Shown here piece by piece: positions 1-64,000 of a stretch of DNA of 64,000 nucleotides. The stretch's first letter is position 1, and each line of letters begins with the position of its first letter. The DNA is from an uncultured SAR86 cluster bacterium (GTDB lineage: Bacteria > Pseudomonadota > Gammaproteobacteria > Magnimaribacterales > D2472). The stretch covers positions 1-64,000 of the forward strand of contig CACEDS010000003.1 of assembly GCA_902558395.1 (NCBI GenBank), in the 5' to 3' direction. The notes below the pieces were generated by a model. That model searched no databases and had not been told where the DNA came from. It was given only the letters and a program-made list of their open reading frames with translations. The position numbers and the translations under genes are program-made.

Positions 1-2
1 TA

Positions 3-290
3 GAGGATAATGCATCAGGTAACGGATTTGGTAATCTCACAATCACAACTGATACAGGTGTTTTATCATTCAAATCTGCACCAGATTATGAAACCAGAAC
101 ATCATATGCAGCTACAGTAGTGGTTTCTGACGGAACTGCTGAAACTCGTCAAGATATCACTATAAATGTAACTAATGATTCTAGTGATGACGACTCTGGA
201 ACTGCAACCGGAACAGGTACTGGAACTGGAACTGGTACTGGAACTGGTACTGGAACTAGCACAGGAACAGGTACTGGAACTGCAACCTAG
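3..290 (+). CDS. C-terminal part of a cadherin-like surface protein with a Gly-Thr repeat tail (5' end outside window)
   Basis: The frame is open from base 3 to a TAG at 288-290, giving 95 residues. It is absent from the ORF track as a plus-strand ORF because its start lies upstream of the window. The first part (NLTITTDTGVLSFKSAPDYE, then a VVVSDG / ITINVTND close) has the pattern of one cadherin-like or Ig-like bacterial repeat, a fold usual in long extracellular adhesins. An acidic SDDDSG hinge follows, then about 30 residues of alternating Gly and Thr to the stop. No anchoring or secretion signal is visible at the C-terminus. The family call rests on a single repeat, so the function of the whole protein is unknown. 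Confidence 0.6.
   Translation, partial: EDNASGNGFGNLTITTDTGVLSFKSAPDYETRTSYAATVVVSDGTAETRQDITINVTNDSSDDDSGTATGTGTGTGTGTGTGTGTSTGTGTGTAT
198..287 (+). repeat. Imperfect GGAACTGGTACT tandem repeat coding for Gly-Thr
   Basis: A low-complexity run built on the 6-base unit GGAACT/GGTACT repeats about fifteen times with a few substitutions (GCAACC, AGCACA). It keeps the reading frame of the cadherin-like gene and gives a (Gly-Thr)n tail. Such arrays can gain or lose units by slippage. Each unit is a multiple of three, so length change would not shift the frame. The minus-strand ORF 102..404 in the track (poly-Ser/Thr/Cys) is only the shadow of this repeat. Confidence 0.85.
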
Positions 291-300
291 TAAATAAGTT

Positions 301-573
301 TTGAGCCTTGGTAAAAAAGATATTGTAAAAAATATCAAATCCAAGGCTCGTATTACATCTAATGATTCAAAATCTTTGCTCGATAGACTATTGTATTTAA
401 TCAAAGATAATCACATGAGTAAAATAAAAATAACAGGTTTTGGAAGCTTTCAAACTCATATTACCCCAGAAAGGCTTGGTAGAAATCCAAAAACTAAAGA
501 AAAATTTGTTATAAGTTCAAGAAGAAAGCTAAGCTTCAAACCATCTAACTCTGTAAAGAAAATTTTAAACTAA
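301..573 (+). CDS. ihfA: Integration host factor alpha subunit (HU/IHF family)
   Basis: This 90-residue protein belongs to the HU/IHF family of nucleoid-associated proteins, which bend DNA as dimers. The beta-arm region reads GRNPKT followed by ISSRRKLSFKPS, closer to IhfA (GRNPKTG..ITARRVVTF) than to HU. The ITGFGSF segment matches the family's KLSGFGNF strand. The start must be TTG at 301, because an in-frame TAA lies just upstream (295-297); no strong Shine-Dalgarno is seen. In many gammaproteobacteria ihfA follows pheT and lies near a tRNA-Pro. The tRNA-Pro is here, but the upstream neighbour is the cadherin-like gene. Assignment as alpha rather than HU or IhfB is likely but rests on the motif alone. 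Confidence 0.85.
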   Translation: MSLGKKDIVKNIKSKARITSNDSKSLLDRLLYLIKDNHMSKIKITGFGSFQTHITPERLGRNPKTKEKFVISSRRKLSFKPSNSVKKILN

Positions 574-576
574 TAT

Positions 577-653
577 TGGTCGGGATGGCCGGATTTGAAC
601 CGACGACCACTACACCCCCAGTGTAGTGCGCTACCAAGCTGCGCTACATCCCG
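577..653 (-). tRNA. tRNA-Pro (anticodon GGG)
   Basis: The reverse complement folds as a full 77-nt cloverleaf. It has a 7-bp acceptor stem CGGGATG/CATCCCG, D stem GCGC/GCGC, anticodon stem CTACA/TGTAG around loop CTGGGGG (anticodon GGG), and T arm GTCGG-TTCAAAT-CCGGC. The discriminator base is A and the 3' CCA is encoded. It reads CCC/CCT proline codons. It lies convergent to ihfA with almost no gap, and its promoter must lie in the short AT-rich stretch before the esterase gene. Confidence 0.97.
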
Positions 654-659
654 TATAAT
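654..659 (+). promoter_or_regulatory. Candidate -10 box (TATAAT) for the carboxylesterase gene
   Basis: A perfect TATAAT begins at the base after the tRNA gene and lies 18 nt before the esterase ATG, predicting a leader of about 12 nt. The -35 region would fall inside the tRNA gene. This call comes from consensus match only. Confidence 0.35.
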
Positions 660-677
660 ATAATTATATTTTTAATT

Positions 678-2468
678 ATGAAAAAGTCTTATTTATATAT
701 CAATCTTATTATACTATTTTCACTAGATGCGCTTGCAATTGATTATTCTATAAGTACCACTTCCGGAATTTCAACTGGATATGTCTCTAATAAAGTTGTT
801 AATTGGGATGATATTCCCTATGCAAAACCTCCTACAGGAGATTTAAGATGGAAAGCACCAAGACTTTTGAATGATTTTGATAATCAAAATATTATTACTC
901 CTCAAAAAGATAACTTCTGCGTTCAAGAGCCATCAGGTTTAGGAGGCTATGATGGGAATGGTTTTTTCTCCGGTCAAGAGGATTGTTTATACCTTGACAT
1001 AAAAAGACCCAATGGGGTTAATGAAGAACTATTGCCTGTAATGTTTTGGATTCATGGTGGCGGCAACACAAGTGGTTTAAAAGATTTATATGATTTTTCA
1101 AAAATGGTTCAAAAATATGATGTTATTGTAGTATCAATCAACTATAGATTGGGGCCATTTGGTTGGTTTACTCATCCATCTATACAAAACTTACAATCAG
1201 GTGTTGATAAAACATCTAATTTTGGAACTTTAGATATAATTGCAGCACTTGAATGGGTGAAACTGAATATTTCACTATTTGGAGGAGACCCTGAAAATAT
1301 CACAATTTTTGGAGAGTCCGCAGGAGGCCACAATGTTTTATCACTATTAGTTGCCAAACAGGCAAGAGGACTTTTTCATAAAGCAATATCTCAATCAGGT
1401 TATACAACAACTTATTCTAAACAAGATGCATACAAGCAAAAGATTAGTTCTTCAACATCTAAACATGCAAGCTGGAATATCGTCAATAAAATTATCAAAG
1501 ATAAATCATTAGATATCATTCAAGAGGATGATAATGTTAATGTAAGGAAAATTCTTAAAAATTTAACAGCAGAAGAATTCTTCAAATATTATTCAAACAA
1601 ACCATCATATGAAAACCTTGCTATTCTTACAGCAGATGAAATCGTCATACCACAAATAGGATTAACTGAGGCTCTTTCAAAATCAGAATATGTATACAAA
1701 ATACCAATCATGGCTGGCTCAAATAAAGATGAAGTTAAGCTATGGCTTGCTTCAGCAGAATACTTTGTAGATTTAGATTACTCTTTTCTTGGATCAATTT
1801 TTGGTGTGCCAAAAGTTATCATAAATGACAAAGACGCCTTTAATGTTTTTAATTCATACAGAAGCAGGGCATGGAAAATAAGGGGAGTAGATGACCCTCT
1901 CAGGAGTCTTTATATTTCGGGTAACAAAGATTTATATGCATATAGATATGACTGGGATGATCATAGAAGATTTATCATTGCTGATTTCAAGGAATTGATA
2001 GGTGCTGCTCATGCTACAGAGATACCTTTACTAACTGGAAACAATAATTTAGTTGGGGATTACGGTTTTTTAATCTATCCAAAAGGCCCATCTAAAAGAT
2101 TTACATCAAATAATATGATGAAATTTTGGACTAACTTTGCAAAATATGGAGAACCTGGAGTATCTACTAACGGTATTGAATGGAAAAAATATAGCGGTCA
2201 AGAGAATATACCATCAAATTATATGGTTTTAGATAACAGAAAAAATCTTAAAATGCATACAGATAAATTTTCTTTTTCTTCACTTATAAAAGATATATAT
2301 TATGAAAATGCTTTAACAAATTTAGAAAAATGTGTTGTTTTACTTCAGATGCTTACGTATGTTGGCGATGATTTATATGATGAATATGTTAATCAGTATC
2401 CGGGTAAGTGCGACAGGGCTGAGTCTGAGCAATTTCTAAAAGATAATGCCAGTTTTATAGATTACTAA
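678..2468 (+). CDS. Secreted type-B carboxylesterase (alpha/beta hydrolase)
   Basis: This 596-residue protein hydrolyses carboxylic esters; the substrate cannot be read from sequence. An N-terminal signal peptide (MKKSYLYINLIILFSLDALA) predicts export. Carboxylesterase type-B signatures are present: EDCLYLDI near residue 101, an HGGGN oxyanion-hole loop near 126, and the nucleophile elbow FGESAGG with Ser214. An acidic residue in GSNKDE and a His in GAAHATE are the likely rest of the triad. The length is slightly above the usual 500-550 because of a C-terminal extension of about 60 residues with two cysteines. It stands alone, with the convergent TerB-like gene starting 4 nt after its stop. 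Confidence 0.88.
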   Translation: MKKSYLYINLIILFSLDALAIDYSISTTSGISTGYVSNKVVNWDDIPYAKPPTGDLRWKAPRLLNDFDNQNIITPQKDNFCVQEPSGLGGYDGNGFFSGQEDCLYLDIKRPNGVNEELLPVMFWIHGGGNTSGLKDLYDFSKMVQKYDVIVVSINYRLGPFGWFTHPSIQNLQSGVDKTSNFGTLDIIAALEWVKLNISLFGGDPENITIFGESAGGHNVLSLLVAKQARGLFHKAISQSGYTTTYSKQDAYKQKISSSTSKHASWNIVNKIIKDKSLDIIQEDDNVNVRKILKNLTAEEFFKYYSNKPSYENLAILTADEIVIPQIGLTEALSKSEYVYKIPIMAGSNKDEVKLWLASAEYFVDLDYSFLGSIFGVPKVIINDKDAFNVFNSYRSRAWKIRGVDDPLRSLYISGNKDLYAYRYDWDDHRRFIIADFKELIGAAHATEIPLLTGNNNLVGDYGFLIYPKGPSKRFTSNNMMKFWTNFAKYGEPGVSTNGIEWKKYSGQENIPSNYMVLDNRKNLKMHTDKFSFSSLIKDIYYENALTNLEKCVVLLQMLTYVGDDLYDEYVNQYPGKCDRAESEQFLKDNASFIDY

Positions 2469-2472
2469 GATT

Positions 2473-2910
2473 TTAATTTCTATTTTTTGATGAGTCCTTT
2501 ATTTTTAAGACTTCAATATCTTTAATTTTTATCAGGTCTGCAATTCTTCTTATTAGTCTCTCTTCGCTTACCTCGAGAATTTTATCAGCATATGCCACGT
2601 CAAAAAGGAATCGTATCAAAGATAATTTGTCTTCCTTAGTATAGTCCTTATTAATATCGCTAATAAATTCATAAAAGGACACACTATTTTTAGAGTATTC
2701 TTCAATTATTGTCAGAATTTTTTCTTCTTTTTTACCAACCTTAGTACAAATTTTTCTTATTTCATCATAAAGTAGCTTAAGCTCAGATTCTGAAATATCT
2801 CCGTCAGACCTAGCAACTTCATAGGCTAATATGCAAGCAGTTAATTCAATATCAAAATTGCTTTCATTTTTTTTAGCAGATTGAGTTTTTTTCTTAAAAA
2901 AATTGAACAT
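2473..2910 (-). CDS. TerB-family protein (tellurite-resistance TerB-like domain)
   Basis: A 145-residue, mostly helical, acidic protein with a basic N-terminus (MFNFFKKK). The core has the two TerB-like helical repeats with acidic pairs: ACILAYEVARSDGDISESE and, later, FLFDVAYADKILEVSEE. In this family the D-x-D/E positions are thought to bind metal. Its actual role here is unknown; tellurite resistance should not be assumed. It lies 2 nt downstream of the WecA-like gene on the same strand, so the two are probably cotranscribed. Confidence 0.7.
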   Translation of the reverse strand: MFNFFKKKTQSAKKNESNFDIELTACILAYEVARSDGDISESELKLLYDEIRKICTKVGKKEEKILTIIEEYSKNSVSFYEFISDINKDYTKEDKLSLIRFLFDVAYADKILEVSEERLIRRIADLIKIKDIEVLKIKDSSKNRN

Positions 2911-2912
2911 AT

Positions 2913-3971
2913 CTAGTGCACTAACTTTGATTTGAGGTTTTTAAATCCATATGCATAGATGTAATAAAAAGAAGCATATATAATGAATATCAGTGTTGAA
3001 ACCCACGTCTCAAAATTATTTTCCAAGGTTATTCCGAGCAATCCTGTACATAGAGATATTATCAATATAATACCCAAAGAGCCCTCAGATGTATAATTAT
3101 TCATTAGTTTGTGGTGAATATGATCCCTTCCTGGTGATGCGATGCTAATTCCTCTTACAAGCCTTGAAAAAATCAGACCAATACAGTCTAGAAGAGGTAT
3201 TGAAACAAACCATAGCATTGTAATAGCTTCAACCTGATATATTGTATTTTGAGAAGAATAAATAGCGCACCATGCTACCCAGAAACCTATAAGATTTGAA
3301 CCACTATCTCCAAGAAAAACTCCTCTTTTCTTGCCAAAGAATCTAAGATTAAAAATTAAAAAGCCAATCATCGATCCAATAATTATTATTAGCACTGAGT
3401 CATACATTAGTCCTGAATAAAATCCAATAAACAATAATGCCATAATTGCTGAGCCTGCACATAATCCATTGATGCCATCAATCATGTTAAAGGCATTCAT
3501 TATTCCTACAACACAAAAAATAGTGAATGGTATGCTCAAAAAGCCTAATTGAATTTCACCTAAACCAAATAAATTACCAAGATTAGAAAGATATACATCT
3601 GTTGAAAAAATGACATATAAGCTCAACATAATTTGAATAATGAGCCTATAAAAGGGACGCAAACTTTTGAGGTCATCAATTAAAAATAAGAGTAAGAGAG
3701 GTATGGAGGCTATATAAAGCTTTTGACTAAATTCAGGCATATAACCTTTGAGGTTATTCATATCTAAATATATTTCTGTAGAAATAATTACAGCTAAAAG
3801 TATGCCAATACCTCCAGTAAGAGGCGTTGCTCTTTTATGAAATTTTCTGCTTCTGTCTGGTATATCTACAAGTAATTTTTTTTCTTTGGCAAAGTTACGC
3901 AAGACAGAATTAATAGCCAAAGAAGCCATTATGCTTATAATTAGATAATCTATGATTATATTTAATTCCAT
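2913..3971 (-). CDS. Undecaprenyl-phosphate GlcNAc-1-phosphate transferase family (WecA/MraY-like)
   Basis: A polytopic inner-membrane protein of 352 residues with about ten hydrophobic segments. It transfers a sugar-1-phosphate from UDP-sugar to undecaprenyl phosphate, the first step of O-antigen or related glycan synthesis. Family motifs are clear: a cytoplasmic DD pair (LFLIDDLKSL), NMIDGINGL, FLGDSGSN and the C-terminal GRDHIHHKL. The ORF track starts 28 codons earlier (4055), only 8 nt from the divergent gene. I prefer the ATG at 3971 (MELNIIIDYL), where homologous N-terminal membrane helices begin and room is left for a promoter. The exact sugar is not determinable. Confidence 0.87.
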   Translation of the reverse strand: MELNIIIDYLIISIMASLAINSVLRNFAKEKKLLVDIPDRSRKFHKRATPLTGGIGILLAVIISTEIYLDMNNLKGYMPEFSQKLYIASIPLLLLFLIDDLKSLRPFYRLIIQIMLSLYVIFSTDVYLSNLGNLFGLGEIQLGFLSIPFTIFCVVGIMNAFNMIDGINGLCAGSAIMALLFIGFYSGLMYDSVLIIIIGSMIGFLIFNLRFFGKKRGVFLGDSGSNLIGFWVAWCAIYSSQNTIYQVEAITMLWFVSIPLLDCIGLIFSRLVRGISIASPGRDHIHHKLMNNYTSEGSLGIILIISLCTGLLGITLENNFETWVSTLIFIIYASFYYIYAYGFKNLKSKLVH

Positions 3972-4034
3972 TGCGTTAGATTTTACATTTTTTATTAATA
4001 ATATTGTTAATTCTAGCTTAAATAAATGTTTTTT

Positions 4035-4040
4035 TATAAT
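4035..4040 (+). promoter_or_regulatory. Candidate -10 box (TATAAT) for the inositol-phosphatase-family gene
   Basis: A perfect TATAAT lies 23 nt before the ATG at 4064, in the divergent gap between the WecA-like gene and this one. The -35 is poor (AT-rich). Consensus match only. Confidence 0.35.
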
Positions 4041-4063
4041 ACATTTAAACAGCAAAAAATCTT

Positions 4064-4813
4064 ATGGATATAGACTTTAGTAGAGAATTAAAAATTGCTA
4101 AAAAAGCAGCCTTAAACGCTGGAAATTTTCTTAGAAAAAATAAAGATAATTTAAATAAAACAATATCTTCAACAAAAAGAGATATTAAACTGCAGGCTGA
4201 TATTGAGGCAGAAAAAATTATAAAAGATATTATTAAAAATGATTCTAATTTTGGAATATTAGCTGAAGAAAGTGGAATATCATCTAAGGAATCTTATAAA
4301 AACTTATGGGTTGTTGATCCTCTTGATGGAACAGCTAATTATTCTAGAAGTATACCTTTATGTTGTGTTTCGATAGCTATGTTATCAGATGCCAAACCAG
4401 TCTTGGGCGTTATTTATGATTTTAATAATGATGAGCTTTACGAGGGATCAATCAATACAAGTGCTTGCTTAAATGGTCGATCAATAGCAGTTTCTAAAAC
4501 TAAAAAAACCCAAGAAGGTGTTTTGGTAACTGGACTACCTAATAATACTGATTATTCTGATGAAGCCATGATGGAAATGATTAAAAATTTTCAAAATTGG
4601 CGAAAAGTTAGAATGATTGGCTCAGCAGCTTTAGCTTCGGTCTATGTAGCTTCTGGTAAAGCTGATTTATATATGGAAAATAAATCCTATTTATGGGATA
4701 TCGCTGCTGGCGCGGCTATTGTAAATGCTGCTGGTGGTGAGGCATTGATTTTAAATCAAAATGAAAAATTTCAAGTTGATGTCCATTTTTCAAATTCCTT
4801 AATAAAAACTTAA
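4064..4813 (+). CDS. Inositol-monophosphatase family phosphatase (SuhB/CysQ type)
   Basis: A 249-residue Mg-dependent phosphatase. Metal-binding motifs are intact: LAEESG near residue 65, WVVDPLDGTANYSR near 85 (motif A) and LWDIAAGAAIVNAAGGE near 212 (motif B). Family members dephosphorylate inositol-1-phosphate, PAP/PAPS or other sugar phosphates, and the sequence alone does not choose between SuhB, CysQ and HisN-type roles. The next gene (photolyase) starts 9 nt after its stop, so the pair is probably one transcript. Confidence 0.88.
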   Translation: MDIDFSRELKIAKKAALNAGNFLRKNKDNLNKTISSTKRDIKLQADIEAEKIIKDIIKNDSNFGILAEESGISSKESYKNLWVVDPLDGTANYSRSIPLCCVSIAMLSDAKPVLGVIYDFNNDELYEGSINTSACLNGRSIAVSKTKKTQEGVLVTGLPNNTDYSDEAMMEMIKNFQNWRKVRMIGSAALASVYVASGKADLYMENKSYLWDIAAGAAIVNAAGGEALILNQNEKFQVDVHFSNSLIKT

Positions 4814-4822
4814 TTAAATTCT

Positions 4823-6238
4823 ATGGAGGCGTTAGTATGGTTTAGAAGTGATTTACGACTTGAAGACAATCCCGCTCTTCGAAATGCATTTGAAAATTCT
4901 GAAAAGGTACATGCAATATTTATTTTTTCAAAGAAACAGCTCGAAAAACATAATGAAGCTAACGTTAAAATAGATTTCATAATAAAGAACTTAATTCAAC
5001 TTGAAAAAAAACTAACAGAACTCAATGTTCCATTAACAGTAATTAAAAGTGATGGTTTTTATAGTGATGCTTCTTTGATTGGAGAATTTATAGACAAGAA
5101 AAATATTGATAAAATCTTTTGGAATAACCAATTTGGAGAAGATGAAGCCATTAGGGATAGACAGGTTATAAGTCATCTAGAAAGTAAAAATATAAATGTT
5201 AATATTTTTAATGATCAAATGGTATATGAGCCGGGCTTTTTAAAAACAGGACAGGGACTTCCTTACTCTGTTTTCACGCCTTTTAAGAGAAAGTGGATAG
5301 AAAATTTTGAAATGGACTTTTTAGATATTGAATACCAATATCAATCTAGAAAAAATCTTAATTATTTATCAAATTTAAAGGATTTTGATTTTAATTTTGA
5401 AACCACCCACCAAGTTAATATGAATTTATGGCCTGCTGGAGAGGATGAGGCAGAGGCAAGATTACTTAAATTCCTTGATGAGAAAGCAATTAAATATTCG
5501 AAAAATAGAAATGATCCAATTGTAGATGGCACAAGTAGAATTTCACCTTATTTGGCCTCAGGAGTTATTTCATCAAAAAAATGCATCTTAGAAGCATTAA
5601 AAATTAATAATTTTGAATTTAGTTCAGGGCATATTGGTGTAACCAAATGGATAGACGAAATTGTTTGGAGAGAATTTTATAAAAATATTATGTTCTCTTT
5701 TCCAAAAGTTAGTAGGGGTCAGCCATTTCAAGATTACTCAAAAAAAATTGAATGGAGATATAGCGAGGAGGAATTTACTGCATGGAAAGAGGGTATGACT
5801 GGATTTCCAATTGTTGATGCAGCTATGAGACAGCTTCATCATGAAGGCTGGATGCATAATAGGCTTCGTATGGTTGTCGCAATGTTTTTTACAAAAAACA
5901 TGCTTCACGATTGGAGGTTAGGAGAAGCATATTTTATGCAAAATTTAATTGATGGAGACTTTGCATCTAATAATGGTGGTTGGCAGTGGAGCAGCTCTAC
6001 GGGCACAGATGCAGCTCCATATTTTAGAATTTTTAACCCAATAACCCAGTCAACGAACTTTGATAAGGAAGGGTTATTTATAAAAAAATATGTTCCTGAA
6101 TTAAAAGATTTAGATAAATCAATTATTCATAATCCTCCAAAAGAGCACAGAAAGTATTGCAATTACCCAGAACCAATTTTAGACCTAAAAGAATCAAGAT
6201 TAAGGGCAATTGAAGCCTTTAAAATAGCTAAATCTTAA
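4823..6238 (+). CDS. phrB: Deoxyribodipyrimidine photo-lyase (class I CPD photolyase)
   Basis: A 471-residue flavoprotein that repairs cyclobutane pyrimidine dimers using blue light. The N-terminal Rossmann antenna domain opens with EALVWFRSDLRLEDNPAL. The C-terminal FAD domain carries WMHNRLRMVVAMFFTKNMLHDWRLGE and NNGGWQWSSSTGTDAAPYFRIFNP, nearly the class I signature. Length matches E. coli PhrB (472). The type of antenna cofactor cannot be fixed from these motifs. A photolyase fits life in sunlit surface water. Confidence 0.95.
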   Translation: MEALVWFRSDLRLEDNPALRNAFENSEKVHAIFIFSKKQLEKHNEANVKIDFIIKNLIQLEKKLTELNVPLTVIKSDGFYSDASLIGEFIDKKNIDKIFWNNQFGEDEAIRDRQVISHLESKNINVNIFNDQMVYEPGFLKTGQGLPYSVFTPFKRKWIENFEMDFLDIEYQYQSRKNLNYLSNLKDFDFNFETTHQVNMNLWPAGEDEAEARLLKFLDEKAIKYSKNRNDPIVDGTSRISPYLASGVISSKKCILEALKINNFEFSSGHIGVTKWIDEIVWREFYKNIMFSFPKVSRGQPFQDYSKKIEWRYSEEEFTAWKEGMTGFPIVDAAMRQLHHEGWMHNRLRMVVAMFFTKNMLHDWRLGEAYFMQNLIDGDFASNNGGWQWSSSTGTDAAPYFRIFNPITQSTNFDKEGLFIKKYVPELKDLDKSIIHNPPKEHRKYCNYPEPILDLKESRLRAIEAFKIAKS

Positions 6239-6321
6239 AGTTAAATTCCATAGTTTAGTAAGAAAACTTTATGTATACTTTGTGCATTAATTTATATATT
6301 TAAACTGGGGAGTATATAGAT

Positions 6322-7995
6322 ATGCACAAAACTGATTTAGAAATTGCTAATAATGCTTCAAAAAAACATATTAAAGATGTTGCCTTATCTTTGAATATTC
6401 CTGAGGAAGCTTTAATTGTTTATGGTAATGATAAGGCAAAAATTAATTATGAATTTTTAGACTCCTGTAAAAATAAAAAAGACGGTAAATTAATTTTGGT
6501 GACTGCTATCTCTCCAACACCCGCAGGAGAGGGTAAGACAACAACAAGTGTTGGTCTTGTTGATGGACTTTGTCATATAGGAAAAAAAGCAATGATCTGT
6601 TTAAGGGAACCAAGCCTTGGTCCTTGTTTTGGGATGAAGGGTGGAGCTGCTGGTGGTGGTTATGCTCAGGTAGTACCAATGACAGACATAAACCTGCATT
6701 TCACAGGAGATTTTCATGCAATTGGTGCTGCTCATAATCTTTTATCAGCAATTATTGACAATCATATACATTGGGAAAATAGCTTAAATATAGATCCAAG
6801 AAGAATAACATGGAGACGTGTTGTGGATATGAATGATAGATCTTTAAGAGATATAACATGTGGATTGGGTGGAACTGGTAATGGAATACCTAGACAAAGT
6901 GGTTTTGATATCACTGTGGCTTCAGAGATCATGGCTGTTTTTTGTTTAGCAAGTGATCTTGAAGATTTGCAAGAAAGAATAGGAAATATTGTAGTTGGTT
7001 ATACAAGAAAACAAGAACCAGTAAAAGTTTCGCAATTAAATGCACAAGGAGCTATAACAGCTTTATTGAGAGATGCATTTCAACCAAACTTAGTTCAAAC
7101 TCTTGAGAATAATCCAGCATTTATGCATGGAGGACCATTTGCAAATATTGCACATGGCTGTAATTCAGTTATGGCAACTAAAAGCGCTCTTAAAGTCGCC
7201 GATTATGTTGTAACAGAAGCTGGCTTTGGTGCAGATTTAGGAGCTGAAAAATTTTTTGATATTAAATGTAGAAAAGCAGGTTTATCTCCAGATGCAGTTG
7301 TTCTTGTGGCTACCACTAAAGCTCTAAAAATGCATGGTGGAGTTAAAAAAGATGATTTAAAAGATGAAAATATTAAAGCTATTAAAGATGGTTGTAAAAA
7401 TCTAGAAAGACACATACAAAATATTGCTAAATTTGGAGTGCCGGTTACCGTTGCTATTAATGAATATTACACAGATACAAAAGATGAACATAAAGAAATA
7501 ATCGATTTCTGTCAGAATCTAGGAGTAGTATGTAAAATATCATCACATTGGTCCGATGGTGGAAAAGGTGCCGCAGATTTAGCAACTCATGTTGCAGAAT
7601 TGGCTGAAAGCAATAGCGCTTCATTTAAAACTTTATATGATGATGGTATGCCATTGTGGAAAAAAACTGAACATATTGCTAGTAACATTTATGGGGCTTC
7701 AGGAATTATTGCCGATAAAAAAGTTAGAAATAAATTTAAGAAATTAGAAGAAGATGGTTATGGAAACTATCCTATTTGCATGGCAAAAACACAATATAGT
7801 TTTTCAACTGATCCATTGTTAATGGGCGCACCGTCAGGGCATGAGGTTCCAATAAGAGAAGTAAGGTTATGCTCGGGAGCTGAGTTTATTGTTGTAATTT
7901 GTGGAGAGATAATGACTATGCCTGGCCTCCCAAGAAAACCAGCATCTGAGAATATTGGAGTAGATAAAAATAAGAATATAGAAGGCTTATTTTAA
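6322..7995 (+). CDS. fhs: Formate--tetrahydrofolate ligase
   Basis: A 557-residue ATP-dependent enzyme joining formate to tetrahydrofolate to give 10-formyl-THF, which feeds purine synthesis and formylation. The ATP loop [14 protein letters not shown] is near residue 69. The conserved [24 protein letters not shown] and the C-terminal [15 protein letters not shown] blocks are intact, and the length is the family norm. A strong Shine-Dalgarno (GGGGAG) lies 8 nt before the ATG. It stands alone with 83 nt upstream; no folate riboswitch is recognisable there. Confidence 0.96.
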
Positions 7996-8035
7996 ATATT
8001 TTGTATAATATTTTGCTGACTTATTGAGGTTTAAA

Positions 8036-9454
8036 ATGAAAGATAAATTACAGTTTTACATAAATGGTTCATGGATAGATTCAGAATCAAATGAAAAGAT
8101 AGAAGTTATAAATCCTGCCAATGAAGAAATTATTGGTCATGTTACAGCTGGTACAAAGGAAGATATTGATAAAGCTGTGGCATCAGCATTTAGAGCCTTT
8201 TCTTCTTATCAACATACTTCAAAAGAAGAAAGAATAGAGCTACTAAAAAATATTATTTCTGAGTATGAGAATAGGTATGATGATTTTGTTCAAGCTATTA
8301 CTGAGGAAATGGGCGCACCTTTATGGTTATCAGAGAAAGCCCAAGCGTCAACAGGCATTAAAAATATTCATGAAACCCTAGATGCGTTAAAAGAATATCA
8401 ATTTGAAAAACCTGAGGGTGACTATACTTTAATTAAGGAGCCCATTGGTGTTATTGGCATGATTACTCCATGGAATTGGCCAATGAATCAAATCACAACA
8501 AAAGTATCTGCAGCATTGGCAGCAGGCTGTACCATGGTTCTAAAACCAAGTGAAATATCACCATACTGTGCAATGCTCTTAGCAGAAGTTTTTGATGCAG
8601 CAGGAGTACCAGATGGAGTCTTTAATGTTGTTAATGGTTATGGACCAACTGTTGGGGCTGCATTATCTGAACATCCAGATGTTGCTATGATGTCTTTTAC
8701 CGGCTCAACTAGAGCTGGTATTGCAGTAGCACAAGCATCGGCTGTATCGGTAAAACGCGTGCATCAAGAACTTGGTGGAAAATCTTCAAATATCATTCTT
8801 GATGATGTTGCTGATTTAGAAAAATCAGTTAAAGGTGGAGCTGGTCATTGTTTTCTCAATTCAGGACAATCATGTAATGCTCCAACAAAAATGTTAGTTT
8901 CAGCACAAAACTATGACAAAGCAGTAGAAGTTGCAATACAGACTGCAAATAGCACTACCGTGGGAGATCCTCAGGGAGAATTTAGAATTGGACCGATAGC
9001 TAACAAAGCTCAATATGAAAAGATTCTTAGAATGATTGAAATTGGAATTGAAGAGGGAGCTAGACTTGTTGCTGGTGGTATTGAAAAACCAGAAGGATAT
9101 GAAAAAGGTTATTATGTAAAACCTACAGTTTTTGCAGACGTTACTAATGATATGACTATTGCTAAAGAAGAAATATTTGGTCCAGTTTTATCAATCATTA
9201 AATATGATAATGAGGATGAGGCTATTGAAATAGCAAATGATACTGAATATGGCCTTGCAGGCTATGTTCAAGGTGAACCAGAACATGCTAAAGAAGTAGC
9301 TCGAAAAATAAGAGCTGGACAAGTAATTATCAATGGTGGTGCTAGAGGAACTGGAGCACCTTTTGGTGGTTATAAGTCTTCAGGTAATGGAAGAGAGCAC
9401 GGTCTTCATGGTCTTGAAGAGTGTCTAGAAACTAAAGCTGTAATAGCACCATAA
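8036..9454 (+). CDS. NAD(P)-dependent aldehyde dehydrogenase family protein
   Basis: A 472-residue ALDH-superfamily enzyme oxidising an aldehyde to its acid. It shows the PWNWPMNQ cofactor strand, FTGSTRAG Rossmann turn, general-base Glu in VHQELGGKSSN and catalytic Cys in NSGQSCNAPTK. The ORF track begins at a TTG (8024), but ATG 8036 is better because GAGG at 8026-8029 then makes a proper ribosome site. The C-terminal RAGQVIINGG..APFGGYKSSGNGREHG block is typical. Substrate unknown. It ends 1 nt before the convergent class II aldolase. Confidence 0.93.
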   Translation: MKDKLQFYINGSWIDSESNEKIEVINPANEEIIGHVTAGTKEDIDKAVASAFRAFSSYQHTSKEERIELLKNIISEYENRYDDFVQAITEEMGAPLWLSEKAQASTGIKNIHETLDALKEYQFEKPEGDYTLIKEPIGVIGMITPWNWPMNQITTKVSAALAAGCTMVLKPSEISPYCAMLLAEVFDAAGVPDGVFNVVNGYGPTVGAALSEHPDVAMMSFTGSTRAGIAVAQASAVSVKRVHQELGGKSSNIILDDVADLEKSVKGGAGHCFLNSGQSCNAPTKMLVSAQNYDKAVEVAIQTANSTTVGDPQGEFRIGPIANKAQYEKILRMIEIGIEEGARLVAGGIEKPEGYEKGYYVKPTVFADVTNDMTIAKEEIFGPVLSIIKYDNEDEAIEIANDTEYGLAGYVQGEPEHAKEVARKIRAGQVIINGGARGTGAPFGGYKSSGNGREHGLHGLEECLETKAVIAP

Positions 9455-9455
9455 A

Positions 9456-10265
9456 CTAGTCTAATAAATCAGGCTGCATTTTGATAATTTTATCAAACGC
9501 AGGCTGATAACTTGCCCAAGCAGCTATATCGTTTGCAATAAATTCTCTTGTTTTAATTGCTGTCTCATGAGGAACTGAGATAGGTGAGCCTGCTGATTCG
9601 GCCATTAACTGCGCCTGACAACATCTTTCCATAGACATATAGAACCATAGTGCAATGTCGACAGATGGTCCTGTAGTCAAAATGCCATGATTTTGTAATA
9701 TAGCCACTTTCTTATCACCTAGAGCTTTAGCTATTTCATCTCCCTCATCTACCTCCTCAACAACACCTGAAAAATCTTTATAGATAGCTTGATTTTCATA
9801 GAATGCACATGCATCTTGAGAGATTGGGTCAAGTAATTTCCCTAAAGTTGAAAAAGTTCTCCCATATATGGAATGAGAATGAGCAGCAGCATTTACATCA
9901 GGTCTTGCTTTATGAAGTCTTGAATGAATTGCAAATGCAGCAACATTTACATCTTTATCCCCTTGAACAACTTTCCCATCATGATTAACTAGTAAAAGAT
10001 CTGAAACGGATATTTGAGAAAAATGAACCCCAAGTGGGTTAACCCAAAAATGATCTTTAAACTCAGGATCTCTATAAGTTATGTGTCCTGCTACACCCTC
10101 ATTAAATCCAAAATAGTCAAACAGCCTAAATCCAGCTGCTAATTTTTCAAGTTGATTTCGTCTTTCTTCAGCAGGACTCTCAAATTCTTGAAAAACTAAA
10201 CCTTTTTCTTTTATTGGCAGTCTACCGTCTGTAATATCTATTTTGATAGGTGTAACATTTGACAT
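9456..10265 (-). CDS. Class II aldolase/adducin family protein
   Basis: A 269-residue protein of the zinc-dependent class II aldolase / adducin head fold. Metal-ligand histidines are visible in AAHSHSIYGR and in QNHGILTTGPS. Family members include fuculose-phosphate aldolase and many decarboxylase- or epimerase-like enzymes, so the exact reaction is open. The track start at 10310 is too early. ATG at 10265 (MSNVTPIK) is preceded by AGGAG at a fair distance and leaves a divergent promoter region before fumC. Confidence 0.87.
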   Translation of the reverse strand: MSNVTPIKIDITDGRLPIKEKGLVFQEFESPAEERRNQLEKLAAGFRLFDYFGFNEGVAGHITYRDPEFKDHFWVNPLGVHFSQISVSDLLLVNHDGKVVQGDKDVNVAAFAIHSRLHKARPDVNAAAHSHSIYGRTFSTLGKLLDPISQDACAFYENQAIYKDFSGVVEEVDEGDEIAKALGDKKVAILQNHGILTTGPSVDIALWFYMSMERCCQAQLMAESAGSPISVPHETAIKTREFIANDIAAWASYQPAFDKIIKMQPDLLD

Positions 10266-10286
10266 AGTTTCTATTCTCCTAAGCTC

Positions 10287-10292
10287 TATAAT
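10287..10292 (+). promoter_or_regulatory. Candidate -10 box (TATAAT) for fumC
   Basis: A perfect TATAAT lies 32 nt before the fumC ATG, in the 59-nt divergent gap. A TTGACA occurs at 10259-10264 but the 22-nt spacer is too long for a standard promoter. The -10 assignment rests on consensus only. Confidence 0.35.
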
Positions 10293-10324
10293 GATAAAAT
10301 AGCTTATCAAATAAATAATTAAAT

Positions 10325-11716
10325 ATGAAATATAGAATTGAAAAAGATAGCTTAGGTGAAGTTAAGGTTCCAGCAAAAGCATTGTGGGGAGCTCAAACAC
10401 AAAGAGCGCTAGATAATTTCACAATAAGTGGTATTAAATTTGCTTTTCCTTTTGGAAGATCTTTTATTGAAGCGCTTGGAATGATTAAATTTTCAGCTGC
10501 AGCAGCAAATAATAAGTTAAAACTCTTACCAGTTAATAAAACAGCAGCTATAAAATCGGCCTCAAAAGACGTGCTCAGTGGATTGTATGATGACTCATTT
10601 CCTGTTGATGTTTTCCAAACTGGATCGGGAACTAGTACCAATATGAATGCCAATGAGGTTATTGCAAATATAGCTTCTAAAAAATCAAGATTAAAAATTA
10701 ATGCAAATGATGATGTAAATATGAGCCAAAGCTCTAATGATGTTATTCCAACAGCTATATGCGTTAGTGCGCTTATAGATATGAATAGGTTACTTTTACC
10801 AAACCTTGATAAATTAATAAAATCAATTGATTTAAAAATGAAGCAAGTCAAAGGAAATGTTAAAACCGGCAGAACTCATTTAATGGATGCTATGCCAATA
10901 GATTTTTCACAAGAACTATCTGGATGGAAAGCTCAATTAGAGGCCAATAAGAAAACTATTTTTCAAGCAACCAATAGAATGAATGAACTTCCCCAAGGTG
11001 GAACAGCAATTGGAACTGGAATAAATGCACATAAAGATTTTTCAAAACATTTCTGTTCTGAATTAAATAAGCTTTCTAAATTTAAAACCAAGCCTGCTAA
11101 GAATTTTTATCAAGGATTAAGTTCTGTTGATAATGCTGTTGAGCTTTCCTCAGCACTAAAAAATTTAAGTGTAATTTTGATGAAAATATCTAATGATCTT
11201 AGATGGATGAATAGTGGACCATTGACTGGTTTAGGTGAGATAGAGCTACAGGCTTTACAACCGGGTAGCAGTATTATGCCTGGAAAAGTCAATCCAGTGA
11301 TTCCAGAAGCAGTAGCAATGGCTTGTGCTGATGTGATTGGAAATGATGTAACAGTAACCCTTGCAGGGCAAAGTGGTAACTTCCAACTAAATGTGATGTT
11401 ACCTGTTGTGGCATATAACCTTCTAAAAAGTATTAATTTATTAGGAAATGCGATGCCACTTCTTGCAAATAAAGCTATCAAAACATTCAAAGTAAACTCA
11501 AAAAATATTAACGAATCTTTGTCAAAGAATCCGATTCTTGTAACTGCCTTAAATAGAGTAATTGGTTATAGTAATGCCGCTGCCATTGCTAAGAAAGCTT
11601 ATAAAGAGAATAAATCAATTATCGATGTTGCACATGAAGAAACAGGCATAAATAAGTCTGAATTAAAAAAACTTCTAAATCCATCAAAGCTCACAAAAGG
11701 TGGCATTAGTGAGTGA
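10325..11716 (+). CDS. fumC: Fumarate hydratase class II
   Basis: A 463-residue iron-independent fumarase converting fumarate to malate in the TCA cycle. The superfamily signature GSSIMPGKVNP is intact, as are GSGTSTNMNANEV and the TGRTHLMDAMP active-site segment. Length equals the family norm. The stop (TGA 11714-11716) overlaps the start of the pterin dehydratase gene, implying translational coupling. Confidence 0.96.
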   Translation: MKYRIEKDSLGEVKVPAKALWGAQTQRALDNFTISGIKFAFPFGRSFIEALGMIKFSAAAANNKLKLLPVNKTAAIKSASKDVLSGLYDDSFPVDVFQTGSGTSTNMNANEVIANIASKKSRLKINANDDVNMSQSSNDVIPTAICVSALIDMNRLLLPNLDKLIKSIDLKMKQVKGNVKTGRTHLMDAMPIDFSQELSGWKAQLEANKKTIFQATNRMNELPQGGTAIGTGINAHKDFSKHFCSELNKLSKFKTKPAKNFYQGLSSVDNAVELSSALKNLSVILMKISNDLRWMNSGPLTGLGEIELQALQPGSSIMPGKVNPVIPEAVAMACADVIGNDVTVTLAGQSGNFQLNVMLPVVAYNLLKSINLLGNAMPLLANKAIKTFKVNSKNINESLSKNPILVTALNRVIGYSNAAAIAKKAYKENKSIIDVAHEETGINKSELKKLLNPSKLTKGGISE

Positions 11717-12047
11717 TTTAGCTTCAAATACCTGCGAGGCTTGCAGAATTGATGCTCCAATAGTTTCAGATAATGAAGTCTCTTTACTTATGAAGGAAAT
11801 AGAGGGATGGGATGTGATTGGTGAAGGAGTAAAGAAGCTAAAAAAAGAATTTAGTTTTTCAAACTATAGCGATTCAGTAGATTTTTCAAATAAAGTTGCT
11901 GATATGGCTGAACAAGAAGATCATCATCCACAAATTATTCTGGAGTGGGGCAAAGTTACAGTTATTTGGTGGTCTCATAAAATTAAAGGTCTGCACAAAA
12001 ATGATTTTATTTGTGCAGCAAAGACAAACAATATAAGTAAAAATTAA
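11709..12047 (+). CDS. phhB: 4a-hydroxytetrahydrobiopterin dehydratase (pterin-4a-carbinolamine dehydratase)
   Basis: A small enzyme (112 residues) that dehydrates 4a-hydroxy-tetrahydropterin during pterin recycling. The family motif is clear in DHHPQIILEWGKVTVIWWSHKIKGLHKNDF. The N-terminal SDLASNTCEACRIDAP matches homologues beginning with a short CEAC segment. The track start is GTG 11700. I prefer GTG 11709, which is preceded by AAAGGTGG at the right distance. It overlaps the fumC stop by 8 nt. No phenylalanine hydroxylase is in the window, so its partner is unknown here. Confidence 0.9.
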   Translation: MSDLASNTCEACRIDAPIVSDNEVSLLMKEIEGWDVIGEGVKKLKKEFSFSNYSDSVDFSNKVADMAEQEDHHPQIILEWGKVTVIWWSHKIKGLHKNDFICAAKTNNISKN

Positions 12048-12048
12048 T

Positions 12049-12276
12049 ATGGAACAAAACGAAAAACCTTATCAATCATTAGCTTGGCTAGCTACTGGGA
12101 TTCTTATTTTTGCTGCAGCATTAGCAAGCTTTGTTCCTGAGTTAGAGTATCATCATTGGGCTTTTATATCTGCAAATACTTTATGGGTCTATGTTGGATG
12201 GCTTTGGAAAGAGCAATCATTAGTGGTACTTAATGCTGGATTAACATTAATTTACATTTTAGGACTAATATTCTAA
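12049..12276 (+). CDS. Small hydrophobic membrane protein of unknown function
   Basis: A 75-residue protein with about three hydrophobic stretches (LAWLATGILIFAAALASFV, WAFISANTLWVYVGWLW, VVLNAGLTLIYILGLIF). I do not recognise a family. It starts 1 nt after the phhB stop and so is probably translated from the fumC-phhB transcript. An ATG start and continuous hydrophobic coding support a real gene. Confidence 0.65.
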   Translation: MEQNEKPYQSLAWLATGILIFAAALASFVPELEYHHWAFISANTLWVYVGWLWKEQSLVVLNAGLTLIYILGLIF

Positions 12277-12302
12277 GAATTATTTTTTTTTAAATTTAGT
12301 CT

Positions 12303-12311
12303 TGCTATAAT
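12303..12311 (+). promoter_or_regulatory. Extended -10 promoter (TGCTATAAT) of guaB, likely leaderless
   Basis: TG-C-TATAAT is a perfect extended -10 element. The last T (12311) is only 5 nt before the ATG at 12317, so the predicted start of transcription falls on or next to the A of the start codon. No Shine-Dalgarno lies between. The -35 region is a T-run, as often tolerated with an extended -10. Confidence 0.6.
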
Positions 12312-12316
12312 CCGAC

Positions 12317-13780
12317 ATGGAAAAAGTTAAACAAAAAGCTCTAACATTTGACGATGTTCTTCTTTTGCCAAGGTATAGCGACTTTATACCTAGCGAAGCA
12401 TCAACTCAAACTAAACTCACAAAAAATATAAATATCAAAGTTCCTTTGATTTCAGCTGCTATGGACACTGTTACAGAATCACGCATGGCTATTGCTTTAG
12501 CTGAAGTTGGAGGAATTGGCATTATTCATAAAAATAACTCTATTGATGAACAGGTTTCAGAAGTTAAGACTGTAAAAAAATATGAAAGTGGAGTTGTCAG
12601 AGATCCATTGACAATAGAATCTGATAAGTCTATTGGTGAATTGATTCAACTAACAACAGAATTAAATATTTCTGGCATGCCAGTTGTGGATGATGGAGAG
12701 CTTAAGGGAATAGTAACTAGTAGAGACTTTAGATATGCTGATAATATGAATGCACAAGTGTCATCAATTATGACTCCACATGATCATTTGATAACTGTAG
12801 AAGAAGGCACGCCTCAAGAAGCAGTAAAAAAACTAATGCATGAAAATAGGATAGAAAAAGTTTTAGTTATTGATCAAGCAGGAGCATTAGGTGGATTAGT
12901 AACTATGAAAGATATAGAAAAGTCTGCAGAGCATCCAGATGCAACAAAAGATAATTCTGGAAGCTTAATGGTTGGAGCTGCTTTAGGAACTAGCCCAGAT
13001 ACCCTTGAAAGAGCAAAAGCTCTTTATGAAGCTGGAGTTGATTTATTTGTTATTGATAGTGCTCATGGACATTCAAAGAATGTCATTGAAACTATTAAAA
13101 TTATAAAAAAAGAATTCCCTTCTGTTGATGTGATAGGTGGAAATGTAGCTACTCCTGAAGGAGCCTTAGAGCTTGTTAAAGCTGGAGCTGACGCTGTTAA
13201 AATAGGAATTGGTCCAGGTTCCATTTGCACAACAAGAATTATTGCCGGTATTGGTGTTCCTCAAATATCAGCAATTTTAGATATAAAAGAAGCTCTTAAA
13301 AAAATGGATGTAGGTATTATTGCTGACGGAGGGATAAGGTTTTCTGGTGACATAGCTAAAGCAATTGCAGCAGGTGCAGACTCTGTAATGCTTGGTGGTT
13401 TATTTGCAGGAACTGAAGAGGCGCCTGGCAAGGTTGAACTTTTCCAAGGTAGAAGTTTTAAAACTTATCGTGGTATGGGATCTATTGGTGCTATGACTGA
13501 GAGGCAGGACGCAAATAGATACATGCAAGAAGATACAAATGCAGAAAAATTAGTACCAGAAGGTATAGAAGGTAGGGTTCCATACAAAGGACTAGTTATA
13601 AATGTAATTAATCAATTGATTGGCGGACTGCGGCAATCTATGGGCTATATAGGTTGCAAAACTATTAATGAGGTTCATAAGAATAGTGAATTTGTTGAAA
13701 TTACTAATGCTGGTATGACAGAAAGTCATGTTCATGATGTCATGATTACAAAGGAAGCACCTAATTATCAAAGAAGTTAA
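12317..13780 (+). CDS. guaB: Inosine-5'-monophosphate dehydrogenase
   Basis: A 487-residue enzyme oxidising IMP to XMP, the committed step of guanine nucleotide synthesis. A TIM barrel is interrupted after about residue 90 by two CBS domains ([11 protein letters not shown].., [14 protein letters not shown]..). The catalytic loop [18 protein letters not shown] holds the active Cys, and the flap carries [10 protein letters not shown]. Length equals E. coli GuaB (488). guaA follows after 9 nt, the usual guaBA operon. Confidence 0.97.
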
Positions 13781-13789
13781 TAATCACAA

Positions 13790-15358
13790 ATGACTGTAAA
13801 GCTATCATCTAAAACCAAACATATAGATACTATTTTGGTTCTAGATTTTGGTTCTCAATATACTCAATTAATTGCTCGCAGGGTCAGAGAGAGTTATGTT
13901 TATTCAGAAATTCTTCCATGGGATATCGATGAAGAAAAAATTAAATTAATTAATCCTAAAGGTATTATTTTATCTGGAGGCCCCGATTCAGTTACCAATA
14001 GTTATACACCAAGAGTTCCACAAATAGTTTTTGATCTAAATATACCTATTTTAGGTATCTGTTATGGAATGCAGACCCTTGCTGAGCAATTAGGAGGACA
14101 GGTTATATCATCAGACCAAAAAGAATTTGGATATGCAGAACTTCAAGTTACAGCAGACTGTGTTTTATTTTCTAATTTAGGAAAAACTCTTAATGTATGG
14201 ATGAGTCATGGTGATCAAGTTCAAGACTTGCCAGACAATTTTGACTTAGTTGCAGCTACTGCAACTGCACCAATAGCAGCAATGCAACATGCAAGTAAAC
14301 CAATCTATGCGCTTCAATTTCATCCGGAAGTAACTCATACAGAGGACGGAAAAACTGTTTTAGATAATTTTATTTTTAAAGCATGCAATGCTAATAAAGA
14401 TTGGAAAATGGATGATTTAATTGGTCAAAGAATAAAAGAAATTAAAGACCAAGTTCAAAATAATAAAGTTCTTCTAGGTCTCTCTGGTGGTGTAGACTCA
14501 TCAGTCACCGCAGCTCTTTTAAATAAGGCAATTGGCAATAAATTGGTATGTGTTTTTGTTGATAACGGTCTTCTGAGAAAAGGTGAAGCAGAAGAGGTTA
14601 TGAATACTTTTAAGGAAAATATGAACTTAAATGTCATTAAATCTGACAGTGAAGAAGTATTCTTGAGACATCTTAAGGGTGTTGAAGACCCTGAACAAAA
14701 AAGAAAAATCATAGGTAGAACTTTTATTGACGTTTTTGATGCTGAGGCTACAAAATTAAAAGATATACATTATTTAGCACAGGGCACAATATATCCCGAT
14801 GTTATTGAATCCTCAGGATCAGAATCAAAAGAGGCAAGAGTTATTAAATCACATCATAATGTTGGCGGTCTTCCTGAAGAAATGAAGATGGAGCTTCTTG
14901 AGCCATTGAGAGATCTTTTTAAAGATGAGGTAAGAAGAATGGGTGTTGAACTTGGCCTTGCTCCTGAAATGCTTAACAGGCACCCCTTTCCTGGACCTGG
15001 ATTAGGAGTAAGAATTCTTGGAGATATAACCAAAGCAAAGACCACTGTTTTAAAAGAAGCAGATCATATTTTTATAGAAGAATTAATTAAAGCTGATCTT
15101 TATAAAACAGTTAGCCAAGCTTTTGCAGTCTATCTGCCAATTAAATCAGTGGGTGTTGTTGGAGATGAGAGAAGGTATGCTGAAGTCATTGGTCTAAGAG
15201 CAGTAGAAACTGTTGATTTTATGACAGCAAGATGGGCGCATTTACCCTATGAATTTTTAGAGCATGTCTCCAACAGAATAGTAAATGAAATAGAAGAAGT
15301 TAGTAGAGTGGTTTATGACATATCAAGCAAACCACCAGCAACTATTGAGTGGGAGTAG
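13790..15358 (+). CDS. guaA: GMP synthase (glutamine-hydrolysing)
   Basis: A 522-residue enzyme aminating XMP to GMP. The N-terminal class I glutamine amidotransferase has its nucleophile in GICYGMQ (Cys91) and the His/Glu in [13 protein letters not shown]. The ATP-pyrophosphatase domain has the [10 protein letters not shown]-loop. The C-terminal dimerisation domain ends with PPATIEWE, as in nearly all GuaA proteins. It is second in the guaBA operon, and the 190 nt downstream separate it from the glycan island. Confidence 0.97.
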
Positions 15359-15448
15359 CAGTGTCAGCAAATATGTGTTGACATGAATTCATCCTATAGC
15401 ACAAATGTGACACACTATTTTAAACAAAATTTTATATTGTTCACGTGA

Positions 15449-15454
15449 TATAAT
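15449..15454 (+). promoter_or_regulatory. Candidate -10 box (TATAAT) for the glycan island
   Basis: In the 190-nt gap after guaA, a TATAAT follows an 8-bp palindrome TCACGTGA (15441-15448) directly. It would give a leader of about 90 nt before the NeuB-like gene. There is no convincing -35 at 17 nt. No Rho-independent terminator for guaBA is evident in the gap. Confidence 0.3.
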
Positions 15455-15548
15455 TTAATAATTTTAGAATTTATATGAAGCTTTGTGTCTGATTTGAAGA
15501 CCGTTCGATTATTAAAATGAAAAATTAAATTTATTGAGGAAATGGGTT

Positions 15549-16256
15549 ATGACAAAAGAAGACATCAAAATAATGTTTATTGCTGAGATTGGCCTAAACC
15601 ATAACGGGAATTTTGGACTTATATTTGAACTTATAAAACAAGCTGCATGGTCAGGAGCTGATGTGGCAAAATTTCAACTTGGATGGAGATCTGGTAAAAA
15701 CGAAATAAACTCTTTTACAGAAGAAGATATAAAGCACATTATTAAATGCTGTGAAAATTTTGAAATCCAACCAATGTTTTCAATTTTTACTCAAGACGCC
15801 CTAGAAATTGCTAAGAAATTCTCATTTAATTATTTCAAAATTGCATCAAGAACAGTAAAAGATGATCTTCAATTATGCAAAGAGATTCTTGATCAAGATA
15901 AAGAAACTTTTATTTCTTTAGGTATGTGGGATTCTAAAAAACTTCCTTTTGATAATAATGACAATATTAAATATCTATGGTGTAAATCAAACTATCCATC
16001 ATATCCATGGGATTTAACAGAACTTCCAAAAGATTTTTCTAATTCTATCTACTATGGTTTAAGTGACCACTCTGTTGGTATAGACATACCGTTGATGGCG
16101 ATTTCTAGAGGCGCTCAAGTTATCGAAAAACATTTTACCTTGGATAAATCAGATACAACAATAAGAGACCATGCTTTGTCGGCAACTCCTGAAGAATTTT
16201 TTCAAATGGTACAAATTGGATCGCAAATAAGAAAAAACTTAAACATGGGAGTTTAG
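15549..16256 (+). CDS. N-acetylneuraminate-synthase (NeuB)-family protein, short form
   Basis: NeuB enzymes condense phosphoenolpyruvate with an aminosugar to make sialic, legionaminic or pseudaminic acids. The barrel motifs are present: [12 protein letters not shown] near the start, AKFQL, and [32 protein letters not shown] near the end. The protein is about 235 residues, whereas standard NeuB is about 340, because the C-terminal SAF (antifreeze-like) domain is absent. ATG 15549 is chosen over the track's TTG 15534 because GAGG at 15536-15539 then serves as ribosome site. Substrate and even catalytic activity are uncertain. Confidence 0.78.
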
Positions 16257-16261
16257 GCTTC

Positions 16262-16972
16262 ATGAAAAAAATAGTCTTGATTGGGAATGATACGCTTCAT
16301 AGAAGATTTTTAATAAACTCTTTATTAGATAATAATTACGAATTAAAAGGATGTATATTTGAAACTAAAAGCGTAAAGCCTAGCTTTGAAGTTGGGCCTG
16401 TTTTTGAAGAAAAGGAAAAAATATTTCTTCAAGAAGAATTTTCTAAACATACTAGATTAGACTTAGACAGATTGAATTGTTGGTACTATGAAAGTGCAAA
16501 CTCTGAGCAATGCATTAATAAAATTGAGGAACTAAATCCAGACCTATGCATAGTTAGCGGTGCTGGTTTAATATATGAAAAAACTATTCAAGCTTTCCCA
16601 GATGGTCTGATTAATATACATTTAGGAAATGCTGTTGAGTACAGAGGACTTGATACTAATCTATGGGCAATTTATCACAATGACTTTGAAAATATTGGAG
16701 TAACTATACATTTTGTTGATAATGAGCTGGATACAGGAGATGTAATAGCTTATAAAAAAGTAAACATAAGCAATAATACTAAAATACATCAATTGAGATT
16801 TTTTGAGATGCATTTAGCTAGCAAGTTACTACAAACAGCATTAGATGATTATTTTAAAGGAAATTTAGTTGCAAAAAAACAAGAAAAGAAGGGCAGATAC
16901 TATTCTTTTATGCCGAAAGATCTTAAGACGCTAGTAGCCAAAAAATTTGATAATAGAATAAAAAATATATGA
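16262..16972 (+). CDS. Formyltransferase-fold protein (methionyl-tRNA formyltransferase-like)
   Basis: A 236-residue protein of the folate-dependent formyltransferase fold. The segment LINIHLGNAVEYRGLDTNLWAIYHNDFENIGVTIHFVDNELDTGDVI follows the Fmt/PurN pattern in which N-x-H and a later D are catalytic. It lacks the Fmt C-terminal tRNA-binding domain, so a small acceptor such as an amino-sugar nucleotide is likelier than tRNA. It sits 5 nt after the NeuB-like gene and overlaps the deacetylase gene by 4 nt (ATGA), so it is surely in the same operon. Confidence 0.75.
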   Translation: MKKIVLIGNDTLHRRFLINSLLDNNYELKGCIFETKSVKPSFEVGPVFEEKEKIFLQEEFSKHTRLDLDRLNCWYYESANSEQCINKIEELNPDLCIVSGAGLIYEKTIQAFPDGLINIHLGNAVEYRGLDTNLWAIYHNDFENIGVTIHFVDNELDTGDVIAYKKVNISNNTKIHQLRFFEMHLASKLLQTALDDYFKGNLVAKKQEKKGRYYSFMPKDLKTLVAKKFDNRIKNI

Positions 16973-17934
16973 TAAGAAATAACACCAACTTTTTAACTTA
17001 TAATTCTGAAGATCTTAAATCTCATTTAACTATTCTTTTATATCATGGTGTTACAGCATCAACCTCAATCGGTATTGAAAATTATTCAGGAAAGCACATC
17101 AATGTAGATGAATTTTATCGTCAGATGTCATACATCAAAGAAAATTGTAATATTTTATCAATGAATGAAATTGTGGAAATTAAAAGAAAAAATGAAAAGT
17201 GGCCTGCGAACGCTGTTGCAGTTACTTTTGACGATGGTTTTAAAAATAACTATGAATGCGCAGCACCAATTCTTAATAAATTAAATATACCAGCAATCTT
17301 TTATATATGTTCAGGAATGATTGATTCAAAGAAAATGTTTTGGGTTGATAAAATAGAAGATTGTATTAACCGTACAAAGAAGAATGCAATTGAAATTCTC
17401 TTAGATAACTCTTTAAAATTTAGTTTGAAATCTAATGAAGAAAAGATTGAAGCTTTAGCTAAAATTAAGAGTTTTTGTAAAATCGCAGACGTTAAAATCA
17501 AAGAAAGAGTCTTAAAAGATCTTGAATTAATTACTGAAGTTCAGCCCGCAGCCTCTAGTGCAAAGAATTATCAAATGATGAGTTGGGATGACTTGAAATC
17601 CTTGAATGATAATCAATTATTTACAATTGGTGGACATACCTTATATCACGACATTATGTCTGCACATATTAATGAAGAAAATATGTTTAAAGATATAGAA
17701 CTATCCATAGGATTATTGGAATTTAACCTTAATGAAAAAATAATACACTTTTCATATCCCGAAGGTCAAAAACATCACTACAATCAAAAAGTAATACGTA
17801 AACTTAAAAATTCTAAGATAGTTTGTAGTCCATCTGCAATTCATGGAATTAACGATAATGAGACTGACCTTTTTAACCTTTTTAGAATCATGCCTGGTTT
17901 CATGGGGACTCCATTTCCTTTTGATAAAATTTAG
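16969..17934 (+). CDS. Polysaccharide deacetylase (NodB-homology domain)
   Basis: A 321-residue carbohydrate esterase family 4-type protein that removes N- or O-acyl groups from glycans. The NodB motifs are present: VTFDDGFKNNY near residue 83 (catalytic Asp and metal Asp), GGHTLYHDIMS near 220 (metal His residues) and FSYPEGQ. No signal peptide is seen, so it may act in the cytoplasm or on a precursor. The start overlaps the previous stop in ATGA. In this operon it could trim or remodel an acylamino sugar; that is inference. Confidence 0.85.
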   Translation: MIRNNTNFLTYNSEDLKSHLTILLYHGVTASTSIGIENYSGKHINVDEFYRQMSYIKENCNILSMNEIVEIKRKNEKWPANAVAVTFDDGFKNNYECAAPILNKLNIPAIFYICSGMIDSKKMFWVDKIEDCINRTKKNAIEILLDNSLKFSLKSNEEKIEALAKIKSFCKIADVKIKERVLKDLELITEVQPAASSAKNYQMMSWDDLKSLNDNQLFTIGGHTLYHDIMSAHINEENMFKDIELSIGLLEFNLNEKIIHFSYPEGQKHHYNQKVIRKLKNSKIVCSPSAIHGINDNETDLFNLFRIMPGFMGTPFPFDKI

Positions 17935-18189
17935 CCTTTCATGAAGGTTCTGTATAACCTAAAAAACATGAGACTTTTTAAGTAAAAAAAGTATTTATCT
18001 GTAACATATGCATCTAACATCCATCAAATTAAATTTCTATTATGACAAGAGGATAGGAGGAGTTTACCAAGACATATATTCATATTTATGACATGCTATA
18101 ATTATGAAAATTTCGTTTTTTCTAATGGTGTTTGAGAGTGTTTTATGTTTCTAATTTTGAGATTACGCAACAAGTGAGTAGAAATAAAT
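17935..18189 (+). other. 255-nt gap in the glycan island
   Basis: This is the longest gap in the window. It holds the extended -10 at 18094-18102 and a 27-codon ORF from ATG 18008 (MHLTSIKLNFYYDKRIGGVYQDIYSYL, then TGA) with a glycosyltransferase-4-like feel (RIGGVYQDI). The ORF is too short for confidence; it may be a gene remnant or chance. No hairpin plus T-run terminator is seen. Confidence 0.4.
18094..18102 (+). promoter_or_regulatory. Extended -10 promoter candidate (TGCTATAAT) before the methyltransferase-UbiA operon
   Basis: The nine-base element is identical to the guaB extended -10. It lies 88 nt before the methyltransferase ATG, in the 255-nt gap after the deacetylase gene, and so probably starts a separate transcript for the second half of the island. 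The call comes from consensus match only. Confidence 0.45.
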
Positions 18190-19059
18190 ATGTGTAAAAA
18201 TTCCTGTTGGATATGTAATGGTTCCAACATAAAAAAAGTTAAACAAGGCATTGAAAAAGAAATATCGCCAAACGATTTTAATATCACCGATGATAGATAT
18301 GGAACAACATTAGCAATATATAGATGTCTTGATTGTAAGTTTGAGTTTTGTCCAGAAACTATTGATTTAACTAATATGTACGAAAATATGGAAGATGATA
18401 GTTATCTAGAAACATCACAATCTAGGTCAATTCAAGCAAAAAAAATAGCAAAATATTGTCATAAATTTATTAAAAAAGATTCTAAGATACTTGATATTGG
18501 TTGTGGTTCTGGCTTGTTAGTGAAAGAGTTTGAATTACTAAATTATGACTCATATGGCTTGGAGCCATCAAATTTTTTAGCTGACAAAGGCATTGAAAAT
18601 AATTTAAAAATATATCAAGGAACTTTAGATGATAAAAATTATAGTAATGAATTTGATTTTATATCTTTGGTAGATGTTATTGAGCATGTTCAAAATCCCC
18701 TTGATTTATTAGTAAAGATCAATAGAGCTCTTCATGAGGATGGCTCTTTTCTTGTAATAACGCCTCGCAGAGATTCATTTTTTAGATTGATTCTTGGGTT
18801 TAAATGGTGGCACTACAGAATTGCACATGTTGGATATTTTAGTAAGACAAATTTATTACAAATTATGAAAAATGCTGGCTTTGAAATTATTGAATATAAA
18901 TATGCAACTTGGTTTTTGCCTCTTGATTATATTCTCAATAGACTAATAAAGTATCTGCCATTTATTAAATTCAGGTTTAACTTCAAAAAGGAAATATCAT
19001 TACCAATAAACCTTTTTGATTCAAGCATGATTATAGCTAAAAAAGTTAAAAATTTATGA
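18190..19059 (+). CDS. Class I SAM-dependent methyltransferase with N-terminal zinc-ribbon-like Cys pairs
   Basis: A 289-residue protein. The N-terminus has C-x2-C (CWIC, residues 6-9) and a second pair (CLDCKFEFC) typical of the small zinc-binding lead domain found in some sugar and lipid methyltransferases. The SAM motif I is ILDIGCGSGLL near residue 100, followed by FDFISLVDVIEHVQNP (motif IV region), as in UbiG-like Methyltransf_23 proteins. Its stop overlaps the next gene by 4 nt, linking it to the UbiA-family enzyme. The substrate is probably a sugar or lipid intermediate; it is not identifiable. Confidence 0.8.
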   Translation: MCKNSCWICNGSNIKKVKQGIEKEISPNDFNITDDRYGTTLAIYRCLDCKFEFCPETIDLTNMYENMEDDSYLETSQSRSIQAKKIAKYCHKFIKKDSKILDIGCGSGLLVKEFELLNYDSYGLEPSNFLADKGIENNLKIYQGTLDDKNYSNEFDFISLVDVIEHVQNPLDLLVKINRALHEDGSFLVITPRRDSFFRLILGFKWWHYRIAHVGYFSKTNLLQIMKNAGFEIIEYKYATWFLPLDYILNRLIKYLPFIKFRFNFKKEISLPINLFDSSMIIAKKVKNL

Positions 19060-19988
19060 AAGGTTACATAGCAATATTAAGATTTGATCATTGGATTAAA
19101 AATATATTTGTTTTACCTGGTGCATTGATAGCATTGATTATTTTTAATAAAGATTTAAGCTCAAATATATTATTAAGCATTGCAGCAGCAACTCTAGCTG
19201 CAAGCTTCATTGCCTCAGCTAATTATGCAATAAATGAGTGGCTTGATAGATATGCTGATGCACTTCATCCGGATAAGCAAAATAGACCAGCAGTAAAGGG
19301 CAATATCTCCTCTTTTGGAGTTTATATATTGTATTTATTGATGGCTTTGGTTGGTTTGTTAATAGGTTTTTTTATTAATGAATATGTTCTTATTTCTTTG
19401 ATATGCTTTTTGATTTCTGGACTTGTTTATAATGTTGAGCCTATTCGAGCCAAAGACTTAATTTATTTTGATGTAATAATTGAATCAGTAAATAATCCGA
19501 TAAGAATGTTTATAGGTTGGTTTGCGGTTGTGGAAAACGCATTAATACCCCTAAGTCTTATCATTTTTTATTGGTTTTTGGGAGCGTTTATGATGAATGC
19601 AAAGCGCTTGTCTGAATGGAAAAAGTTTAGCTCTAAAGAGGACAGGCTAATGTATAGACCATCTCTAGGCAACTATGATGATCAGATGTTAACTGTAATG
19701 TGTTTTGTTTATGCAATATTATCATCAAGCAGTTTGGCATTATTTTCTGCAAGATATAAGTTTGAATTAATCTTATGGCTACCCTTTTTTATATTAGTTT
19801 TAGCATGGTATTTCAAAAGTGCATTAGGTAATTCAGGTCTTACTGAAAATCCTGAAAAACTTTTGACAAGCAAATGGTTGGTGTTATTGCTGATTTTTAA
19901 TGCGATTATATTTTTCATACTTTTAAGTGTAGACATTGATTTGCTCGATAAAGTTTTTTACGAATCTCTTATATTTAAAATAATTTAA
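19056..19988 (+). CDS. UbiA-family prenyltransferase, decaprenyl-phosphate phosphoribosyltransferase-like
   Basis: A 310-residue polytopic membrane enzyme with about eight to nine helices. The first Asp-rich motif is NYAINEWLDRYADALHPDKQNRP. The form with 'D..ADxxHPxKxxRP' and the start RFDHWIKNIFVLPG resemble DPPR synthase (decaprenyl-phosphate 5-phosphoribosyltransferase, PRPP as donor) more than quinone or heme prenyltransferases. Such enzymes make the lipid-linked phosphoribose used in arabinan or ribofuranosyl glycan synthesis. The neighbouring HAD phosphatase and SMR-like protein fit that pathway. The assignment to DPPR synthase is by pattern, not proven. Confidence 0.78.
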   Translation: MKGYIAILRFDHWIKNIFVLPGALIALIIFNKDLSSNILLSIAAATLAASFIASANYAINEWLDRYADALHPDKQNRPAVKGNISSFGVYILYLLMALVGLLIGFFINEYVLISLICFLISGLVYNVEPIRAKDLIYFDVIIESVNNPIRMFIGWFAVVENALIPLSLIIFYWFLGAFMMNAKRLSEWKKFSSKEDRLMYRPSLGNYDDQMLTVMCFVYAILSSSSLALFSARYKFELILWLPFFILVLAWYFKSALGNSGLTENPEKLLTSKWLVLLLIFNAIIFFILLSVDIDLLDKVFYESLIFKII

Positions 19989-20011
19989 TTCAAGATATTT
20001 AGATTCTTTTG

Positions 20012-20704
20012 ATGAACATTAAAAAATTAAATGCAATCGAAAAAGAAAATATTTATATTTTTGACTTTGATGGAACACTTTTTAGATGTGACTTACTTAT
20101 TTTGTATGTCATATATCATTTTTTTATTATCGGTGACAAAATCTTTTTGATTAGATCTCTAATTAACATTCGCATGAAAACATTATCCTCTAAAAGAAAA
20201 GAAATATTTTTATTTCTCTCAAAAAAATATGAAATGAAAGATTGTTTCGATAATTTCGCAGAAAATTGTCTTTTAAAATACTTCATGAGAAAAAGACTTT
20301 TTAAATTTTTAAAAGATGTTAATAATAAAAATGAGACAATTTTTATTATGACTGCTAATTACAGATATCTAGTAAAATCTTTTTTATCTAAAAACAATAT
20401 CATTGAAAAAAATAGGCTAGAGATTTTTGGTACAGAATTACCAAAACACAATGACCGTCTCCACGAAAATATTTTAAAAGGTAAACTAAAAGCAGATAAA
20501 TTTTTGGATATTCTCAAAGAAAAAAATAAAGAATTGAAAAATATAACCATTCATAATTTTTTTGATAGTTATGATGATAGGTTCTTATGCAAATATGCAA
20601 ATTATAATATTTTATTTAGCTTATCATTTGTTAAAAGACTCTTTTTTAAAAAGGATTTTAATTTAATCAGCTACAATGACTATCTTAAAGTTAAACTTTT
20701 ATGA
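20012..20704 (+). CDS. HAD-superfamily hydrolase (putative lipid-phosphosugar phosphatase)
   Basis: A 230-residue protein with HAD motif I at IYIFDFDGTLFRCD near the N-terminus. Motif II is plausible at IFIMTANYR and motif III/IV near FFDSYDDRFL. Family members are phosphatases, and the length and helical cap resemble SerB/PSPase-like HADs. The TTG of the track (20009) immediately precedes the ATG used here. Its place between the UbiA-like and SMR-like genes suggests it removes the 5-phosphate from polyprenyl-phospho-ribose-5-phosphate; that is inference from context. Confidence 0.75.
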   Translation: MNIKKLNAIEKENIYIFDFDGTLFRCDLLILYVIYHFFIIGDKIFLIRSLINIRMKTLSSKRKEIFLFLSKKYEMKDCFDNFAENCLLKYFMRKRLFKFLKDVNNKNETIFIMTANYRYLVKSFLSKNNIIEKNRLEIFGTELPKHNDRLHENILKGKLKADKFLDILKEKNKELKNITIHNFFDSYDDRFLCKYANYNILFSLSFVKRLFFKKDFNLISYNDYLKVKLL

Positions 20705-21054
20705 TTGTATATATATATTTTATTTTGGGGGCATTTTTTAATGCTCTTGCAGCATATTTAATAAAAATATCCTTTCACAATGCTCAATCTATCTTTGACA
20801 TAATTTTGAAAGGCCCATCTAGAGAATTAGGATTAATATTACTCGCCTTAACAAGTTTTTTTTCTGCATTTATTTTCTATGGCTTAGTTTTATCAAAAAC
20901 TAATTTAAATATTGCACAACCAGTTTTTAATGCACTATCTATGCTTTTTGTGATAGTCATCTCAATATTATTATTAAATGAGCCATTTTCATTTAAATAT
21001 TTTATTGGAATAATTCTTATAATAATTGGTATATTTTTTTTGAGTCAATCATAG
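20701..21054 (+). CDS. Small multidrug-resistance (SMR/EmrE-like) membrane protein, possible lipid-sugar flippase subunit
   Basis: A 117-residue protein with four hydrophobic helices in the DMT/SMR pattern (FILGAFFNALAAYLIKISF, then LALTSFFSAFIFYGLVLSKTNLNIAQPVFNALSMLFVIVISILLLNE). The ArnE/ArnF flippase subunits of aminoarabinose-lipid transport share this fold and size. A drug-efflux role is also possible. It overlaps the HAD gene by 4 nt and abuts the next ORF exactly, placing it inside the glycolipid operon. Confidence 0.72.
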   Translation: MIVYIYFILGAFFNALAAYLIKISFHNAQSIFDIILKGPSRELGLILLALTSFFSAFIFYGLVLSKTNLNIAQPVFNALSMLFVIVISILLLNEPFSFKYFIGIILIIIGIFFLSQS

Positions 21055-22845
21055 ATGCCTATTAAGAATAATTTTTTAAGAGTTGTAAGCTGCTTTTTTA
21101 TAATTCAGTTTTTCATTCTTATATTATTGAGGTTTCGTGGCAGTTATCATAGTTTTTATATTAATGCATATAATTTCTTTTTAGATAGCTCATATTTTAA
21201 AAATGATATGTTTTTGAATAATTCTATTCTCTTTGATTCTACAATCTACTATAAATTGTTATCTCTCTTGGGCGTAAAGCTTGAGACTGATCTAATACTT
21301 TTTTCTATTTATCTAGTCTTAATTTTTTTTAATATATATTTTTTTATAAAGATAATAAAAAAATTTTATAATCCAGATAATATCTGGACTATATTGATTT
21401 ATATATTACCAGCTTTAGTTTTAGGGAATTTTCTTGCCCCAAATGCTGAGTCTGCCTTAATTTACTCTCATACTGGAACAGCAACTCAAATCGCGTTCAC
21501 TTTCATCTTAGCCACGATTCTCACAACGATTCAGCATAATTGGAAATTGGCTTTTTTCTTTGCGTTTATTTCAATTTTATTAGCAGCCAAACACGCTGCT
21601 TTCCCAATTTTTGTAAGTTTTACATATTTTTTAATTATTCAATTTGGTTATAAACGCCTCATTAAAATTTATATTTTTTTAAGCGCAGTTATTATTTTAA
21701 TAGGACACATATTTTTTTCATTCATGCCAGAAAAATATATACAAGAAAAAATTCAAATCATAGATTTCATAATAATGCGAAATCAACATGAGGATGCTTT
21801 TTATTTGCAATCATTACGGGGAAAAGTTAAATTATTTTTGGGTTTCGTATGTTTATTTGTCACGATTAAATTCATCACAAATCAAAATTATAAATATTAT
21901 TTAGTAACTGTATTTTATATGAGTTTAGCGGCAATAATTTTTGGTGCTATATATACATCTTATTTATATAAATACTACCCAGAGCCTTACATTGTTTTGT
22001 TAAGTACAATTAAGGCCATGTTTTTAATGCAGTTTTTTGCATGTATTGGAGCTTCAAAATTTATTTTAGATAGCTCTATAAATTATTTTTCTAAAAGTTT
22101 TTTTATATTAGTACTTTTTTTTGGCAGCTTTGGAGGAAAAACTGGAGAAAATCTAGCGTTAGCATTTTTAATTATTGGTCTAATATTAAATTTTACATTA
22201 ACTCTAAAAATTATAAAAAAAATATCAACAAAGTTTATTAAGTATTTCAATAAATTTAATATACATCTACCAAGGGATTCTAAAATTCTTTTAATTGTTC
22301 TTTCAATTACGATTCCTTTAACATCTTACACTTTAAATAATAAATTAAATTCATATTCAAAATATCATGATGGTCGATACACTATTGTGAATACTAGCAA
22401 TGAATTTTTAAATGAAGTAACAAAAATACAAAATTGTAAAGATTTTAATTTTTTACCAGTTGAAGAAGAACATTTCTTTGAAAATATAAATACTAATCAA
22501 TTTCAAAATATTACAAATCCATTTTTAATATATTTTTCTAAAAAATCTAATTATTTAGGTGACCCTGCTCATTTATATTTAGATTTAGAAAAACAAAATA
22601 TTTATCTTCAAAGAAAAAATAATATTATGAATATTTTTGATGATGATACATCTTATCCAACCAAACAACTATCATGGTCTTTTATCGAGAAAGATAGAGT
22701 TATTATTATTGCTCCAAAGAGCGTTTTACCTTCTTATCTTAATAAAAAAATAAAATTACTTTCAAATAATTTTATTTATATTTTTTCAGGAGGTATCGAA
22801 CACCGCTCTGAATTTATAAAAAATTGTTCTTTTTATAATTCATAA
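21055..22845 (+). CDS. Large polytopic membrane protein, possible GT-C-type glycosyltransferase
   Basis: A 596-residue protein with about twelve hydrophobic helices in the first 420 residues and a C-terminal soluble domain of about 170 residues rich in Asn, Lys and aromatics. I do not recognise a named family. A first helix, then a long polar loop (GSYHSFYINAYNFFLDSSYF), many helices and a final extracytoplasmic domain are the general plan of GT-C glycosyltransferases that use polyprenyl-phosphate sugars. Its ATG follows the SMR-like stop with no gap. The catalytic Asp cannot be assigned confidently, so function is inferred from layout only. Confidence 0.6.
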   Translation: MPIKNNFLRVVSCFFIIQFFILILLRFRGSYHSFYINAYNFFLDSSYFKNDMFLNNSILFDSTIYYKLLSLLGVKLETDLILFSIYLVLIFFNIYFFIKIIKKFYNPDNIWTILIYILPALVLGNFLAPNAESALIYSHTGTATQIAFTFILATILTTIQHNWKLAFFFAFISILLAAKHAAFPIFVSFTYFLIIQFGYKRLIKIYIFLSAVIILIGHIFFSFMPEKYIQEKIQIIDFIIMRNQHEDAFYLQSLRGKVKLFLGFVCLFVTIKFITNQNYKYYLVTVFYMSLAAIIFGAIYTSYLYKYYPEPYIVLLSTIKAMFLMQFFACIGASKFILDSSINYFSKSFFILVLFFGSFGGKTGENLALAFLIIGLILNFTLTLKIIKKISTKFIKYFNKFNIHLPRDSKILLIVLSITIPLTSYTLNNKLNSYSKYHDGRYTIVNTSNEFLNEVTKIQNCKDFNFLPVEEEHFFENINTNQFQNITNPFLIYFSKKSNYLGDPAHLYLDLEKQNIYLQRKNNIMNIFDDDTSYPTKQLSWSFIEKDRVIIIAPKSVLPSYLNKKIKLLSNNFIYIFSGGIEHRSEFIKNCSFYNS

Positions 22846-22914
22846 TTTTTTAATATTTATTTTAGATTAAACAAAAATCTATATTAAAATCATAAATAGA
22901 GTTAATTTAAAAAT

Positions 22915-23457
22915 ATGAGTGATAAATTAGATTTAAAAAGATATATTAGAAACGTCAATAATTTTCCCATACCAGGAATTAAGTTCAGAGACATAACTAG
23001 TTTAATAGAAGCACCTAAACCATTCAGAAAAACTTGCAAAGAGCTTACTAAAATAACACAAGATTTTTCAGCAGATTTGGTTGTAAGCATTGAAAGTAGA
23101 GGTTTTATTTTTGCTGGATCTGTAGCTACCGATCTTCTTCTGCCTTTTGTTTTAGCTAGAAAGCCCGGCAAGCTGCCAAATGAAACTTATATTAAAAATT
23201 TTGATCTTGAATATGGCAGCACATCAATTGAAATCCAAAAGAATACCAAAATTACTAAAGGCCAAAGAGTTGTAATTATTGATGATCTGGTTGCAACTGG
23301 GGGTACTGCAATAGCTTGCGCAGATCTTCTAACAGAAAATTTTGGTGTTGAAAAATCAGATGTCTTAATTTTATGTATTATTGATCTTCCTGAGTTGGGT
23401 GGAAGTAAATTAATTATCGATCAAGGTTATAACATTGAAACATTAGTTTCTTATTAG
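22915..23457 (+). CDS. apt: Adenine phosphoribosyltransferase
   Basis: A 180-residue salvage enzyme making AMP from adenine and PRPP. The PRPP-binding loop VVIIDDLVATGGTA is intact near residue 120, the N-terminal PIPGIKFRDITSLI is the usual Apt opening, and ESRGFIFA matches the family. It ends by a 4-nt convergent overlap with the NCS2 permease gene. It is part of a purine-salvage group with that permease and the phosphoribosyltransferase at 27324. Confidence 0.95.
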   Translation: MSDKLDLKRYIRNVNNFPIPGIKFRDITSLIEAPKPFRKTCKELTKITQDFSADLVVSIESRGFIFAGSVATDLLLPFVLARKPGKLPNETYIKNFDLEYGSTSIEIQKNTKITKGQRVVIIDDLVATGGTAIACADLLTENFGVEKSDVLILCIIDLPELGGSKLIIDQGYNIETLVSY

Positions 23458-24755
23458 TCTAATAAAATAAACTTTAAAATAAATATCATAAATAAAAACC
23501 AAGCACCCATACTTATATCAGATGTTTTTCTTGCGGCTAGTTTTAAAACAACATAAGAAATAAAACCTATAGCAATTCCATTTGCAATTGAAAAAGTAAG
23601 AGGAATCATGATTATCATAATAAGTGCTGGCAATAACTCAGTATTATCAGACCAATCAAGACGCTCCATTCCACCAAGCATAAGTATTGCTACATATACT
23701 AAAGCACCTGCAGTAGCATAACTTGGTACCATTGATGCAATGGGAGAAAAGAAGATAGCAATTAAAAAAAACATTCCTATTATTACTGCAGTAAAACCAG
23801 TTCTTCCTCCAGCCTCAACACCAGCTGAACTCTCAACATAGCTTGTCACTGGAGAGCAGCCTAGAAATGATCCAGCAACACTTGCAGTACTGTCAGCTTT
23901 TAATGCCTTATCAAGGTTTACAATTTTTCCAGAATCTTCGATTAAATTTGCTCTAGATGCAACACCCAACAAAGTACCAGCTGTATCAAAAAGATTAACG
24001 AACAGAAAAGATATAATTACGCTAATCATAGCAACGTCAATTGCACCTAAAATATCTAATTTAAGTAGTATCGGTTTTAAATCAGGTGGAGAAGAAACAA
24101 TTCCATTAAATTGAATCAAGCCAAGCAATAAGCCTGAGATAGTAACTGCTAGAACTCCAATTATTATTGCTCCAACAACCTTTCTAACAGCTAATACTAA
24201 AATTAAAAGAAATCCCAGGGCTGCAAGAAGAGTTTCAATATTTTTAAAATTACCCAGGCTTAAAAATGTTGCTTCATTTTGTATAATAATTCCTCCAGTT
24301 TTTAAGCCAATAAACCCAATAAATAAACCAACACCAGCTCCCATGGCGATTCTAAGATTCATAGGAATGCTATTTAGCATCCACTGTCTAAGAGGAGTCA
24401 CACTTATGATTACAAATAAAATACCTGCTAAAAAAACAGCACCTAGTGCAACTTCCCAGCTATAACCCATTTCTCCAACAACTGTGTATGTAAAAAAAGC
24501 ATTTAGACCCATTCCAGGAGCTAGTCCAACTGGCCAATTAGAGTAAAACCCCATAGCAAAGCATGCAATAGCTGCTGCTATACATGTCCCAACAAAACTT
24601 GCCCCGAGATCCATTCCACTGGCAGCCATCATCTGCGGATTCACAAAAATAATATACGCCATTGTTATAAAAGTAGTAAAACCAGCTATAAATTCTTGCT
24701 TAATCGAAGTGTTATTTAGTTCAAGCTGAAAGGTTTTTTCTAAGAAATTTTTCAT
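23454..24755 (-). CDS. NCS2-family purine permease (AzgA/GhxP-like)
   Basis: A 433-residue inner-membrane proton symporter for nucleobases with about twelve to fourteen helices. The AzgA-subfamily blocks are present: FTTFITMAYIIFVNPQMMAASGMD, APGMGLNAFFTYTVV, FVNLFDTAGTLLGVASRA and FLGCSPVTSYVESSAGVEAGGRTG. This subfamily carries adenine, guanine or hypoxanthine rather than uracil, matching the neighbouring apt. It is transcribed away from the TonB-receptor gene, sharing a 178-nt divergent control region with it. Confidence 0.9.
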   Translation of the reverse strand: MKNFLEKTFQLELNNTSIKQEFIAGFTTFITMAYIIFVNPQMMAASGMDLGASFVGTCIAAAIACFAMGFYSNWPVGLAPGMGLNAFFTYTVVGEMGYSWEVALGAVFLAGILFVIISVTPLRQWMLNSIPMNLRIAMGAGVGLFIGFIGLKTGGIIIQNEATFLSLGNFKNIETLLAALGFLLILVLAVRKVVGAIIIGVLAVTISGLLLGLIQFNGIVSSPPDLKPILLKLDILGAIDVAMISVIISFLFVNLFDTAGTLLGVASRANLIEDSGKIVNLDKALKADSTASVAGSFLGCSPVTSYVESSAGVEAGGRTGFTAVIIGMFFLIAIFFSPIASMVPSYATAGALVYVAILMLGGMERLDWSDNTELLPALIMIIMIPLTFSIANGIAIGFISYVVLKLAARKTSDISMGAWFLFMIFILKFILLD

Positions 24756-24795
24756 GTTTTTATTGAATAATAATTTACTTAATAATTCTACAATC

Positions 24796-24801
24796 TATAA
24801 T
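24796..24801 (+). promoter_or_regulatory. Candidate -10 box (TATAAT) for the TonB-dependent receptor
   Basis: A TATAAT in the divergent gap, 132 nt before the receptor ATG. It would give a long leader containing the inverted repeat at 24825-24854. Another promoter closer to the gene cannot be excluded. Confidence 0.3.
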
Positions 24802-24824
24802 GCACAATTACTTTAACTGCTTGT

Positions 24825-24854
24825 AATTTATCATGTTATTTTGGCATGTAAATT
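24825..24854. promoter_or_regulatory. Interrupted inverted repeat in the permease/receptor intergenic region
   Basis: AATTTA-t-CATG is followed, after 9 nt, by CATG-TAAATT. The arms pair over 10 bases with one unpaired t. It lies between the divergent NCS2 permease and TonB-receptor genes and could be an operator for coordinate control or an RNA hairpin in the receptor leader. It is AT-rich, so chance is possible. Confidence 0.35.
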
Positions 24855-24933
24855 GCTTTTATAACTATATAACAAACTTAACTATGTGCTGCAGTAAATA
24901 CTTTATAGATGAGCACAAGGGGATAAATAAATA

Positions 24934-27261
24934 ATGGAATTACCAAAAATAAATACTTTAATGTATTTTTCAGCAGTCTTTATGCTCACTTTTGATGCAT
25001 ATGCACAAAATAGTACAATTGAAGAGGTTATTGTCTCAGCTGAAAAAAGAAATGAAAGCCTTCAAGATGTTTCAATATCTGTTACAGCATTAACAGAAGA
25101 AGAGTTAGAAACAAAAAATATTACTGACTTTGTTGGTCTCAGTGCTATCGCACCAGGTGTTACTGTTGCTAAAAATGAGGGATATAAAACTATTATCTCA
25201 ATTAGAGGTGTTGGTGATGAAACAAATCAGAATGCAATTGCAGCTCCATCTGTTGCTCTTCATATGGATGGTATATTCATAGCTTCAAAGTTTTCATTAA
25301 GAACTGATTTTATTGATCTAGAAAGAATAGAAGTTCTTCGTGGTCCTCAAGGTACATTGTTTGGACAAAATTCTACTGGTGGAACAATTAATGTTATTAG
25401 TCAAAAGCCATCTTTTGATGCAGCTAAGGGCAAAACAGACTTAGCTGTGGGAAATTATGGCCTTTTTAAATATAGAGGCGCTTTTAATATGCCATTGTCA
25501 GATAAAATAGCAACAAGACTATCATTTGTATCGACTGACAGAGATGGTTTTAGTAAAAATATTTTAAACGGACAAGATCTTGATGATGCAGACCATACTA
25601 GTTTAAGAACTGATTGGTTTTTTGATATTTCTGATACAACATCATTAAGAGTATTTGGACAATTTTTTGACGCAGATAATAACGGCGCTGCTATGAAAGG
25701 TTTGGATGATGCAACTTCTAATCCAAGAAAACTAGCTCAAGACTCTGCATCAGACTATCAATTATCTTCTGAGATTATTGCAGCTATATTAAATGTAGAG
25801 CTTGGATTTGCAGATTTAAAAGTACTTACTAGTGTTCAGGAAGATGATATTTATGTTAGTCGTGACAATGATAGACATAATTTTGGAGATATTCATGCTT
25901 CAGGTCCTCTTGAAGGAATACCATATATTGCTGCTGAATATAGACCAGAAACATCAGTTGTAGAAACAACAACATTTGAAGTTAACTTAATCTCAAATGA
26001 GCCAATCAATGACAAGATAGATTGGATAGTGGGGGCTTTATATTTTGATCATAAAATTGCTAATTCTATATATGAGGTAAAAGACGTTAATAACATAAAA
26101 CTCATTGACCAAATGGATGGTGCTTTTACTCCATATGTTCATGCTCCAATTTGTGCTACTGATCCATTTGCTGGAATATGTTTTGCAGCTTATGACGCAG
26201 AACTAGGTTTTGTATCTGAAGCATACCCAAGTCGAGAATCATTATCTGTTTATGGGCAAGCTACATATAATGTTCAAGATAATATGAGATATATCTTTGG
26301 TATGAGATATACCGAAGACTCTTTCTCAAGTGATGTTACAAACTTCTTTGGACTTCAAACCTACTTAATTGAAGATGAGGTTGATGAGACAACTGGTAAG
26401 TTTGCCATTGAATATGATGTTGATGGCGATACTATGGTTTATGCATCATACACAAAAGGCTTTAAACCAGGTGGAAGTAATTTAACATTTGGATGGCCTG
26501 AAGACGACGAGCAGAATTTTGGAGCACAACCAGCACCACAACTTATCTATCCTCTGTTTAAAAGTGAGATTATTGATGCTTTCGAACTTGGTCTTAAAAC
26601 TGATTTAATGGAAGGAAGAATGAGAGCGAATGTTTCTGCTTTTATGTATGATTATGAAAATTTACAATTCCAATCCACAGATCCAGATGTTTACAGAGGT
26701 GGTGTAGCAAATATACCAGAATCAGAAATGAGTGGTATTGAATTAGAATTAATCGGTATTTTATCTGATTCTTTATCTATGGATTTAAGAATTTCCACTT
26801 TAGATACAGAAATAACAGCAGATTATGAAGCACTAGACAATATTAAATCAGAGCTTTATTTCTTTGGTGAAGAGCCGCAAAGATACGCCCTAAGAGAAAA
26901 TATTAAAGGCAATCAATTGGCCAAAAGCCCAGAATTTACAGCTAATTTTGGTCTCCAATATAATGGAGAATTAAAATCAGGAGTTCCATTGAGAGCTACT
27001 GCTGAAGTTATTCATAGAGGTGATTTCCAGCAAAGAGTATTTAATAGTCCTTTTGTTGATCAAGTGGACTCATACACAATTGTTAACCTTACAACCAGTT
27101 TAGAAATCAATGATAGTGCTGGTATTGATTTTATGATCTTAAATGCATCAGATAAGGATGGTGTAAACTCAGCAATGACAGATGTATTTGGTGTTGCTGG
27201 AACTGGTATTGAGTTAATACCACCAAGACAATTTATCTTAAGAGTCAGAAAAAGCTACTAG
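24934..27261 (+). CDS. TonB-dependent outer-membrane receptor
   Basis: A 775-residue outer-membrane transporter driven by TonB/ExbBD. It has a signal peptide ending at DAYA, a TonB-box-like EEVIVSA just after it, and a plug domain with SLQDVSISVTALTEEEL, IRGVGDETNQN and VLRGPQGTLFGQNSTGGTINVISQKP. A long beta barrel follows, ending in the C-terminal aromatic RKSY. The ribosome site AAGGGG is strong. The substrate is unknown. Flanking purine permease and two phosphoribosyltransferases hint at nucleobases or nucleosides, an inference from context only. Confidence 0.93.
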   Translation: MELPKINTLMYFSAVFMLTFDAYAQNSTIEEVIVSAEKRNESLQDVSISVTALTEEELETKNITDFVGLSAIAPGVTVAKNEGYKTIISIRGVGDETNQNAIAAPSVALHMDGIFIASKFSLRTDFIDLERIEVLRGPQGTLFGQNSTGGTINVISQKPSFDAAKGKTDLAVGNYGLFKYRGAFNMPLSDKIATRLSFVSTDRDGFSKNILNGQDLDDADHTSLRTDWFFDISDTTSLRVFGQFFDADNNGAAMKGLDDATSNPRKLAQDSASDYQLSSEIIAAILNVELGFADLKVLTSVQEDDIYVSRDNDRHNFGDIHASGPLEGIPYIAAEYRPETSVVETTTFEVNLISNEPINDKIDWIVGALYFDHKIANSIYEVKDVNNIKLIDQMDGAFTPYVHAPICATDPFAGICFAAYDAELGFVSEAYPSRESLSVYGQATYNVQDNMRYIFGMRYTEDSFSSDVTNFFGLQTYLIEDEVDETTGKFAIEYDVDGDTMVYASYTKGFKPGGSNLTFGWPEDDEQNFGAQPAPQLIYPLFKSEIIDAFELGLKTDLMEGRMRANVSAFMYDYENLQFQSTDPDVYRGGVANIPESEMSGIELELIGILSDSLSMDLRISTLDTEITADYEALDNIKSELYFFGEEPQRYALRENIKGNQLAKSPEFTANFGLQYNGELKSGVPLRATAEVIHRGDFQQRVFNSPFVDQVDSYTIVNLTTSLEINDSAGIDFMILNASDKDGVNSAMTDVFGVAGTGIELIPPRQFILRVRKSY

Positions 27262-27274
27262 TTCTTAATAAATT

Positions 27275-27313
27275 TATATGAGTACGTGTTGTTATAAAGC
27301 ACGTACTCGTATA
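27275..27313 (+). terminator. Long hairpin between the receptor and phosphoribosyltransferase genes
   Basis: TATATGAGTACGTG (27275-27288) pairs with CACGTACTCGTATA (27300-27313): 14 bp with a single T-G wobble, around an 11-nt loop TTGTTATAAAG. It begins 14 nt after the receptor stop and ends 11 nt before the next ATG. There is no T-run after it, so it is not a classical intrinsic terminator. An mRNA 3'-end stabiliser, a processing site or a translation-controlling hairpin is as likely. Confidence 0.5.
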
Positions 27314-27323
27314 GCATTTGCAG

Positions 27324-27899
27324 ATGAAAAAGACATTTATTCAAGCCGATCAGCTACTTGAAGACTCATTCAAGCTTGCTTGGAATGTTTTTGAAAGCGG
27401 GTTTCGTCCAAATTATATTGTTGGTGTATGGAGGGGCGGAGCTCCAATTGGCATAGCTGTTCAAGAATTTTTAGAAGTATTAGGCGTATCTTCAGACCAT
27501 ATAGCCATAAGAACATCACATTATTCAGGTATCGATCAACATAATGCAAATGTTAAAGTCTATGGATTAAATTATGTAATTAGACAGCTTGAATCTGAGG
27601 ATTCTTTATTAATTGTTGATGACGTTCATGACACTGGATTATCTATTCAACAAATAATTAATGATTTAAAAACTGCATGTAAGAAGAATACGCCGGAGAT
27701 TAAGATTGCAACTCCATATTTTAAGCCTACAAAAAATAAAACTGATAGAAAACCAGATTTTTATCTTCATGAGACTGATGAATGGCTAGTATTTCCTCAT
27801 GAGCTTGATGGATTAACTATTGATGAAATAAAAGAAAATAAACCTGCAGTAAAAGATTTAATAGATAAAATTTCACCAATAATCAATCAAGATAAATAA
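27324..27899 (+). CDS. Purine phosphoribosyltransferase family protein (hypoxanthine/xanthine-guanine type)
   Basis: A 191-residue PRTase-fold protein. The PRPP loop is LLIVDDVHDTGLSI near residue 93, and the early IVGVWRGGAPIGIAVQEF strand-loop matches GPT/COG2236 proteins. This group uses hypoxanthine, xanthine or guanine as base. The ATG at 27324 is preferred to the track's TTG two codons earlier. The gene lies just after the TonB receptor on the same strand and close to apt and a purine permease, so purine salvage is the coherent reading. Confidence 0.8.
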   Translation: MKKTFIQADQLLEDSFKLAWNVFESGFRPNYIVGVWRGGAPIGIAVQEFLEVLGVSSDHIAIRTSHYSGIDQHNANVKVYGLNYVIRQLESEDSLLIVDDVHDTGLSIQQIINDLKTACKKNTPEIKIATPYFKPTKNKTDRKPDFYLHETDEWLVFPHELDGLTIDEIKENKPAVKDLIDKISPIINQDK

Positions 27900-27901
27900 A
27901 T

Positions 27902-28207
27902 CTACTTCTTATTATCACAATCCCATTTACATAGCTCAGTTAGCACGGGTTTAAAAGATCTACCAAAATCTGTTAAAGAATATTCAACCTTTGGAGGAAT
28001 AACATCATAAACCCTTCTATTGATTAAACTATCTTTTTCCATCTCTCTTAGCTGCTTAGTAAGCATTTGTTGAGTTATTGGGGTAAGCATTCTTTTTATC
28101 TCACCAAACCTTATAGGACCTTTACTTAAAACATAAATAATTGCGATTTTCCATTTACCACCAACCAATTTTAATGGTTTTGATATATCTAAATTTGTGC
28201 ATTTCAT
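27902..28207 (-). CDS. HxlR-family winged-helix transcriptional regulator
   Basis: A 101-residue regulator with the full HxlR pattern: GGKWKIAIIYVLSKGPIRFGEIKRML, ITQQMLTKQLREMEKDSLINRRVYD, then PPKVEYSLTDFGRSFKPVL. A Cys at residue 3 corresponds to the redox-sensing N-terminal Cys found in several members (YodB, HypR type). It is divergent from an MDR oxidoreductase and separated from it by palindromic sites, the usual layout for a regulator controlling the oxidoreductase and itself. The signal may be a quinone, aldehyde or other electrophile; that is inference. Confidence 0.9.
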   Translation of the reverse strand: MKCTNLDISKPLKLVGGKWKIAIIYVLSKGPIRFGEIKRMLTPITQQMLTKQLREMEKDSLINRRVYDVIPPKVEYSLTDFGRSFKPVLTELCKWDCDNKK

Positions 28208-28248
28208 AGTATGAATTTATATACTAGTATGAATTCATTGTCTACTAG
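28208..28248. promoter_or_regulatory. Operator region with palindromes between hxlR and the MDR gene
   Basis: AGTATGAATT occurs twice in direct orientation (28208-28217 and 28226-28235). ATACTAGTAT (28221-28230) and ATGAATTCAT (28229-28238) are perfect 10-bp palindromes. TACTAG occurs at 28222 and 28243, exactly 21 bp apart (two helical turns). The cluster starts right at the hxlR start codon, so a bound dimer would block hxlR transcription and lie near the MDR promoter. Confidence 0.6.
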
Positions 28249-28305
28249 CATATTTCATACGATGCTTTAATATAAACCTATATTTCAATTAATAGAGGAA
28301 AGAAA

Positions 28306-29445
28306 ATGTCAGATAATGTTTCAAAAGAAATCCGTTCAATGGTTACAAGTGATGGAAAAATCGAGCTATCAATAAAAACTTCAGAAATACCCACCCCATC
28401 TGCTGATGAAGTAATTATTAAAGTTGAAGCAGCTCCTATAAATCCCTCTGATCTTGGACTTCTTCTGAGTTTTGCTGCTGATATTTCGTCTATCAGCACA
28501 TCTGGGTCTGGTGATGAAACAATAACAACTATGAAAATACATCCAGCTCTAATGGGCGCAATGAAACCTAGGTTGGATGAGTCTATGCAAGTAGGTAATG
28601 AGGGTGCCGGGGTTATTGTAGATGCTGGAGACAATGTAAAAGAGTTGATTGGCAAAACAGTAGGGTTGGCTGGTGGAGCAATGTATTCTCAATACAGATG
28701 TGTTCCAGCTGCAAGCTGTTTAGTTATGGGTGAAGGTACATTGCCTTCAGAGGCAGCTTCTTCATTTGTGAATCCTTTAACTGCACTATCTTTTATAGAA
28801 ACTATGAAAATGGAAAATCATACTGCGCTTGTGCACACTGCAGCAGCATCAAATCTTGGTCAAATGCTAGTAAAGATTTGTAAAGACGACGGAGTACCTT
28901 TAGTAAACATAGTTAGAAAATCAGAGCATGTAGAACTGTTAAAAAATCTTGGAGCTGAATACGTTTGTAATACTAGCGACGTTAGTTTTATGGATGATTT
29001 GGTATCTGCTTTAGTTGCTACTGGAGCTACCCTAGGCTTTGATGCAACTGGTGGAGGAAATAATGGCGAACTTCCAAGTCAAATATTAGCTGCCATGGAG
29101 ATAGCCGCTAATAAAACAGCTAAAGAATATAGCAGATACGGTTCTGATACGTACAAACAAGTTTATATCTATGGTGGTCTAGATCAGTCTCCAACTATTT
29201 TAAAAAGATCTTATGGAATGTCATGGGGTCTTGGTGGTTGGTTGCTAACTCCAATGATTGGAAGAATTGGAATGGAAAAGTTTGGTCAGATGAGAATGAG
29301 AGTAGCGAAAGAGATTAAAACTACATTTGCTAGCTCATATGCTAAAGAAATTTCTTTTCAAGAAATGCTGCAACCAGAAATTATTAAATCTTATGCAAAA
29401 CAAGCAACTGGAGAAAAGTATTTAGTAAACCCAAATAAAGAATAA
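28306..29445 (+). CDS. Zinc-type/MDR alcohol dehydrogenase-like oxidoreductase
   Basis: A 379-residue medium-chain dehydrogenase/reductase. The N-terminal GroES-like domain shows ADEVIIKVEAAPINPSDLGLLL and GNEGAGVIVDAGDNVKELIGKTV. A Rossmann half follows, with ALVHTAAASNLGQMLVKICKDDGV and TLGFDATGGGNNGE. Structural-zinc cysteines are not evident, which fits the quinone-oxidoreductase or enoyl-reductase branch. An AGAGG ribosome site precedes the ATG. It is probably the target of the divergent HxlR regulator. The substrate is unknown. Confidence 0.85.
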   Translation: MSDNVSKEIRSMVTSDGKIELSIKTSEIPTPSADEVIIKVEAAPINPSDLGLLLSFAADISSISTSGSGDETITTMKIHPALMGAMKPRLDESMQVGNEGAGVIVDAGDNVKELIGKTVGLAGGAMYSQYRCVPAASCLVMGEGTLPSEAASSFVNPLTALSFIETMKMENHTALVHTAAASNLGQMLVKICKDDGVPLVNIVRKSEHVELLKNLGAEYVCNTSDVSFMDDLVSALVATGATLGFDATGGGNNGELPSQILAAMEIAANKTAKEYSRYGSDTYKQVYIYGGLDQSPTILKRSYGMSWGLGGWLLTPMIGRIGMEKFGQMRMRVAKEIKTTFASSYAKEISFQEMLQPEIIKSYAKQATGEKYLVNPNKE

Positions 29446-29461
29446 ATATTATAATTATTCG

Positions 29462-29872
29462 ATGAGTATTGCTTATCCTGAATCTTTTATAAAAGATATT
29501 CTAAGTGAGATAAAAACCATAGCCGTTGTGGGTGCAAGCTCAAAAAAGGATAGGGATAGTTATAAGGTGATGCAAAGCCTAATTAAAAATGGGTATCAAG
29601 TATTCCCTATAAATCCAAATGAATCTGGAAAAACTATTCTTGATCTTGAGTGCTTACCTAATCTTGAGGCAGTCAAAGAAAATATTGACATGGTAGATAT
29701 CTTTCGTGTCCACGATGCTGTAATGGGAATAACAAAAGATGCTATTAAAATAGGTGCAAAAGTTTTATGGATGCAAGAAGGGATTGTGCACCAAGAAGCA
29801 GCTGATCTGGCAATAAGTGCTGGTTTGAGAGTTGTAATGGATCGTTGTCCTAAAAAGGAACTCAATAAGTAG
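29462..29872 (+). CDS. CoA-binding domain protein (YccU type)
   Basis: A 136-residue Rossmann-like CoA-binding protein. The glycine-rich IKTIAVVGASSKKDRDSYKVMQSLIKNGYQVFPINPNE is the family's nucleotide-binding stretch, and the C-terminal VVMDRCPKKEL holds the conserved Cys-Pro. Homologues bind CoA but have no settled reaction. It follows the MDR gene by 16 nt. Confidence 0.87.
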   Translation: MSIAYPESFIKDILSEIKTIAVVGASSKKDRDSYKVMQSLIKNGYQVFPINPNESGKTILDLECLPNLEAVKENIDMVDIFRVHDAVMGITKDAIKIGAKVLWMQEGIVHQEAADLAISAGLRVVMDRCPKKELNK

Positions 29873-29912
29873 ATTGGACTAGTAAAACAAAATAGCTTTT
29901 AATAGATTAGTT

Positions 29913-30713
29913 ATGAATAGTGCAATTCAATTAGTTTCAATAGAAAAACATAATAGTATTTTAAAATTGATCATGAATGATCATAAAAGTAAAAATGCAC
30001 TCTCAAATAAGATGATTTTTGCTTTAAAGAATGCTGTTTTATCAGCTTGTGATGATAAATCAATAAAAGTAATAGTTATTGCTGCAAATGGTAATGTTTT
30101 TAGCGCCGGTCATGATCTAAAAGAAATAACTGAAGCAAGAAAAAGTATAGACAATGGAGATAGTTTTTTTAAAGAGCTCTTTGATTCTTGTTCTGCTTTA
30201 ATGCAAACAATAGTTAATTCTTCTAAACCAGTTATAGCTGAAGTAAATGGAGTCGCTACAGCAGCAGGCTGTCAATTGGTTGCTAGCTGTGATTTAGCAA
30301 TAGCTTCAAACGATTCTAAGTTTGCAACTCCTGGAGTAAATATAGGACTTTTTTGCTCTACACCAATGGTGGCTCTTTCAAGAAATGTTCATAAAAAGAA
30401 TGCAATGGAGATGCTCTTAACTGGAGATATGATTAGTTCAGTAAAAGCTAAAGAAATTGGTTTAATTAATGATTTTGTAGAGGCTGAAAAGCTAACTAAA
30501 ACTGTTATGGAGTTAGCAGATAAAATAGCAAGTAAGCCATCCTCAACAGTTGCTACTGGTAAGAAAGCTTTTTATGAACAAGCTGAAATGAGTCTTTCAA
30601 AAGCTTATGAATATACCTCAGAGGTTATGAGGAATAACTTATTAAGAGATGATGCCAAAGAAGGTATAAGTGCTTTTATTGATAAAAGGTCTCCAGACTG
30701 GCAAGACGATTAA
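29913..30713 (+). CDS. Enoyl-CoA hydratase/isomerase family protein
   Basis: A 266-residue crotonase-fold protein. The oxyanion-hole elements are visible: AGHDLKEI near residue 65 and the AEVNGVATAAGCQLVASCDLAIAS segment near 110. GVNIGLFCSTPMVAL and the ending DAKEGISAFIDKRSPDW are typical. The Glu pair of classical hydratase is not clear, so hydratase or isomerase cannot be separated. Its stop overlaps the SDR start by one base, indicating coupling. Confidence 0.87.
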   Translation: MNSAIQLVSIEKHNSILKLIMNDHKSKNALSNKMIFALKNAVLSACDDKSIKVIVIAANGNVFSAGHDLKEITEARKSIDNGDSFFKELFDSCSALMQTIVNSSKPVIAEVNGVATAAGCQLVASCDLAIASNDSKFATPGVNIGLFCSTPMVALSRNVHKKNAMEMLLTGDMISSVKAKEIGLINDFVEAEKLTKTVMELADKIASKPSSTVATGKKAFYEQAEMSLSKAYEYTSEVMRNNLLRDDAKEGISAFIDKRSPDWQDD

Positions 30714-31465
30714 TGATAAAAAAAGCATTAATAACTGGATTTTCTTCTGGAATTGGTTTTGCTTATGCAAAGCATCTAGCAAATAATGATTGGCACCTAG
30801 ATTTAGTTTCACAAAACAATGACAGAGCATTGTCTGCGCTAGATGACTTAGATTATGATCATTGCTCTATTCATTCTTGCAATCTTAGTTCGCCAGAAGA
30901 ACTTCACAATTTAATAGAAGAAATTTCAACACCTGATTTATTAATTGCTAATGCAGGAATAGGTATTAATGGGAGTGTCGGTAAAAATGCACCTAGAGAT
31001 ATTCAAGATGCAACTTATTTAATGTTTGGAGGTGTTATTAACCTTATTGAATATTTTTTACCTAAAATGAAAGAAAAAGATTCCGGAAGAGTTGTAATAA
31101 TCTCTAGTATTGGAGCTCTAATACCTATGCCAAAATCATCAATTTATGCCGCTGTAAAATCTGGAATATATTCCTATGGAAGATCATTGAATGAGGAATT
31201 GGAGAATACAAATGTTTCTGTGACAGTAAGTTTACCAGGCTATGTTCGAACCAACATTCATAAAAGATCTGGTCTTGAGCACCTAACAAAAAAAATACCT
31301 AATTGGATGTGGATTTCAGCTGACAAAGTAGTAGCTGATACTGAAAAGGCTTCCAAGAAAGGAAAATCGCACATTATTCCTGGGTTTTTGTATAGAATCA
31401 CTAGTATCTTCTTTAATCTCAAAATTACAAAAATTATTTGGAAGACATTAAATGCAAGAAAGTAA
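30713..31465 (+). CDS. Short-chain dehydrogenase/reductase
   Basis: A 250-residue NAD(P)-dependent SDR. The cofactor motif is ITGFSSGIGFAYAKHL (TGxxxGIG), the core NAG motif is LIANAGIGING, and the catalytic Tyr-Lys is IYAAVKSG after IISSIGA. The C-terminal 30 residues are hydrophobic and basic (IPGFLYRITSIFFNLKITKIIWK), suggesting membrane association. The substrate is unknown. The gene overlaps the nagZ start by 14 nt. Confidence 0.9.
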   Translation: MIKKALITGFSSGIGFAYAKHLANNDWHLDLVSQNNDRALSALDDLDYDHCSIHSCNLSSPEELHNLIEEISTPDLLIANAGIGINGSVGKNAPRDIQDATYLMFGGVINLIEYFLPKMKEKDSGRVVIISSIGALIPMPKSSIYAAVKSGIYSYGRSLNEELENTNVSVTVSLPGYVRTNIHKRSGLEHLTKKIPNWMWISADKVVADTEKASKKGKSHIIPGFLYRITSIFFNLKITKIIWKTLNARK

Positions 31466-32480
31466 TTCTTTACAAAGTTTTGGTCGCTTAATGACCAGTC
31501 TTGAAGGAACATCACTAACCATTGAAGATAAAAAACTATTATCCAATAAACATGTAGGTGGAATCGTTCTTTTTTCTAAAAATTTTGAATCACAAATACA
31601 AATACAATCATTATGTTCAGAAATCAAAGCTGTAAAAGAGAATATTATTATTGCAGTAGATCAAGAGGGGGGAAGGGTCCAAAGGTTTAAAAATGAATTT
31701 ACTGTATTACCCTCCATGCAAGATCTTGGTGATTATGCTATTAAGAAAAATAATATGGGAATATGTCACGAAATAGGGTGGCTAATGGCAAGCGAGTTAG
31801 TTGCTTCGGATATAGACATAAGCTTTGCTCCAGTATTAGATGTGGATAGAGAAACTAGCAGCATTATTGGAAATAGGGCATTTTCAAATGACCCTAAGCT
31901 ACTTATACGATTAGCAAGAAATTTTATCAATGGAATGAATGAGGCAGGCATGCAGGCTACTGGCAAGCATTTTCCTGGGCACGGAGGTATATTTGAAGAT
32001 AGCCATATCTCTGAGCCTGTTGATACTAGATCTTATGAAAAATTATTAGAGATTGACTTAAAACCTTTTATAGAGCTAAAAAATAATTTAGGTGCATTGA
32101 TGACAGCTCATATAACTTTTCCAAAGATAGATGGCATTTGTGTGAGCTACTCAGATATATGGATTAAAAAAATACTAAAAGAGAAACTAGCATTTGAAGG
32201 AATAGTCTTTAGCGATGATTTATCCATGAAAGGTGCAGGTGCTTTCTCAATGGGTGAAAAAGCTATGAAATCAATTGAGGCTGGCTGCGACATGATTTTA
32301 GTTTGTAACGATTATGATGGAACAATGGATGTTATTGATGCTTTTGAAAAAAACGATGTACAGATGTCAGTCAAAATTAAAGATTTAAAGAATTCTGCAG
32401 ATATCAATTGGAATGATTTAGAAAATCAAGATAGAGTTAAAGATGTTAAAAATTTAATTAAAGAAATGGGGAGAACATAA
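31452..32480 (+). CDS. nagZ: Beta-N-acetylhexosaminidase (glycoside hydrolase family 3)
   Basis: A 342-residue cytoplasmic enzyme that removes GlcNAc from anhydro-muropeptides in peptidoglycan recycling. The GH3 landmarks are all present: AVDQEGGRVQRF, ASDIDISFAPVLDV, IGNRAFSNDP, GKHFPGHGGIFEDSH (NagZ-specific catalytic loop with His) and the nucleophile in GIVFSDDLSM. The length matches E. coli NagZ (341). Confidence 0.95.
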   Translation: MQESNSLQSFGRLMTSLEGTSLTIEDKKLLSNKHVGGIVLFSKNFESQIQIQSLCSEIKAVKENIIIAVDQEGGRVQRFKNEFTVLPSMQDLGDYAIKKNNMGICHEIGWLMASELVASDIDISFAPVLDVDRETSSIIGNRAFSNDPKLLIRLARNFINGMNEAGMQATGKHFPGHGGIFEDSHISEPVDTRSYEKLLEIDLKPFIELKNNLGALMTAHITFPKIDGICVSYSDIWIKKILKEKLAFEGIVFSDDLSMKGAGAFSMGEKAMKSIEAGCDMILVCNDYDGTMDVIDAFEKNDVQMSVKIKDLKNSADINWNDLENQDRVKDVKNLIKEMGRT

Positions 32481-33001
32481 TGAGAAGAATAATTACAGGC
32501 CATAATAGTGAAGGAAAATCGATTATTACTCTAGATGGCCCTCCAGCACGAACAATAGGTGAGGATGTTGGCGGTTTATTTGAGATATGGAATACAGATG
32601 GAAATTTAATTGATACAACTGATTCTATTGATAGAGCAGATACTGATATTGTTTTATCTCCACCTGAAAATGGATCAAAATTTAGGTATTTTCAAATAAA
32701 TCCAACTCCAGAAGGTGTGCCAATGGAGATGATGCAAGAAATTGCAGCTGATGCATTTGAAAAAATAAGCGCTGCTCATCATAGGGTTGACACATCAAAG
32801 CATCCAGCGATGCATAAGACGGATACCATTGATTACATTATTTTATTAAAAGGGGATGTCACACTAATTTTAGACGAAGAAGAAGTGACTTTAGAACCTC
32901 ACGATGTGGTAGTTCAAAGGGGAACTAATCATGCATGGGTTAATAATGGAGACGAGCCAGCTTTATTGATAGCTGTCTTAATTGATAGCGATCTAAAATA
33001 A
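32480..33001 (+). CDS. Cupin-domain protein
   Basis: A 173-residue protein with a C-terminal cupin barrel. Motif 1 region: MHKTDTIDYIILLKGDVTLILDEEEVTLEPHDVVVQRGTNHAWVN, containing the usual G-D-E/H pattern and a likely metal His. The N-terminal half reads like the VGGLFEIW entry found in small-molecule oxygenase or isomerase-like cupins. The reaction is unknown. It is translationally coupled to nagZ (TAATG overlap). Confidence 0.85.
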   Translation: MRRIITGHNSEGKSIITLDGPPARTIGEDVGGLFEIWNTDGNLIDTTDSIDRADTDIVLSPPENGSKFRYFQINPTPEGVPMEMMQEIAADAFEKISAAHHRVDTSKHPAMHKTDTIDYIILLKGDVTLILDEEEVTLEPHDVVVQRGTNHAWVNNGDEPALLIAVLIDSDLK

Positions 33002-34810
33002 TTAGAAGCTGATTATACCGTTATTGATTTGCTCATAGTTTTCACTAGTAAGCTTTGTGTAGCATTTGCTTTTTGGTTCTCTTACAAATATCAAATCGTT
33101 ATTAACCTTGTCTAAGTGATAAGCCTCTTCTCTAAGATCACCTTTCTTTAATTTAAATGTCCCTGTTGTTTCCATCTCTTCAATAATTCTTACAAAAACA
33201 GGTCTAGCATAAGAGGGCAGTTTTTCATCAACAAAGGATGAAAAAGCACTCCAATCAAAAGTATTAGGATTACAGTTAAAAGCTACCATTCCAGCTCTAC
33301 CTTCGCTATGAGGCACTTTAACCCCATAAACATTTGCCATATTAACTTGCTCAAAAGAGTTAAGTATTTCACCCACTTCATTAGTTGATACATTTTCAGA
33401 TTTCCATCTGAAAGTATCTCCAACTCTGTCAACAAATTGATAATGTTGTCTACCCAGGGCAAAACCAACATCCATTTTTTTTAATAGATCTCCAGTATCA
33501 AACCAACGATCGCCATCTTCCTCAACATCTCTCTTAACTTTCTTTTCGCTAGCTTGAGCATCTGTATAGCCATTGTAGATGGCATTTGGACCAATTTTTA
33601 TTAATGCCAAACCAGGAGAATCATCTTTGACTTCAATATATTTTCCATTTTCATCTACCTTTAATTTATCCTCTGCAACGTCATATTCAAATAACTTAAT
33701 ATCAACATTTGTCATGCCAATTGTTTGGTCTTTATTCAAAAGATTCATGAACATGCCATTAGCTTCACTTGCACCGTATATTTCACAAATCCTTTCAACA
33801 TTAAATCTGTTTCTAAAAGTATCCCAAAGATCTGGTCTCAGACCATTTCCAACCATTTTTGATATTGGGTTATTAACTTCTTCTGCACAAGGTTCTTGAA
33901 AGCTTAAATATCTGCAGAGTTCACCAACATATACAAATGCAGTTGTATTGAATTTTTGAGCTTCTGACCAAAAAGATGATGCAGAAAATTTACGTTTGAT
34001 AAAAGTTGAAGCCCCAACTTTAATAGTGGCACAAAGACCAAGTATCAGACCGGTTGAATGATACAAGGGAAGACAGTTGTACATACAATCCTCACTTGTC
34101 AGCCTATATCCAGCCATAGTGATATTTGTAGACCCAGCAACTACTTTGACGTTAGTAAATAATGCAGCTTTAGGAACTCCGGTTGTGCCTGATGTAAATA
34201 TGTAAAAAGCAGTATTTCCCGCAACTACTTGATTTGTTTGTTCAAGATTACCAGATTTAGATTGGTCAAGATTCTCAGTAATATTTGAAGCCCATTCAGG
34301 ACAGTTATTTGGAACAGTATCTTCAACCCAAAGTAAATCAGATGATTTAGTAATATTAATTTCAGATAAAACACCTTCTAAAGATTCAGATAATTCATCT
34401 CCAAAAATACATTTCTTGGAATCAGATGTGTTTATGCAATGGATAAGAGGCTTTCCGGTAAGACTGGTATTAATTAAGACACCAATAGCTCCTAGTTTGT
34501 TTATTGCTAAAAGTGAAATAATAAAGTTAGGCCTATTCTCCATGAATAGAACAACTCTATCTCCATGCTCTATACCTTCATTTGCTAACTTATTTGCAAG
34601 AACGTTTGCAGCCTCATTTGTTTTTGAGTAGGTCCATACTTCATCTTCAAAATAAAGAAAATCTTTTTCACCGTATTCATCAACTGTTTCTTGAAAAGAA
34701 TGGGCAAGTGATGCATTTGAGTCTAACTCAGGCCATTTATATCTGACCATTGGTATGATATATCTAAGTTCAGATATAACTCTAAAAAACTCTTTAATGG
34801 AAGCTAGCAT
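33002..34810 (-). CDS. Long-/very-long-chain acyl-CoA synthetase (FATP/FadD type)
   Basis: A 602-residue adenylate-forming enzyme activating a carboxylic acid to its CoA thioester. The ATP loop is YIFTSGTTGVPKAA, the A5 region is EIYGASEANGMFMN, and the C-terminal hinge is WFDTGDLLKKMDVGFALGRQHYQFVDRVGDTFRWKSENVSTNEV, which is the FATP (SLC27)/FadD6 form. N-terminal residues are amphipathic. GGGG upstream of the ATG serves as ribosome site. The substrate is probably a fatty acid, or a steroid- or terpenoid-type acid given the acyl-CoA dehydrogenases around; inference. Confidence 0.9.
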   Translation of the reverse strand: MLASIKEFFRVISELRYIIPMVRYKWPELDSNASLAHSFQETVDEYGEKDFLYFEDEVWTYSKTNEAANVLANKLANEGIEHGDRVVLFMENRPNFIISLLAINKLGAIGVLINTSLTGKPLIHCINTSDSKKCIFGDELSESLEGVLSEINITKSSDLLWVEDTVPNNCPEWASNITENLDQSKSGNLEQTNQVVAGNTAFYIFTSGTTGVPKAALFTNVKVVAGSTNITMAGYRLTSEDCMYNCLPLYHSTGLILGLCATIKVGASTFIKRKFSASSFWSEAQKFNTTAFVYVGELCRYLSFQEPCAEEVNNPISKMVGNGLRPDLWDTFRNRFNVERICEIYGASEANGMFMNLLNKDQTIGMTNVDIKLFEYDVAEDKLKVDENGKYIEVKDDSPGLALIKIGPNAIYNGYTDAQASEKKVKRDVEEDGDRWFDTGDLLKKMDVGFALGRQHYQFVDRVGDTFRWKSENVSTNEVGEILNSFEQVNMANVYGVKVPHSEGRAGMVAFNCNPNTFDWSAFSSFVDEKLPSYARPVFVRIIEEMETTGTFKLKKGDLREEAYHLDKVNNDLIFVREPKSKCYTKLTSENYEQINNGIISF

Positions 34811-34838
34811 GTCTATATCCCCCTGATATAGTTATAAA

Positions 34839-35903
34839 TTAATCTACAGATGTAATTATTATTTCATCCGAGTCTGTTGGTAATATTACCATAGTGCCAT
34901 CATGAGAGGCAGTCCAGTTACTCATGATTTCATCTACACCTCTATACATAATGTTTTCCATTAATTGGTTTCTTGGAGCTGGAAGATGATGATAAAAAAC
35001 TAAGTGACCCACATTTGCTTCTTGAGCAGCCTGAACAATCTCCGGAATAGGAGTGTGATAATCCTGAATATCTATAGTTACTTTTGCAGCCATTGTATTA
35101 CCAATTCTTTCTGCATTTTTATTTATTAGATTTACAAGATCAAGCGACATAGATTCATGGAATAAAACATCTACATTTTTAGAATTATTGACAAGATTTT
35201 TATCATAGATTGTATCGCCACTTATACTAATTGATCTTCCTTTGTAATCAATTCTAAAACCTAATGCAGGATCAACAGGATCATGCGAAACACTATATGC
35301 TGATATCTTCAAGTCTCCGTCATCAATTAATATAGGACTATCTAAATTAACAGTATGAGTATCAAAACCTGCTACATCTAATGGAGCAATAGTATCTCCG
35401 TGATGCTCATTTCTGAAAAAATAATCTTTTGTATAAGCAAGCTCTATACCATCTGTAAGCATTTGAACCCCCTCAGGCCCATATACTTTTTGCTTGGAAT
35501 TTCTTCCACCATTGATCCAGGTTGCTTGATGAAAATCAGCGATATCAAATATATGATCAGAATGCAGGTGGGTATAAAATATTCCCTTAACCCTATCCCA
35601 TGGTGTGTTCCAATCATTAAGATTCTGAGCACTACCTCCACCGGTATCAAATATAAAAATATTATCTCCGGCTTGAATTAAAATACATGTTTCAGCTCTG
35701 TCTGGTGCTGGAATAGGCGCTCTTGAACCACAAACTACTGCAGTCAATGCATCCTCTTCAGGTAGATAAGACGAGGGTGCAGCTATATTTTCTATTGCTG
35801 ATTCTAGCAGCCTATCCTGAAAGGCAGGTTGTCTTAATAGGATGAATATTGTTATGGCTAATATAATAAAAATTATAAATAGAGATTTTAAAAATTTTTT
35901 CAT
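34839..35903 (-). CDS. MBL-fold metal-dependent hydrolase with N-terminal membrane anchor
   Basis: A 354-residue metallo-beta-lactamase-fold protein. A single N-terminal hydrophobic segment (FIIFIILAITIFILL) suggests anchoring with the catalytic part in the periplasm. The metal motif THLHSDHIFDI is intact. Further ligands are in SISGDTIYD and YHHLPAP, giving the arylsulfatase/RNase-Z-like arrangement. The ATG at 35903 has a strong GGAGG 5 nt upstream, so the track's TTG at 35906 is not needed. The substrate is unknown. Confidence 0.87.
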   Translation of the reverse strand: MKKFLKSLFIIFIILAITIFILLRQPAFQDRLLESAIENIAAPSSYLPEEDALTAVVCGSRAPIPAPDRAETCILIQAGDNIFIFDTGGGSAQNLNDWNTPWDRVKGIFYTHLHSDHIFDIADFHQATWINGGRNSKQKVYGPEGVQMLTDGIELAYTKDYFFRNEHHGDTIAPLDVAGFDTHTVNLDSPILIDDGDLKISAYSVSHDPVDPALGFRIDYKGRSISISGDTIYDKNLVNNSKNVDVLFHESMSLDLVNLINKNAERIGNTMAAKVTIDIQDYHTPIPEIVQAAQEANVGHLVFYHHLPAPRNQLMENIMYRGVDEIMSNWTASHDGTMVILPTDSDEIIITSVD

Positions 35904-36038
35904 CAAGTCCTCCAGTACCCTTGAATATTACACCTCACGAGATGCTGTGTATATTAAATTGCTCATAACTAGATTGTGCAAAAAAACTCAATGGACTAAT
36001 ATAGACGTCAACTTTTACTATCAATTTAGGGGATAAAT

Positions 36039-37208
36039 ATGAACGACTTTAAAGAATATGATTTTGTAGTATATGGAGCTACAGGCTTTACTGGTAAATT
36101 AGTTGTTGAATATCTAGTAGAAAAATATAGCAATAATTCTGAAATTAGTTGGGCTTTAGCGGGTCGAAATCTAGAAAAACTAGAAACAGTTGCTACTTCT
36201 AAAAATGTTCCTGAAGATACCGGACTACTAGTGGTTGATAGTAATGATATTGCAAGCATTGAGGAAATGGTTTCAAAAACAAAATGTGTTTTAACCACTG
36301 TTGGTCCATATCAGCTATATGGTAATGATATCGTTGCAGCGTGTGCAAAATCTGGAACAGATTATGTTGATTTATGTGGTGAACCTGGATGGATGCATGA
36401 AAAAATTAATGAGCTGACTGATTTAGCAAAAGAATCTGGATCAAGAATAGTTTTTTCATGTGGATTTGATAGCATTCCTTTTGATTTAGGTGTTCTATTT
36501 TTACAAAACGAATTTATAAATAGATATGGTAAACCCTCTTCAAATGTTAGAGGCAGAGTTAGAGGAATGAATGGTGAATTTTCTGGAGGTACTGCTGCAT
36601 CCCTTGGTGCAACTATGGCAGCCCTAAAAGAAAAGCCTGAACTTTTTGCAGTTTTAGCTAATCCATTTGCACTTTCAAATGGCTTTACTGGACCTGAGCA
36701 ACCAGCTGACAATAAGCCTATACTTGATGAAAAATTAGCTACATGGGTAGCTCCATTTTTTATGGCACCAATTAATACTAAAAATGTTCATAGGTCTAAT
36801 ATGCTGATGAATCATATGTATGGTGAGGATTTTTGTTACAACGAAATGTGGGTTATGGGTTCGGGTGATGAGGGTAAAGCTGCAGCAGATTTTATTTCTT
36901 CATCCAATCCTTTAAGCGACGCACCAAAACCTGGTGAGGGTCCATCAAGAGAATCTAGAGAGAACGGAAATTATGATGTTTTATTTTGTGGAGACATAAA
37001 TGAAGAAAGTGTTCATGTTTCTGTAGCCGGAGATATGGATCCTGGTTATGGCTCAACTTCTAAGATGATTTCTGAGAGTGCAATATGTTTAGTAAAAGAG
37101 TGTGAAGATCTTGCTGGAGGCATTTACACCCCAGCACCTTCAATGGGAACAAAACTTATAAAAAGATTACAAGACAATGCTGGACTAATATTTAAAGTTG
37201 AGAATTAA
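36039..37208 (+). CDS. Saccharopine-dehydrogenase-like NAD(P)-binding protein (trans-acting enoyl reductase type)
   Basis: A 389-residue protein with an N-terminal Rossmann motif VVYGATGFTGKLVVEYL and ALAGRNLEKLE, then CVLTTVGPYQLYGNDIVAACAKSGTDYVDLCGEPGW. This is the saccharopine dehydrogenase-like family to which mycobacterial trans-acting enoyl reductases and eukaryotic SCCPDH belong. It is likely a lipid reductase rather than lysine metabolism, but the substrate is unknown. The stop shares its last base with the next start. Confidence 0.85.
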   Translation: MNDFKEYDFVVYGATGFTGKLVVEYLVEKYSNNSEISWALAGRNLEKLETVATSKNVPEDTGLLVVDSNDIASIEEMVSKTKCVLTTVGPYQLYGNDIVAACAKSGTDYVDLCGEPGWMHEKINELTDLAKESGSRIVFSCGFDSIPFDLGVLFLQNEFINRYGKPSSNVRGRVRGMNGEFSGGTAASLGATMAALKEKPELFAVLANPFALSNGFTGPEQPADNKPILDEKLATWVAPFFMAPINTKNVHRSNMLMNHMYGEDFCYNEMWVMGSGDEGKAAADFISSSNPLSDAPKPGEGPSRESRENGNYDVLFCGDINEESVHVSVAGDMDPGYGSTSKMISESAICLVKECEDLAGGIYTPAPSMGTKLIKRLQDNAGLIFKVEN

Positions 37209-37627
37209 TGATCAAAGAGAATATCAAAAAATGGAATGATCTTATAAAGGGGGATTATCCCGGAGGATTTGATGAGCTTTTGGATGATGAAGTTAGTTTT
37301 TATTCTCCTATAGTTTTTTCTCCACAAAAAGGTAAAGAGCTTACAACTTTATATCTTATGGCAGCTGGAAATACATTTGGTGGCGACCAGTCCAAGGATG
37401 GAACCCTTGAAGAATCTAGTTTCAAGTATACAAAAGAAGTTTTGGACGGCAATCAAGCAGTATTAGAGTTTGAAACTCAAATCGATGGCAAATATGTAAA
37501 CGGCGTTGATATTATTACTTTTAATGATGAAGGAAAAATTATTGAATTTAAAGTAATGATAAGACCTCTTCAGGCTGTAAATATCATTCATGAAAAAATG
37601 CAAGATATGCTAAAGCAATTAAAATAA
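37208..37627 (+). CDS. SnoaL/NTF2-like small protein
   Basis: A 139-residue protein with the cone-fold pattern of NTF2-like proteins (FDELLDDEVSFYSPIVFSPQKGKELTTLYLMAAGNTF, then EFETQIDGKYVNGVDIITFNDEGKIIEFKVMIRPLQAV). The family includes isomerases, hydrolases and proteins with no enzyme activity. It is coupled to the saccharopine-dehydrogenase-like gene before it and the ArsC-like gene directly after. Confidence 0.78.
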   Translation: MIKENIKKWNDLIKGDYPGGFDELLDDEVSFYSPIVFSPQKGKELTTLYLMAAGNTFGGDQSKDGTLEESSFKYTKEVLDGNQAVLEFETQIDGKYVNGVDIITFNDEGKIIEFKVMIRPLQAVNIIHEKMQDMLKQLK

Positions 37628-37978
37628 ATGAGCGCATTCCAGATTTTTCATAATTCAAGATGCAGCAAATCAAGACAAGCTCTTCAAATACTTCAAGATA
37701 ATAACTGTGATATTGAGATTATTAACTATCTTGAGACAGATCTAGACTTATCTCTAATTAAGGATGTTTTAAAAAAGTTATCTCTTAAACCAAGAGATAT
37801 TTTAAGAACAAGCGAGCAGGATTATAAAGACAACAATCTAGAAGAAGATAATTTATCTGATGATGACCTTATTGACTTCATGATCAAACACCCTAAATTA
37901 ATTGAAAGACCTATTATAATTAAGGGACACAGGGCTGTTTTAGGAAGGCCGCCTGAAAATGTCTTAGAACTACTCTAG
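37628..37978 (+). CDS. ArsC/Spx-family protein (arsenate-reductase-like)
   Basis: A 116-residue thioredoxin-fold protein of the glutaredoxin-coupled ArsC family. The catalytic Cys lies in FHNSRCSKSRQAL near residue 13, and the C-terminal RPIIIKGHRAVLGRPPENV carries the ArsC Arg residues. Either arsenate reduction or a YffB-like thiol role is possible; no other ars gene is near. The 3' end overlaps the convergent nucleotidyltransferase gene by 9 nt. Confidence 0.87.
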   Translation: MSAFQIFHNSRCSKSRQALQILQDNNCDIEIINYLETDLDLSLIKDVLKKLSLKPRDILRTSEQDYKDNNLEEDNLSDDDLIDFMIKHPKLIERPIIIKGHRAVLGRPPENVLELL

Positions 37979-38362
37979 CTCACCGTCTTGCCTTAATTTT
38001 TCCCTTATTTTTGTTGCACTTATATTAGTTATTGAATCTTCAAAAACTTCTTCTTCAAAAACATAACCAACACCACGACCATAAGAAATATTTACTATGT
38101 TTGGAACAAGCATAATTTCATAGTCTACGCCTTTCTTAAACCCATCCCCAGATAAACCTTCTTCTATATTTTTACAAACGGTTTCCCAATCAAAAGGATT
38201 GTCATCTTGACCACTTCCACCTGATGATCCTTCAACATCTCTCACTTGAATAATGACTTGACCAGTTTTTGCAACACATCGTTTAAATAGCTCTTGATGG
38301 CCTTGGTGCCATGGTTGCCATCTGCCAAGCATTTGAACAGTTGGTTTTTTCCAATCAAACAT
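37970..38362 (-). CDS. Nucleotidyltransferase of the cytidylyltransferase/NMNAT-like fold
   Basis: A 130-residue protein with GRWQPWHQGHQELF, a form of the (H/W)xGH nucleotide-binding motif, and ISATKIREKLR, the C-terminal ISxTxIR motif. Both define the HIGH-type nucleotidyltransferases (CTP:glycerol-phosphate, NMN or phosphopantetheine adenylyltransferases). An insert rich in Gly and Ser (EGSSGGSGQDD) lies between them. Acceptor unknown. It overlaps the APS-kinase-like gene by 8 nt, so the two products probably act together. Confidence 0.8.
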   Translation of the reverse strand: MFDWKKPTVQMLGRWQPWHQGHQELFKRCVAKTGQVIIQVRDVEGSSGGSGQDDNPFDWETVCKNIEEGLSGDGFKKGVDYEIMLVPNIVNISYGRGVGYVFEEEVFEDSITNISATKIREKLRQDGELE

Positions 38363-38765
38363 TTTTTAATATCTCTTTAGCTATGTTGTGATGATTGGTG
38401 TCATTCATTTCAGTAATATGAAAATTAACCTCTTTTGGTTCTTCAAACATTTTATTAGTATCTTCAAATCTCCCTTCAGATATTGTATTCATCCATATTG
38501 TTATGTCGGGATCAAAGTTCATTCTGGTTTCAGCAGTAGGGCAAACAAAATCACATATAACGTATCTGTTATTGCTTTTTTCAAAGTCTGCAAAAGCTTT
38601 CATTCTCATGCTTTGTCTAATTCTTCCTTCAGAAGAGAAATCCCAATCATTTGCCATATTTCTTACAACATCAGCGTTATACCATGCAGCATCTATAAGG
38701 GACTGAAGGCGTTCAGCTAGATAAGTTTTACCACTTCCTGGAAGACCCATGATTAAGATTTTCAT
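38355..38765 (-). CDS. APS-kinase-like P-loop kinase
   Basis: A 136-residue P-loop protein. The Walker A is IMGLPGSGKTYLA, followed by NADVVRNMANDWDFSSEGRIRQSMRM, a shortened form of the APS kinase segment around 'D.VR...N..L.FS..DR'. VICDFVCPTAETRMNF parallels AFISPYR. It is shorter than CysC (about 200) and its acceptor may not be adenylylsulfate. Together with the nucleotidyltransferase it would phosphorylate and then nucleotidylate a small molecule; inference. Confidence 0.78.
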   Translation of the reverse strand: MKILIMGLPGSGKTYLAERLQSLIDAAWYNADVVRNMANDWDFSSEGRIRQSMRMKAFADFEKSNNRYVICDFVCPTAETRMNFDPDITIWMNTISEGRFEDTNKMFEEPKEVNFHITEMNDTNHHNIAKEILKNV

Positions 38766-38767
38766 AA

Positions 38768-39865
38768 TTATCTGATTTTTTTAATGCTAAAAATTTCGTT
38801 CTTAAAATACATTTTATCTTCTTTGCTAATAGCTGTCTTGATTTTTTTTTGTGCTGCAGGTGATTTTTCAATTTCTTGAATTTCTTTTTCAGGAATTTGG
38901 CCTATATACAATATGTTTGCCCATTTGGCATCTACGCCATGACCAAATAACTCAGAAACTGTTTGATCAGGACTCCTCTTAAAGTTAAAGGTATAAAATT
39001 TTGGTTTTGAGTAAGAGTATTTATTATTTTCACCCACTGGATTATTTTTTAGGTACTCAATAATATCTTTCGCATTATTAGGGAAGGGGTCTTTTTCTTT
39101 CCATGCAACTTTGATAATTTTTTCTACTGTATCACCTCCACATGAATGTGTTACAAGCAATCTTCCTGATTTATTCAATAATCTCATTAAAGGAGCAATT
39201 ACATTATTTACTTTAGTTTTTACCAATGATGCCGCTCTATATGCCTGTGAAGCGATAATTAAATCATAATTATTATTCTCATAATCATTATCTAGGAACG
39301 GTTCAAGATATCTCTTATGATCTTCTCTATAAATTCTTATTAGGCAAGGATGGGCATATGAAGTTCGTGATTTATTATCAATTTCAATACCCCAGTATTT
39401 TTTAATAAAGTTATTTAATTTATTAATTTGATTATGAAAATCATAAGAATTATCTTCTTTAAGAATTAGAGTATAGGTTTTAACTTTCTTATTCTTAATT
39501 TTATTATTGTTTTCAATATGACCAAGCTCAGAAAACTTTACATTAGTCATAGTCACCAATAAGTTTGGATGCTCTACAAACCTATCTGGCATTTTTTCAA
39601 GAGTATTTTTTAAATCTTCATAACTTATTTCTTTACCTGTAATTAACAATGAAGTGTATGGATGATGTTTATGAAATGTTTTAATAACATTAGATTTAAC
39701 AGTTCCATCCCCAGTTCCAGCATCAAGAATTCTTAAAAAAGTTCTATTTTTTGGCATGGATGCTATGAAAGGAGCAAGCTCCATAGATATAGCTCTTTTT
39801 TCACTTGTATTTTGTATAAATGACAAGTACTTCAACCTGTCATCAAAGAATCTTTTTTTTCCCAT
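38768..39865 (-). CDS. SAM-dependent methyltransferase-like protein of unknown substrate
   Basis: A 365-residue protein. LRILDAGTGDGTVKS near residue 45 is a class I SAM motif I. YDLIIASQAYRAASL and MRLLNKSGRLLVTHSCGGDT match the later strands of that fold. The N-terminus is basic. I do not recognise a specific family; the central insert (about residues 105-190) is unusual. It lies 2 nt upstream of the kinase gene on the same strand, making a three-gene unit. Confidence 0.65.
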   Translation of the reverse strand: MGKKRFFDDRLKYLSFIQNTSEKRAISMELAPFIASMPKNRTFLRILDAGTGDGTVKSNVIKTFHKHHPYTSLLITGKEISYEDLKNTLEKMPDRFVEHPNLLVTMTNVKFSELGHIENNNKIKNKKVKTYTLILKEDNSYDFHNQINKLNNFIKKYWGIEIDNKSRTSYAHPCLIRIYREDHKRYLEPFLDNDYENNNYDLIIASQAYRAASLVKTKVNNVIAPLMRLLNKSGRLLVTHSCGGDTVEKIIKVAWKEKDPFPNNAKDIIEYLKNNPVGENNKYSYSKPKFYTFNFKRSPDQTVSELFGHGVDAKWANILYIGQIPEKEIQEIEKSPAAQKKIKTAISKEDKMYFKNEIFSIKKIR

Positions 39866-39971
39866 ATTTTGCCCCTAATTCTTATCATATATTATTTTTT
39901 AAATTGCTCAATAATCCATTTACGAACGGAATATTTTGAGATTAAAATAATCTTTTTTGGGGAGAAAACTA

Positions 39972-41126
39972 ATGAAAGAAACCAAGTTACCTTTATTAAT
40001 TGGAATTGGCTCAAGGATAAGAAAATCACCTTATTTTGATTCAACAATCAATTATGGCGTTACTGGATTTACTGTATATAACAAGATGTATCTTCCATCA
40101 TCATATTCTGGGCCTGAAAGTGAATATAACAGTTTGATAAATGATGTTACTTTTGGTGATTTTGCTGCAGAGAGACAAGTTGAAGTTTCTGGTCCTGATG
40201 CTTATAACTTTATTAGATATATAAATCCAAGAAATTTATCCAAATGTGATATCGGTGATTGTAAATACATTGTTTTAACTGATAAAGATGGTGGGATTAT
40301 TAATGATGCATGTTTGCTAAGGCTTGAGCCAAATAAATTCTGGGTTTCTCCTGGAGATGGTGATGTCTTGCTTTGGCTACAGGGCATAGCAATTAATTCT
40401 GGTTTGGATGTAGATATTCATGAACCAGACGTCTCTCCTTTACAAATTAGTGGCCCAAAAGCTGGAAAATTAATTCAAAAACTATTTAATGGTATTCATG
40501 ATGATCTGGGTTATTACAAGGCCAGAGAGACATCTTTAAATAATATACCTATGGTCATTGCTCGAACTGGTTGGAGTGGTGAACTTAGTTATGAGCTATA
40601 TCTTCAGGACAGAAAAAAGGGTGATGAATTATTTGAAATAGTGCATGAAGCGGCAAAAGAGTTTAATGGAGCTGTTATTGCTCCAAATACAATAAGAACC
40701 ATTGAGGGAGGATTACTGTCCTACCAAAGTGATTTTGGTCGTGAGCATAATCCTTTTACAATTGGTTTGGATAGACTTGTAGACCTAGATCAAGACATTG
40801 ATTTTATTGGTAAAGAAGCTTTAAAGAAAATCAAATCGGAGGGTATCTCAGAAAAATTGGTTGGAGTAGAAATAGATGGCGATCCAATACAAAAGGTGCC
40901 TGAAAATTTTTGGCCAGTATTTGATGAGAATCATAAAAAAATTGGAAGGCTTTCTAGATGCTTTTTTTCGCCAAGACTTAAGAAAAATATTGGCCTCGCT
41001 ATCATTGATATTAATTTTGTTGAACCAGGCACACCTATAGTAATAGAGTCACCCAAAGCACATTTAAATGCACAAGTTCATGAATTACCATGGTTTCCTG
41101 CTGAAAAAAGTACTAATCTAGATTAA
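39972..41126 (+). CDS. GcvT-fold aminomethyltransferase family protein, DMSP demethylase (DmdA)-like
   Basis: A 384-residue tetrahydrofolate-dependent methyl- or aminomethyl-transferase fold. The N-terminus (RIRKSPYFDSTINYGVTGFTVYNKMYLP), VTFGDFAAERQVEVSGPDAYNFIRYINPRNLSKCDIGDCKY and EGGLLSYQSD run parallel to Pelagibacter DmdA as I recall it, rather than to GcvT of the glycine cleavage system. DmdA moves a methyl from dimethylsulfoniopropionate to THF. Several divergent DmdA-like clades have unknown substrates, so the symbol is withheld. ATG 39972 is chosen with GGGGAG upstream; the track TTG is 15 nt earlier. Confidence 0.75.
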   Translation: MKETKLPLLIGIGSRIRKSPYFDSTINYGVTGFTVYNKMYLPSSYSGPESEYNSLINDVTFGDFAAERQVEVSGPDAYNFIRYINPRNLSKCDIGDCKYIVLTDKDGGIINDACLLRLEPNKFWVSPGDGDVLLWLQGIAINSGLDVDIHEPDVSPLQISGPKAGKLIQKLFNGIHDDLGYYKARETSLNNIPMVIARTGWSGELSYELYLQDRKKGDELFEIVHEAAKEFNGAVIAPNTIRTIEGGLLSYQSDFGREHNPFTIGLDRLVDLDQDIDFIGKEALKKIKSEGISEKLVGVEIDGDPIQKVPENFWPVFDENHKKIGRLSRCFFSPRLKKNIGLAIIDINFVEPGTPIVIESPKAHLNAQVHELPWFPAEKSTNLD

Positions 41127-41656
41127 TGAAAAATTTATACTTATTAGTATTGCTTATATTTGGAAATAATACCTTTTCTATGATTATTGATAATTTAGAT
41201 GACAAAAGAGCTAATTGGAGCGCCATTTCTGATAATGTGATGGGTGGAATATCTGAAGTTAATTTTTATGAGGTCGAAGAGGGCGAAGAAAAATTTTATA
41301 GACTTGAAGGGACTGTTAGCACAGCAAATAATGGCGGCTTTATCCAATCTGTTATTCGCTTTCCATTCAATGCAGAAGAATACAATGGAATTAAGATTAA
41401 AGTCAGAGGTACAAATGACGCCTATTACGTTTGGATAAGAACACCATCAAGCAGATTTCCTTGGGATAGATATATTGCATCATTCACTCCAGGAGATAAA
41501 TGGTCAACTGTTGAAATCCCATTTTCTGCATTTAAGAAATCGAATTTCTACATGCCAAAGAAGATGAATATTTCAAAAATAAGAACAATTGCTTTTGCAG
41601 CATACGGTAAAGATTTTCAAGCTGAGCTTGATTTGGCTCAAATAGAGCTTTACTAA
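41126..41656 (+). CDS. Exported CIA30-family protein (complex I intermediate-associated protein 30 domain)
   Basis: A 176-residue protein with a short signal peptide (MKNLYLLVLLIFGNNTFS). It then shows the CIA30 pattern: NWSAISDNVMGGISEV, NNGGFIQSVIRFPF, YNGIKIKVRGTNDAYYVWIRT and WSTVEIPFSAFK. The fold is a galactose-binding-like beta sandwich. In bacteria the role is unknown. It shares one base with the DmdA-like stop. Confidence 0.85.
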   Translation: MKNLYLLVLLIFGNNTFSMIIDNLDDKRANWSAISDNVMGGISEVNFYEVEEGEEKFYRLEGTVSTANNGGFIQSVIRFPFNAEEYNGIKIKVRGTNDAYYVWIRTPSSRFPWDRYIASFTPGDKWSTVEIPFSAFKKSNFYMPKKMNISKIRTIAFAAYGKDFQAELDLAQIELY

Positions 41657-41657
41657 T

Positions 41658-42113
41658 ATGTTTTCTGACCAAGACAGGTCATTTATGGAGATGGCATTAG
41701 ATGAGGCTCAGCTATCATTTAATGATAATGAAGTACCCGTTGGTGCAATCATTGTTAAAGATAATGAAGTAATTGGCTCTGGTCATAATCAGGTTATATA
41801 CACTAATAACGTAACTTCGCATGCTGAAATAAATGCAATTATTGATGCTTCAAAAAATACAAATAATTACAGACTTAATAATGCAAAAATGTACGTAACT
41901 TTAGAGCCATGTCATATGTGTGCGAAAGCAATTATTGATGCAAGAATTGATAAGGTTATTTTTGCCGCTCCTGAGCCTAAGACTGGGAGTATTATTTCAA
42001 TTGACAACATATATGAAAGAATTAAGTTCAATCATAAAACATCGTATAAATTTGGCTTGTTACAGAACGAAAGCTCAAACTTATTAAAGAAATTTTTCAA
42101 AACTAAAAGATAG
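41658..42113 (+). CDS. tadA: tRNA-specific adenosine(34) deaminase
   Basis: A 151-residue zinc deaminase converting A34 to inosine in tRNA-Arg(ACG). The zinc site is HAE (residues 55-57) and PCHMC (84-88), with VPVGAIIV before it. Length and these motifs fit TadA rather than guanine or cytosine deaminases. It is convergent with the GNAT gene and touches it without a gap. Confidence 0.92.
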   Translation: MFSDQDRSFMEMALDEAQLSFNDNEVPVGAIIVKDNEVIGSGHNQVIYTNNVTSHAEINAIIDASKNTNNYRLNNAKMYVTLEPCHMCAKAIIDARIDKVIFAAPEPKTGSIISIDNIYERIKFNHKTSYKFGLLQNESSNLLKKFFKTKR

Positions 42114-42557
42114 CTAAGTAAGAATTTTTTCCATTCTTGTATGAGGTATTTTTATATCAGATTCATATGGCTCTATTTCAATATAGCCCAGTGATTTGTA
42201 GAAATCTAAGGCAATATTTCTTGCATTTAATGTGACATATTTTGCTCCCAGTGTTTTAGCTTTATCCTCCAATTTATTAACCATAGACGTTCCAACCCCC
42301 ATTCTCCTAACACCATCAGACACACCCATATATCTTATTTGTGCCTCATATTCATTATTCATGTGAACTCTACCGCAAGCTAAAATTTTTTTAGATATAG
42401 TAATTGCCATAAAATGGTAACTAGAATCTTCGAGGTTATCTTTTAAGGGTATATGCGACATCTTGAGTGGTTTTCTCAATACCTCCCATCTAAAATCATC
42501 ATATTTTTTCCATTCTGCTTCAGTTTTTGGGGATCTGATTTCAATTTGATCCATCAT
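42114..42557 (-). CDS. GNAT-family N-acetyltransferase
   Basis: A 147-residue acetyl-CoA-dependent acyltransferase. The acetyl-CoA loop is RRMGVGTSMVNKLEDKA (Q/RxxGxG/A), with IRYMGVSDGV before it and the final strand ALDFYKSLGYIEI. The N-terminal KYDDFRWEVLRKPLKM matches the ElaA-like/uncharacterised GNAT group. The substrate is unknown. It lies 8 nt after xthA on the same strand. Confidence 0.87.
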   Translation of the reverse strand: MMDQIEIRSPKTEAEWKKYDDFRWEVLRKPLKMSHIPLKDNLEDSSYHFMAITISKKILACGRVHMNNEYEAQIRYMGVSDGVRRMGVGTSMVNKLEDKAKTLGAKYVTLNARNIALDFYKSLGYIEIEPYESDIKIPHTRMEKILT

Positions 42558-42565
42558 TAAGAGAA

Positions 42566-43378
42566 TTAAATATCTAAATCAACCCAGACAGGGCAGTGGT
42601 CTGATGGTTTCTCCATAGCTCTAGCATCATAGTCGATTCCAGTTCCAGATATCGCATGCGTTAAATTATTTGAAACCATAATATGATCAATTCTTAGACC
42701 TCTTTTTGGATTGTCATCAAACATTCTTGATCTGTAGTCAAACCATGAATAAATAGATGATTCATCAGGATTTTCTTTTCTCCATGAATCTGTGAAGCCT
42801 AGGTTTTTGATGCTATTCCACATTTCTCGCTCTTGAGGTTGAAAAGACGTCTTACCATCGCGAAGCCATCTTTTTACATTTTCCGCACCAATTCCAATAT
42901 CGGTATCCTCGGGGGCTACATTAAAATCACCCATAACAATTAAATTCTCTGTTGTTTTTTGCAGTTCTTTGATGTGCTTTTTTAAGTCATCATAATATTT
43001 AATTTTCTTTGGAAATTTTGTTTCATGATTGATATTTTCTCCTTGAGGGAAATAACCATTCATAATTATTATTTCAGAATCCTTTGTTGTAAACGTACAC
43101 TCTATAAACCTTTTTTGATCTTCTAGAGTATCTTTTTTAAAACCTTTTACCGTTTTGATAGGTTTTTCCTTGCTGAGAATAGCAACGCCATAATGACCTT
43201 TTTGACCCCAATATTCTGGATGATAACCAATTTCTTCAATCACATCTAAAGGAAAATCAGGATCATTTACTTTAGTTTCTTGCAGCCCAATTACATCAGG
43301 ATCAAGAGTGTCTCTTAAATGAATAAGTTGATGCGGGCGAGCTCTAATACTATTGATATTGAAAGATATAATTTTCAT
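42566..43378 (-). CDS. xthA: Exodeoxyribonuclease III
   Basis: A 270-residue AP endonuclease/3'-5' exonuclease of base-excision repair. Motifs run in order: SFNINSIRAR, GLQETKVND (metal Glu), GHYGVAILSKEKP, VMGDFNVAPEDTDIG (catalytic Asp/Asn), SWFDYRS and GLRIDHIMVS ending SDHCPVWVDLDI (catalytic His). Length matches ExoIII (268). Confidence 0.95.
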   Translation of the reverse strand: MKIISFNINSIRARPHQLIHLRDTLDPDVIGLQETKVNDPDFPLDVIEEIGYHPEYWGQKGHYGVAILSKEKPIKTVKGFKKDTLEDQKRFIECTFTTKDSEIIIMNGYFPQGENINHETKFPKKIKYYDDLKKHIKELQKTTENLIVMGDFNVAPEDTDIGIGAENVKRWLRDGKTSFQPQEREMWNSIKNLGFTDSWRKENPDESSIYSWFDYRSRMFDDNPKRGLRIDHIMVSNNLTHAISGTGIDYDARAMEKPSDHCPVWVDLDI

Positions 43379-43381
43379 AAT

Positions 43382-45451
43382 TTATCCTACTTTAGAAGCA
43401 AGCAATTTATTATCTAAGTTTAAATAATCATTAATGATATTAGTAGACTCTATTAATAAATAATCTCGTTTAAAATCAATATCGTTATTTGTGTTTTCAT
43501 TCTCTTTATTATTTTCATCCAGATCTTCATAGGTTAAAAATATTTCTAGACCAAGACCTTTCCTTCTTTTATTTTCTATTTGCAAAAGCCAATCCTTTCT
43601 GGCTTCTTTTTCAGATTTTCTAGTTTCTAAATTTAGACTAAGAAGTTTTTTATCTTTATTTAAGTAGTATCTATCTCTTACCTCTCCAAGATATTTTAGG
43701 TTTGGACTGGTAGTTAATCTTTGAGAATATAGATCTTTTATTTCAACAACTTTGTCAGCATCAAAGCTAAATTTCTTATGCCTATATGGTCTAACAGTGT
43801 CCCATTCTAATGCCGTTGGGTATGAACTTTCACCAACAGTTTCAATATCCCAGGTAGAAAGGAGTTCAATATCAGGTATCACGCCTTTATTTTGTGTGCT
43901 AGAACCATCAATACGGTAATACTTCGATTCTGTAATCTTAATCTGACCCTTTGAAATACTTTCTAGGCTCTGAACTGTTCCTTTACCAAATGTTCTTTGA
44001 CCAAGCACAATACCCCTTTGATAATCCTGGATTGCACCAGCAACTATCTCAGAGGCTGATGCTGAATAACGATTAACCAGAACTGCCATTGGTTTCTGCC
44101 ATGCTTGCTCAGCCTTGCTTGAACCATAAGGTTGAATATAGCCAGCCTTATGTTTAACTTGAACTGTTGGGCCAGAGGACACAAACAAGCCAACAATTTT
44201 ATTAGCTTCGATTAATGCACCTCCACCATTATTTCTGAGATCTAAAATAACAGCATCGACACCTTCGATATTAAAATTTTTAAGAATATCCTCTACGTCA
44301 TTACTACTACTTCTATAGTCTGAATCTCTATTTTGATAGGCATTAAAATCAATATAGAAAGAGGGTAAATCTATTATTCCAATCTTATTTCCTTCTTTAG
44401 TTTCTATGATTTTAGATTTAGCAGCTCTATCTTCAAGCTTTATCTCTTCTCTTGTTAAAGTCACTAATTTTCTAGTGCTATCTGCAGAATCAGAGGATAT
44501 GAACTCTATCTCAACTTGGGTTCCTGACTCACCTCTTATTAAATCTACAACTTCATCAATCCTCCAACCTACAACATCAACATATTCTTTATCTTCTGCA
44601 TCTATCTGTCTTATTCTTGTTATTTTATCTTCTGGTAATATTTCTCCAGACTTTTCAGCTGGACCACCAGGTACCAGGCTGACAATTTTTGTGTAGTCAT
44701 CATCGGCACCTAATAGAGCACCAATACCCTCTAACTTAAGACTCATATTCATATCAAAATCTTCTGCTGATCTTGGAGATAAATATGATGAATGTGGGTC
44801 AAATTGATTACTAAGAGTATTTATAGCTATTGAAAAAATATCTTCTTCTTTTTGTTGCTGGATTCTTCTAATTCTATTTTTATATCTTTTTAGTAAAACT
44901 TTATTTGGCTCATCAGACAATGTTTCTGACATTAATGCCACAAGCAAATCATTTTTCGTCTCATTTCTCCATATATTTTTTAGAAGAGCTTCAGATGCAG
45001 GCCATTGGTTGTCTTCATAGTAAATATCTATAAATTCATCTTTTGTAAAATCAAATGAATCTTTTTCAATAAGTTTTATTTGAAATTCAGAAAAGTCTAC
45101 AAGTCTTTCAAAATATAAATTAATTATTAGGTATGCCAGATCTATATCAAAAGATTTTCCTGAATATTGACTTGATTCTTCTTTAAAGTTTTTTATTTCT
45201 GATTCAAGAAAATATAATTTATTTTCATCAAGCCTTTCAATTAATGCACCTATATATTTATTATTAAAGTCATCTTTAACAAAATTCTTTATGTAGTGTT
45301 CTTTTTTTAACTTCTTAAAAACTTCTTTGCTGAGATTAATTTTTTCATCAGTAAGATTAGTAGATATATATTCTTGTGGTTCATAAGTTGAGTTGCCACA
45401 TGAGATTAGGACGACACATACGAAAGACCAAACGAGTTTATTTTTAATCAC
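43382..45451 (-). CDS. prc: Tail-specific (C-terminal processing) protease, lipoprotein form
   Basis: A 689-residue periplasmic S41 peptidase that degrades proteins from non-polar C-termini. A lipobox VLISC puts the acylated Cys at residue 18. The central PDZ domain spans roughly 240-320. The catalytic Ser lies in NRYSASASEIVAG and the Lys in FGKGTVQ. A C-terminal DUF3340-like region (EARKDWLLQIENKRR) matches the long Prc form. The start is GTG at 45451. It lies 3 nt after the acyl-CoA dehydrogenase gene, probably at the end of the carboxylase operon. Confidence 0.93.
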   Translation of the reverse strand: MIKNKLVWSFVCVVLISCGNSTYEPQEYISTNLTDEKINLSKEVFKKLKKEHYIKNFVKDDFNNKYIGALIERLDENKLYFLESEIKNFKEESSQYSGKSFDIDLAYLIINLYFERLVDFSEFQIKLIEKDSFDFTKDEFIDIYYEDNQWPASEALLKNIWRNETKNDLLVALMSETLSDEPNKVLLKRYKNRIRRIQQQKEEDIFSIAINTLSNQFDPHSSYLSPRSAEDFDMNMSLKLEGIGALLGADDDYTKIVSLVPGGPAEKSGEILPEDKITRIRQIDAEDKEYVDVVGWRIDEVVDLIRGESGTQVEIEFISSDSADSTRKLVTLTREEIKLEDRAAKSKIIETKEGNKIGIIDLPSFYIDFNAYQNRDSDYRSSSNDVEDILKNFNIEGVDAVILDLRNNGGGALIEANKIVGLFVSSGPTVQVKHKAGYIQPYGSSKAEQAWQKPMAVLVNRYSASASEIVAGAIQDYQRGIVLGQRTFGKGTVQSLESISKGQIKITESKYYRIDGSSTQNKGVIPDIELLSTWDIETVGESSYPTALEWDTVRPYRHKKFSFDADKVVEIKDLYSQRLTTSPNLKYLGEVRDRYYLNKDKKLLSLNLETRKSEKEARKDWLLQIENKRRKGLGLEIFLTYEDLDENNKENENTNNDIDFKRDYLLIESTNIINDYLNLDNKLLASKVG

Positions 45452-45454
45452 AAG

Positions 45455-46543
45455 TTATAAATTTTGTATTTTTGCAGCTTCTTCTCTAATAGTTTCAGGA
45501 GAACCTAGGTTTTGTCTATTTACTCCAATTCTTTTGAACCAATAATGAATACCCATCAAATCAGTAAAACCCATGCCACCATGAACTTCTGTAGCTTTTT
45601 TGCTTATAACTTTAGAGACTTCCGAAACATGTGATTTTGCATGACAAGCCATCAGTCTTGATTCATCAGGAATATTATCAAAACAATGAGCAGCATGCCA
45701 TACCAATGAGTAACAAGGTTCTAAATCAGATGCCATTTCTGCACACATATGTTTTACTGCTTGAAAAGAACCTATAGCACGACCAAACTGTTTCCTTTCC
45801 TTTGAATATGCAACAGCTTTTCTAATTAGCGCTTCAGATGCTCCTAATGAATCAGCAGCTAATATAATTCTTCCAGCATCGATAGATTTTTTTAATGGCT
45901 CAATATCAGTAATTGAATTTTCAAGAACATCAATTGAAGCATTTTTAAAAATAACCTCCGAGTAGCTTCTAGTTTTATCTACTGTTGTAAGTTTTATAAT
46001 TTCAATATTTTTGTCACTTGTGTCTACAACACCAATTACTCCATTTTCATCTGCCAATAAGAGATGGGATACATCATCAGCATCCAAAACAAAGATTGAT
46101 TTCCCATTGATTTTATTATCTTTAAAAATAAATCCAAAATCATTTCTAGCCGAAATAGACTCTGAAAAACCAACTCCGAACTTATACTTATTTTCTAAAA
46201 TTCCCTTGAGATATTTCTCTTTTTGTTCTGTGTTCCCACCATTTATTAAAGCTATTGGAGCCATCACGTAAGAACTTAGGAAAGAAAATGGTGCTATATT
46301 CTCACCTAGGCTTTGAGATACTGCTGTGGCAAAAAGTAAGTCCAGTCCAAGACCTCCATACTCTTCTGGAATCAACAAAGAGTTAATACCAAGATTAACT
46401 AATCCATTTTTAATATTATTTTTTAAGTCGTGTTCATCATCTTCTATGATTTTTTTTATAATATCTAAAGGAGCATGGTCTTGTAAAAATTTACTTACGT
46501 TATCTTTAAAAAATTCTTGATCTTCTGATAAACCAAAATACAT
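45455..46543 (-). CDS. Acyl-CoA dehydrogenase, second member of an adjacent pair
   Basis: A 362-residue FAD-dependent dehydrogenase-fold protein. It keeps RKQFGRAIGSFQAVKHMCAEMASDL and VHGGMGFTDLMGIHYWFKR but lacks the GGTSxIQ-type end found in its neighbour. That is the pattern of the non-identical subunits of alpha2beta2 acyl-CoA dehydrogenases. The track's TTG start (46597) lies inside the upstream gene. ATG 46543 has AGGAGG 5 nt before it and begins MYFGLSEDQEFF, a proper N-terminus. Confidence 0.87.
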   Translation of the reverse strand: MYFGLSEDQEFFKDNVSKFLQDHAPLDIIKKIIEDDEHDLKNNIKNGLVNLGINSLLIPEEYGGLGLDLLFATAVSQSLGENIAPFSFLSSYVMAPIALINGGNTEQKEKYLKGILENKYKFGVGFSESISARNDFGFIFKDNKINGKSIFVLDADDVSHLLLADENGVIGVVDTSDKNIEIIKLTTVDKTRSYSEVIFKNASIDVLENSITDIEPLKKSIDAGRIILAADSLGASEALIRKAVAYSKERKQFGRAIGSFQAVKHMCAEMASDLEPCYSLVWHAAHCFDNIPDESRLMACHAKSHVSEVSKVISKKATEVHGGMGFTDLMGIHYWFKRIGVNRQNLGSPETIREEAAKIQNL

Positions 46544-46544
46544 T

Positions 46545-47768
46545 TTATACCTCCTGAACCTTTGGCTCACGAGGCATACCCAAACCCCTCTCTGCAATTA
46601 TATTTTTTTGAATTTGACTTGTACCTCCTCCAATTATTAAACCAAGATAGTACATATATAAGAATTGCCACGAGCCTTTATCTCTCAGATGAGGACTGCT
46701 TTCATACAAAGTTCCAATCTCACCCATAACGTCAACAGCAAAACCTTCTAATTCATGTCGGAGCTCAGTTCCATAATACTTTTGAATCATTCCAGCCATT
46801 TTGACATCTTGCCCAGGATTAAGTTTTGCAGACAATACTCTCAACGAGTTTGACTGAAAGGCCATGACTTTTGCCTGTAAAGTCATTAACTTATCTCTAT
46901 AGACAGGAATATCAATTAATTTCTTGCCATTAATGGTCTCCTTTTTCATGATATTGATGAGAGAATTAACCCTATTCATAGTTGCATTAGGATTGGTTAA
47001 TGAACCTCTTTCATGAGTAAGTGTTGCATTAGCTACTGCCCAGCCTTCACCTCTTTTTCCAACAATATTTGCTTCAGGTATCGTCACATTTGTAAAAAAA
47101 ACTTCGTTAAAGCCAGCTTTTAAGGTCATGTCCACTAAGGGCCTAATTTCTATGCCAGGCGTTTCCATTGGAATTAATAAATAACTTATACCAGCATGTT
47201 TTTTTGCCTCTGGTTCCGTTCTCACCAGGCAGAACATCATTTGTGAATATTGAGCAGTGCTAGTCCATATTTTTTGACCATTTATAACCCAATTACCATC
47301 TACTAATTCTCCTTTTGTTTGAAGACTGGCCAAGTCACTTCCAGCATTAGGTTCAGAGTATCCCTGACACCATATAATTTCTCCCAGTAATGTTTTTTCA
47401 ATATATTGTTTTTTTTGTTGTTCAGTGCCCAGTTCAAGAAGAGTTGGAACAAGCATATCTATGCCTTGACCACTCATAGGAGAGGGCACTCCATGATTAG
47501 AAAATTCAGTGGCAATAATTCTATTTTTAATAACGTCACTTTCACCACCATAACCACCATATTCTTTGGGTATAGAACGCGCAAAGTAACCCTCTTTAAT
47601 TAAAATTGATTGCCATTCAGTTCTAGTAATTTTTTTTCCACCAACTTTAGTTATTGGAGTCAATGGTGATTTTGCTTCATCAACAAAGTGAACACCTTCC
47701 CATTTTTTACAAAAGCTTATAACTTCTTTTTTAAAATTTTTATATTCAGGCCCGTAATTAAGATTCAT
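46545..47768 (-). CDS. Acyl-CoA dehydrogenase, first member of an adjacent pair
   Basis: A 407-residue flavoenzyme introducing a 2,3 double bond into an acyl-CoA. It shows WCQGYSEPNAGSDLASLQTKGELVDGNWVINGQKIWTSTAQ (flavin site), LTHERGS (Glu in the position used as base by long and branched-chain types) and GGGTSQIQKNIIAERGLGMP at the C-terminus. In MCAD the residue before GTS is the catalytic Glu; here it is Gly. It is followed at once by the second dehydrogenase gene. Its operon partners suggest a citronellyl-CoA- or isovaleryl-CoA-like substrate. Confidence 0.9.
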   Translation of the reverse strand: MNLNYGPEYKNFKKEVISFCKKWEGVHFVDEAKSPLTPITKVGGKKITRTEWQSILIKEGYFARSIPKEYGGYGGESDVIKNRIIATEFSNHGVPSPMSGQGIDMLVPTLLELGTEQQKKQYIEKTLLGEIIWCQGYSEPNAGSDLASLQTKGELVDGNWVINGQKIWTSTAQYSQMMFCLVRTEPEAKKHAGISYLLIPMETPGIEIRPLVDMTLKAGFNEVFFTNVTIPEANIVGKRGEGWAVANATLTHERGSLTNPNATMNRVNSLINIMKKETINGKKLIDIPVYRDKLMTLQAKVMAFQSNSLRVLSAKLNPGQDVKMAGMIQKYYGTELRHELEGFAVDVMGEIGTLYESSPHLRDKGSWQFLYMYYLGLIIGGGTSQIQKNIIAERGLGMPREPKVQEV

Positions 47769-47788
47769 GTTTTATTCTCATAGATTAT

Positions 47789-48580
47789 TTAGTCCCATTT
47801 AGGATCTCTTTTTTCTAAAAAAGCAGAAATACCTTCTTTAGCATCGTCACTTTTAAAACATTCTGCAATTTGTGTTTGAAGGTAGGGTAAAGCTTCATCA
47901 AAACTCATATTATCCTGATGTGCATATGCTTTTAGTCCTATTTGCATAGTGCCAGGTGCAAGTCCAGAAAGTTCTTTAGCTAAATTATCAACATACTCAT
48001 CAAGTTGATCCCTCTCCACTGATTTATTAATTAATCCCCATTCCTCAGCTTTAGAGGCATCTATATAATTACCCCTCATAATAAAATCTAACCCAGCTCT
48101 TTTTGGCATAACCCTAAATAAACCAGCCATAACCATAAACGGCCATAATCCTCTCTTAATCTCAGGTGCTGAAAATTTTGCATCCTTCACTGCAATTGCA
48201 TGAGTAGCATTCGCGACCATTAAAAGAGCTCCAGCTAGAACAGATCCTTGAATTTTGCATATTACAGGCTTATACAAATGCCTAATCGACAGGCTTAAAT
48301 CATCGTGATTTTCTAATTTTGGAACATTGGATTCAGATTTTGAATTACTTAAGTCTGCACCAGCACAAAAAATATCCCCTTCAGCATCTATTACAACAAC
48401 TCTAATTTTTCTCTCTTGTTTTGCATACGCCAAAGCATAATTAACTTCATTCATCATTACAGTATTGATAGCATTCTTCTTATCAGGCCTATTTAGGGTG
48501 ATTGTCAAAATATTATCTTTAATAATAACTTTGGTTGCTTCAAAAATAAGACCATCCAAAGAAAGTTTCTTATTGCTCAT
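47789..48580 (-). CDS. Enoyl-CoA hydratase family protein (AtuE/LiuC-like position)
   Basis: A 263-residue crotonase-fold protein with LTITLNRPDKKNAINTVMMNEV, AEGDIFCAGADLSN and ICKIQGSVLAGALLMVANATHAIA. In Atu/Liu clusters the enzyme at this position hydrates isohexenyl- or methyl-glutaconyl-CoA. The start overlaps the AtuA-like stop by 11 nt. Substrate assignment is from context only. Confidence 0.87.
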   Translation of the reverse strand: MSNKKLSLDGLIFEATKVIIKDNILTITLNRPDKKNAINTVMMNEVNYALAYAKQERKIRVVVIDAEGDIFCAGADLSNSKSESNVPKLENHDDLSLSIRHLYKPVICKIQGSVLAGALLMVANATHAIAVKDAKFSAPEIKRGLWPFMVMAGLFRVMPKRAGLDFIMRGNYIDASKAEEWGLINKSVERDQLDEYVDNLAKELSGLAPGTMQIGLKAYAHQDNMSFDEALPYLQTQIAECFKSDDAKEGISAFLEKRDPKWD

Positions 48581-50357
48581 AGTTTTTTCCTTTTAGTATT
48601 GAAGAGGGCACTTCTATCATCTTAGCCCTTAGATACTCACCAAGAGATTTGGCTTGGCTATCTAATTTATTATTTGAAGAAACACCATCTTGAAGAATAT
48701 CATGCACATAAAAGTTTAGAGAATGAATATTTGCTAGTTCATATCTATCTATTTTGTAATTTTTTAAATCAGGCAAAAGTTCTTTTAGTTTTTTAACTGT
48801 TAAAAATTTATATAGAAATGCATAGGAAGATAAATCTTTAGCCCAAACACCTAAATTTGCACATCCACCTTTATCTCCTGATCTTGTTCCGTATATTTCT
48901 CCAAAATAAACTTTTGATACTTCTTCTTTTTCTTTAATCTCAGGAATTTTAATTGGTTTCTTTTGATAGTAAATTTCTTCAAAATCAAGTTGACTAGTTG
49001 GAAGAATTTCAATTTTCTTTCCATTGATATTAACGGTTTCCTTAATATATTTGCTGTCTACTAAAGCAGGCCAATAGACTATTACTGGACCATTAGGTTT
49101 AGCAGCACCTCGTGCGAAGAAACCAGGAAAATTTGATAAAGATAATTCAACAATTTTCGCAGTGAAAAGCCTTCCGACTAATTCAGGATTCATTGATTTT
49201 ACAGATATATTAAGGGAAGCCATCGCTTCTTCATTTGTTTTGGGATTATTTTTTTGAGTTTGGTGTAAATCAATAGACACTTCATCAAATTGATCCTTGC
49301 CTCCAATAGAATTAAACAAAGTATCTGTAAATACTTTAGCCTTTTCTTCAATATCAAGTCCGGTGAGTATAATTTCCATCCCGTTCCTATATCCACCAGC
49401 AAGATTAATGCAAACCTTATGTGATGGAGGAGGTGAGCTACCTCTGCATCCAGATACATAAACTCTATCATTTGCAATTTCTTCAATTTTTAAAGTATCA
49501 AAATGAGCAATTACATCAGGGTTGATATATGAAGGAGAACTAATTTCATATAAAAGTTGAGCAGTTACCGTTCCAACAGATACTAATCCTCCGGTATTGG
49601 GGTGCTTGGTAATTGTAAAATTACCATTTTCTTCGATTTCTGCTATTGGATAACCTACATTATTAAAGCTTGGAACTTCCTTAAAAAAAGCATAATTTCC
49701 ACCAGTCGCCTGACACCCACATTCAATAATATGTCCTGCTGCTAATGCTCCAGCTAAAGCATCATAGTTATTTCTATCCCAATTGAATTTCCATGCTGCT
49801 GGACCAATTACAACCGCAGCATCAGTAACTCTTGGACAAACAACAATATCTGCATCATTATCAAGAGCCTCCTTTATACCCCAAGCCCCAAAATAGACAT
49901 TTGCAGTTAAGGGCTCAAATCCAGAATCTTTTAAAGCTTTATCTTTATCCATATTGACAAAATTCTCACCTTGTTGAGATAGTTCATCAATTCTTGGTAT
50001 CAAATCATCACCATCTATATAAGCAACTTTTAAGTCGACAGAAATTTCTTTTAAAATTTTTTCAATTTCATTTGCCATTGATTTTGGGTTTAAACCACCT
50101 GCATTAGTGACAATTTTTATATTTTTAGTTTTACAATCTTCAGCAATTTCTTTTATTTGCTTAAGAAAGGTCCCAACATATCCTTTGTCCTCACCTCTTG
50201 ATAGTTTTTGACTATAAAGAATAGTCATAGTAAGTTCAGCCAGATAATCACCTGTAAGAACATCAATAGGACCGCCGTCCACCATTTCTTTTGCTGCAGA
50301 AAGCTTATCGCCGTAGTATCCACTACAGTTGGCTATTTTTATAACATTATTACCCAA
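48570..50357 (-). CDS. atuA: AtuA-family protein (DUF1446, acyclic terpene utilisation)
   Basis: A 595-residue protein with the AtuA/DUF1446 hallmark IANCSGYYGDKLSAAKEMVDGGPIDVLTGDYLAELTM and IVTNAGGLNPKSMA. The C-terminal domain has GEIYGTRSGDKGGCANLGVWAKD, which is also conserved. AtuA is needed for citronellol/geraniol growth in Pseudomonas but its reaction is not firmly settled. Start is TTG at 50357, 1 nt after the TetR stop, with GGAG upstream; there is no better in-frame start for the conserved N-terminus. Confidence 0.9.
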   Translation of the reverse strand: MGNNVIKIANCSGYYGDKLSAAKEMVDGGPIDVLTGDYLAELTMTILYSQKLSRGEDKGYVGTFLKQIKEIAEDCKTKNIKIVTNAGGLNPKSMANEIEKILKEISVDLKVAYIDGDDLIPRIDELSQQGENFVNMDKDKALKDSGFEPLTANVYFGAWGIKEALDNDADIVVCPRVTDAAVVIGPAAWKFNWDRNNYDALAGALAAGHIIECGCQATGGNYAFFKEVPSFNNVGYPIAEIEENGNFTITKHPNTGGLVSVGTVTAQLLYEISSPSYINPDVIAHFDTLKIEEIANDRVYVSGCRGSSPPPSHKVCINLAGGYRNGMEIILTGLDIEEKAKVFTDTLFNSIGGKDQFDEVSIDLHQTQKNNPKTNEEAMASLNISVKSMNPELVGRLFTAKIVELSLSNFPGFFARGAAKPNGPVIVYWPALVDSKYIKETVNINGKKIEILPTSQLDFEEIYYQKKPIKIPEIKEKEEVSKVYFGEIYGTRSGDKGGCANLGVWAKDLSSYAFLYKFLTVKKLKELLPDLKNYKIDRYELANIHSLNFYVHDILQDGVSSNNKLDSQAKSLGEYLRAKMIEVPSSILKGKNYEQ

Positions 50358-50358
50358 A

Positions 50359-50970
50359 TTAATTCTCCAACCTTATTCCTTTTAAAATAACTTTTGTTAC
50401 TGAATTAGCAGACTTTTCAGGAGATTCATTTATTGATGATCTGTTTTTACTTTTTGCAAACTCTCTGCCAATGCCTCCAAGTAAAATTGCAAATGCATTA
50501 GGATCTATTTTTTGTATTTCATTAGCACTTATGGCCTCAACCAAGAGTTTTTCAGTATACTTTGTAATAAAAGCTTCATGATAATCAATCATCTCAGACG
50601 AGCCATTTATCTTTCCCAAGCCTTTGATATATGCATCAAACTTTGGACCAACAGCCTGATTGACAATGCTTAAATATGTATCAAGTTTGTCTATAGGCGA
50701 TTCAATTTTAGATACTTGCTCCAGTGCACTTTTACCTAATTTCTTTAAGATATTATCCACGGTCATTGTGATTAATTGATCTTTACTTGGAGCAATTTCA
50801 TATAAAGTTCTTAGAGATATTTTCAACTTAGATGCAAGCTCAGACATAGTTAATTCTGGAATGCCTTTCTCTAGCATTTTCTCAAGAGTGCCAATTATCT
50901 CTTTATGTTTTTTAGTTAAAGGCTTTAGTGGTTCTAGTGTTGAGTTATGAATATTTTCTGAATACTGCAT
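50359..50970 (-). CDS. TetR-family transcriptional regulator of the carboxylase operon
   Basis: A 203-residue regulator. The N-terminal helix-turn-helix is IPELTMSELASKLKISLRTLYEIAPSKDQLITMTVDNIL, the TetR pattern. The C-terminal ligand domain is not recognisable. It sits inside the operon between the carboxylase alpha subunit and AtuA, so it probably autoregulates. An acyl-CoA or terpenoid intermediate is a plausible ligand. A matching inverted repeat lies upstream of the first gene (54585-54610). Confidence 0.87.
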   Translation of the reverse strand: MQYSENIHNSTLEPLKPLTKKHKEIIGTLEKMLEKGIPELTMSELASKLKISLRTLYEIAPSKDQLITMTVDNILKKLGKSALEQVSKIESPIDKLDTYLSIVNQAVGPKFDAYIKGLGKINGSSEMIDYHEAFITKYTEKLLVEAISANEIQKIDPNAFAILLGGIGREFAKSKNRSSINESPEKSANSVTKVILKGIRLEN

Positions 50971-52898
50971 TATTTTGAATCTACAATCATAAGTGGAGCT
51001 CCATTTTCTACCTGATCATCTTTAGTAATAAGTACTTTAGTTACTATTCCGTTGTGAGAGGCCTTTATTGAATGCTCCATTTTCATTGCCTCTAGTATCA
51101 CCAGCACATCTCCAGTTTTTACTTTTGAACCTTTTTTAACATTCAATGCAATAACTTTTCCAGGCATAGGCGCTGTTAAACTTCCAGCTTGAATTTCAAT
51201 CCCTGGCAAAACAAATCTTGGTTTTATCTTTAGCATTACATCACCAAAAGGCATGTGCACGAGAATATTTTCATTTTTTAGAGTTATCCTGGAATAATGT
51301 CTTTTTCCATTAAATTCAACATCAAGACCAAAGTCATCTTCTGAATGAATTATTCCAGTTTTCCCCCAGTCAAATACGAAACCCTTATTTTTCTCATATC
51401 TATATGAAACACTATGTTCATTATCATTAACAACAAAATCAATTTTTTGTTTAGGCAGTCTCCCATTAGTCCATCCCGATGGCATAAAACCAGCAATGCC
51501 TGTCTTTATTCTATTGTTTCTTTGAACCCAAAGCGCCGCTATAGAAGCAGCATGCTCTATTTCGGCTGGAGTAAGTTTGCGTTTTTTATTAGGCTGAACT
51601 TGGTTAATAAAATCTGTAGTAGTATTGCCATCAAAAAATTCTTTTGCTTTGAGACACTCAATTAAAAATTCTCGATTAGTGATTACGCCTCCAATATGAG
51701 CAGATTCTAGTGTGCGAATTAATTTTAAAATTGCATCATTTCTAGTATCTGCATAAGAAATTATTTTTGCTAGCATAGGATCGAAATTAGTTCCTATATT
51801 TGAGCCAATGCTGATGCCTGAATCCCATCTCGCTTCATTTTCAGGGTCACTTTCAAAGGCAATTATTTGTCCAGTTTCAGGCAGAAAATCATTATCGGGA
51901 TTTTCAGCATAAAGTCTTGCTTCAATAGAATGACCCATAAAGGTGATATCGTCTTGGGTGTACCCTAATTCCTCATCTCTAGCAATTCTTAATTGCTCTG
52001 AAACTAGATCTATTCCAGTTACTTCTTCTGTAACAGGGTGCTCAACTTGCAATCTTGTATTAACTTCTAAAAACCAGAATTCTTCTGTTTTGTCATCAAA
52101 TAAAAATTCAACAGTTCCAGCTGACTTATATTTAATTTTCTTTGCAAGTTTGATTGCCGCATTACCCATTGCGGCCCTAACATCTTCGGAGATTCTAGAG
52201 GAGGGTGATTCTTCAATAATTTTTTGATGCCTTCTTTGAATAGAGCATTCTCTCTCACCTAGATGAACAACATTTCCATGAGCATCACCAAGTATTTGGA
52301 TTTCTATATGTCTAGATTTTTGTACATATCTTTCTATAAAAACTCTGTCATCTCCAAATCCTGACTGAGCTTCTCTTTGTGCGCTTTTAATGGACTCTTT
52401 TAAATCTTTTTCTTTATGAACTATTCTCATGCCTTTTCCACCGCCACCTGCAGCAGCTTTTATAAGGAGAGGGAACCCAATTTTTTTTGCATTTTTAATG
52501 TTTGATGTCATCGGAAGTGTCGGGACTCCAGCTTTTTCAGCAAGCTCCTTTGCTTTTAATTTGTCTCCCATAACAGAAATCACGTGTGGCGATGGACCAA
52601 CCCATATCAAACCTTCTTTGATTACTTTTCTTGCAAAAGAGGCATTCTCAGATAAGAAGCCGTATCCTGGATGAATTGCTTGAGCGCCTGATTCTTTAGC
52701 AGCTTTTATAATCTCTTTGCTATCGAGATAGCCTCCATCCGGTAATCTGATTGATTGATCAGACATATGTACGAAAGGTTCATTTTTGTCAGCATCAACA
52801 TATATTGCAATGCATCTGATACCCATTTCATGAGCAGTTTCAATAATCCTACACGCTATTTCACCTCTGTTGGCAATTAGTATGGAGTCATAAATCAT
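50970..52898 (-). CDS. Biotin-containing acyl-CoA carboxylase alpha subunit (geranyl-/methylcrotonyl-CoA type)
   Basis: A 642-residue protein. The biotin carboxylase domain opens with YDSILIANRGEIACRII, with the ATP loop AAAGGGGKGMR, ERECSIQRRHQKIIEE and FLEVNTRLQVEHPVTE. The C-terminal biotinyl domain has EAMKMEH with the biotinyl-Lys, near residue 608. Overall length matches MccA/LiuD/AtuF. The start overlaps the beta subunit gene by 4 nt, so both subunits are made together. Choice between methylcrotonyl and geranyl substrate cannot be made from this subunit. Confidence 0.92.
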   Translation of the reverse strand: MIYDSILIANRGEIACRIIETAHEMGIRCIAIYVDADKNEPFVHMSDQSIRLPDGGYLDSKEIIKAAKESGAQAIHPGYGFLSENASFARKVIKEGLIWVGPSPHVISVMGDKLKAKELAEKAGVPTLPMTSNIKNAKKIGFPLLIKAAAGGGGKGMRIVHKEKDLKESIKSAQREAQSGFGDDRVFIERYVQKSRHIEIQILGDAHGNVVHLGERECSIQRRHQKIIEESPSSRISEDVRAAMGNAAIKLAKKIKYKSAGTVEFLFDDKTEEFWFLEVNTRLQVEHPVTEEVTGIDLVSEQLRIARDEELGYTQDDITFMGHSIEARLYAENPDNDFLPETGQIIAFESDPENEARWDSGISIGSNIGTNFDPMLAKIISYADTRNDAILKLIRTLESAHIGGVITNREFLIECLKAKEFFDGNTTTDFINQVQPNKKRKLTPAEIEHAASIAALWVQRNNRIKTGIAGFMPSGWTNGRLPKQKIDFVVNDNEHSVSYRYEKNKGFVFDWGKTGIIHSEDDFGLDVEFNGKRHYSRITLKNENILVHMPFGDVMLKIKPRFVLPGIEIQAGSLTAPMPGKVIALNVKKGSKVKTGDVLVILEAMKMEHSIKASHNGIVTKVLITKDDQVENGAPLMIVDSK

Positions 52899-54562
52899 AA
52901 TCTAAATACCCCATATTCTCGTGCCCCTTCAATTGGGATGTTATTAATTATCGATAAACAAAAACCAATGACATCTCTTGTATCTCTCGGGTCTATAATT
53001 CCATCGTCAGTAACCATACTGCTTGCAACCAATCCCCTAGATAATTTTTCTAAATAACCAATTACCATCTTCTTTAATTCATCGTCAGCTTTTTCATCAA
53101 AATCCTTTCCATCTCTTAATGCTTTGGCTTTTCTTACAATTGACATTACACCAGCCATTTGTTCAGGTCCCATGACAGCAATTTTTGCTGTTGGCCATAA
53201 GAACGTAAACCTATTGTTAAAAGCTTTTCCAGACATGGCATAAGTTCCAGCACCATAAGAAGCACCAACTATAAATGTTATATGAGGTACGGTAGAGTTT
53301 GAGACGGCATTTATTAATTGAGATCCTTTTTTAATAATGCCCTGACTTTCAAAATCTTTACCTACTAAAAAACCAGTGACATTATGAAGAAATATCAATG
53401 GGATATTTCTTTTATTACATAGCTGAATGAAGGTAGCTGCTTTTTCTGCACTTTCAGGATAGATTGGACCGTTATTACCTAAGATACCAACTTGATAACC
53501 ATGAACTGAGGTCCATCCACATACCATTGTTGGACCATATAAAGGTTTAAACTCTTCAAACTTTGAGCCGTCAGAAAATCTTGCAATTATTTCCCTGATA
53601 TCAACAGCAGACTTTAGATCTTCACTTATTATTCCTAGGAGTTCTTCTGAGTTATATATTGGGTCAGTACTAATTTTTTGTGGACCTAAACCTTTTTTAT
53701 TCCAATTTAAATGAGAAACAACCTCTCTACATATTCTTAATGCATCCATTTCATCTTCAGCTAAATAATCAGATAATCCAGATTGCTCAGAATGCATTTT
53801 AGCACCTCCCAAAGTTTCATCATCAGATTCTTCACCAGTTGCCATTTTTACTAAAGGTGGCCCAGCTAGAAAAGCTTTCGATTGTCCTTTAATAAAAATA
53901 TTGTAATCAGACATCCCTGGTTGATATGCACCTCCTGCTGTTGAGGAACCAAACACAACTGAAATTACAGGTATTCTTAATTTTGAAAGCTCGGTCATGT
54001 CATAAAAGAATCTTCCAGTTGAGGCAAAATGATTTTGATGAAGTGAGGGAGCCTCTGGAGGGTTTTCACCACCACCTGAGCCAGAAACACTCAAATCTCC
54101 TCCTGCTGATTCAACAAAACTTATGAAAGGTATGTGATTATCACGAGATATTTCCATAGCCCTGTTCCATTTTTCACCTACGTATACTGTCATTGCACCA
54201 GCCTTAACAGTAGGATCATTTGCAAATATTACGCATTCAACACCGGAAATAATTCCTATTCCAGAAACACATCCACCTCCCACGTTATAATTATTTGTTC
54301 CATAGCCAGCATAAGGTTGTATTTCTAAAAATGGACTATCTGGATCTAAAACATTCATAATTCTTTCACGAACAGGCATTTTTCCTCTTTTAGCCAGTCT
54401 TTCATGATGTCTTTGCCCACCACCTAATTCAGCTAGATCTAATAACTCATCAAGAAATACTAATTTCTCGAGCATCATCTTTTTATTTTGTAGATATTGT
54501 TCAGACCTAGTATCTAAATTTGATTTAAATATAGGAGCAATATTTTCCGTCTTCATAGGCAT
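52895..54562 (-). CDS. Acyl-CoA carboxylase beta (carboxyltransferase) subunit
   Basis: A 555-residue carboxyltransferase of the MccB/LiuB/AtuC group. It begins with an N-terminal helical region followed by LLDLAELGGGQRHHERLAKRGKMPVRERI. Acyl-CoA and biotin sites are in SAGGDLSVSGSGGGENPPE, FGSSTAGGAYQPGMSDY, and GNNGPIYPESAEKAATFIQLCNKRNIPLIFLHNVTGFLVG. It is the first gene of the operon. Length and motifs exclude propionyl-CoA carboxylase less certainly than acetyl-CoA carboxylase. Confidence 0.92.
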   Translation of the reverse strand: MPMKTENIAPIFKSNLDTRSEQYLQNKKMMLEKLVFLDELLDLAELGGGQRHHERLAKRGKMPVRERIMNVLDPDSPFLEIQPYAGYGTNNYNVGGGCVSGIGIISGVECVIFANDPTVKAGAMTVYVGEKWNRAMEISRDNHIPFISFVESAGGDLSVSGSGGGENPPEAPSLHQNHFASTGRFFYDMTELSKLRIPVISVVFGSSTAGGAYQPGMSDYNIFIKGQSKAFLAGPPLVKMATGEESDDETLGGAKMHSEQSGLSDYLAEDEMDALRICREVVSHLNWNKKGLGPQKISTDPIYNSEELLGIISEDLKSAVDIREIIARFSDGSKFEEFKPLYGPTMVCGWTSVHGYQVGILGNNGPIYPESAEKAATFIQLCNKRNIPLIFLHNVTGFLVGKDFESQGIIKKGSQLINAVSNSTVPHITFIVGASYGAGTYAMSGKAFNNRFTFLWPTAKIAVMGPEQMAGVMSIVRKAKALRDGKDFDEKADDELKKMVIGYLEKLSRGLVASSMVTDDGIIDPRDTRDVIGFCLSIINNIPIEGAREYGVFRL

Positions 54563-54584
54563 TAAAAGTTAATAATTTTGTTAT

Positions 54585-54610
54585 GGTAATATAATAGCAT
54601 TAATATTACC
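54585..54610. promoter_or_regulatory. Inverted repeat, candidate TetR operator of the carboxylase operon
   Basis: GGTAATAT (54585-54592) and ATATTACC (54603-54610) form a perfect 8-bp inverted repeat with a 10-nt spacer. It lies in the 86-nt divergent gap between the carboxylase beta gene and the GST gene, and the operon encodes a TetR regulator. The size suits a TetR dimer. Confidence 0.5.
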
Positions 54611-54648
54611 AATATTAAGATGTATGATTGTTAAAAAAAATAACTATT

Positions 54649-55269
54649 ATGTTAAAAATATACGGAACACAAAATTCTAGAGCTATGAGACCGATTTGGA
54701 CCGCTGAAGAGATGGGTCTTCAATACGAGCTTGTAATGATGCCTTTTCCACCAAGAGTTTTTCATAAAGAATATTTAAATATAAACATGCTTGGAACTGT
54801 TCCTTATTTAGTAGATGGAGATGTAAAAATGACAGAGTCTGTTGCAATGACTCAGTATCTAGTTGAAAAATACGGTCCAACAGATTTGAGAGTAATGTCC
54901 GATGAAGTAGATTATCCAAATTATTTAAATTGGCTCCATCATGCAGATGCTACATTAACTTTTCCTCAGACGGTTGTATTAAGATATAAATTTCAAGAAC
55001 CGGGCGTTGCTGATGCAGCAATAGAAGGATATAGCAGATGGTTTGTTTCTCGTTTAAAATTACTTGAATCTGAGCTAGAAAATAAAACTTATCTTTGCTC
55101 AAATAGATTTACGATTGCTGATATATGTGTAAGTTATGCAATTAACCTAGCAGGGGCTCTTGGTATTAAAGAAGCATTTAAACCAAATATAACTAGATGG
55201 ACATCCATGCTTTTTGAGAGAGAAGCCTTTATAAAAAGTAAAAATTATAAACACGAAGAAAAGACATAA
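54649..55269 (+). CDS. Glutathione S-transferase family protein
   Basis: A 206-residue protein with an N-terminal thioredoxin-fold domain (LKIYGTQNSRAMRPIWTAEEMGLQYELV, Ser at the catalytic position) and cis-Pro segment LGTVPYLVDGDVKMTESVAMTQYLVEKY. The C-terminal helical domain has FTIADICVSYAINLA, the GST N-capping motif. The track starts at TTG 54628; ATG 54649 gives the normal N-terminus. Substrate unknown. It is translationally coupled to the Msr fusion, which suggests a stress-defence pairing. Confidence 0.87.
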   Translation: MLKIYGTQNSRAMRPIWTAEEMGLQYELVMMPFPPRVFHKEYLNINMLGTVPYLVDGDVKMTESVAMTQYLVEKYGPTDLRVMSDEVDYPNYLNWLHHADATLTFPQTVVLRYKFQEPGVADAAIEGYSRWFVSRLKLLESELENKTYLCSNRFTIADICVSYAINLAGALGIKEAFKPNITRWTSMLFEREAFIKSKNYKHEEKT

Positions 55270-56528
55270 TGAAAAGATTTTTTATATTTCTGCCAATCAT
55301 GGCTTTATGCTTAAGTATTCATTCCTATGAAAACCATACATCTCATTTAGAGACTATAGTTTTAGGTTCTGGGTGTTTCTGGGGTGCTGAAAAGGGTTAT
55401 GAAGCTCTTGAAGGAGTTGAAGATGCAGTATCAGGATATGCTGATGGATATGGAATAAAACCAACTTACAGAGAGATAACAAAATATATAAACAAATATA
55501 AAAGAAATAATTTTGCTGAAGTTGTTAAAGTAACTTTTAACAAGGAGGTAATAAGCTTAAGGTCTCTTCTTGAACATTTCTATGAATCACATGATCCAAC
55601 CCAACTTAATAGACAAGGTAATGATATTGGTACTCAATACAGGTCAACTATTTTGTATACAAAACCATCACAAAAAAAAGTAATAGACGAAACAACTAAC
55701 GAATTTCAAAAACTACTAAGTGATGAAGGATATGGAGAAATTAAGACTTTAATTAAATCTCTTGATAAGTTTCACGATGCTGAAGAATATCATCAAGATT
55801 ATATTAAAAAAAATCCTAATGGATATTGTCCTGATCATTCCACAGGTGTTGCCTTTAACAAAATTGAAACACCAACCATTGATAATTCATTTCTTTTATC
55901 AGGTAAGTATGTTCTTGTAATTGATTCACAAGATTATTGTCCTTATTGTGAAAATTTCAAAAAAGATGTGGCAAACGATTATCAGGGAAGTATCCCAATG
56001 GTATACAGAACAGCAATTGAATTGAGTGGTTTGGATATTCAAACACCCACATGGGCAACACCTACAATTGTTTTCTTAGAAAATGGTAGTGAACTATTCT
56101 CATACCAAGGATACATGGAACCTGAATTATTTTATAAAGCTCTTGGAAAATTTAAATTAGGTGATACAGAAGCTTATGATGTTGCTTTTAATCAAGGAAC
56201 TGATGCAAGATTCTGTAAAGAATATCAGATTTTCAAAAATACTCCTGACGGAATTTTTGTAGATAAATTAAGTGGAGCTCCTTTGTTTGATACTAGAGAT
56301 AGATTCGTTTCACGAAGTGGCTGGTTATCATTTACAGCCCCGGTGCCTAACTCAACCTATGAACTACCTGATAATTCATATGGCATGAAAAGAACAGAGG
56401 TTAAATCAAAATCAAGCAACATTCATTTAGGTCATGTTTTTGATGATGGTCCCAATGGCATGCCAAGATATTGTATTAATGCAACAGTTCTTGAATTTAT
56501 TGCCAGAGAAGATATTAAAAACTCTTAA
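55269..56528 (+). CDS. Exported peptide-methionine sulfoxide reductase fusion, MsrA-thioredoxin-MsrB order
   Basis: A 419-residue protein that repairs both S- and R-methionine sulfoxide in exported proteins. A signal peptide covers residues 1-19. The MsrA domain (about 28-198) has the catalytic Cys36 in GCFWGAEKG and Cys187 near its end. A thioredoxin-like domain (about 205-297) has CPYC (224-227) and cis-Pro in ATPTIVFL. The MsrB domain (about 300-412) has SRSGWLSF, HLGHVFDDGP and catalytic Cys402 in RYCINA. The zinc CxxC pairs of many MsrB proteins are missing. The domain order differs from the Neisseria type (thioredoxin first). Confidence 0.92.
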   Translation: MKRFFIFLPIMALCLSIHSYENHTSHLETIVLGSGCFWGAEKGYEALEGVEDAVSGYADGYGIKPTYREITKYINKYKRNNFAEVVKVTFNKEVISLRSLLEHFYESHDPTQLNRQGNDIGTQYRSTILYTKPSQKKVIDETTNEFQKLLSDEGYGEIKTLIKSLDKFHDAEEYHQDYIKKNPNGYCPDHSTGVAFNKIETPTIDNSFLLSGKYVLVIDSQDYCPYCENFKKDVANDYQGSIPMVYRTAIELSGLDIQTPTWATPTIVFLENGSELFSYQGYMEPELFYKALGKFKLGDTEAYDVAFNQGTDARFCKEYQIFKNTPDGIFVDKLSGAPLFDTRDRFVSRSGWLSFTAPVPNSTYELPDNSYGMKRTEVKSKSSNIHLGHVFDDGPNGMPRYCINATVLEFIAREDIKNS

Positions 56529-56533
56529 TAATC

Positions 56534-57691
56534 CTATTCCACCAAGCTTGCTATTCGTTCATAGGCCTCAATGAATTCTTCTTTAAATTTTTGAACGGTC
56601 TGTCCAGCTGAAATAGTTTCATTCACTAATCCTATGCCTTGACCAACCCAATACGTATCAAGTTTTTTTGCTCCTTCATGTCCGAGAGTAGCCTGTTTAG
56701 AGACTATTGCTAATGCTGGCTCTCCAACAATTGTTTGCAAAGGCATTGGCAATGGCTCAGGTGCATCTTTTGATTCCCACGCATCAGTCCATGCTGACTG
56801 AAGTTGCCTTGAGTGCTTACCTGTTCTACTTTTTGATCTTACAGTTTGGCTTGAAGTGGCTTGAATCATTTTTTCTTTAATGTTTTCAGAGGTTTCAGCT
56901 TCAGTGGTTGGAAGAAATACCGAGGCGCACCAAACACCATCTGCACCCATTGTCATAATCCCTGCCATTTGCTCACCGGTGGCAATACCACCAGCTGCTA
57001 AGATTGGTACATCGCCTAAGTCTTTTATTGCTCTTTTTACTTCTGGTATTAGCACCATAGTTGAAACGCTTCCACAGTGACCGCCACCTTCAGTTCCCGA
57101 TACAACTAATACATCTACACCAGCTTGAACTTGCTTAATTGCATGCTCTTTAGCTCCTAAAAGTGCAGCAACTTTTACATTATTTGCTTTTCCCATTTCT
57201 AACATCCAATGAGGAGGTACTCCTAATGCATTTGCAATCAATTTAATTGGATGAGAAAAAGCAACTTCTAATAATTTTTTAGCTCCTTTTTCTTTAAGAT
57301 TTTTCCCAAATCTAGAATCTGAATCCATTTCAACTTTTTTTGAGTCCGAAGGATTTCTTAATGATTCTCCATCAACATCATGTTGCTTCAAAACATCAGC
57401 TCTAAAATCTCGGTATTCTTGCGGAATCATGTTAATAAGATCTTCTGATGAAACAGATGATCCTTTGCCCTCGAAAGTGGTTGGCACTAGAATATCTACA
57501 CCATAGGGCTTGCCGTCAATGTGTTCATCTATCCATTTAAGATCTTGTTCTAACATTTCTGGAGTATGGCCAACTGCTCCCAATACGCCCATACCGCCAG
57601 CCTTGGAAACTGCTACAACAACATCTCTACAATGGCTAAATGCAACAAGTGGAAATTCAATTTCAAACATTTCACATATGGGTGATTTCAT
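56534..57691 (-). CDS. Nitronate monooxygenase family protein (2-nitropropane dioxygenase type)
   Basis: A 385-residue FMN TIM-barrel enzyme. FPLVAFSHCRDVVVAVSKAGGMGVLGA is the N-terminal glycine-rich block, SGTEGGGHCGSVSTMVLIPEV holds the catalytic His, and ILAAGGIATGEQMAGIMTMGADGVWCAS is the phosphate-binding end of the barrel. The long C-terminal half after residue 240 fits the larger class of this family. Physiological substrate uncertain; some relatives are flavin enoyl reductases. Confidence 0.87.
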   Translation of the reverse strand: MKSPICEMFEIEFPLVAFSHCRDVVVAVSKAGGMGVLGAVGHTPEMLEQDLKWIDEHIDGKPYGVDILVPTTFEGKGSSVSSEDLINMIPQEYRDFRADVLKQHDVDGESLRNPSDSKKVEMDSDSRFGKNLKEKGAKKLLEVAFSHPIKLIANALGVPPHWMLEMGKANNVKVAALLGAKEHAIKQVQAGVDVLVVSGTEGGGHCGSVSTMVLIPEVKRAIKDLGDVPILAAGGIATGEQMAGIMTMGADGVWCASVFLPTTEAETSENIKEKMIQATSSQTVRSKSRTGKHSRQLQSAWTDAWESKDAPEPLPMPLQTIVGEPALAIVSKQATLGHEGAKKLDTYWVGQGIGLVNETISAGQTVQKFKEEFIEAYERIASLVE

Positions 57692-57729
57692 AATTTACTC
57701 TACTTTTTTATATATATTTTTAATTCTAT

Positions 57730-57735
57730 TATAAT
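57730..57735 (+). promoter_or_regulatory. Candidate -10 box (TATAAT) for the RraA-like gene
   Basis: A perfect TATAAT lies 30 nt before the ATG of the RraA-like gene, in the 73-nt divergent gap. The -35 region is AT-rich and not convincing. Confidence 0.35.
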
Positions 57736-57764
57736 TATTAGATAAATTTAAAATTTTCCACTTA

Positions 57765-58259
57765 ATGCAAACATACAATTTCACAGTTCCAGATATATGC
57801 GACGCCTTTCCTGATGAAGTACTGATAGGCGACATTTTTTTAAATTCATATGGAGGTATTGATAAGTTTTGTGGAGAAATTAGAACAGCAAATTGTCCTC
57901 ATAGTAATAGTATTGTTAAGGAAATGGTTCAGGAAAATGGTGATGGTAAGGTTTTAGTTATAAACCATACTGGAGACAAATTTTGCTCAATGGTTGGTGA
58001 TCAAATTGCTCAAAAAGCTTATGAAAACAAATGGAGAGGTATTTTTGTGAATGGTTTCATTAGAGACATAGAGGTAATTGAAAATATCTCCATTGGTGTT
58101 TATGCAAAAAATACATACCCAATGAAAACAGATAAAACTGTTGGCATTGGAAAAAAAGATGAAAAAATTAATATTGGATCTGTTGAAATAAGCTCTGGAA
58201 ATTGGATTTATGTTGATACCAATGGATGGGTTGTAAGTAGCAAAAAATTAGAACTTTAA
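57765..58259 (+). CDS. RraA-family protein (RNase E inhibitor / aldolase-like)
   Basis: A 164-residue protein of the RraA fold. MVGDQIAQKAYENKWRGIFVNGFIRDIEVIENISIGVYAKNTYP matches the family's conserved GD..A..A..N.W.G....G..RD block. Members are either the E. coli RraA regulator of RNase E or HMG/CHA-type aldolases. The length and the start TYNFTVPDICDAFPDEV match E. coli RraA well, but aldolase activity cannot be excluded. It overlaps the convergent acyltransferase gene by 12 nt. Confidence 0.85.
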   Translation: MQTYNFTVPDICDAFPDEVLIGDIFLNSYGGIDKFCGEIRTANCPHSNSIVKEMVQENGDGKVLVINHTGDKFCSMVGDQIAQKAYENKWRGIFVNGFIRDIEVIENISIGVYAKNTYPMKTDKTVGIGKKDEKINIGSVEISSGNWIYVDTNGWVVSSKKLEL

Positions 58260-59132
58260 TCTTTCTATTTCTTTATCTTTTTCTTCCCAAATTTCTTCAA
58301 TCCATCTCTTAAAATTTTCTCTGTATTCATCATCAGTTGAATAATTTTTATTTTTAAGATTTTCAGGTATCGTATATTTTCTTACGAAAACTTTAACATC
58401 ACGCATATCACCTTTTAAAAAGGCCCATGCCCCTCTTTTATCTGACTTATAGACTACCGAATAATCTACCAAAACATTAATATTAGGCATAGCCGAAAGG
58501 GCAGTAGCAATTCCACCAACCCTTGGCTTTAGAAGATTTTTATACGGTGAGTTTTGAGCTAAATGTTTTGTAGGATTATTTCTTGTACCCTCTGCATAAC
58601 TAAAAATTGTTGATGGCGATCTTTGGAATCTTTTACATGCCTTCAATGTATTTTCATAATCTTTAAACCTTAGATCAGGATTTTTTTCTAATTCTTTTTT
58701 TGAGTGTCTATTTACAAAAGGCATATTTAAAGTTTTATTAGCTAGAAATATAAAAGGTATCCAAGCTAACTCTTTTTTCATGAAAAATTTAAGCAGAGGT
58801 ATTCTTTTATGGGCAGCCACTAAAAGTATAAAAATGTCTGCCCATGACTGATGGTTAGAAACAGCCATATACCATGCATTTTTATCAAATTCATTATCGT
58901 CAAATACCTGCATAGAATCTTTATGCATTATTTTCATAATGACTTTTAATCCATAGACGGTGTATTCACCAATAGAATTTGAGATTTTACTTAATCTAAT
59001 TTTTAGAGATTTAAATGGAAATATTGCTCTTGGAATATTTATAATTGCCAGCGTACCAAAGCCAATTGTTAATTCAACAATAATAAAAATAAATGTAAAA
59101 AATCCTACTAGGTTGGACTTTATGTAGTACAT
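58248..59132 (-). CDS. Lysophospholipid acyltransferase (PlsC/YihG-like)
   Basis: A 294-residue membrane acyltransferase. Motif I is NHQSWADIFIL (HX4D), motif II/III lies around FVNRHSKKE and motif III is FSYAEGTRN. An N-terminal hydrophobic anchor (LVGFFTFIFIIVELTIGFGTLAII) precedes it. The pattern is that of YihG/LCLAT-type 1-acylglycerol-3-phosphate acyltransferases. It is last in a minus-strand run with the two acyl-CoA dehydrogenases (gap 15 nt). Confidence 0.88.
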   Translation of the reverse strand: MYYIKSNLVGFFTFIFIIVELTIGFGTLAIINIPRAIFPFKSLKIRLSKISNSIGEYTVYGLKVIMKIMHKDSMQVFDDNEFDKNAWYMAVSNHQSWADIFILLVAAHKRIPLLKFFMKKELAWIPFIFLANKTLNMPFVNRHSKKELEKNPDLRFKDYENTLKACKRFQRSPSTIFSYAEGTRNNPTKHLAQNSPYKNLLKPRVGGIATALSAMPNINVLVDYSVVYKSDKRGAWAFLKGDMRDVKVFVRKYTIPENLKNKNYSTDDEYRENFKRWIEEIWEEKDKEIERLKF

Positions 59133-59147
59133 ATCAAATTTTCAAAT

Positions 59148-60287
59148 CTAAAACCCGCTTAGATTAGCATATCTTTCAGTATGATATGTAGAACTTCCAA
59201 ATATTTGCTCAGCAACTCTCGATCTTTTTATAAAAAACCCCAGATCATATTCATCTGTGACACCAATACCACCATGCATTTGAATTGCTTCATTAGAAAC
59301 TAGGTGGAGAGTTTCCCCAGCTATTGTTTTAGCAAGACTGGACAATCTTTGGAGTTCATTAGAGTTTTCATCGGCGCCCTGAACAGCTGCCATTACTGCT
59401 GACTTAGTAAGCTCAATCTCACAAAACATTTCAGCTGCTCTATGTTGTAGTGCCTGAAATGTCCCAATTAGCACACCAAACTGTTTTCTCTGTTTAAGAT
59501 ACTCAATTGTTGTTTCAAAAGCTGACTCAGCATTGCCTAGCATTTCAGCTGACATGGCTATTCTTCCAATATCAAGAATTCTTTCAACTGTTTCACCACC
59601 AGTCTCTATTGTTCCTAAAATTTCTTGGTTAAAGCATTTAACGTCATTGAACTCAATATTTGCATAATTTCTTGAATCAGCCATATCAAGCTTAATTATA
59701 TTTAGACCATCAGCATTTGCATCAACAATAAATAAAGTCAATCCAGCTAATTCACCAGTGTTGCCAGATGTTCTTGCAAGTACAATCAAAATATCAGCAC
59801 TAGCACCATCTATAACAAAGGTTTTCTTGCCATTTAAAAGATACTCTTCATTATTTTTTTTTGCCTCAAAGGATGTTTTTAATGGGTCATGATGGCTAGA
59901 TTCGTCAACCGCCAGAGCTGTAGTAATTTCACCACTCACTATTTTTGGGAGGTATTTTTCTTTTTGCTCTTGAGTTCCAAAGTTTGAAATAGCGTAAGCT
60001 CCTAAAACACCTGTAGAAAAAAGAGGGGAAGGGGTAAGTGTTTTACCACATTCTTGTAAAATTACACTTATGCCTGCTACACCAAAATTTGAACCACCAA
60101 ATTCTTCAGGTACTAGTATTCCTGACCAACCTAAATTGACCATTTCTTGCCATATATCTCTATCCCACAGGTTTTTATCTTTATTATCTCTAAGAGCTCT
60201 AAAATGAGTCACTGGTGTTCTCTCTTGAGCAAAATCTTTTGCAGTATCTCTTAGAAATTCTTGTTCTTCTGTTAGTACTAATTTCAT
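59148..60287 (-). CDS. Acyl-CoA dehydrogenase, second member of the second pair
   Basis: A 379-residue FAD-dependent dehydrogenase-fold protein. RKQFGVLIGTFQALQHRAAEMF and MHGGIGVTDEYDLGFFIKRSRVAEQIFG are intact. It lacks the GGTSEVQ block carried by its neighbour, as expected for one subunit of a heteromeric enzyme. It starts 8 nt after the first subunit gene. The pairing resembles FadE26/27- and FadE28/29-type enzymes that act on bulky (for example steroid side-chain) acyl-CoAs. Confidence 0.88.
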   Translation of the reverse strand: MKLVLTEEQEFLRDTAKDFAQERTPVTHFRALRDNKDKNLWDRDIWQEMVNLGWSGILVPEEFGGSNFGVAGISVILQECGKTLTPSPLFSTGVLGAYAISNFGTQEQKEKYLPKIVSGEITTALAVDESSHHDPLKTSFEAKKNNEEYLLNGKKTFVIDGASADILIVLARTSGNTGELAGLTLFIVDANADGLNIIKLDMADSRNYANIEFNDVKCFNQEILGTIETGGETVERILDIGRIAMSAEMLGNAESAFETTIEYLKQRKQFGVLIGTFQALQHRAAEMFCEIELTKSAVMAAVQGADENSNELQRLSSLAKTIAGETLHLVSNEAIQMHGGIGVTDEYDLGFFIKRSRVAEQIFGSSTYHTERYANLSGF

Positions 60288-60295
60288 CTTAAACT

Positions 60296-61486
60296 CTAGC
60301 TTGGAAGACCTAAAACTCTTTTAGAAATAACATTTAACTGCACTTCAGAAGTGCCACCTTCAATTGAATTTCCTTTAGTTCTTAACCACGCCCTAGTAAG
60401 GTTTTTATCTTCTTTATCAAACTCATCTCCATCCCAGGCAACTCCATTGATTCCAGTAGCTGCAATCATAAGTTCATGGCGCTTTTTATTATGTTCTGTT
60501 CCGTAGAGTTTAAACATTGAAGCAGTTGCACTAGCTTTTCCACCTTCGTCTTTTGCTCTTTTAAATGTTAATCCAAAAGCATGCTCTTTTATTTTATGAG
60601 AAGCTATTTGAGACCTATAAAAACCGTTGCTTATCTTTCCATCTTCTTCACCAACATGCTTTTTAGCAATTGAAACAAGATCTCTTCCACTTCCCATACC
60701 TGACCCAAGACCAAAGCTAGATATGAAAGCTCTTTCATGTTGAAGTAATGCTTTAGCAATGGCCCAACCTGCGTTTAGCTGACCAATAAGATTTTCTTTT
60801 GGTACTTTTACATCGTCAAAAAATGTTTCACAAAAAGGTGATTTACCTGATATCAAGGTGATTGGTTTTGTACTAACCCCAGCCGTTTCCATATCAATTA
60901 GAAGGAAACTAATTCCGTCATGCTTTGGTTCTTTAGGACCTGTTCTAACTAAGGCAAATATCCAATCAGCTTTATCTGCGTATGATGTCCATACTTTTTG
61001 TCCATTTACTAAAAAATGATTTCCAATATCTTCAGCTTTTGTTGCAAGACTGGCTAAATCAGATCCAGATCCAGGCTCTGAGTAACCCTGACACCACCTA
61101 ATTTCACCTTTAATAATTTTTGGCAGATGTTCTTTTTTTTGTTCTTCTGTGCCGTATTCGAGTAAAACTGGAGCAAGCATCCAAATGCCAAAACTTAGTA
61201 AAGGCTGTTTAGCACCAATTGCAAACATTTCTTGATTCAGAATTGTCACTTGTTCTGCATTTAGTCCACCTCCACCATATTCTTTTGGCACCGTTGGCAT
61301 TGTCCATCCTTTAGCACCCATCCTATCAAGCCAAATTTTAGATTCAGGATTTTTATACTCTGCTTTTCTTCCTCCCCAAACCTCATCAACTGGAATTGAT
61401 GGATCTGCGCCACTTCTCATTGATGGTGGGCAATTTTTATCAAGCCATTCTTTAACTTCTTTTCTGAATTTTTCTAAATTTTGCAT
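60296..61486 (-). CDS. Acyl-CoA dehydrogenase, first member of the second pair
   Basis: A 396-residue flavoenzyme. WCQGYSEPGSGSDLASLATKAEDIGNHFLVNGQKVWTSYADKADWIF is the flavin region, ALLQHERAFISS holds the likely base Glu, and GNSIEGGTSEVQLNVISKRVLGLPS ends the protein. The track start (61576) adds 30 unlikely residues; ATG 61486 (MQNLEKFRKEVKEWL) is the family N-terminus. Substrate unknown, with a preference for branched or cyclic acyl-CoA inferred from the paired layout. Confidence 0.9.
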   Translation of the reverse strand: MQNLEKFRKEVKEWLDKNCPPSMRSGADPSIPVDEVWGGRKAEYKNPESKIWLDRMGAKGWTMPTVPKEYGGGGLNAEQVTILNQEMFAIGAKQPLLSFGIWMLAPVLLEYGTEEQKKEHLPKIIKGEIRWCQGYSEPGSGSDLASLATKAEDIGNHFLVNGQKVWTSYADKADWIFALVRTGPKEPKHDGISFLLIDMETAGVSTKPITLISGKSPFCETFFDDVKVPKENLIGQLNAGWAIAKALLQHERAFISSFGLGSGMGSGRDLVSIAKKHVGEEDGKISNGFYRSQIASHKIKEHAFGLTFKRAKDEGGKASATASMFKLYGTEHNKKRHELMIAATGINGVAWDGDEFDKEDKNLTRAWLRTKGNSIEGGTSEVQLNVISKRVLGLPS

Positions 61487-61615
61487 ATGTTTATATATAT
61501 ATTTTTTTGTAGAGTAAATTATTCTATAGCAAACTTGATTTAGTTCAAAAGGTTTAAAATATTCAAAATTTATCAACGATATCTATATTCTTTCCTTATG
61601 AATTGATTGAAATAG

Positions 61616-61621
61616 TATAAT
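61616..61621 (+). promoter_or_regulatory. -10 box (TATAAT) 6 nt before nadK, likely leaderless
   Basis: A perfect TATAAT ends 6 nt before the ATG of the NAD kinase gene, so transcription should start at or next to the A of the start codon. AAGAGC between them is too close to the predicted start to be transcribed. No clear -35. Confidence 0.5.
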
Positions 61622-61627
61622 AAGAGC

Positions 61628-62491
61628 ATGTTTAAAAATATTGGCATCTACGTAAAAGAAAAAACAGATGAGGGTATCGACTCTCATGGTCTTGATGTTT
61701 TAATTTCATCTTTAAACAAACATACTTCAAATATTTTTATTGAAGAAACATCAAAATATAAAAATAATTCTTTAACTATTCTTAAACATAACGAATTTGC
61801 ATCAACAGTTGACTTGATAATTGTCTTTGGTGGCGATGGAACTCTTCTGAGATCAGCTAGAAAGTATTTAGAATACGATATACCAATTCTTGGTATTAAT
61901 ATGGGAACCGTTGGATTTTTAACCGATGTTAAAACCCAAGATTTTGAATCAATAATTCAAGATGTTTTAAATGGTAATTGTCAGGTAGAAGAAAGGAATC
62001 TTGTTAGTGCCACTTTTGCCAATAAAACAGTTTATGGTTTAAATGAAATAGTAATTCATTCTGGTGGCTATACACAATTGATGAGATATAGGTTATCAGT
62101 AAATAATAAAATTGTTTATGAACAAAGGTCTGATGGTTTAATTATAGCAACACCAACTGGATCAACTGCATATGCACTATCTGCAGGAGGGCCAATTATT
62201 CATCCTGCTCTTGATGTTTGGACAATATTACCCATGCTTCCTCAAAGTATTTCATCAAGACCCTTTGTAATATCTTCAGATGAAAATGTAACAATTAATT
62301 TAATAAGCGGGCCAATGAAAGAAGCTAAAATTTGTGCAGATGGTCAAGAGGATGAGAATGCCCCATATGATAAAGATATAGTTATTTCTAAGATGGATAA
62401 TAAACTTCGCTTAGTACATCCATTGAATAATGATTTTTTTGAAGCCTGTAGAGAAAAACTGGGTTGGAGTTTAGATATTTCTAAAAAATAA
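61628..62491 (+). CDS. nadK: NAD kinase
   Basis: A 287-residue enzyme phosphorylating NAD to NADP. The GGDGT motif is in IVFGGDGTLLRSARKYL, NMGTVGFLTDV follows, and the substrate site TPTGSTAYALSAGGPIIHP and the C-terminal CADGQED are intact. Length matches gammaproteobacterial NadK (about 292). The rhomboid gene follows after 3 nt. Confidence 0.95.
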   Translation: MFKNIGIYVKEKTDEGIDSHGLDVLISSLNKHTSNIFIEETSKYKNNSLTILKHNEFASTVDLIIVFGGDGTLLRSARKYLEYDIPILGINMGTVGFLTDVKTQDFESIIQDVLNGNCQVEERNLVSATFANKTVYGLNEIVIHSGGYTQLMRYRLSVNNKIVYEQRSDGLIIATPTGSTAYALSAGGPIIHPALDVWTILPMLPQSISSRPFVISSDENVTINLISGPMKEAKICADGQEDENAPYDKDIVISKMDNKLRLVHPLNNDFFEACREKLGWSLDISKK

Positions 62492-62494
62492 TAA

Positions 62495-63124
62495 GTGAAT
62501 ATTAGAAATTTCCATTTGCCAATAATATTGATGTCAATATTAATTACATTTTTATCTAATTATGGATCAGTCTTAGCGTTTATTGAGCCTTTTACCTTTA
62601 TCAAAATTGATCTAGGCTCATATCAAAAAGGCTATGTGAGTTTTAACTCTCTTGAAACTACGTATATTCAAAATAATGAATGGTGGAGATTAATAACTCC
62701 TATGTTTATTCATTTTTCATTAACTCATTTAGTTTTTAACTGTTTGTGGATTTATGTGCTTGGTACAAAAATTGAGCAGATTGACGGACATATAACATTT
62801 ATAAATTTAGTAATTTTCTCTTCAATAGTATCCAACTTATCTCAACATTTTTTTGGAGGATCTTCGCTATTTGGAGGCCTTTCAGGCGTTATTTACGGTT
62901 TACTTGGATATTGCATGATTATTGAGCTTGAGATGAAACAAGAGAGGTATGATCTTCCCCCAGCCTTATATTTATTTATGTTAGTTTGGTTAATACTTGG
63001 GTTTCTTGGAATATTAAATTTATTTGGATTTGGTAATGTTGCTAATTTTGCTCATTTGGGGGGACTCATTTCAGGGATAATTTTTGCTATTATAGTGAAA
63101 GTAGTTTCTCCAACATTAAATTAA
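62495..63124 (+). CDS. Rhomboid-family intramembrane serine protease
   Basis: A 209-residue membrane protein with six hydrophobic segments. The catalytic Ser lies in GGLSGVIYGLLGY (GxSG), the catalytic His in FAHLGGLISGIIFA, and the conserved LTHLVFNCLWIYVLG (HxxxN) in helix 2. It cleaves within the membrane; its substrates are unknown. Start GTG 62495 has no clear ribosome site but follows the nadK stop by 3 nt. Confidence 0.92.
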   Translation: MNIRNFHLPIILMSILITFLSNYGSVLAFIEPFTFIKIDLGSYQKGYVSFNSLETTYIQNNEWWRLITPMFIHFSLTHLVFNCLWIYVLGTKIEQIDGHITFINLVIFSSIVSNLSQHFFGGSSLFGGLSGVIYGLLGYCMIIELEMKQERYDLPPALYLFMLVWLILGFLGILNLFGFGNVANFAHLGGLISGIIFAIIVKVVSPTLN

Positions 63125-63125
63125 A

Positions 63126-64000
63126 TTGAATCTAATTTTAAAAATAATAAAAATATTTCCTCCTGAGGCATCACACTTGATTGCATTGAATGCTCTAAAT
63201 ATTTTGCATAAATTAAAACTCCTTAGACTTTTAACTAAAAAATATAAAAATGATGAACATATATTTGGTGGTATAACTTTTTCAAATCGTCTTGGAACAG
63301 CAGCTGGACTTGATAAAAATGGTGATTTTATAGATTGTTTAGGTGCATTAGGATTTGGATTTATTGAGGTTGGAACTATTACTCCTCTTCCTCAACCTGG
63401 AAACCCCAAACCTAGAGTATTTAGGTTATTTGATCAAAATGCAGTTATTAATAGACTTGGATTTAATAATAAGGGTGTTGATCATTTGGTTAAAAAACTT
63501 AAATCAAGAAAATATAAAGGTGTTGTTGGTGTAAATATTGGTGCCAACAAAAGTTCTGATGGCCAGCAAAGAATAAATGATTACATATTATGCTTTAATA
63601 AAGTTGCCCAATATTCTGATTATGTAACTATCAATATTTCCTCACCAAATACACCTGGATTAAGAAATCTTCACGATGATAAAAATATAAAAAATCTTAT
63701 AGAATCAATTGAAAATAGTGCAAGAGAATTAAACTTTAATAAGCCAATTTTTCTAAAAATATCACCTGATGAACCTTTAGAAGTAATTAAGAGTATTGCT
63801 GAGTACGTCCAAAAATCAATCCTGACAGGCTTAATTATTTCTAATACAACTATAAATAAAGAAGCATTAAAAAACTCTATATATGAGGAATTTGAAGGAG
63901 GTCTTTCAGGCAGTCCATTAATGGAAAGATCAACATCATTATTAAGAGTTATAAATCAAGAATATCCTGAACTGCCAATTATTGGAGTAGGGGGAGTTAT
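63126..64000 (+). CDS. pyrD: Dihydroorotate dehydrogenase (quinone), class 2, cut by window end
   Basis: The frame stays open from a TTG at 63126 to the window end (291 codons), so it is missing from the ORF track. PyrD oxidises dihydroorotate to orotate with quinone, in pyrimidine synthesis at the inner membrane. Class 2 motifs are clear: an N-terminal amphipathic helix (ILKIIKIFPPEASHLIALNALNIL), AAGLDKNGDFIDCLGALGFGFIEVGTITPLPQPGNPKPR, NRLGFNNKGVDHL, VNIGANKSS, NISSPNTPGLRNL (catalytic Ser), ISNTTI, EGGLSGSPLMERST and IIGVGGV. Start 1 nt after the rhomboid stop. About 40-50 residues are missing at the C-terminus by comparison with the usual length. Confidence 0.95.
   Translation, partial: MNLILKIIKIFPPEASHLIALNALNILHKLKLLRLLTKKYKNDEHIFGGITFSNRLGTAAGLDKNGDFIDCLGALGFGFIEVGTITPLPQPGNPKPRVFRLFDQNAVINRLGFNNKGVDHLVKKLKSRKYKGVVGVNIGANKSSDGQQRINDYILCFNKVAQYSDYVTINISSPNTPGLRNLHDDKNIKNLIESIENSARELNFNKPIFLKISPDEPLEVIKSIAEYVQKSILTGLIISNTTINKEALKNSIYEEFEGGLSGSPLMERSTSLLRVINQEYPELPIIGVGGV

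Follow-up and report, generated by a model that had tools for sequence, protein, structure and literature searches.

A putative lipid-linked pentofuranose module in the guaA-apt interval of a SAR86 cluster bacterium

We analyzed a 64,000-nucleotide stretch of DNA (the window) from an uncultured SAR86 cluster bacterium and detected a module of five open reading frames at 18190-22845, all on the plus strand, encoding a methyltransferase, a UbiA-fold protein, a HAD phosphatase, a small four-helix protein and a 596-aa membrane protein (Table 1). The successive junctions are a 4-base overlap, a 20-base gap, a 4-base overlap and a direct abutment, and the coordinates thus bear out the original prediction that the five genes overlap or abut. 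The island has a G+C content of 25.6%, compared with 32.7% for the window, and ranks near the lowest of 594 stretches of the same size. Promoter-like matches in the module region were in no excess over shuffled sequences.

Table 1. Positions of the island features, with the basis of each assignment
Feature	Position	Strand	Basis
Variable guaA-apt interval holding the module	15359..22914		Relatives' DNA homology ends at the guaA end, 15358
Upstream glycan genes of the same insertion: NeuB-like without SAF, formyltransferase, polysaccharide deacetylase	15534..17934	+	Pfam/NCBIfam; DNA unmatched past guaA in relatives
Class I SAM methyltransferase (Methyltransf_23), N-terminal Cys pairs	18190..19059	+	Pfam PF13489, E=9.7e-26
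Predicted UbiA-fold polyprenyl-phosphate phosphoribosyltransferase (PPPRS/DPPR-synthase type), NEWxD branch	19056..19988	+	NF008977, 8j8j/8j8k, PRPP-site residues, Foldseek
HAD-IB phosphatase, proposed to remove the 5-phosphate from lipid-linked phosphoribose	20009..20704	+	PF12710, TIGR01490, motifs
Four-helix EamA/SMR-type protein, 117 aa, ArnE-like flippase candidate	20701..21054	+	EamA and ArnE models; hydrophobicity
Orphan membrane protein with C-terminal soluble domain, candidate GT-C pentofuranosyltransferase	21055..22845	+	Hydrophobic segments; position

In 57 of 61 relatives' genomes the query DNA was matched as far as the end of guaA (stop codon at 15358), past which there were few matches, of chance length. 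In the congeners whose guaA-apt interval was read (G008, G009, G013, G014), the cargo differs and comprises glyoxalase-like, Schlafen/GIY-YIG, DUF4910 with formyltransferase, and MORN genes. Since the homology of the relatives stops at the guaA stop codon and the congeners hold other cargo in the same space, the guaA-apt interval is a hotspot for insertions in the genus and the module is island cargo. The UbiA gene and the 596-aa gene were not found in any of the 150 relatives; a weak UbiA match in one genome (G095) was rejected as a lysine-rich sequence full of stops rather than a gene.

The glycan genes directly upstream in the same insertion possibly belong to the same functional island as the module. 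The NeuB-like protein (15534-16256; 240 aa) lacks the C-terminal SAF domain, and its gene adjoins those for the formyltransferase and the polysaccharide deacetylase. A complete NeuB that includes SAF, together with a formyltransferase, was observed at another site, near the TonB-receptor gene in L032 (6548-8835).

The first gene of the module had been described as a zinc-ribbon methyltransferase. The methyltransferase assignment stood at the PF13489 match; the zinc ribbon is suggested by the Cys pairs, and no zinc-ribbon family matched the protein. The predictions of a HAD phosphatase adjoining the UbiA gene and of an EmrE/ArnE-sized four-helix flippase candidate were both upheld. The HAD protein matches PF12710 above the cut-off (34.9 bits) and TIGR01490 below it (31 bits), and carries motif I DFDGT and an acidic motif IV. 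The 117-aa protein has four hydrophobic segments, matches EamA above the cut-off (38.1 bits), and has ArnE as its best NCBIfam model, below the cut-off.

The UbiA protein contains the motif ADALHPDKQNRP (HPDKQNRP), from which the original prediction placed it in the PRPP-using decaprenyl-phosphate phosphoribosyltransferase branch. The suggested profile comparison of DPPR synthase with UbiA/COX10-type models favored this placement: the best NCBIfam model was NF008977, decaprenyl-phosphate phosphoribosyltransferase (89 bits), ahead of the HAD-UbiA fusion PRK08238 (68 bits), CyoE (32) and UbiA (26), with a weaker BchG match as well. Pfam UbiA was above the cut-off and the NCBIfam DPPR-synthase scores were below their curated cut-offs, suggesting a divergent member of the DPPR-synthase type. 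A phmmer search of the PDB with the single sequence returned the Rv3806c entries 8j8j/8j8k as sole matches, and in a search with a profile built from 16 relatives 8j8j scored 142 bits, an archaeal UbiA homolog 67 and a 4-hydroxybenzoate octaprenyltransferase 30. The AlphaFold model, made from two sequences, was of moderate quality (pLDDT 67), with 8j8j as the top Foldseek match, slightly ahead of the archaeal UbiA homolog.

Eleven PRPP/Mg contact residues have been defined in the Rv3806c structure (PMC10994848), and nine of them are retained in the UbiA protein (R22, K28, Y70, N73, D77, K87, R90, Y138 and K143). The two changed contacts, Q135 to G and Y157 to N, are typical of the NEWxD branch described below; D74 of Rv3806c, which is not a PRPP/Mg contact, is replaced by E. 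The two other UbiA-family proteins of the genome lack K28, Y70 and K87. The phylogenetic tree placed the UbiA protein among the PRPP enzymes, split from the quinone and heme prenyltransferases with 99/98 support, and the grouping with the latter, named beforehand as a refutation, was not seen. Conservation of sequence and active site make the prediction of a PRPP-using polyprenyl-phosphate phosphoribosyltransferase well supported.

Within the PRPP enzymes, the UbiA protein groups with 12 relatives at 36-44% identity, in which NE replaces the ND of the NDxxD motif. This NEWxD branch is separate from the DprE-associated enzymes and Rv3806c, with support of 93/92 in the final tree, which replaced an earlier tree (95/98) containing the non-gene G095 sequence. 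The NDxxD enzymes of three loci (L042, L044, L047) adjoin DprE1 and DprE2 genes, while none of the NEWxD enzymes in this sample do. The branch extends over Proteobacteria, a deltaproteobacterial MAG and a Clostridia plasmid, and a search of viral contigs and phages with the UbiA protein gave no match.

The gene-order survey of the NEWxD relatives detected a separate HAD gene adjacent to UbiA in seven of the 12 (L007, L040, L048, L050, L051, L053, L054) and a HAD-containing fusion upstream of it in one (L049). GtrA-family genes, encoding small flippase-type proteins, lie beside six of the 12 (L038, L048, L049, L050, L053, L054; Rhizobium, Rhodobacter, Paracoccus and G224), and mutually related, GT-C-sized orphan membrane proteins adjoin UbiA in L038 and L050. 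Distant bacteria therefore share the arrangement of a PRPP-type UbiA, a HAD protein and a small flippase, in some cases joined by a large membrane protein, and this recurrence speaks against the genes lying together in the window by chance.

Two plasmid loci carry further features. The Rhodobacter sp. CZR27 plasmid (L049, 5275-7932) encodes a protein of 885 aa that combines a HAD domain resembling that of PRK08238 with a weak, degenerate UbiA-like stretch; its C-terminal part is related to the L050 membrane protein, and the NEWxD UbiA and GtrA genes lie directly downstream. In the 9 kb plasmid p9146 of Paracoccus aestuarii (L050), the membrane protein, NEWxD UbiA, HAD and GtrA genes make up a large share of the content.

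Kelly et al. 2024 described a three-component pentofuranosylation system, and we consider it likely that the module belongs to this type and was acquired horizontally. The UbiA-fold enzyme would transfer ribose-5-phosphate in the cytoplasm from PRPP to polyprenyl phosphate, probably undecaprenyl phosphate, and the HAD phosphatase would then take the 5-phosphate off the lipid-linked ribose. The polyprenyl-phosphate-ribofuranose would be flipped over the inner membrane by the ArnE-like four-helix protein, and the 596-aa membrane protein may move the ribofuranose onto some envelope glycan. We infer the dephosphorylation, flipping and transfer steps from protein family, gene order and precedent.

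The last of these steps depends on the 596-aa protein, for which hydrophobicity gave 11 segments and a manual topology assignment allowed 13; in the latter the first segment is followed by a loop of 49 residues, and the C-terminal domain has 169 residues. No significant Pfam or NCBIfam family match was detected even at E<=10, and no homologs were found in the 150 relatives, in 203 genomes from the order, in a sample of 369 genomes from the class and one of 399 from the phylum, or in plasmids or viral contigs; nor did it resemble the GT-C-sized neighbors of the same-branch UbiA proteins. With no relatives there was no alignment. The AlphaFold model, made from the single sequence, reached a pLDDT of 43 and was discarded along with its Foldseek matches, none of which was meaningful. 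The earlier description of a GT-C-sized membrane protein holds for size, segments and position, while GT-C similarity itself found no sequence match and no usable model. Length, hydrophobic segments and position fit the GT-C architecture and make the protein a GT-C candidate.

A bolder reading, which we offer tentatively and regard as somewhat unlikely, is that the 596-aa orphan is the first member of a new family of GT-C ribofuranosyltransferases and that the NEWxD branch is a functionally distinct PRPP enzyme, with a different acceptor lipid or altered ribose handling. It is unlikely that the 596-aa protein instead has some other membrane role, polymerase-like, flippase-like or different, with an enzyme encoded elsewhere drawing on the lipid-linked ribose. 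The lack of detected GT-C homology and the poor fold model are compatible with such a role, but the segments, the loop and the C-terminal soluble domain fit GT-C, the gene abuts that of the flippase candidate, and GT-C-sized orphan membrane proteins adjoin UbiA in some relatives of the same branch.

The ribofuranosyl decoration in the proposed pathway depends on the lack of epimerization. The 93%-complete genome gave no match to PF01565 (FAD_binding_4), the domain of DprE1, whereas 13 of 14 control genomes did; for DprE1, this agrees with the original prediction that missing dprE genes make a ribofuranosyl decoration possible. With DprE1 missing, ribofuranose is the simplest product, and we infer it rather than arabinofuranose. 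The first two steps could be right and the lipid-linked ribose still be turned to xylofuranose or arabinofuranose before transfer, by an epimerase encoded elsewhere. A single SDR epimerase suffices for the switch from Ribf to Xylf in Citrobacter O2 (PMC11127046), but the island has no epimerase gene and the 93%-complete genome no FAD_binding_4 protein, hence no DprE1, making this course quite improbable. No match to a Wzy_C-type O-antigen ligase or polymerase was detected in the 93%-complete genome, suggesting that the acceptor may be other than a WaaL-ligated O antigen. That the UbiA protein acts as a conventional prenyltransferase on quinones, heme or other aromatic compounds and is encoded amid glycan genes by chance, as its superfamily fold and weaker BchG, CyoE and UbiA matches would allow, is highly improbable given its PRPP-specific residues and phylogeny, the adjacent HAD and flippase genes, and the far better Pfam scores of the two other UbiA-family proteins in the genome for such roles.

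The original prediction held that a Gram-negative pathway of this form would be new; it has already been shown experimentally in Citrobacter youngae O1/O2 and reported as widespread (Kelly et al. 2024, PMC11127046). There, lipid-linked ribofuranose is produced from PRPP by ORF15, a fusion of HAD and UbiA, ORF14 is an EmrE/ArnE-like four-helix protein and predicted flippase, ORF12 is a GT-C enzyme (GT136) for periplasmic sugar transfer, and the pathway without an epimerase yields ribofuranose (O1). Compared by family and description, the window shares the UbiA-fold PPPRS, the HAD phosphatase, the EmrE/ArnE-like flippase, the large multi-helix protein and the lack of an epimerase. It differs in its separate HAD gene, in the branch of its UbiA protein (NEWxD, against NDxxD there), in the additional methyltransferase and in its 596-aa protein, which is set beside GT136 by description only and has no Pfam/NCBIfam match.

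The mycobacterial pathway (Rv3806c, Rv3807c, DprE1/E2, Rv3789, Emb/Aft) likewise starts with a PRPP-dependent enzyme of the UbiA fold, the PRPP/Mg residues of which are conserved, whereas the present locus is of Gram-negative type, lacks DprE1 and has a HAD protein instead of a Rv3807c-type phosphatase. As cited in PMC11127046, a PPPRS-based pathway was proposed earlier for the group IV pilin D-arabinofuranosylation of Pseudomonas aeruginosa (PSPA7_6246 and neighbors); it is likewise Gram-negative and proceeds through a lipid-linked pentofuranose, but with arabinose as the proposed product and pilin as the proposed acceptor, while DprE1 is lacking here. The GtrA/GtrB/GtrC O-antigen glucosylation also combines a lipid-linked donor, a small flippase and a GT-C transferase outside the cytoplasm; its donor is made from UDP-sugar by a GtrB-type glycosyltransferase, in contrast to the UbiA-fold PRPP enzyme here. 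The pathway type is thus already known, and what is modestly new is the NEWxD synthase branch, the orphan 596-aa protein and the cargo site in the guaA-apt hotspot.

Taken together, the proposed reading adds a streamlined, probably marine bacterium, whose genome measures about 1.3 Mb, to the carriers of the lipid-linked pentofuranose pathway. It also draws attention to an uncharacterised PRPP-using UbiA branch that is carried on plasmids and in islands in company with HAD and GtrA genes. If the reading is true, a ribose-decorated envelope glycan and possibly a new GT-C family would be part of the strain-variable surface chemistry.
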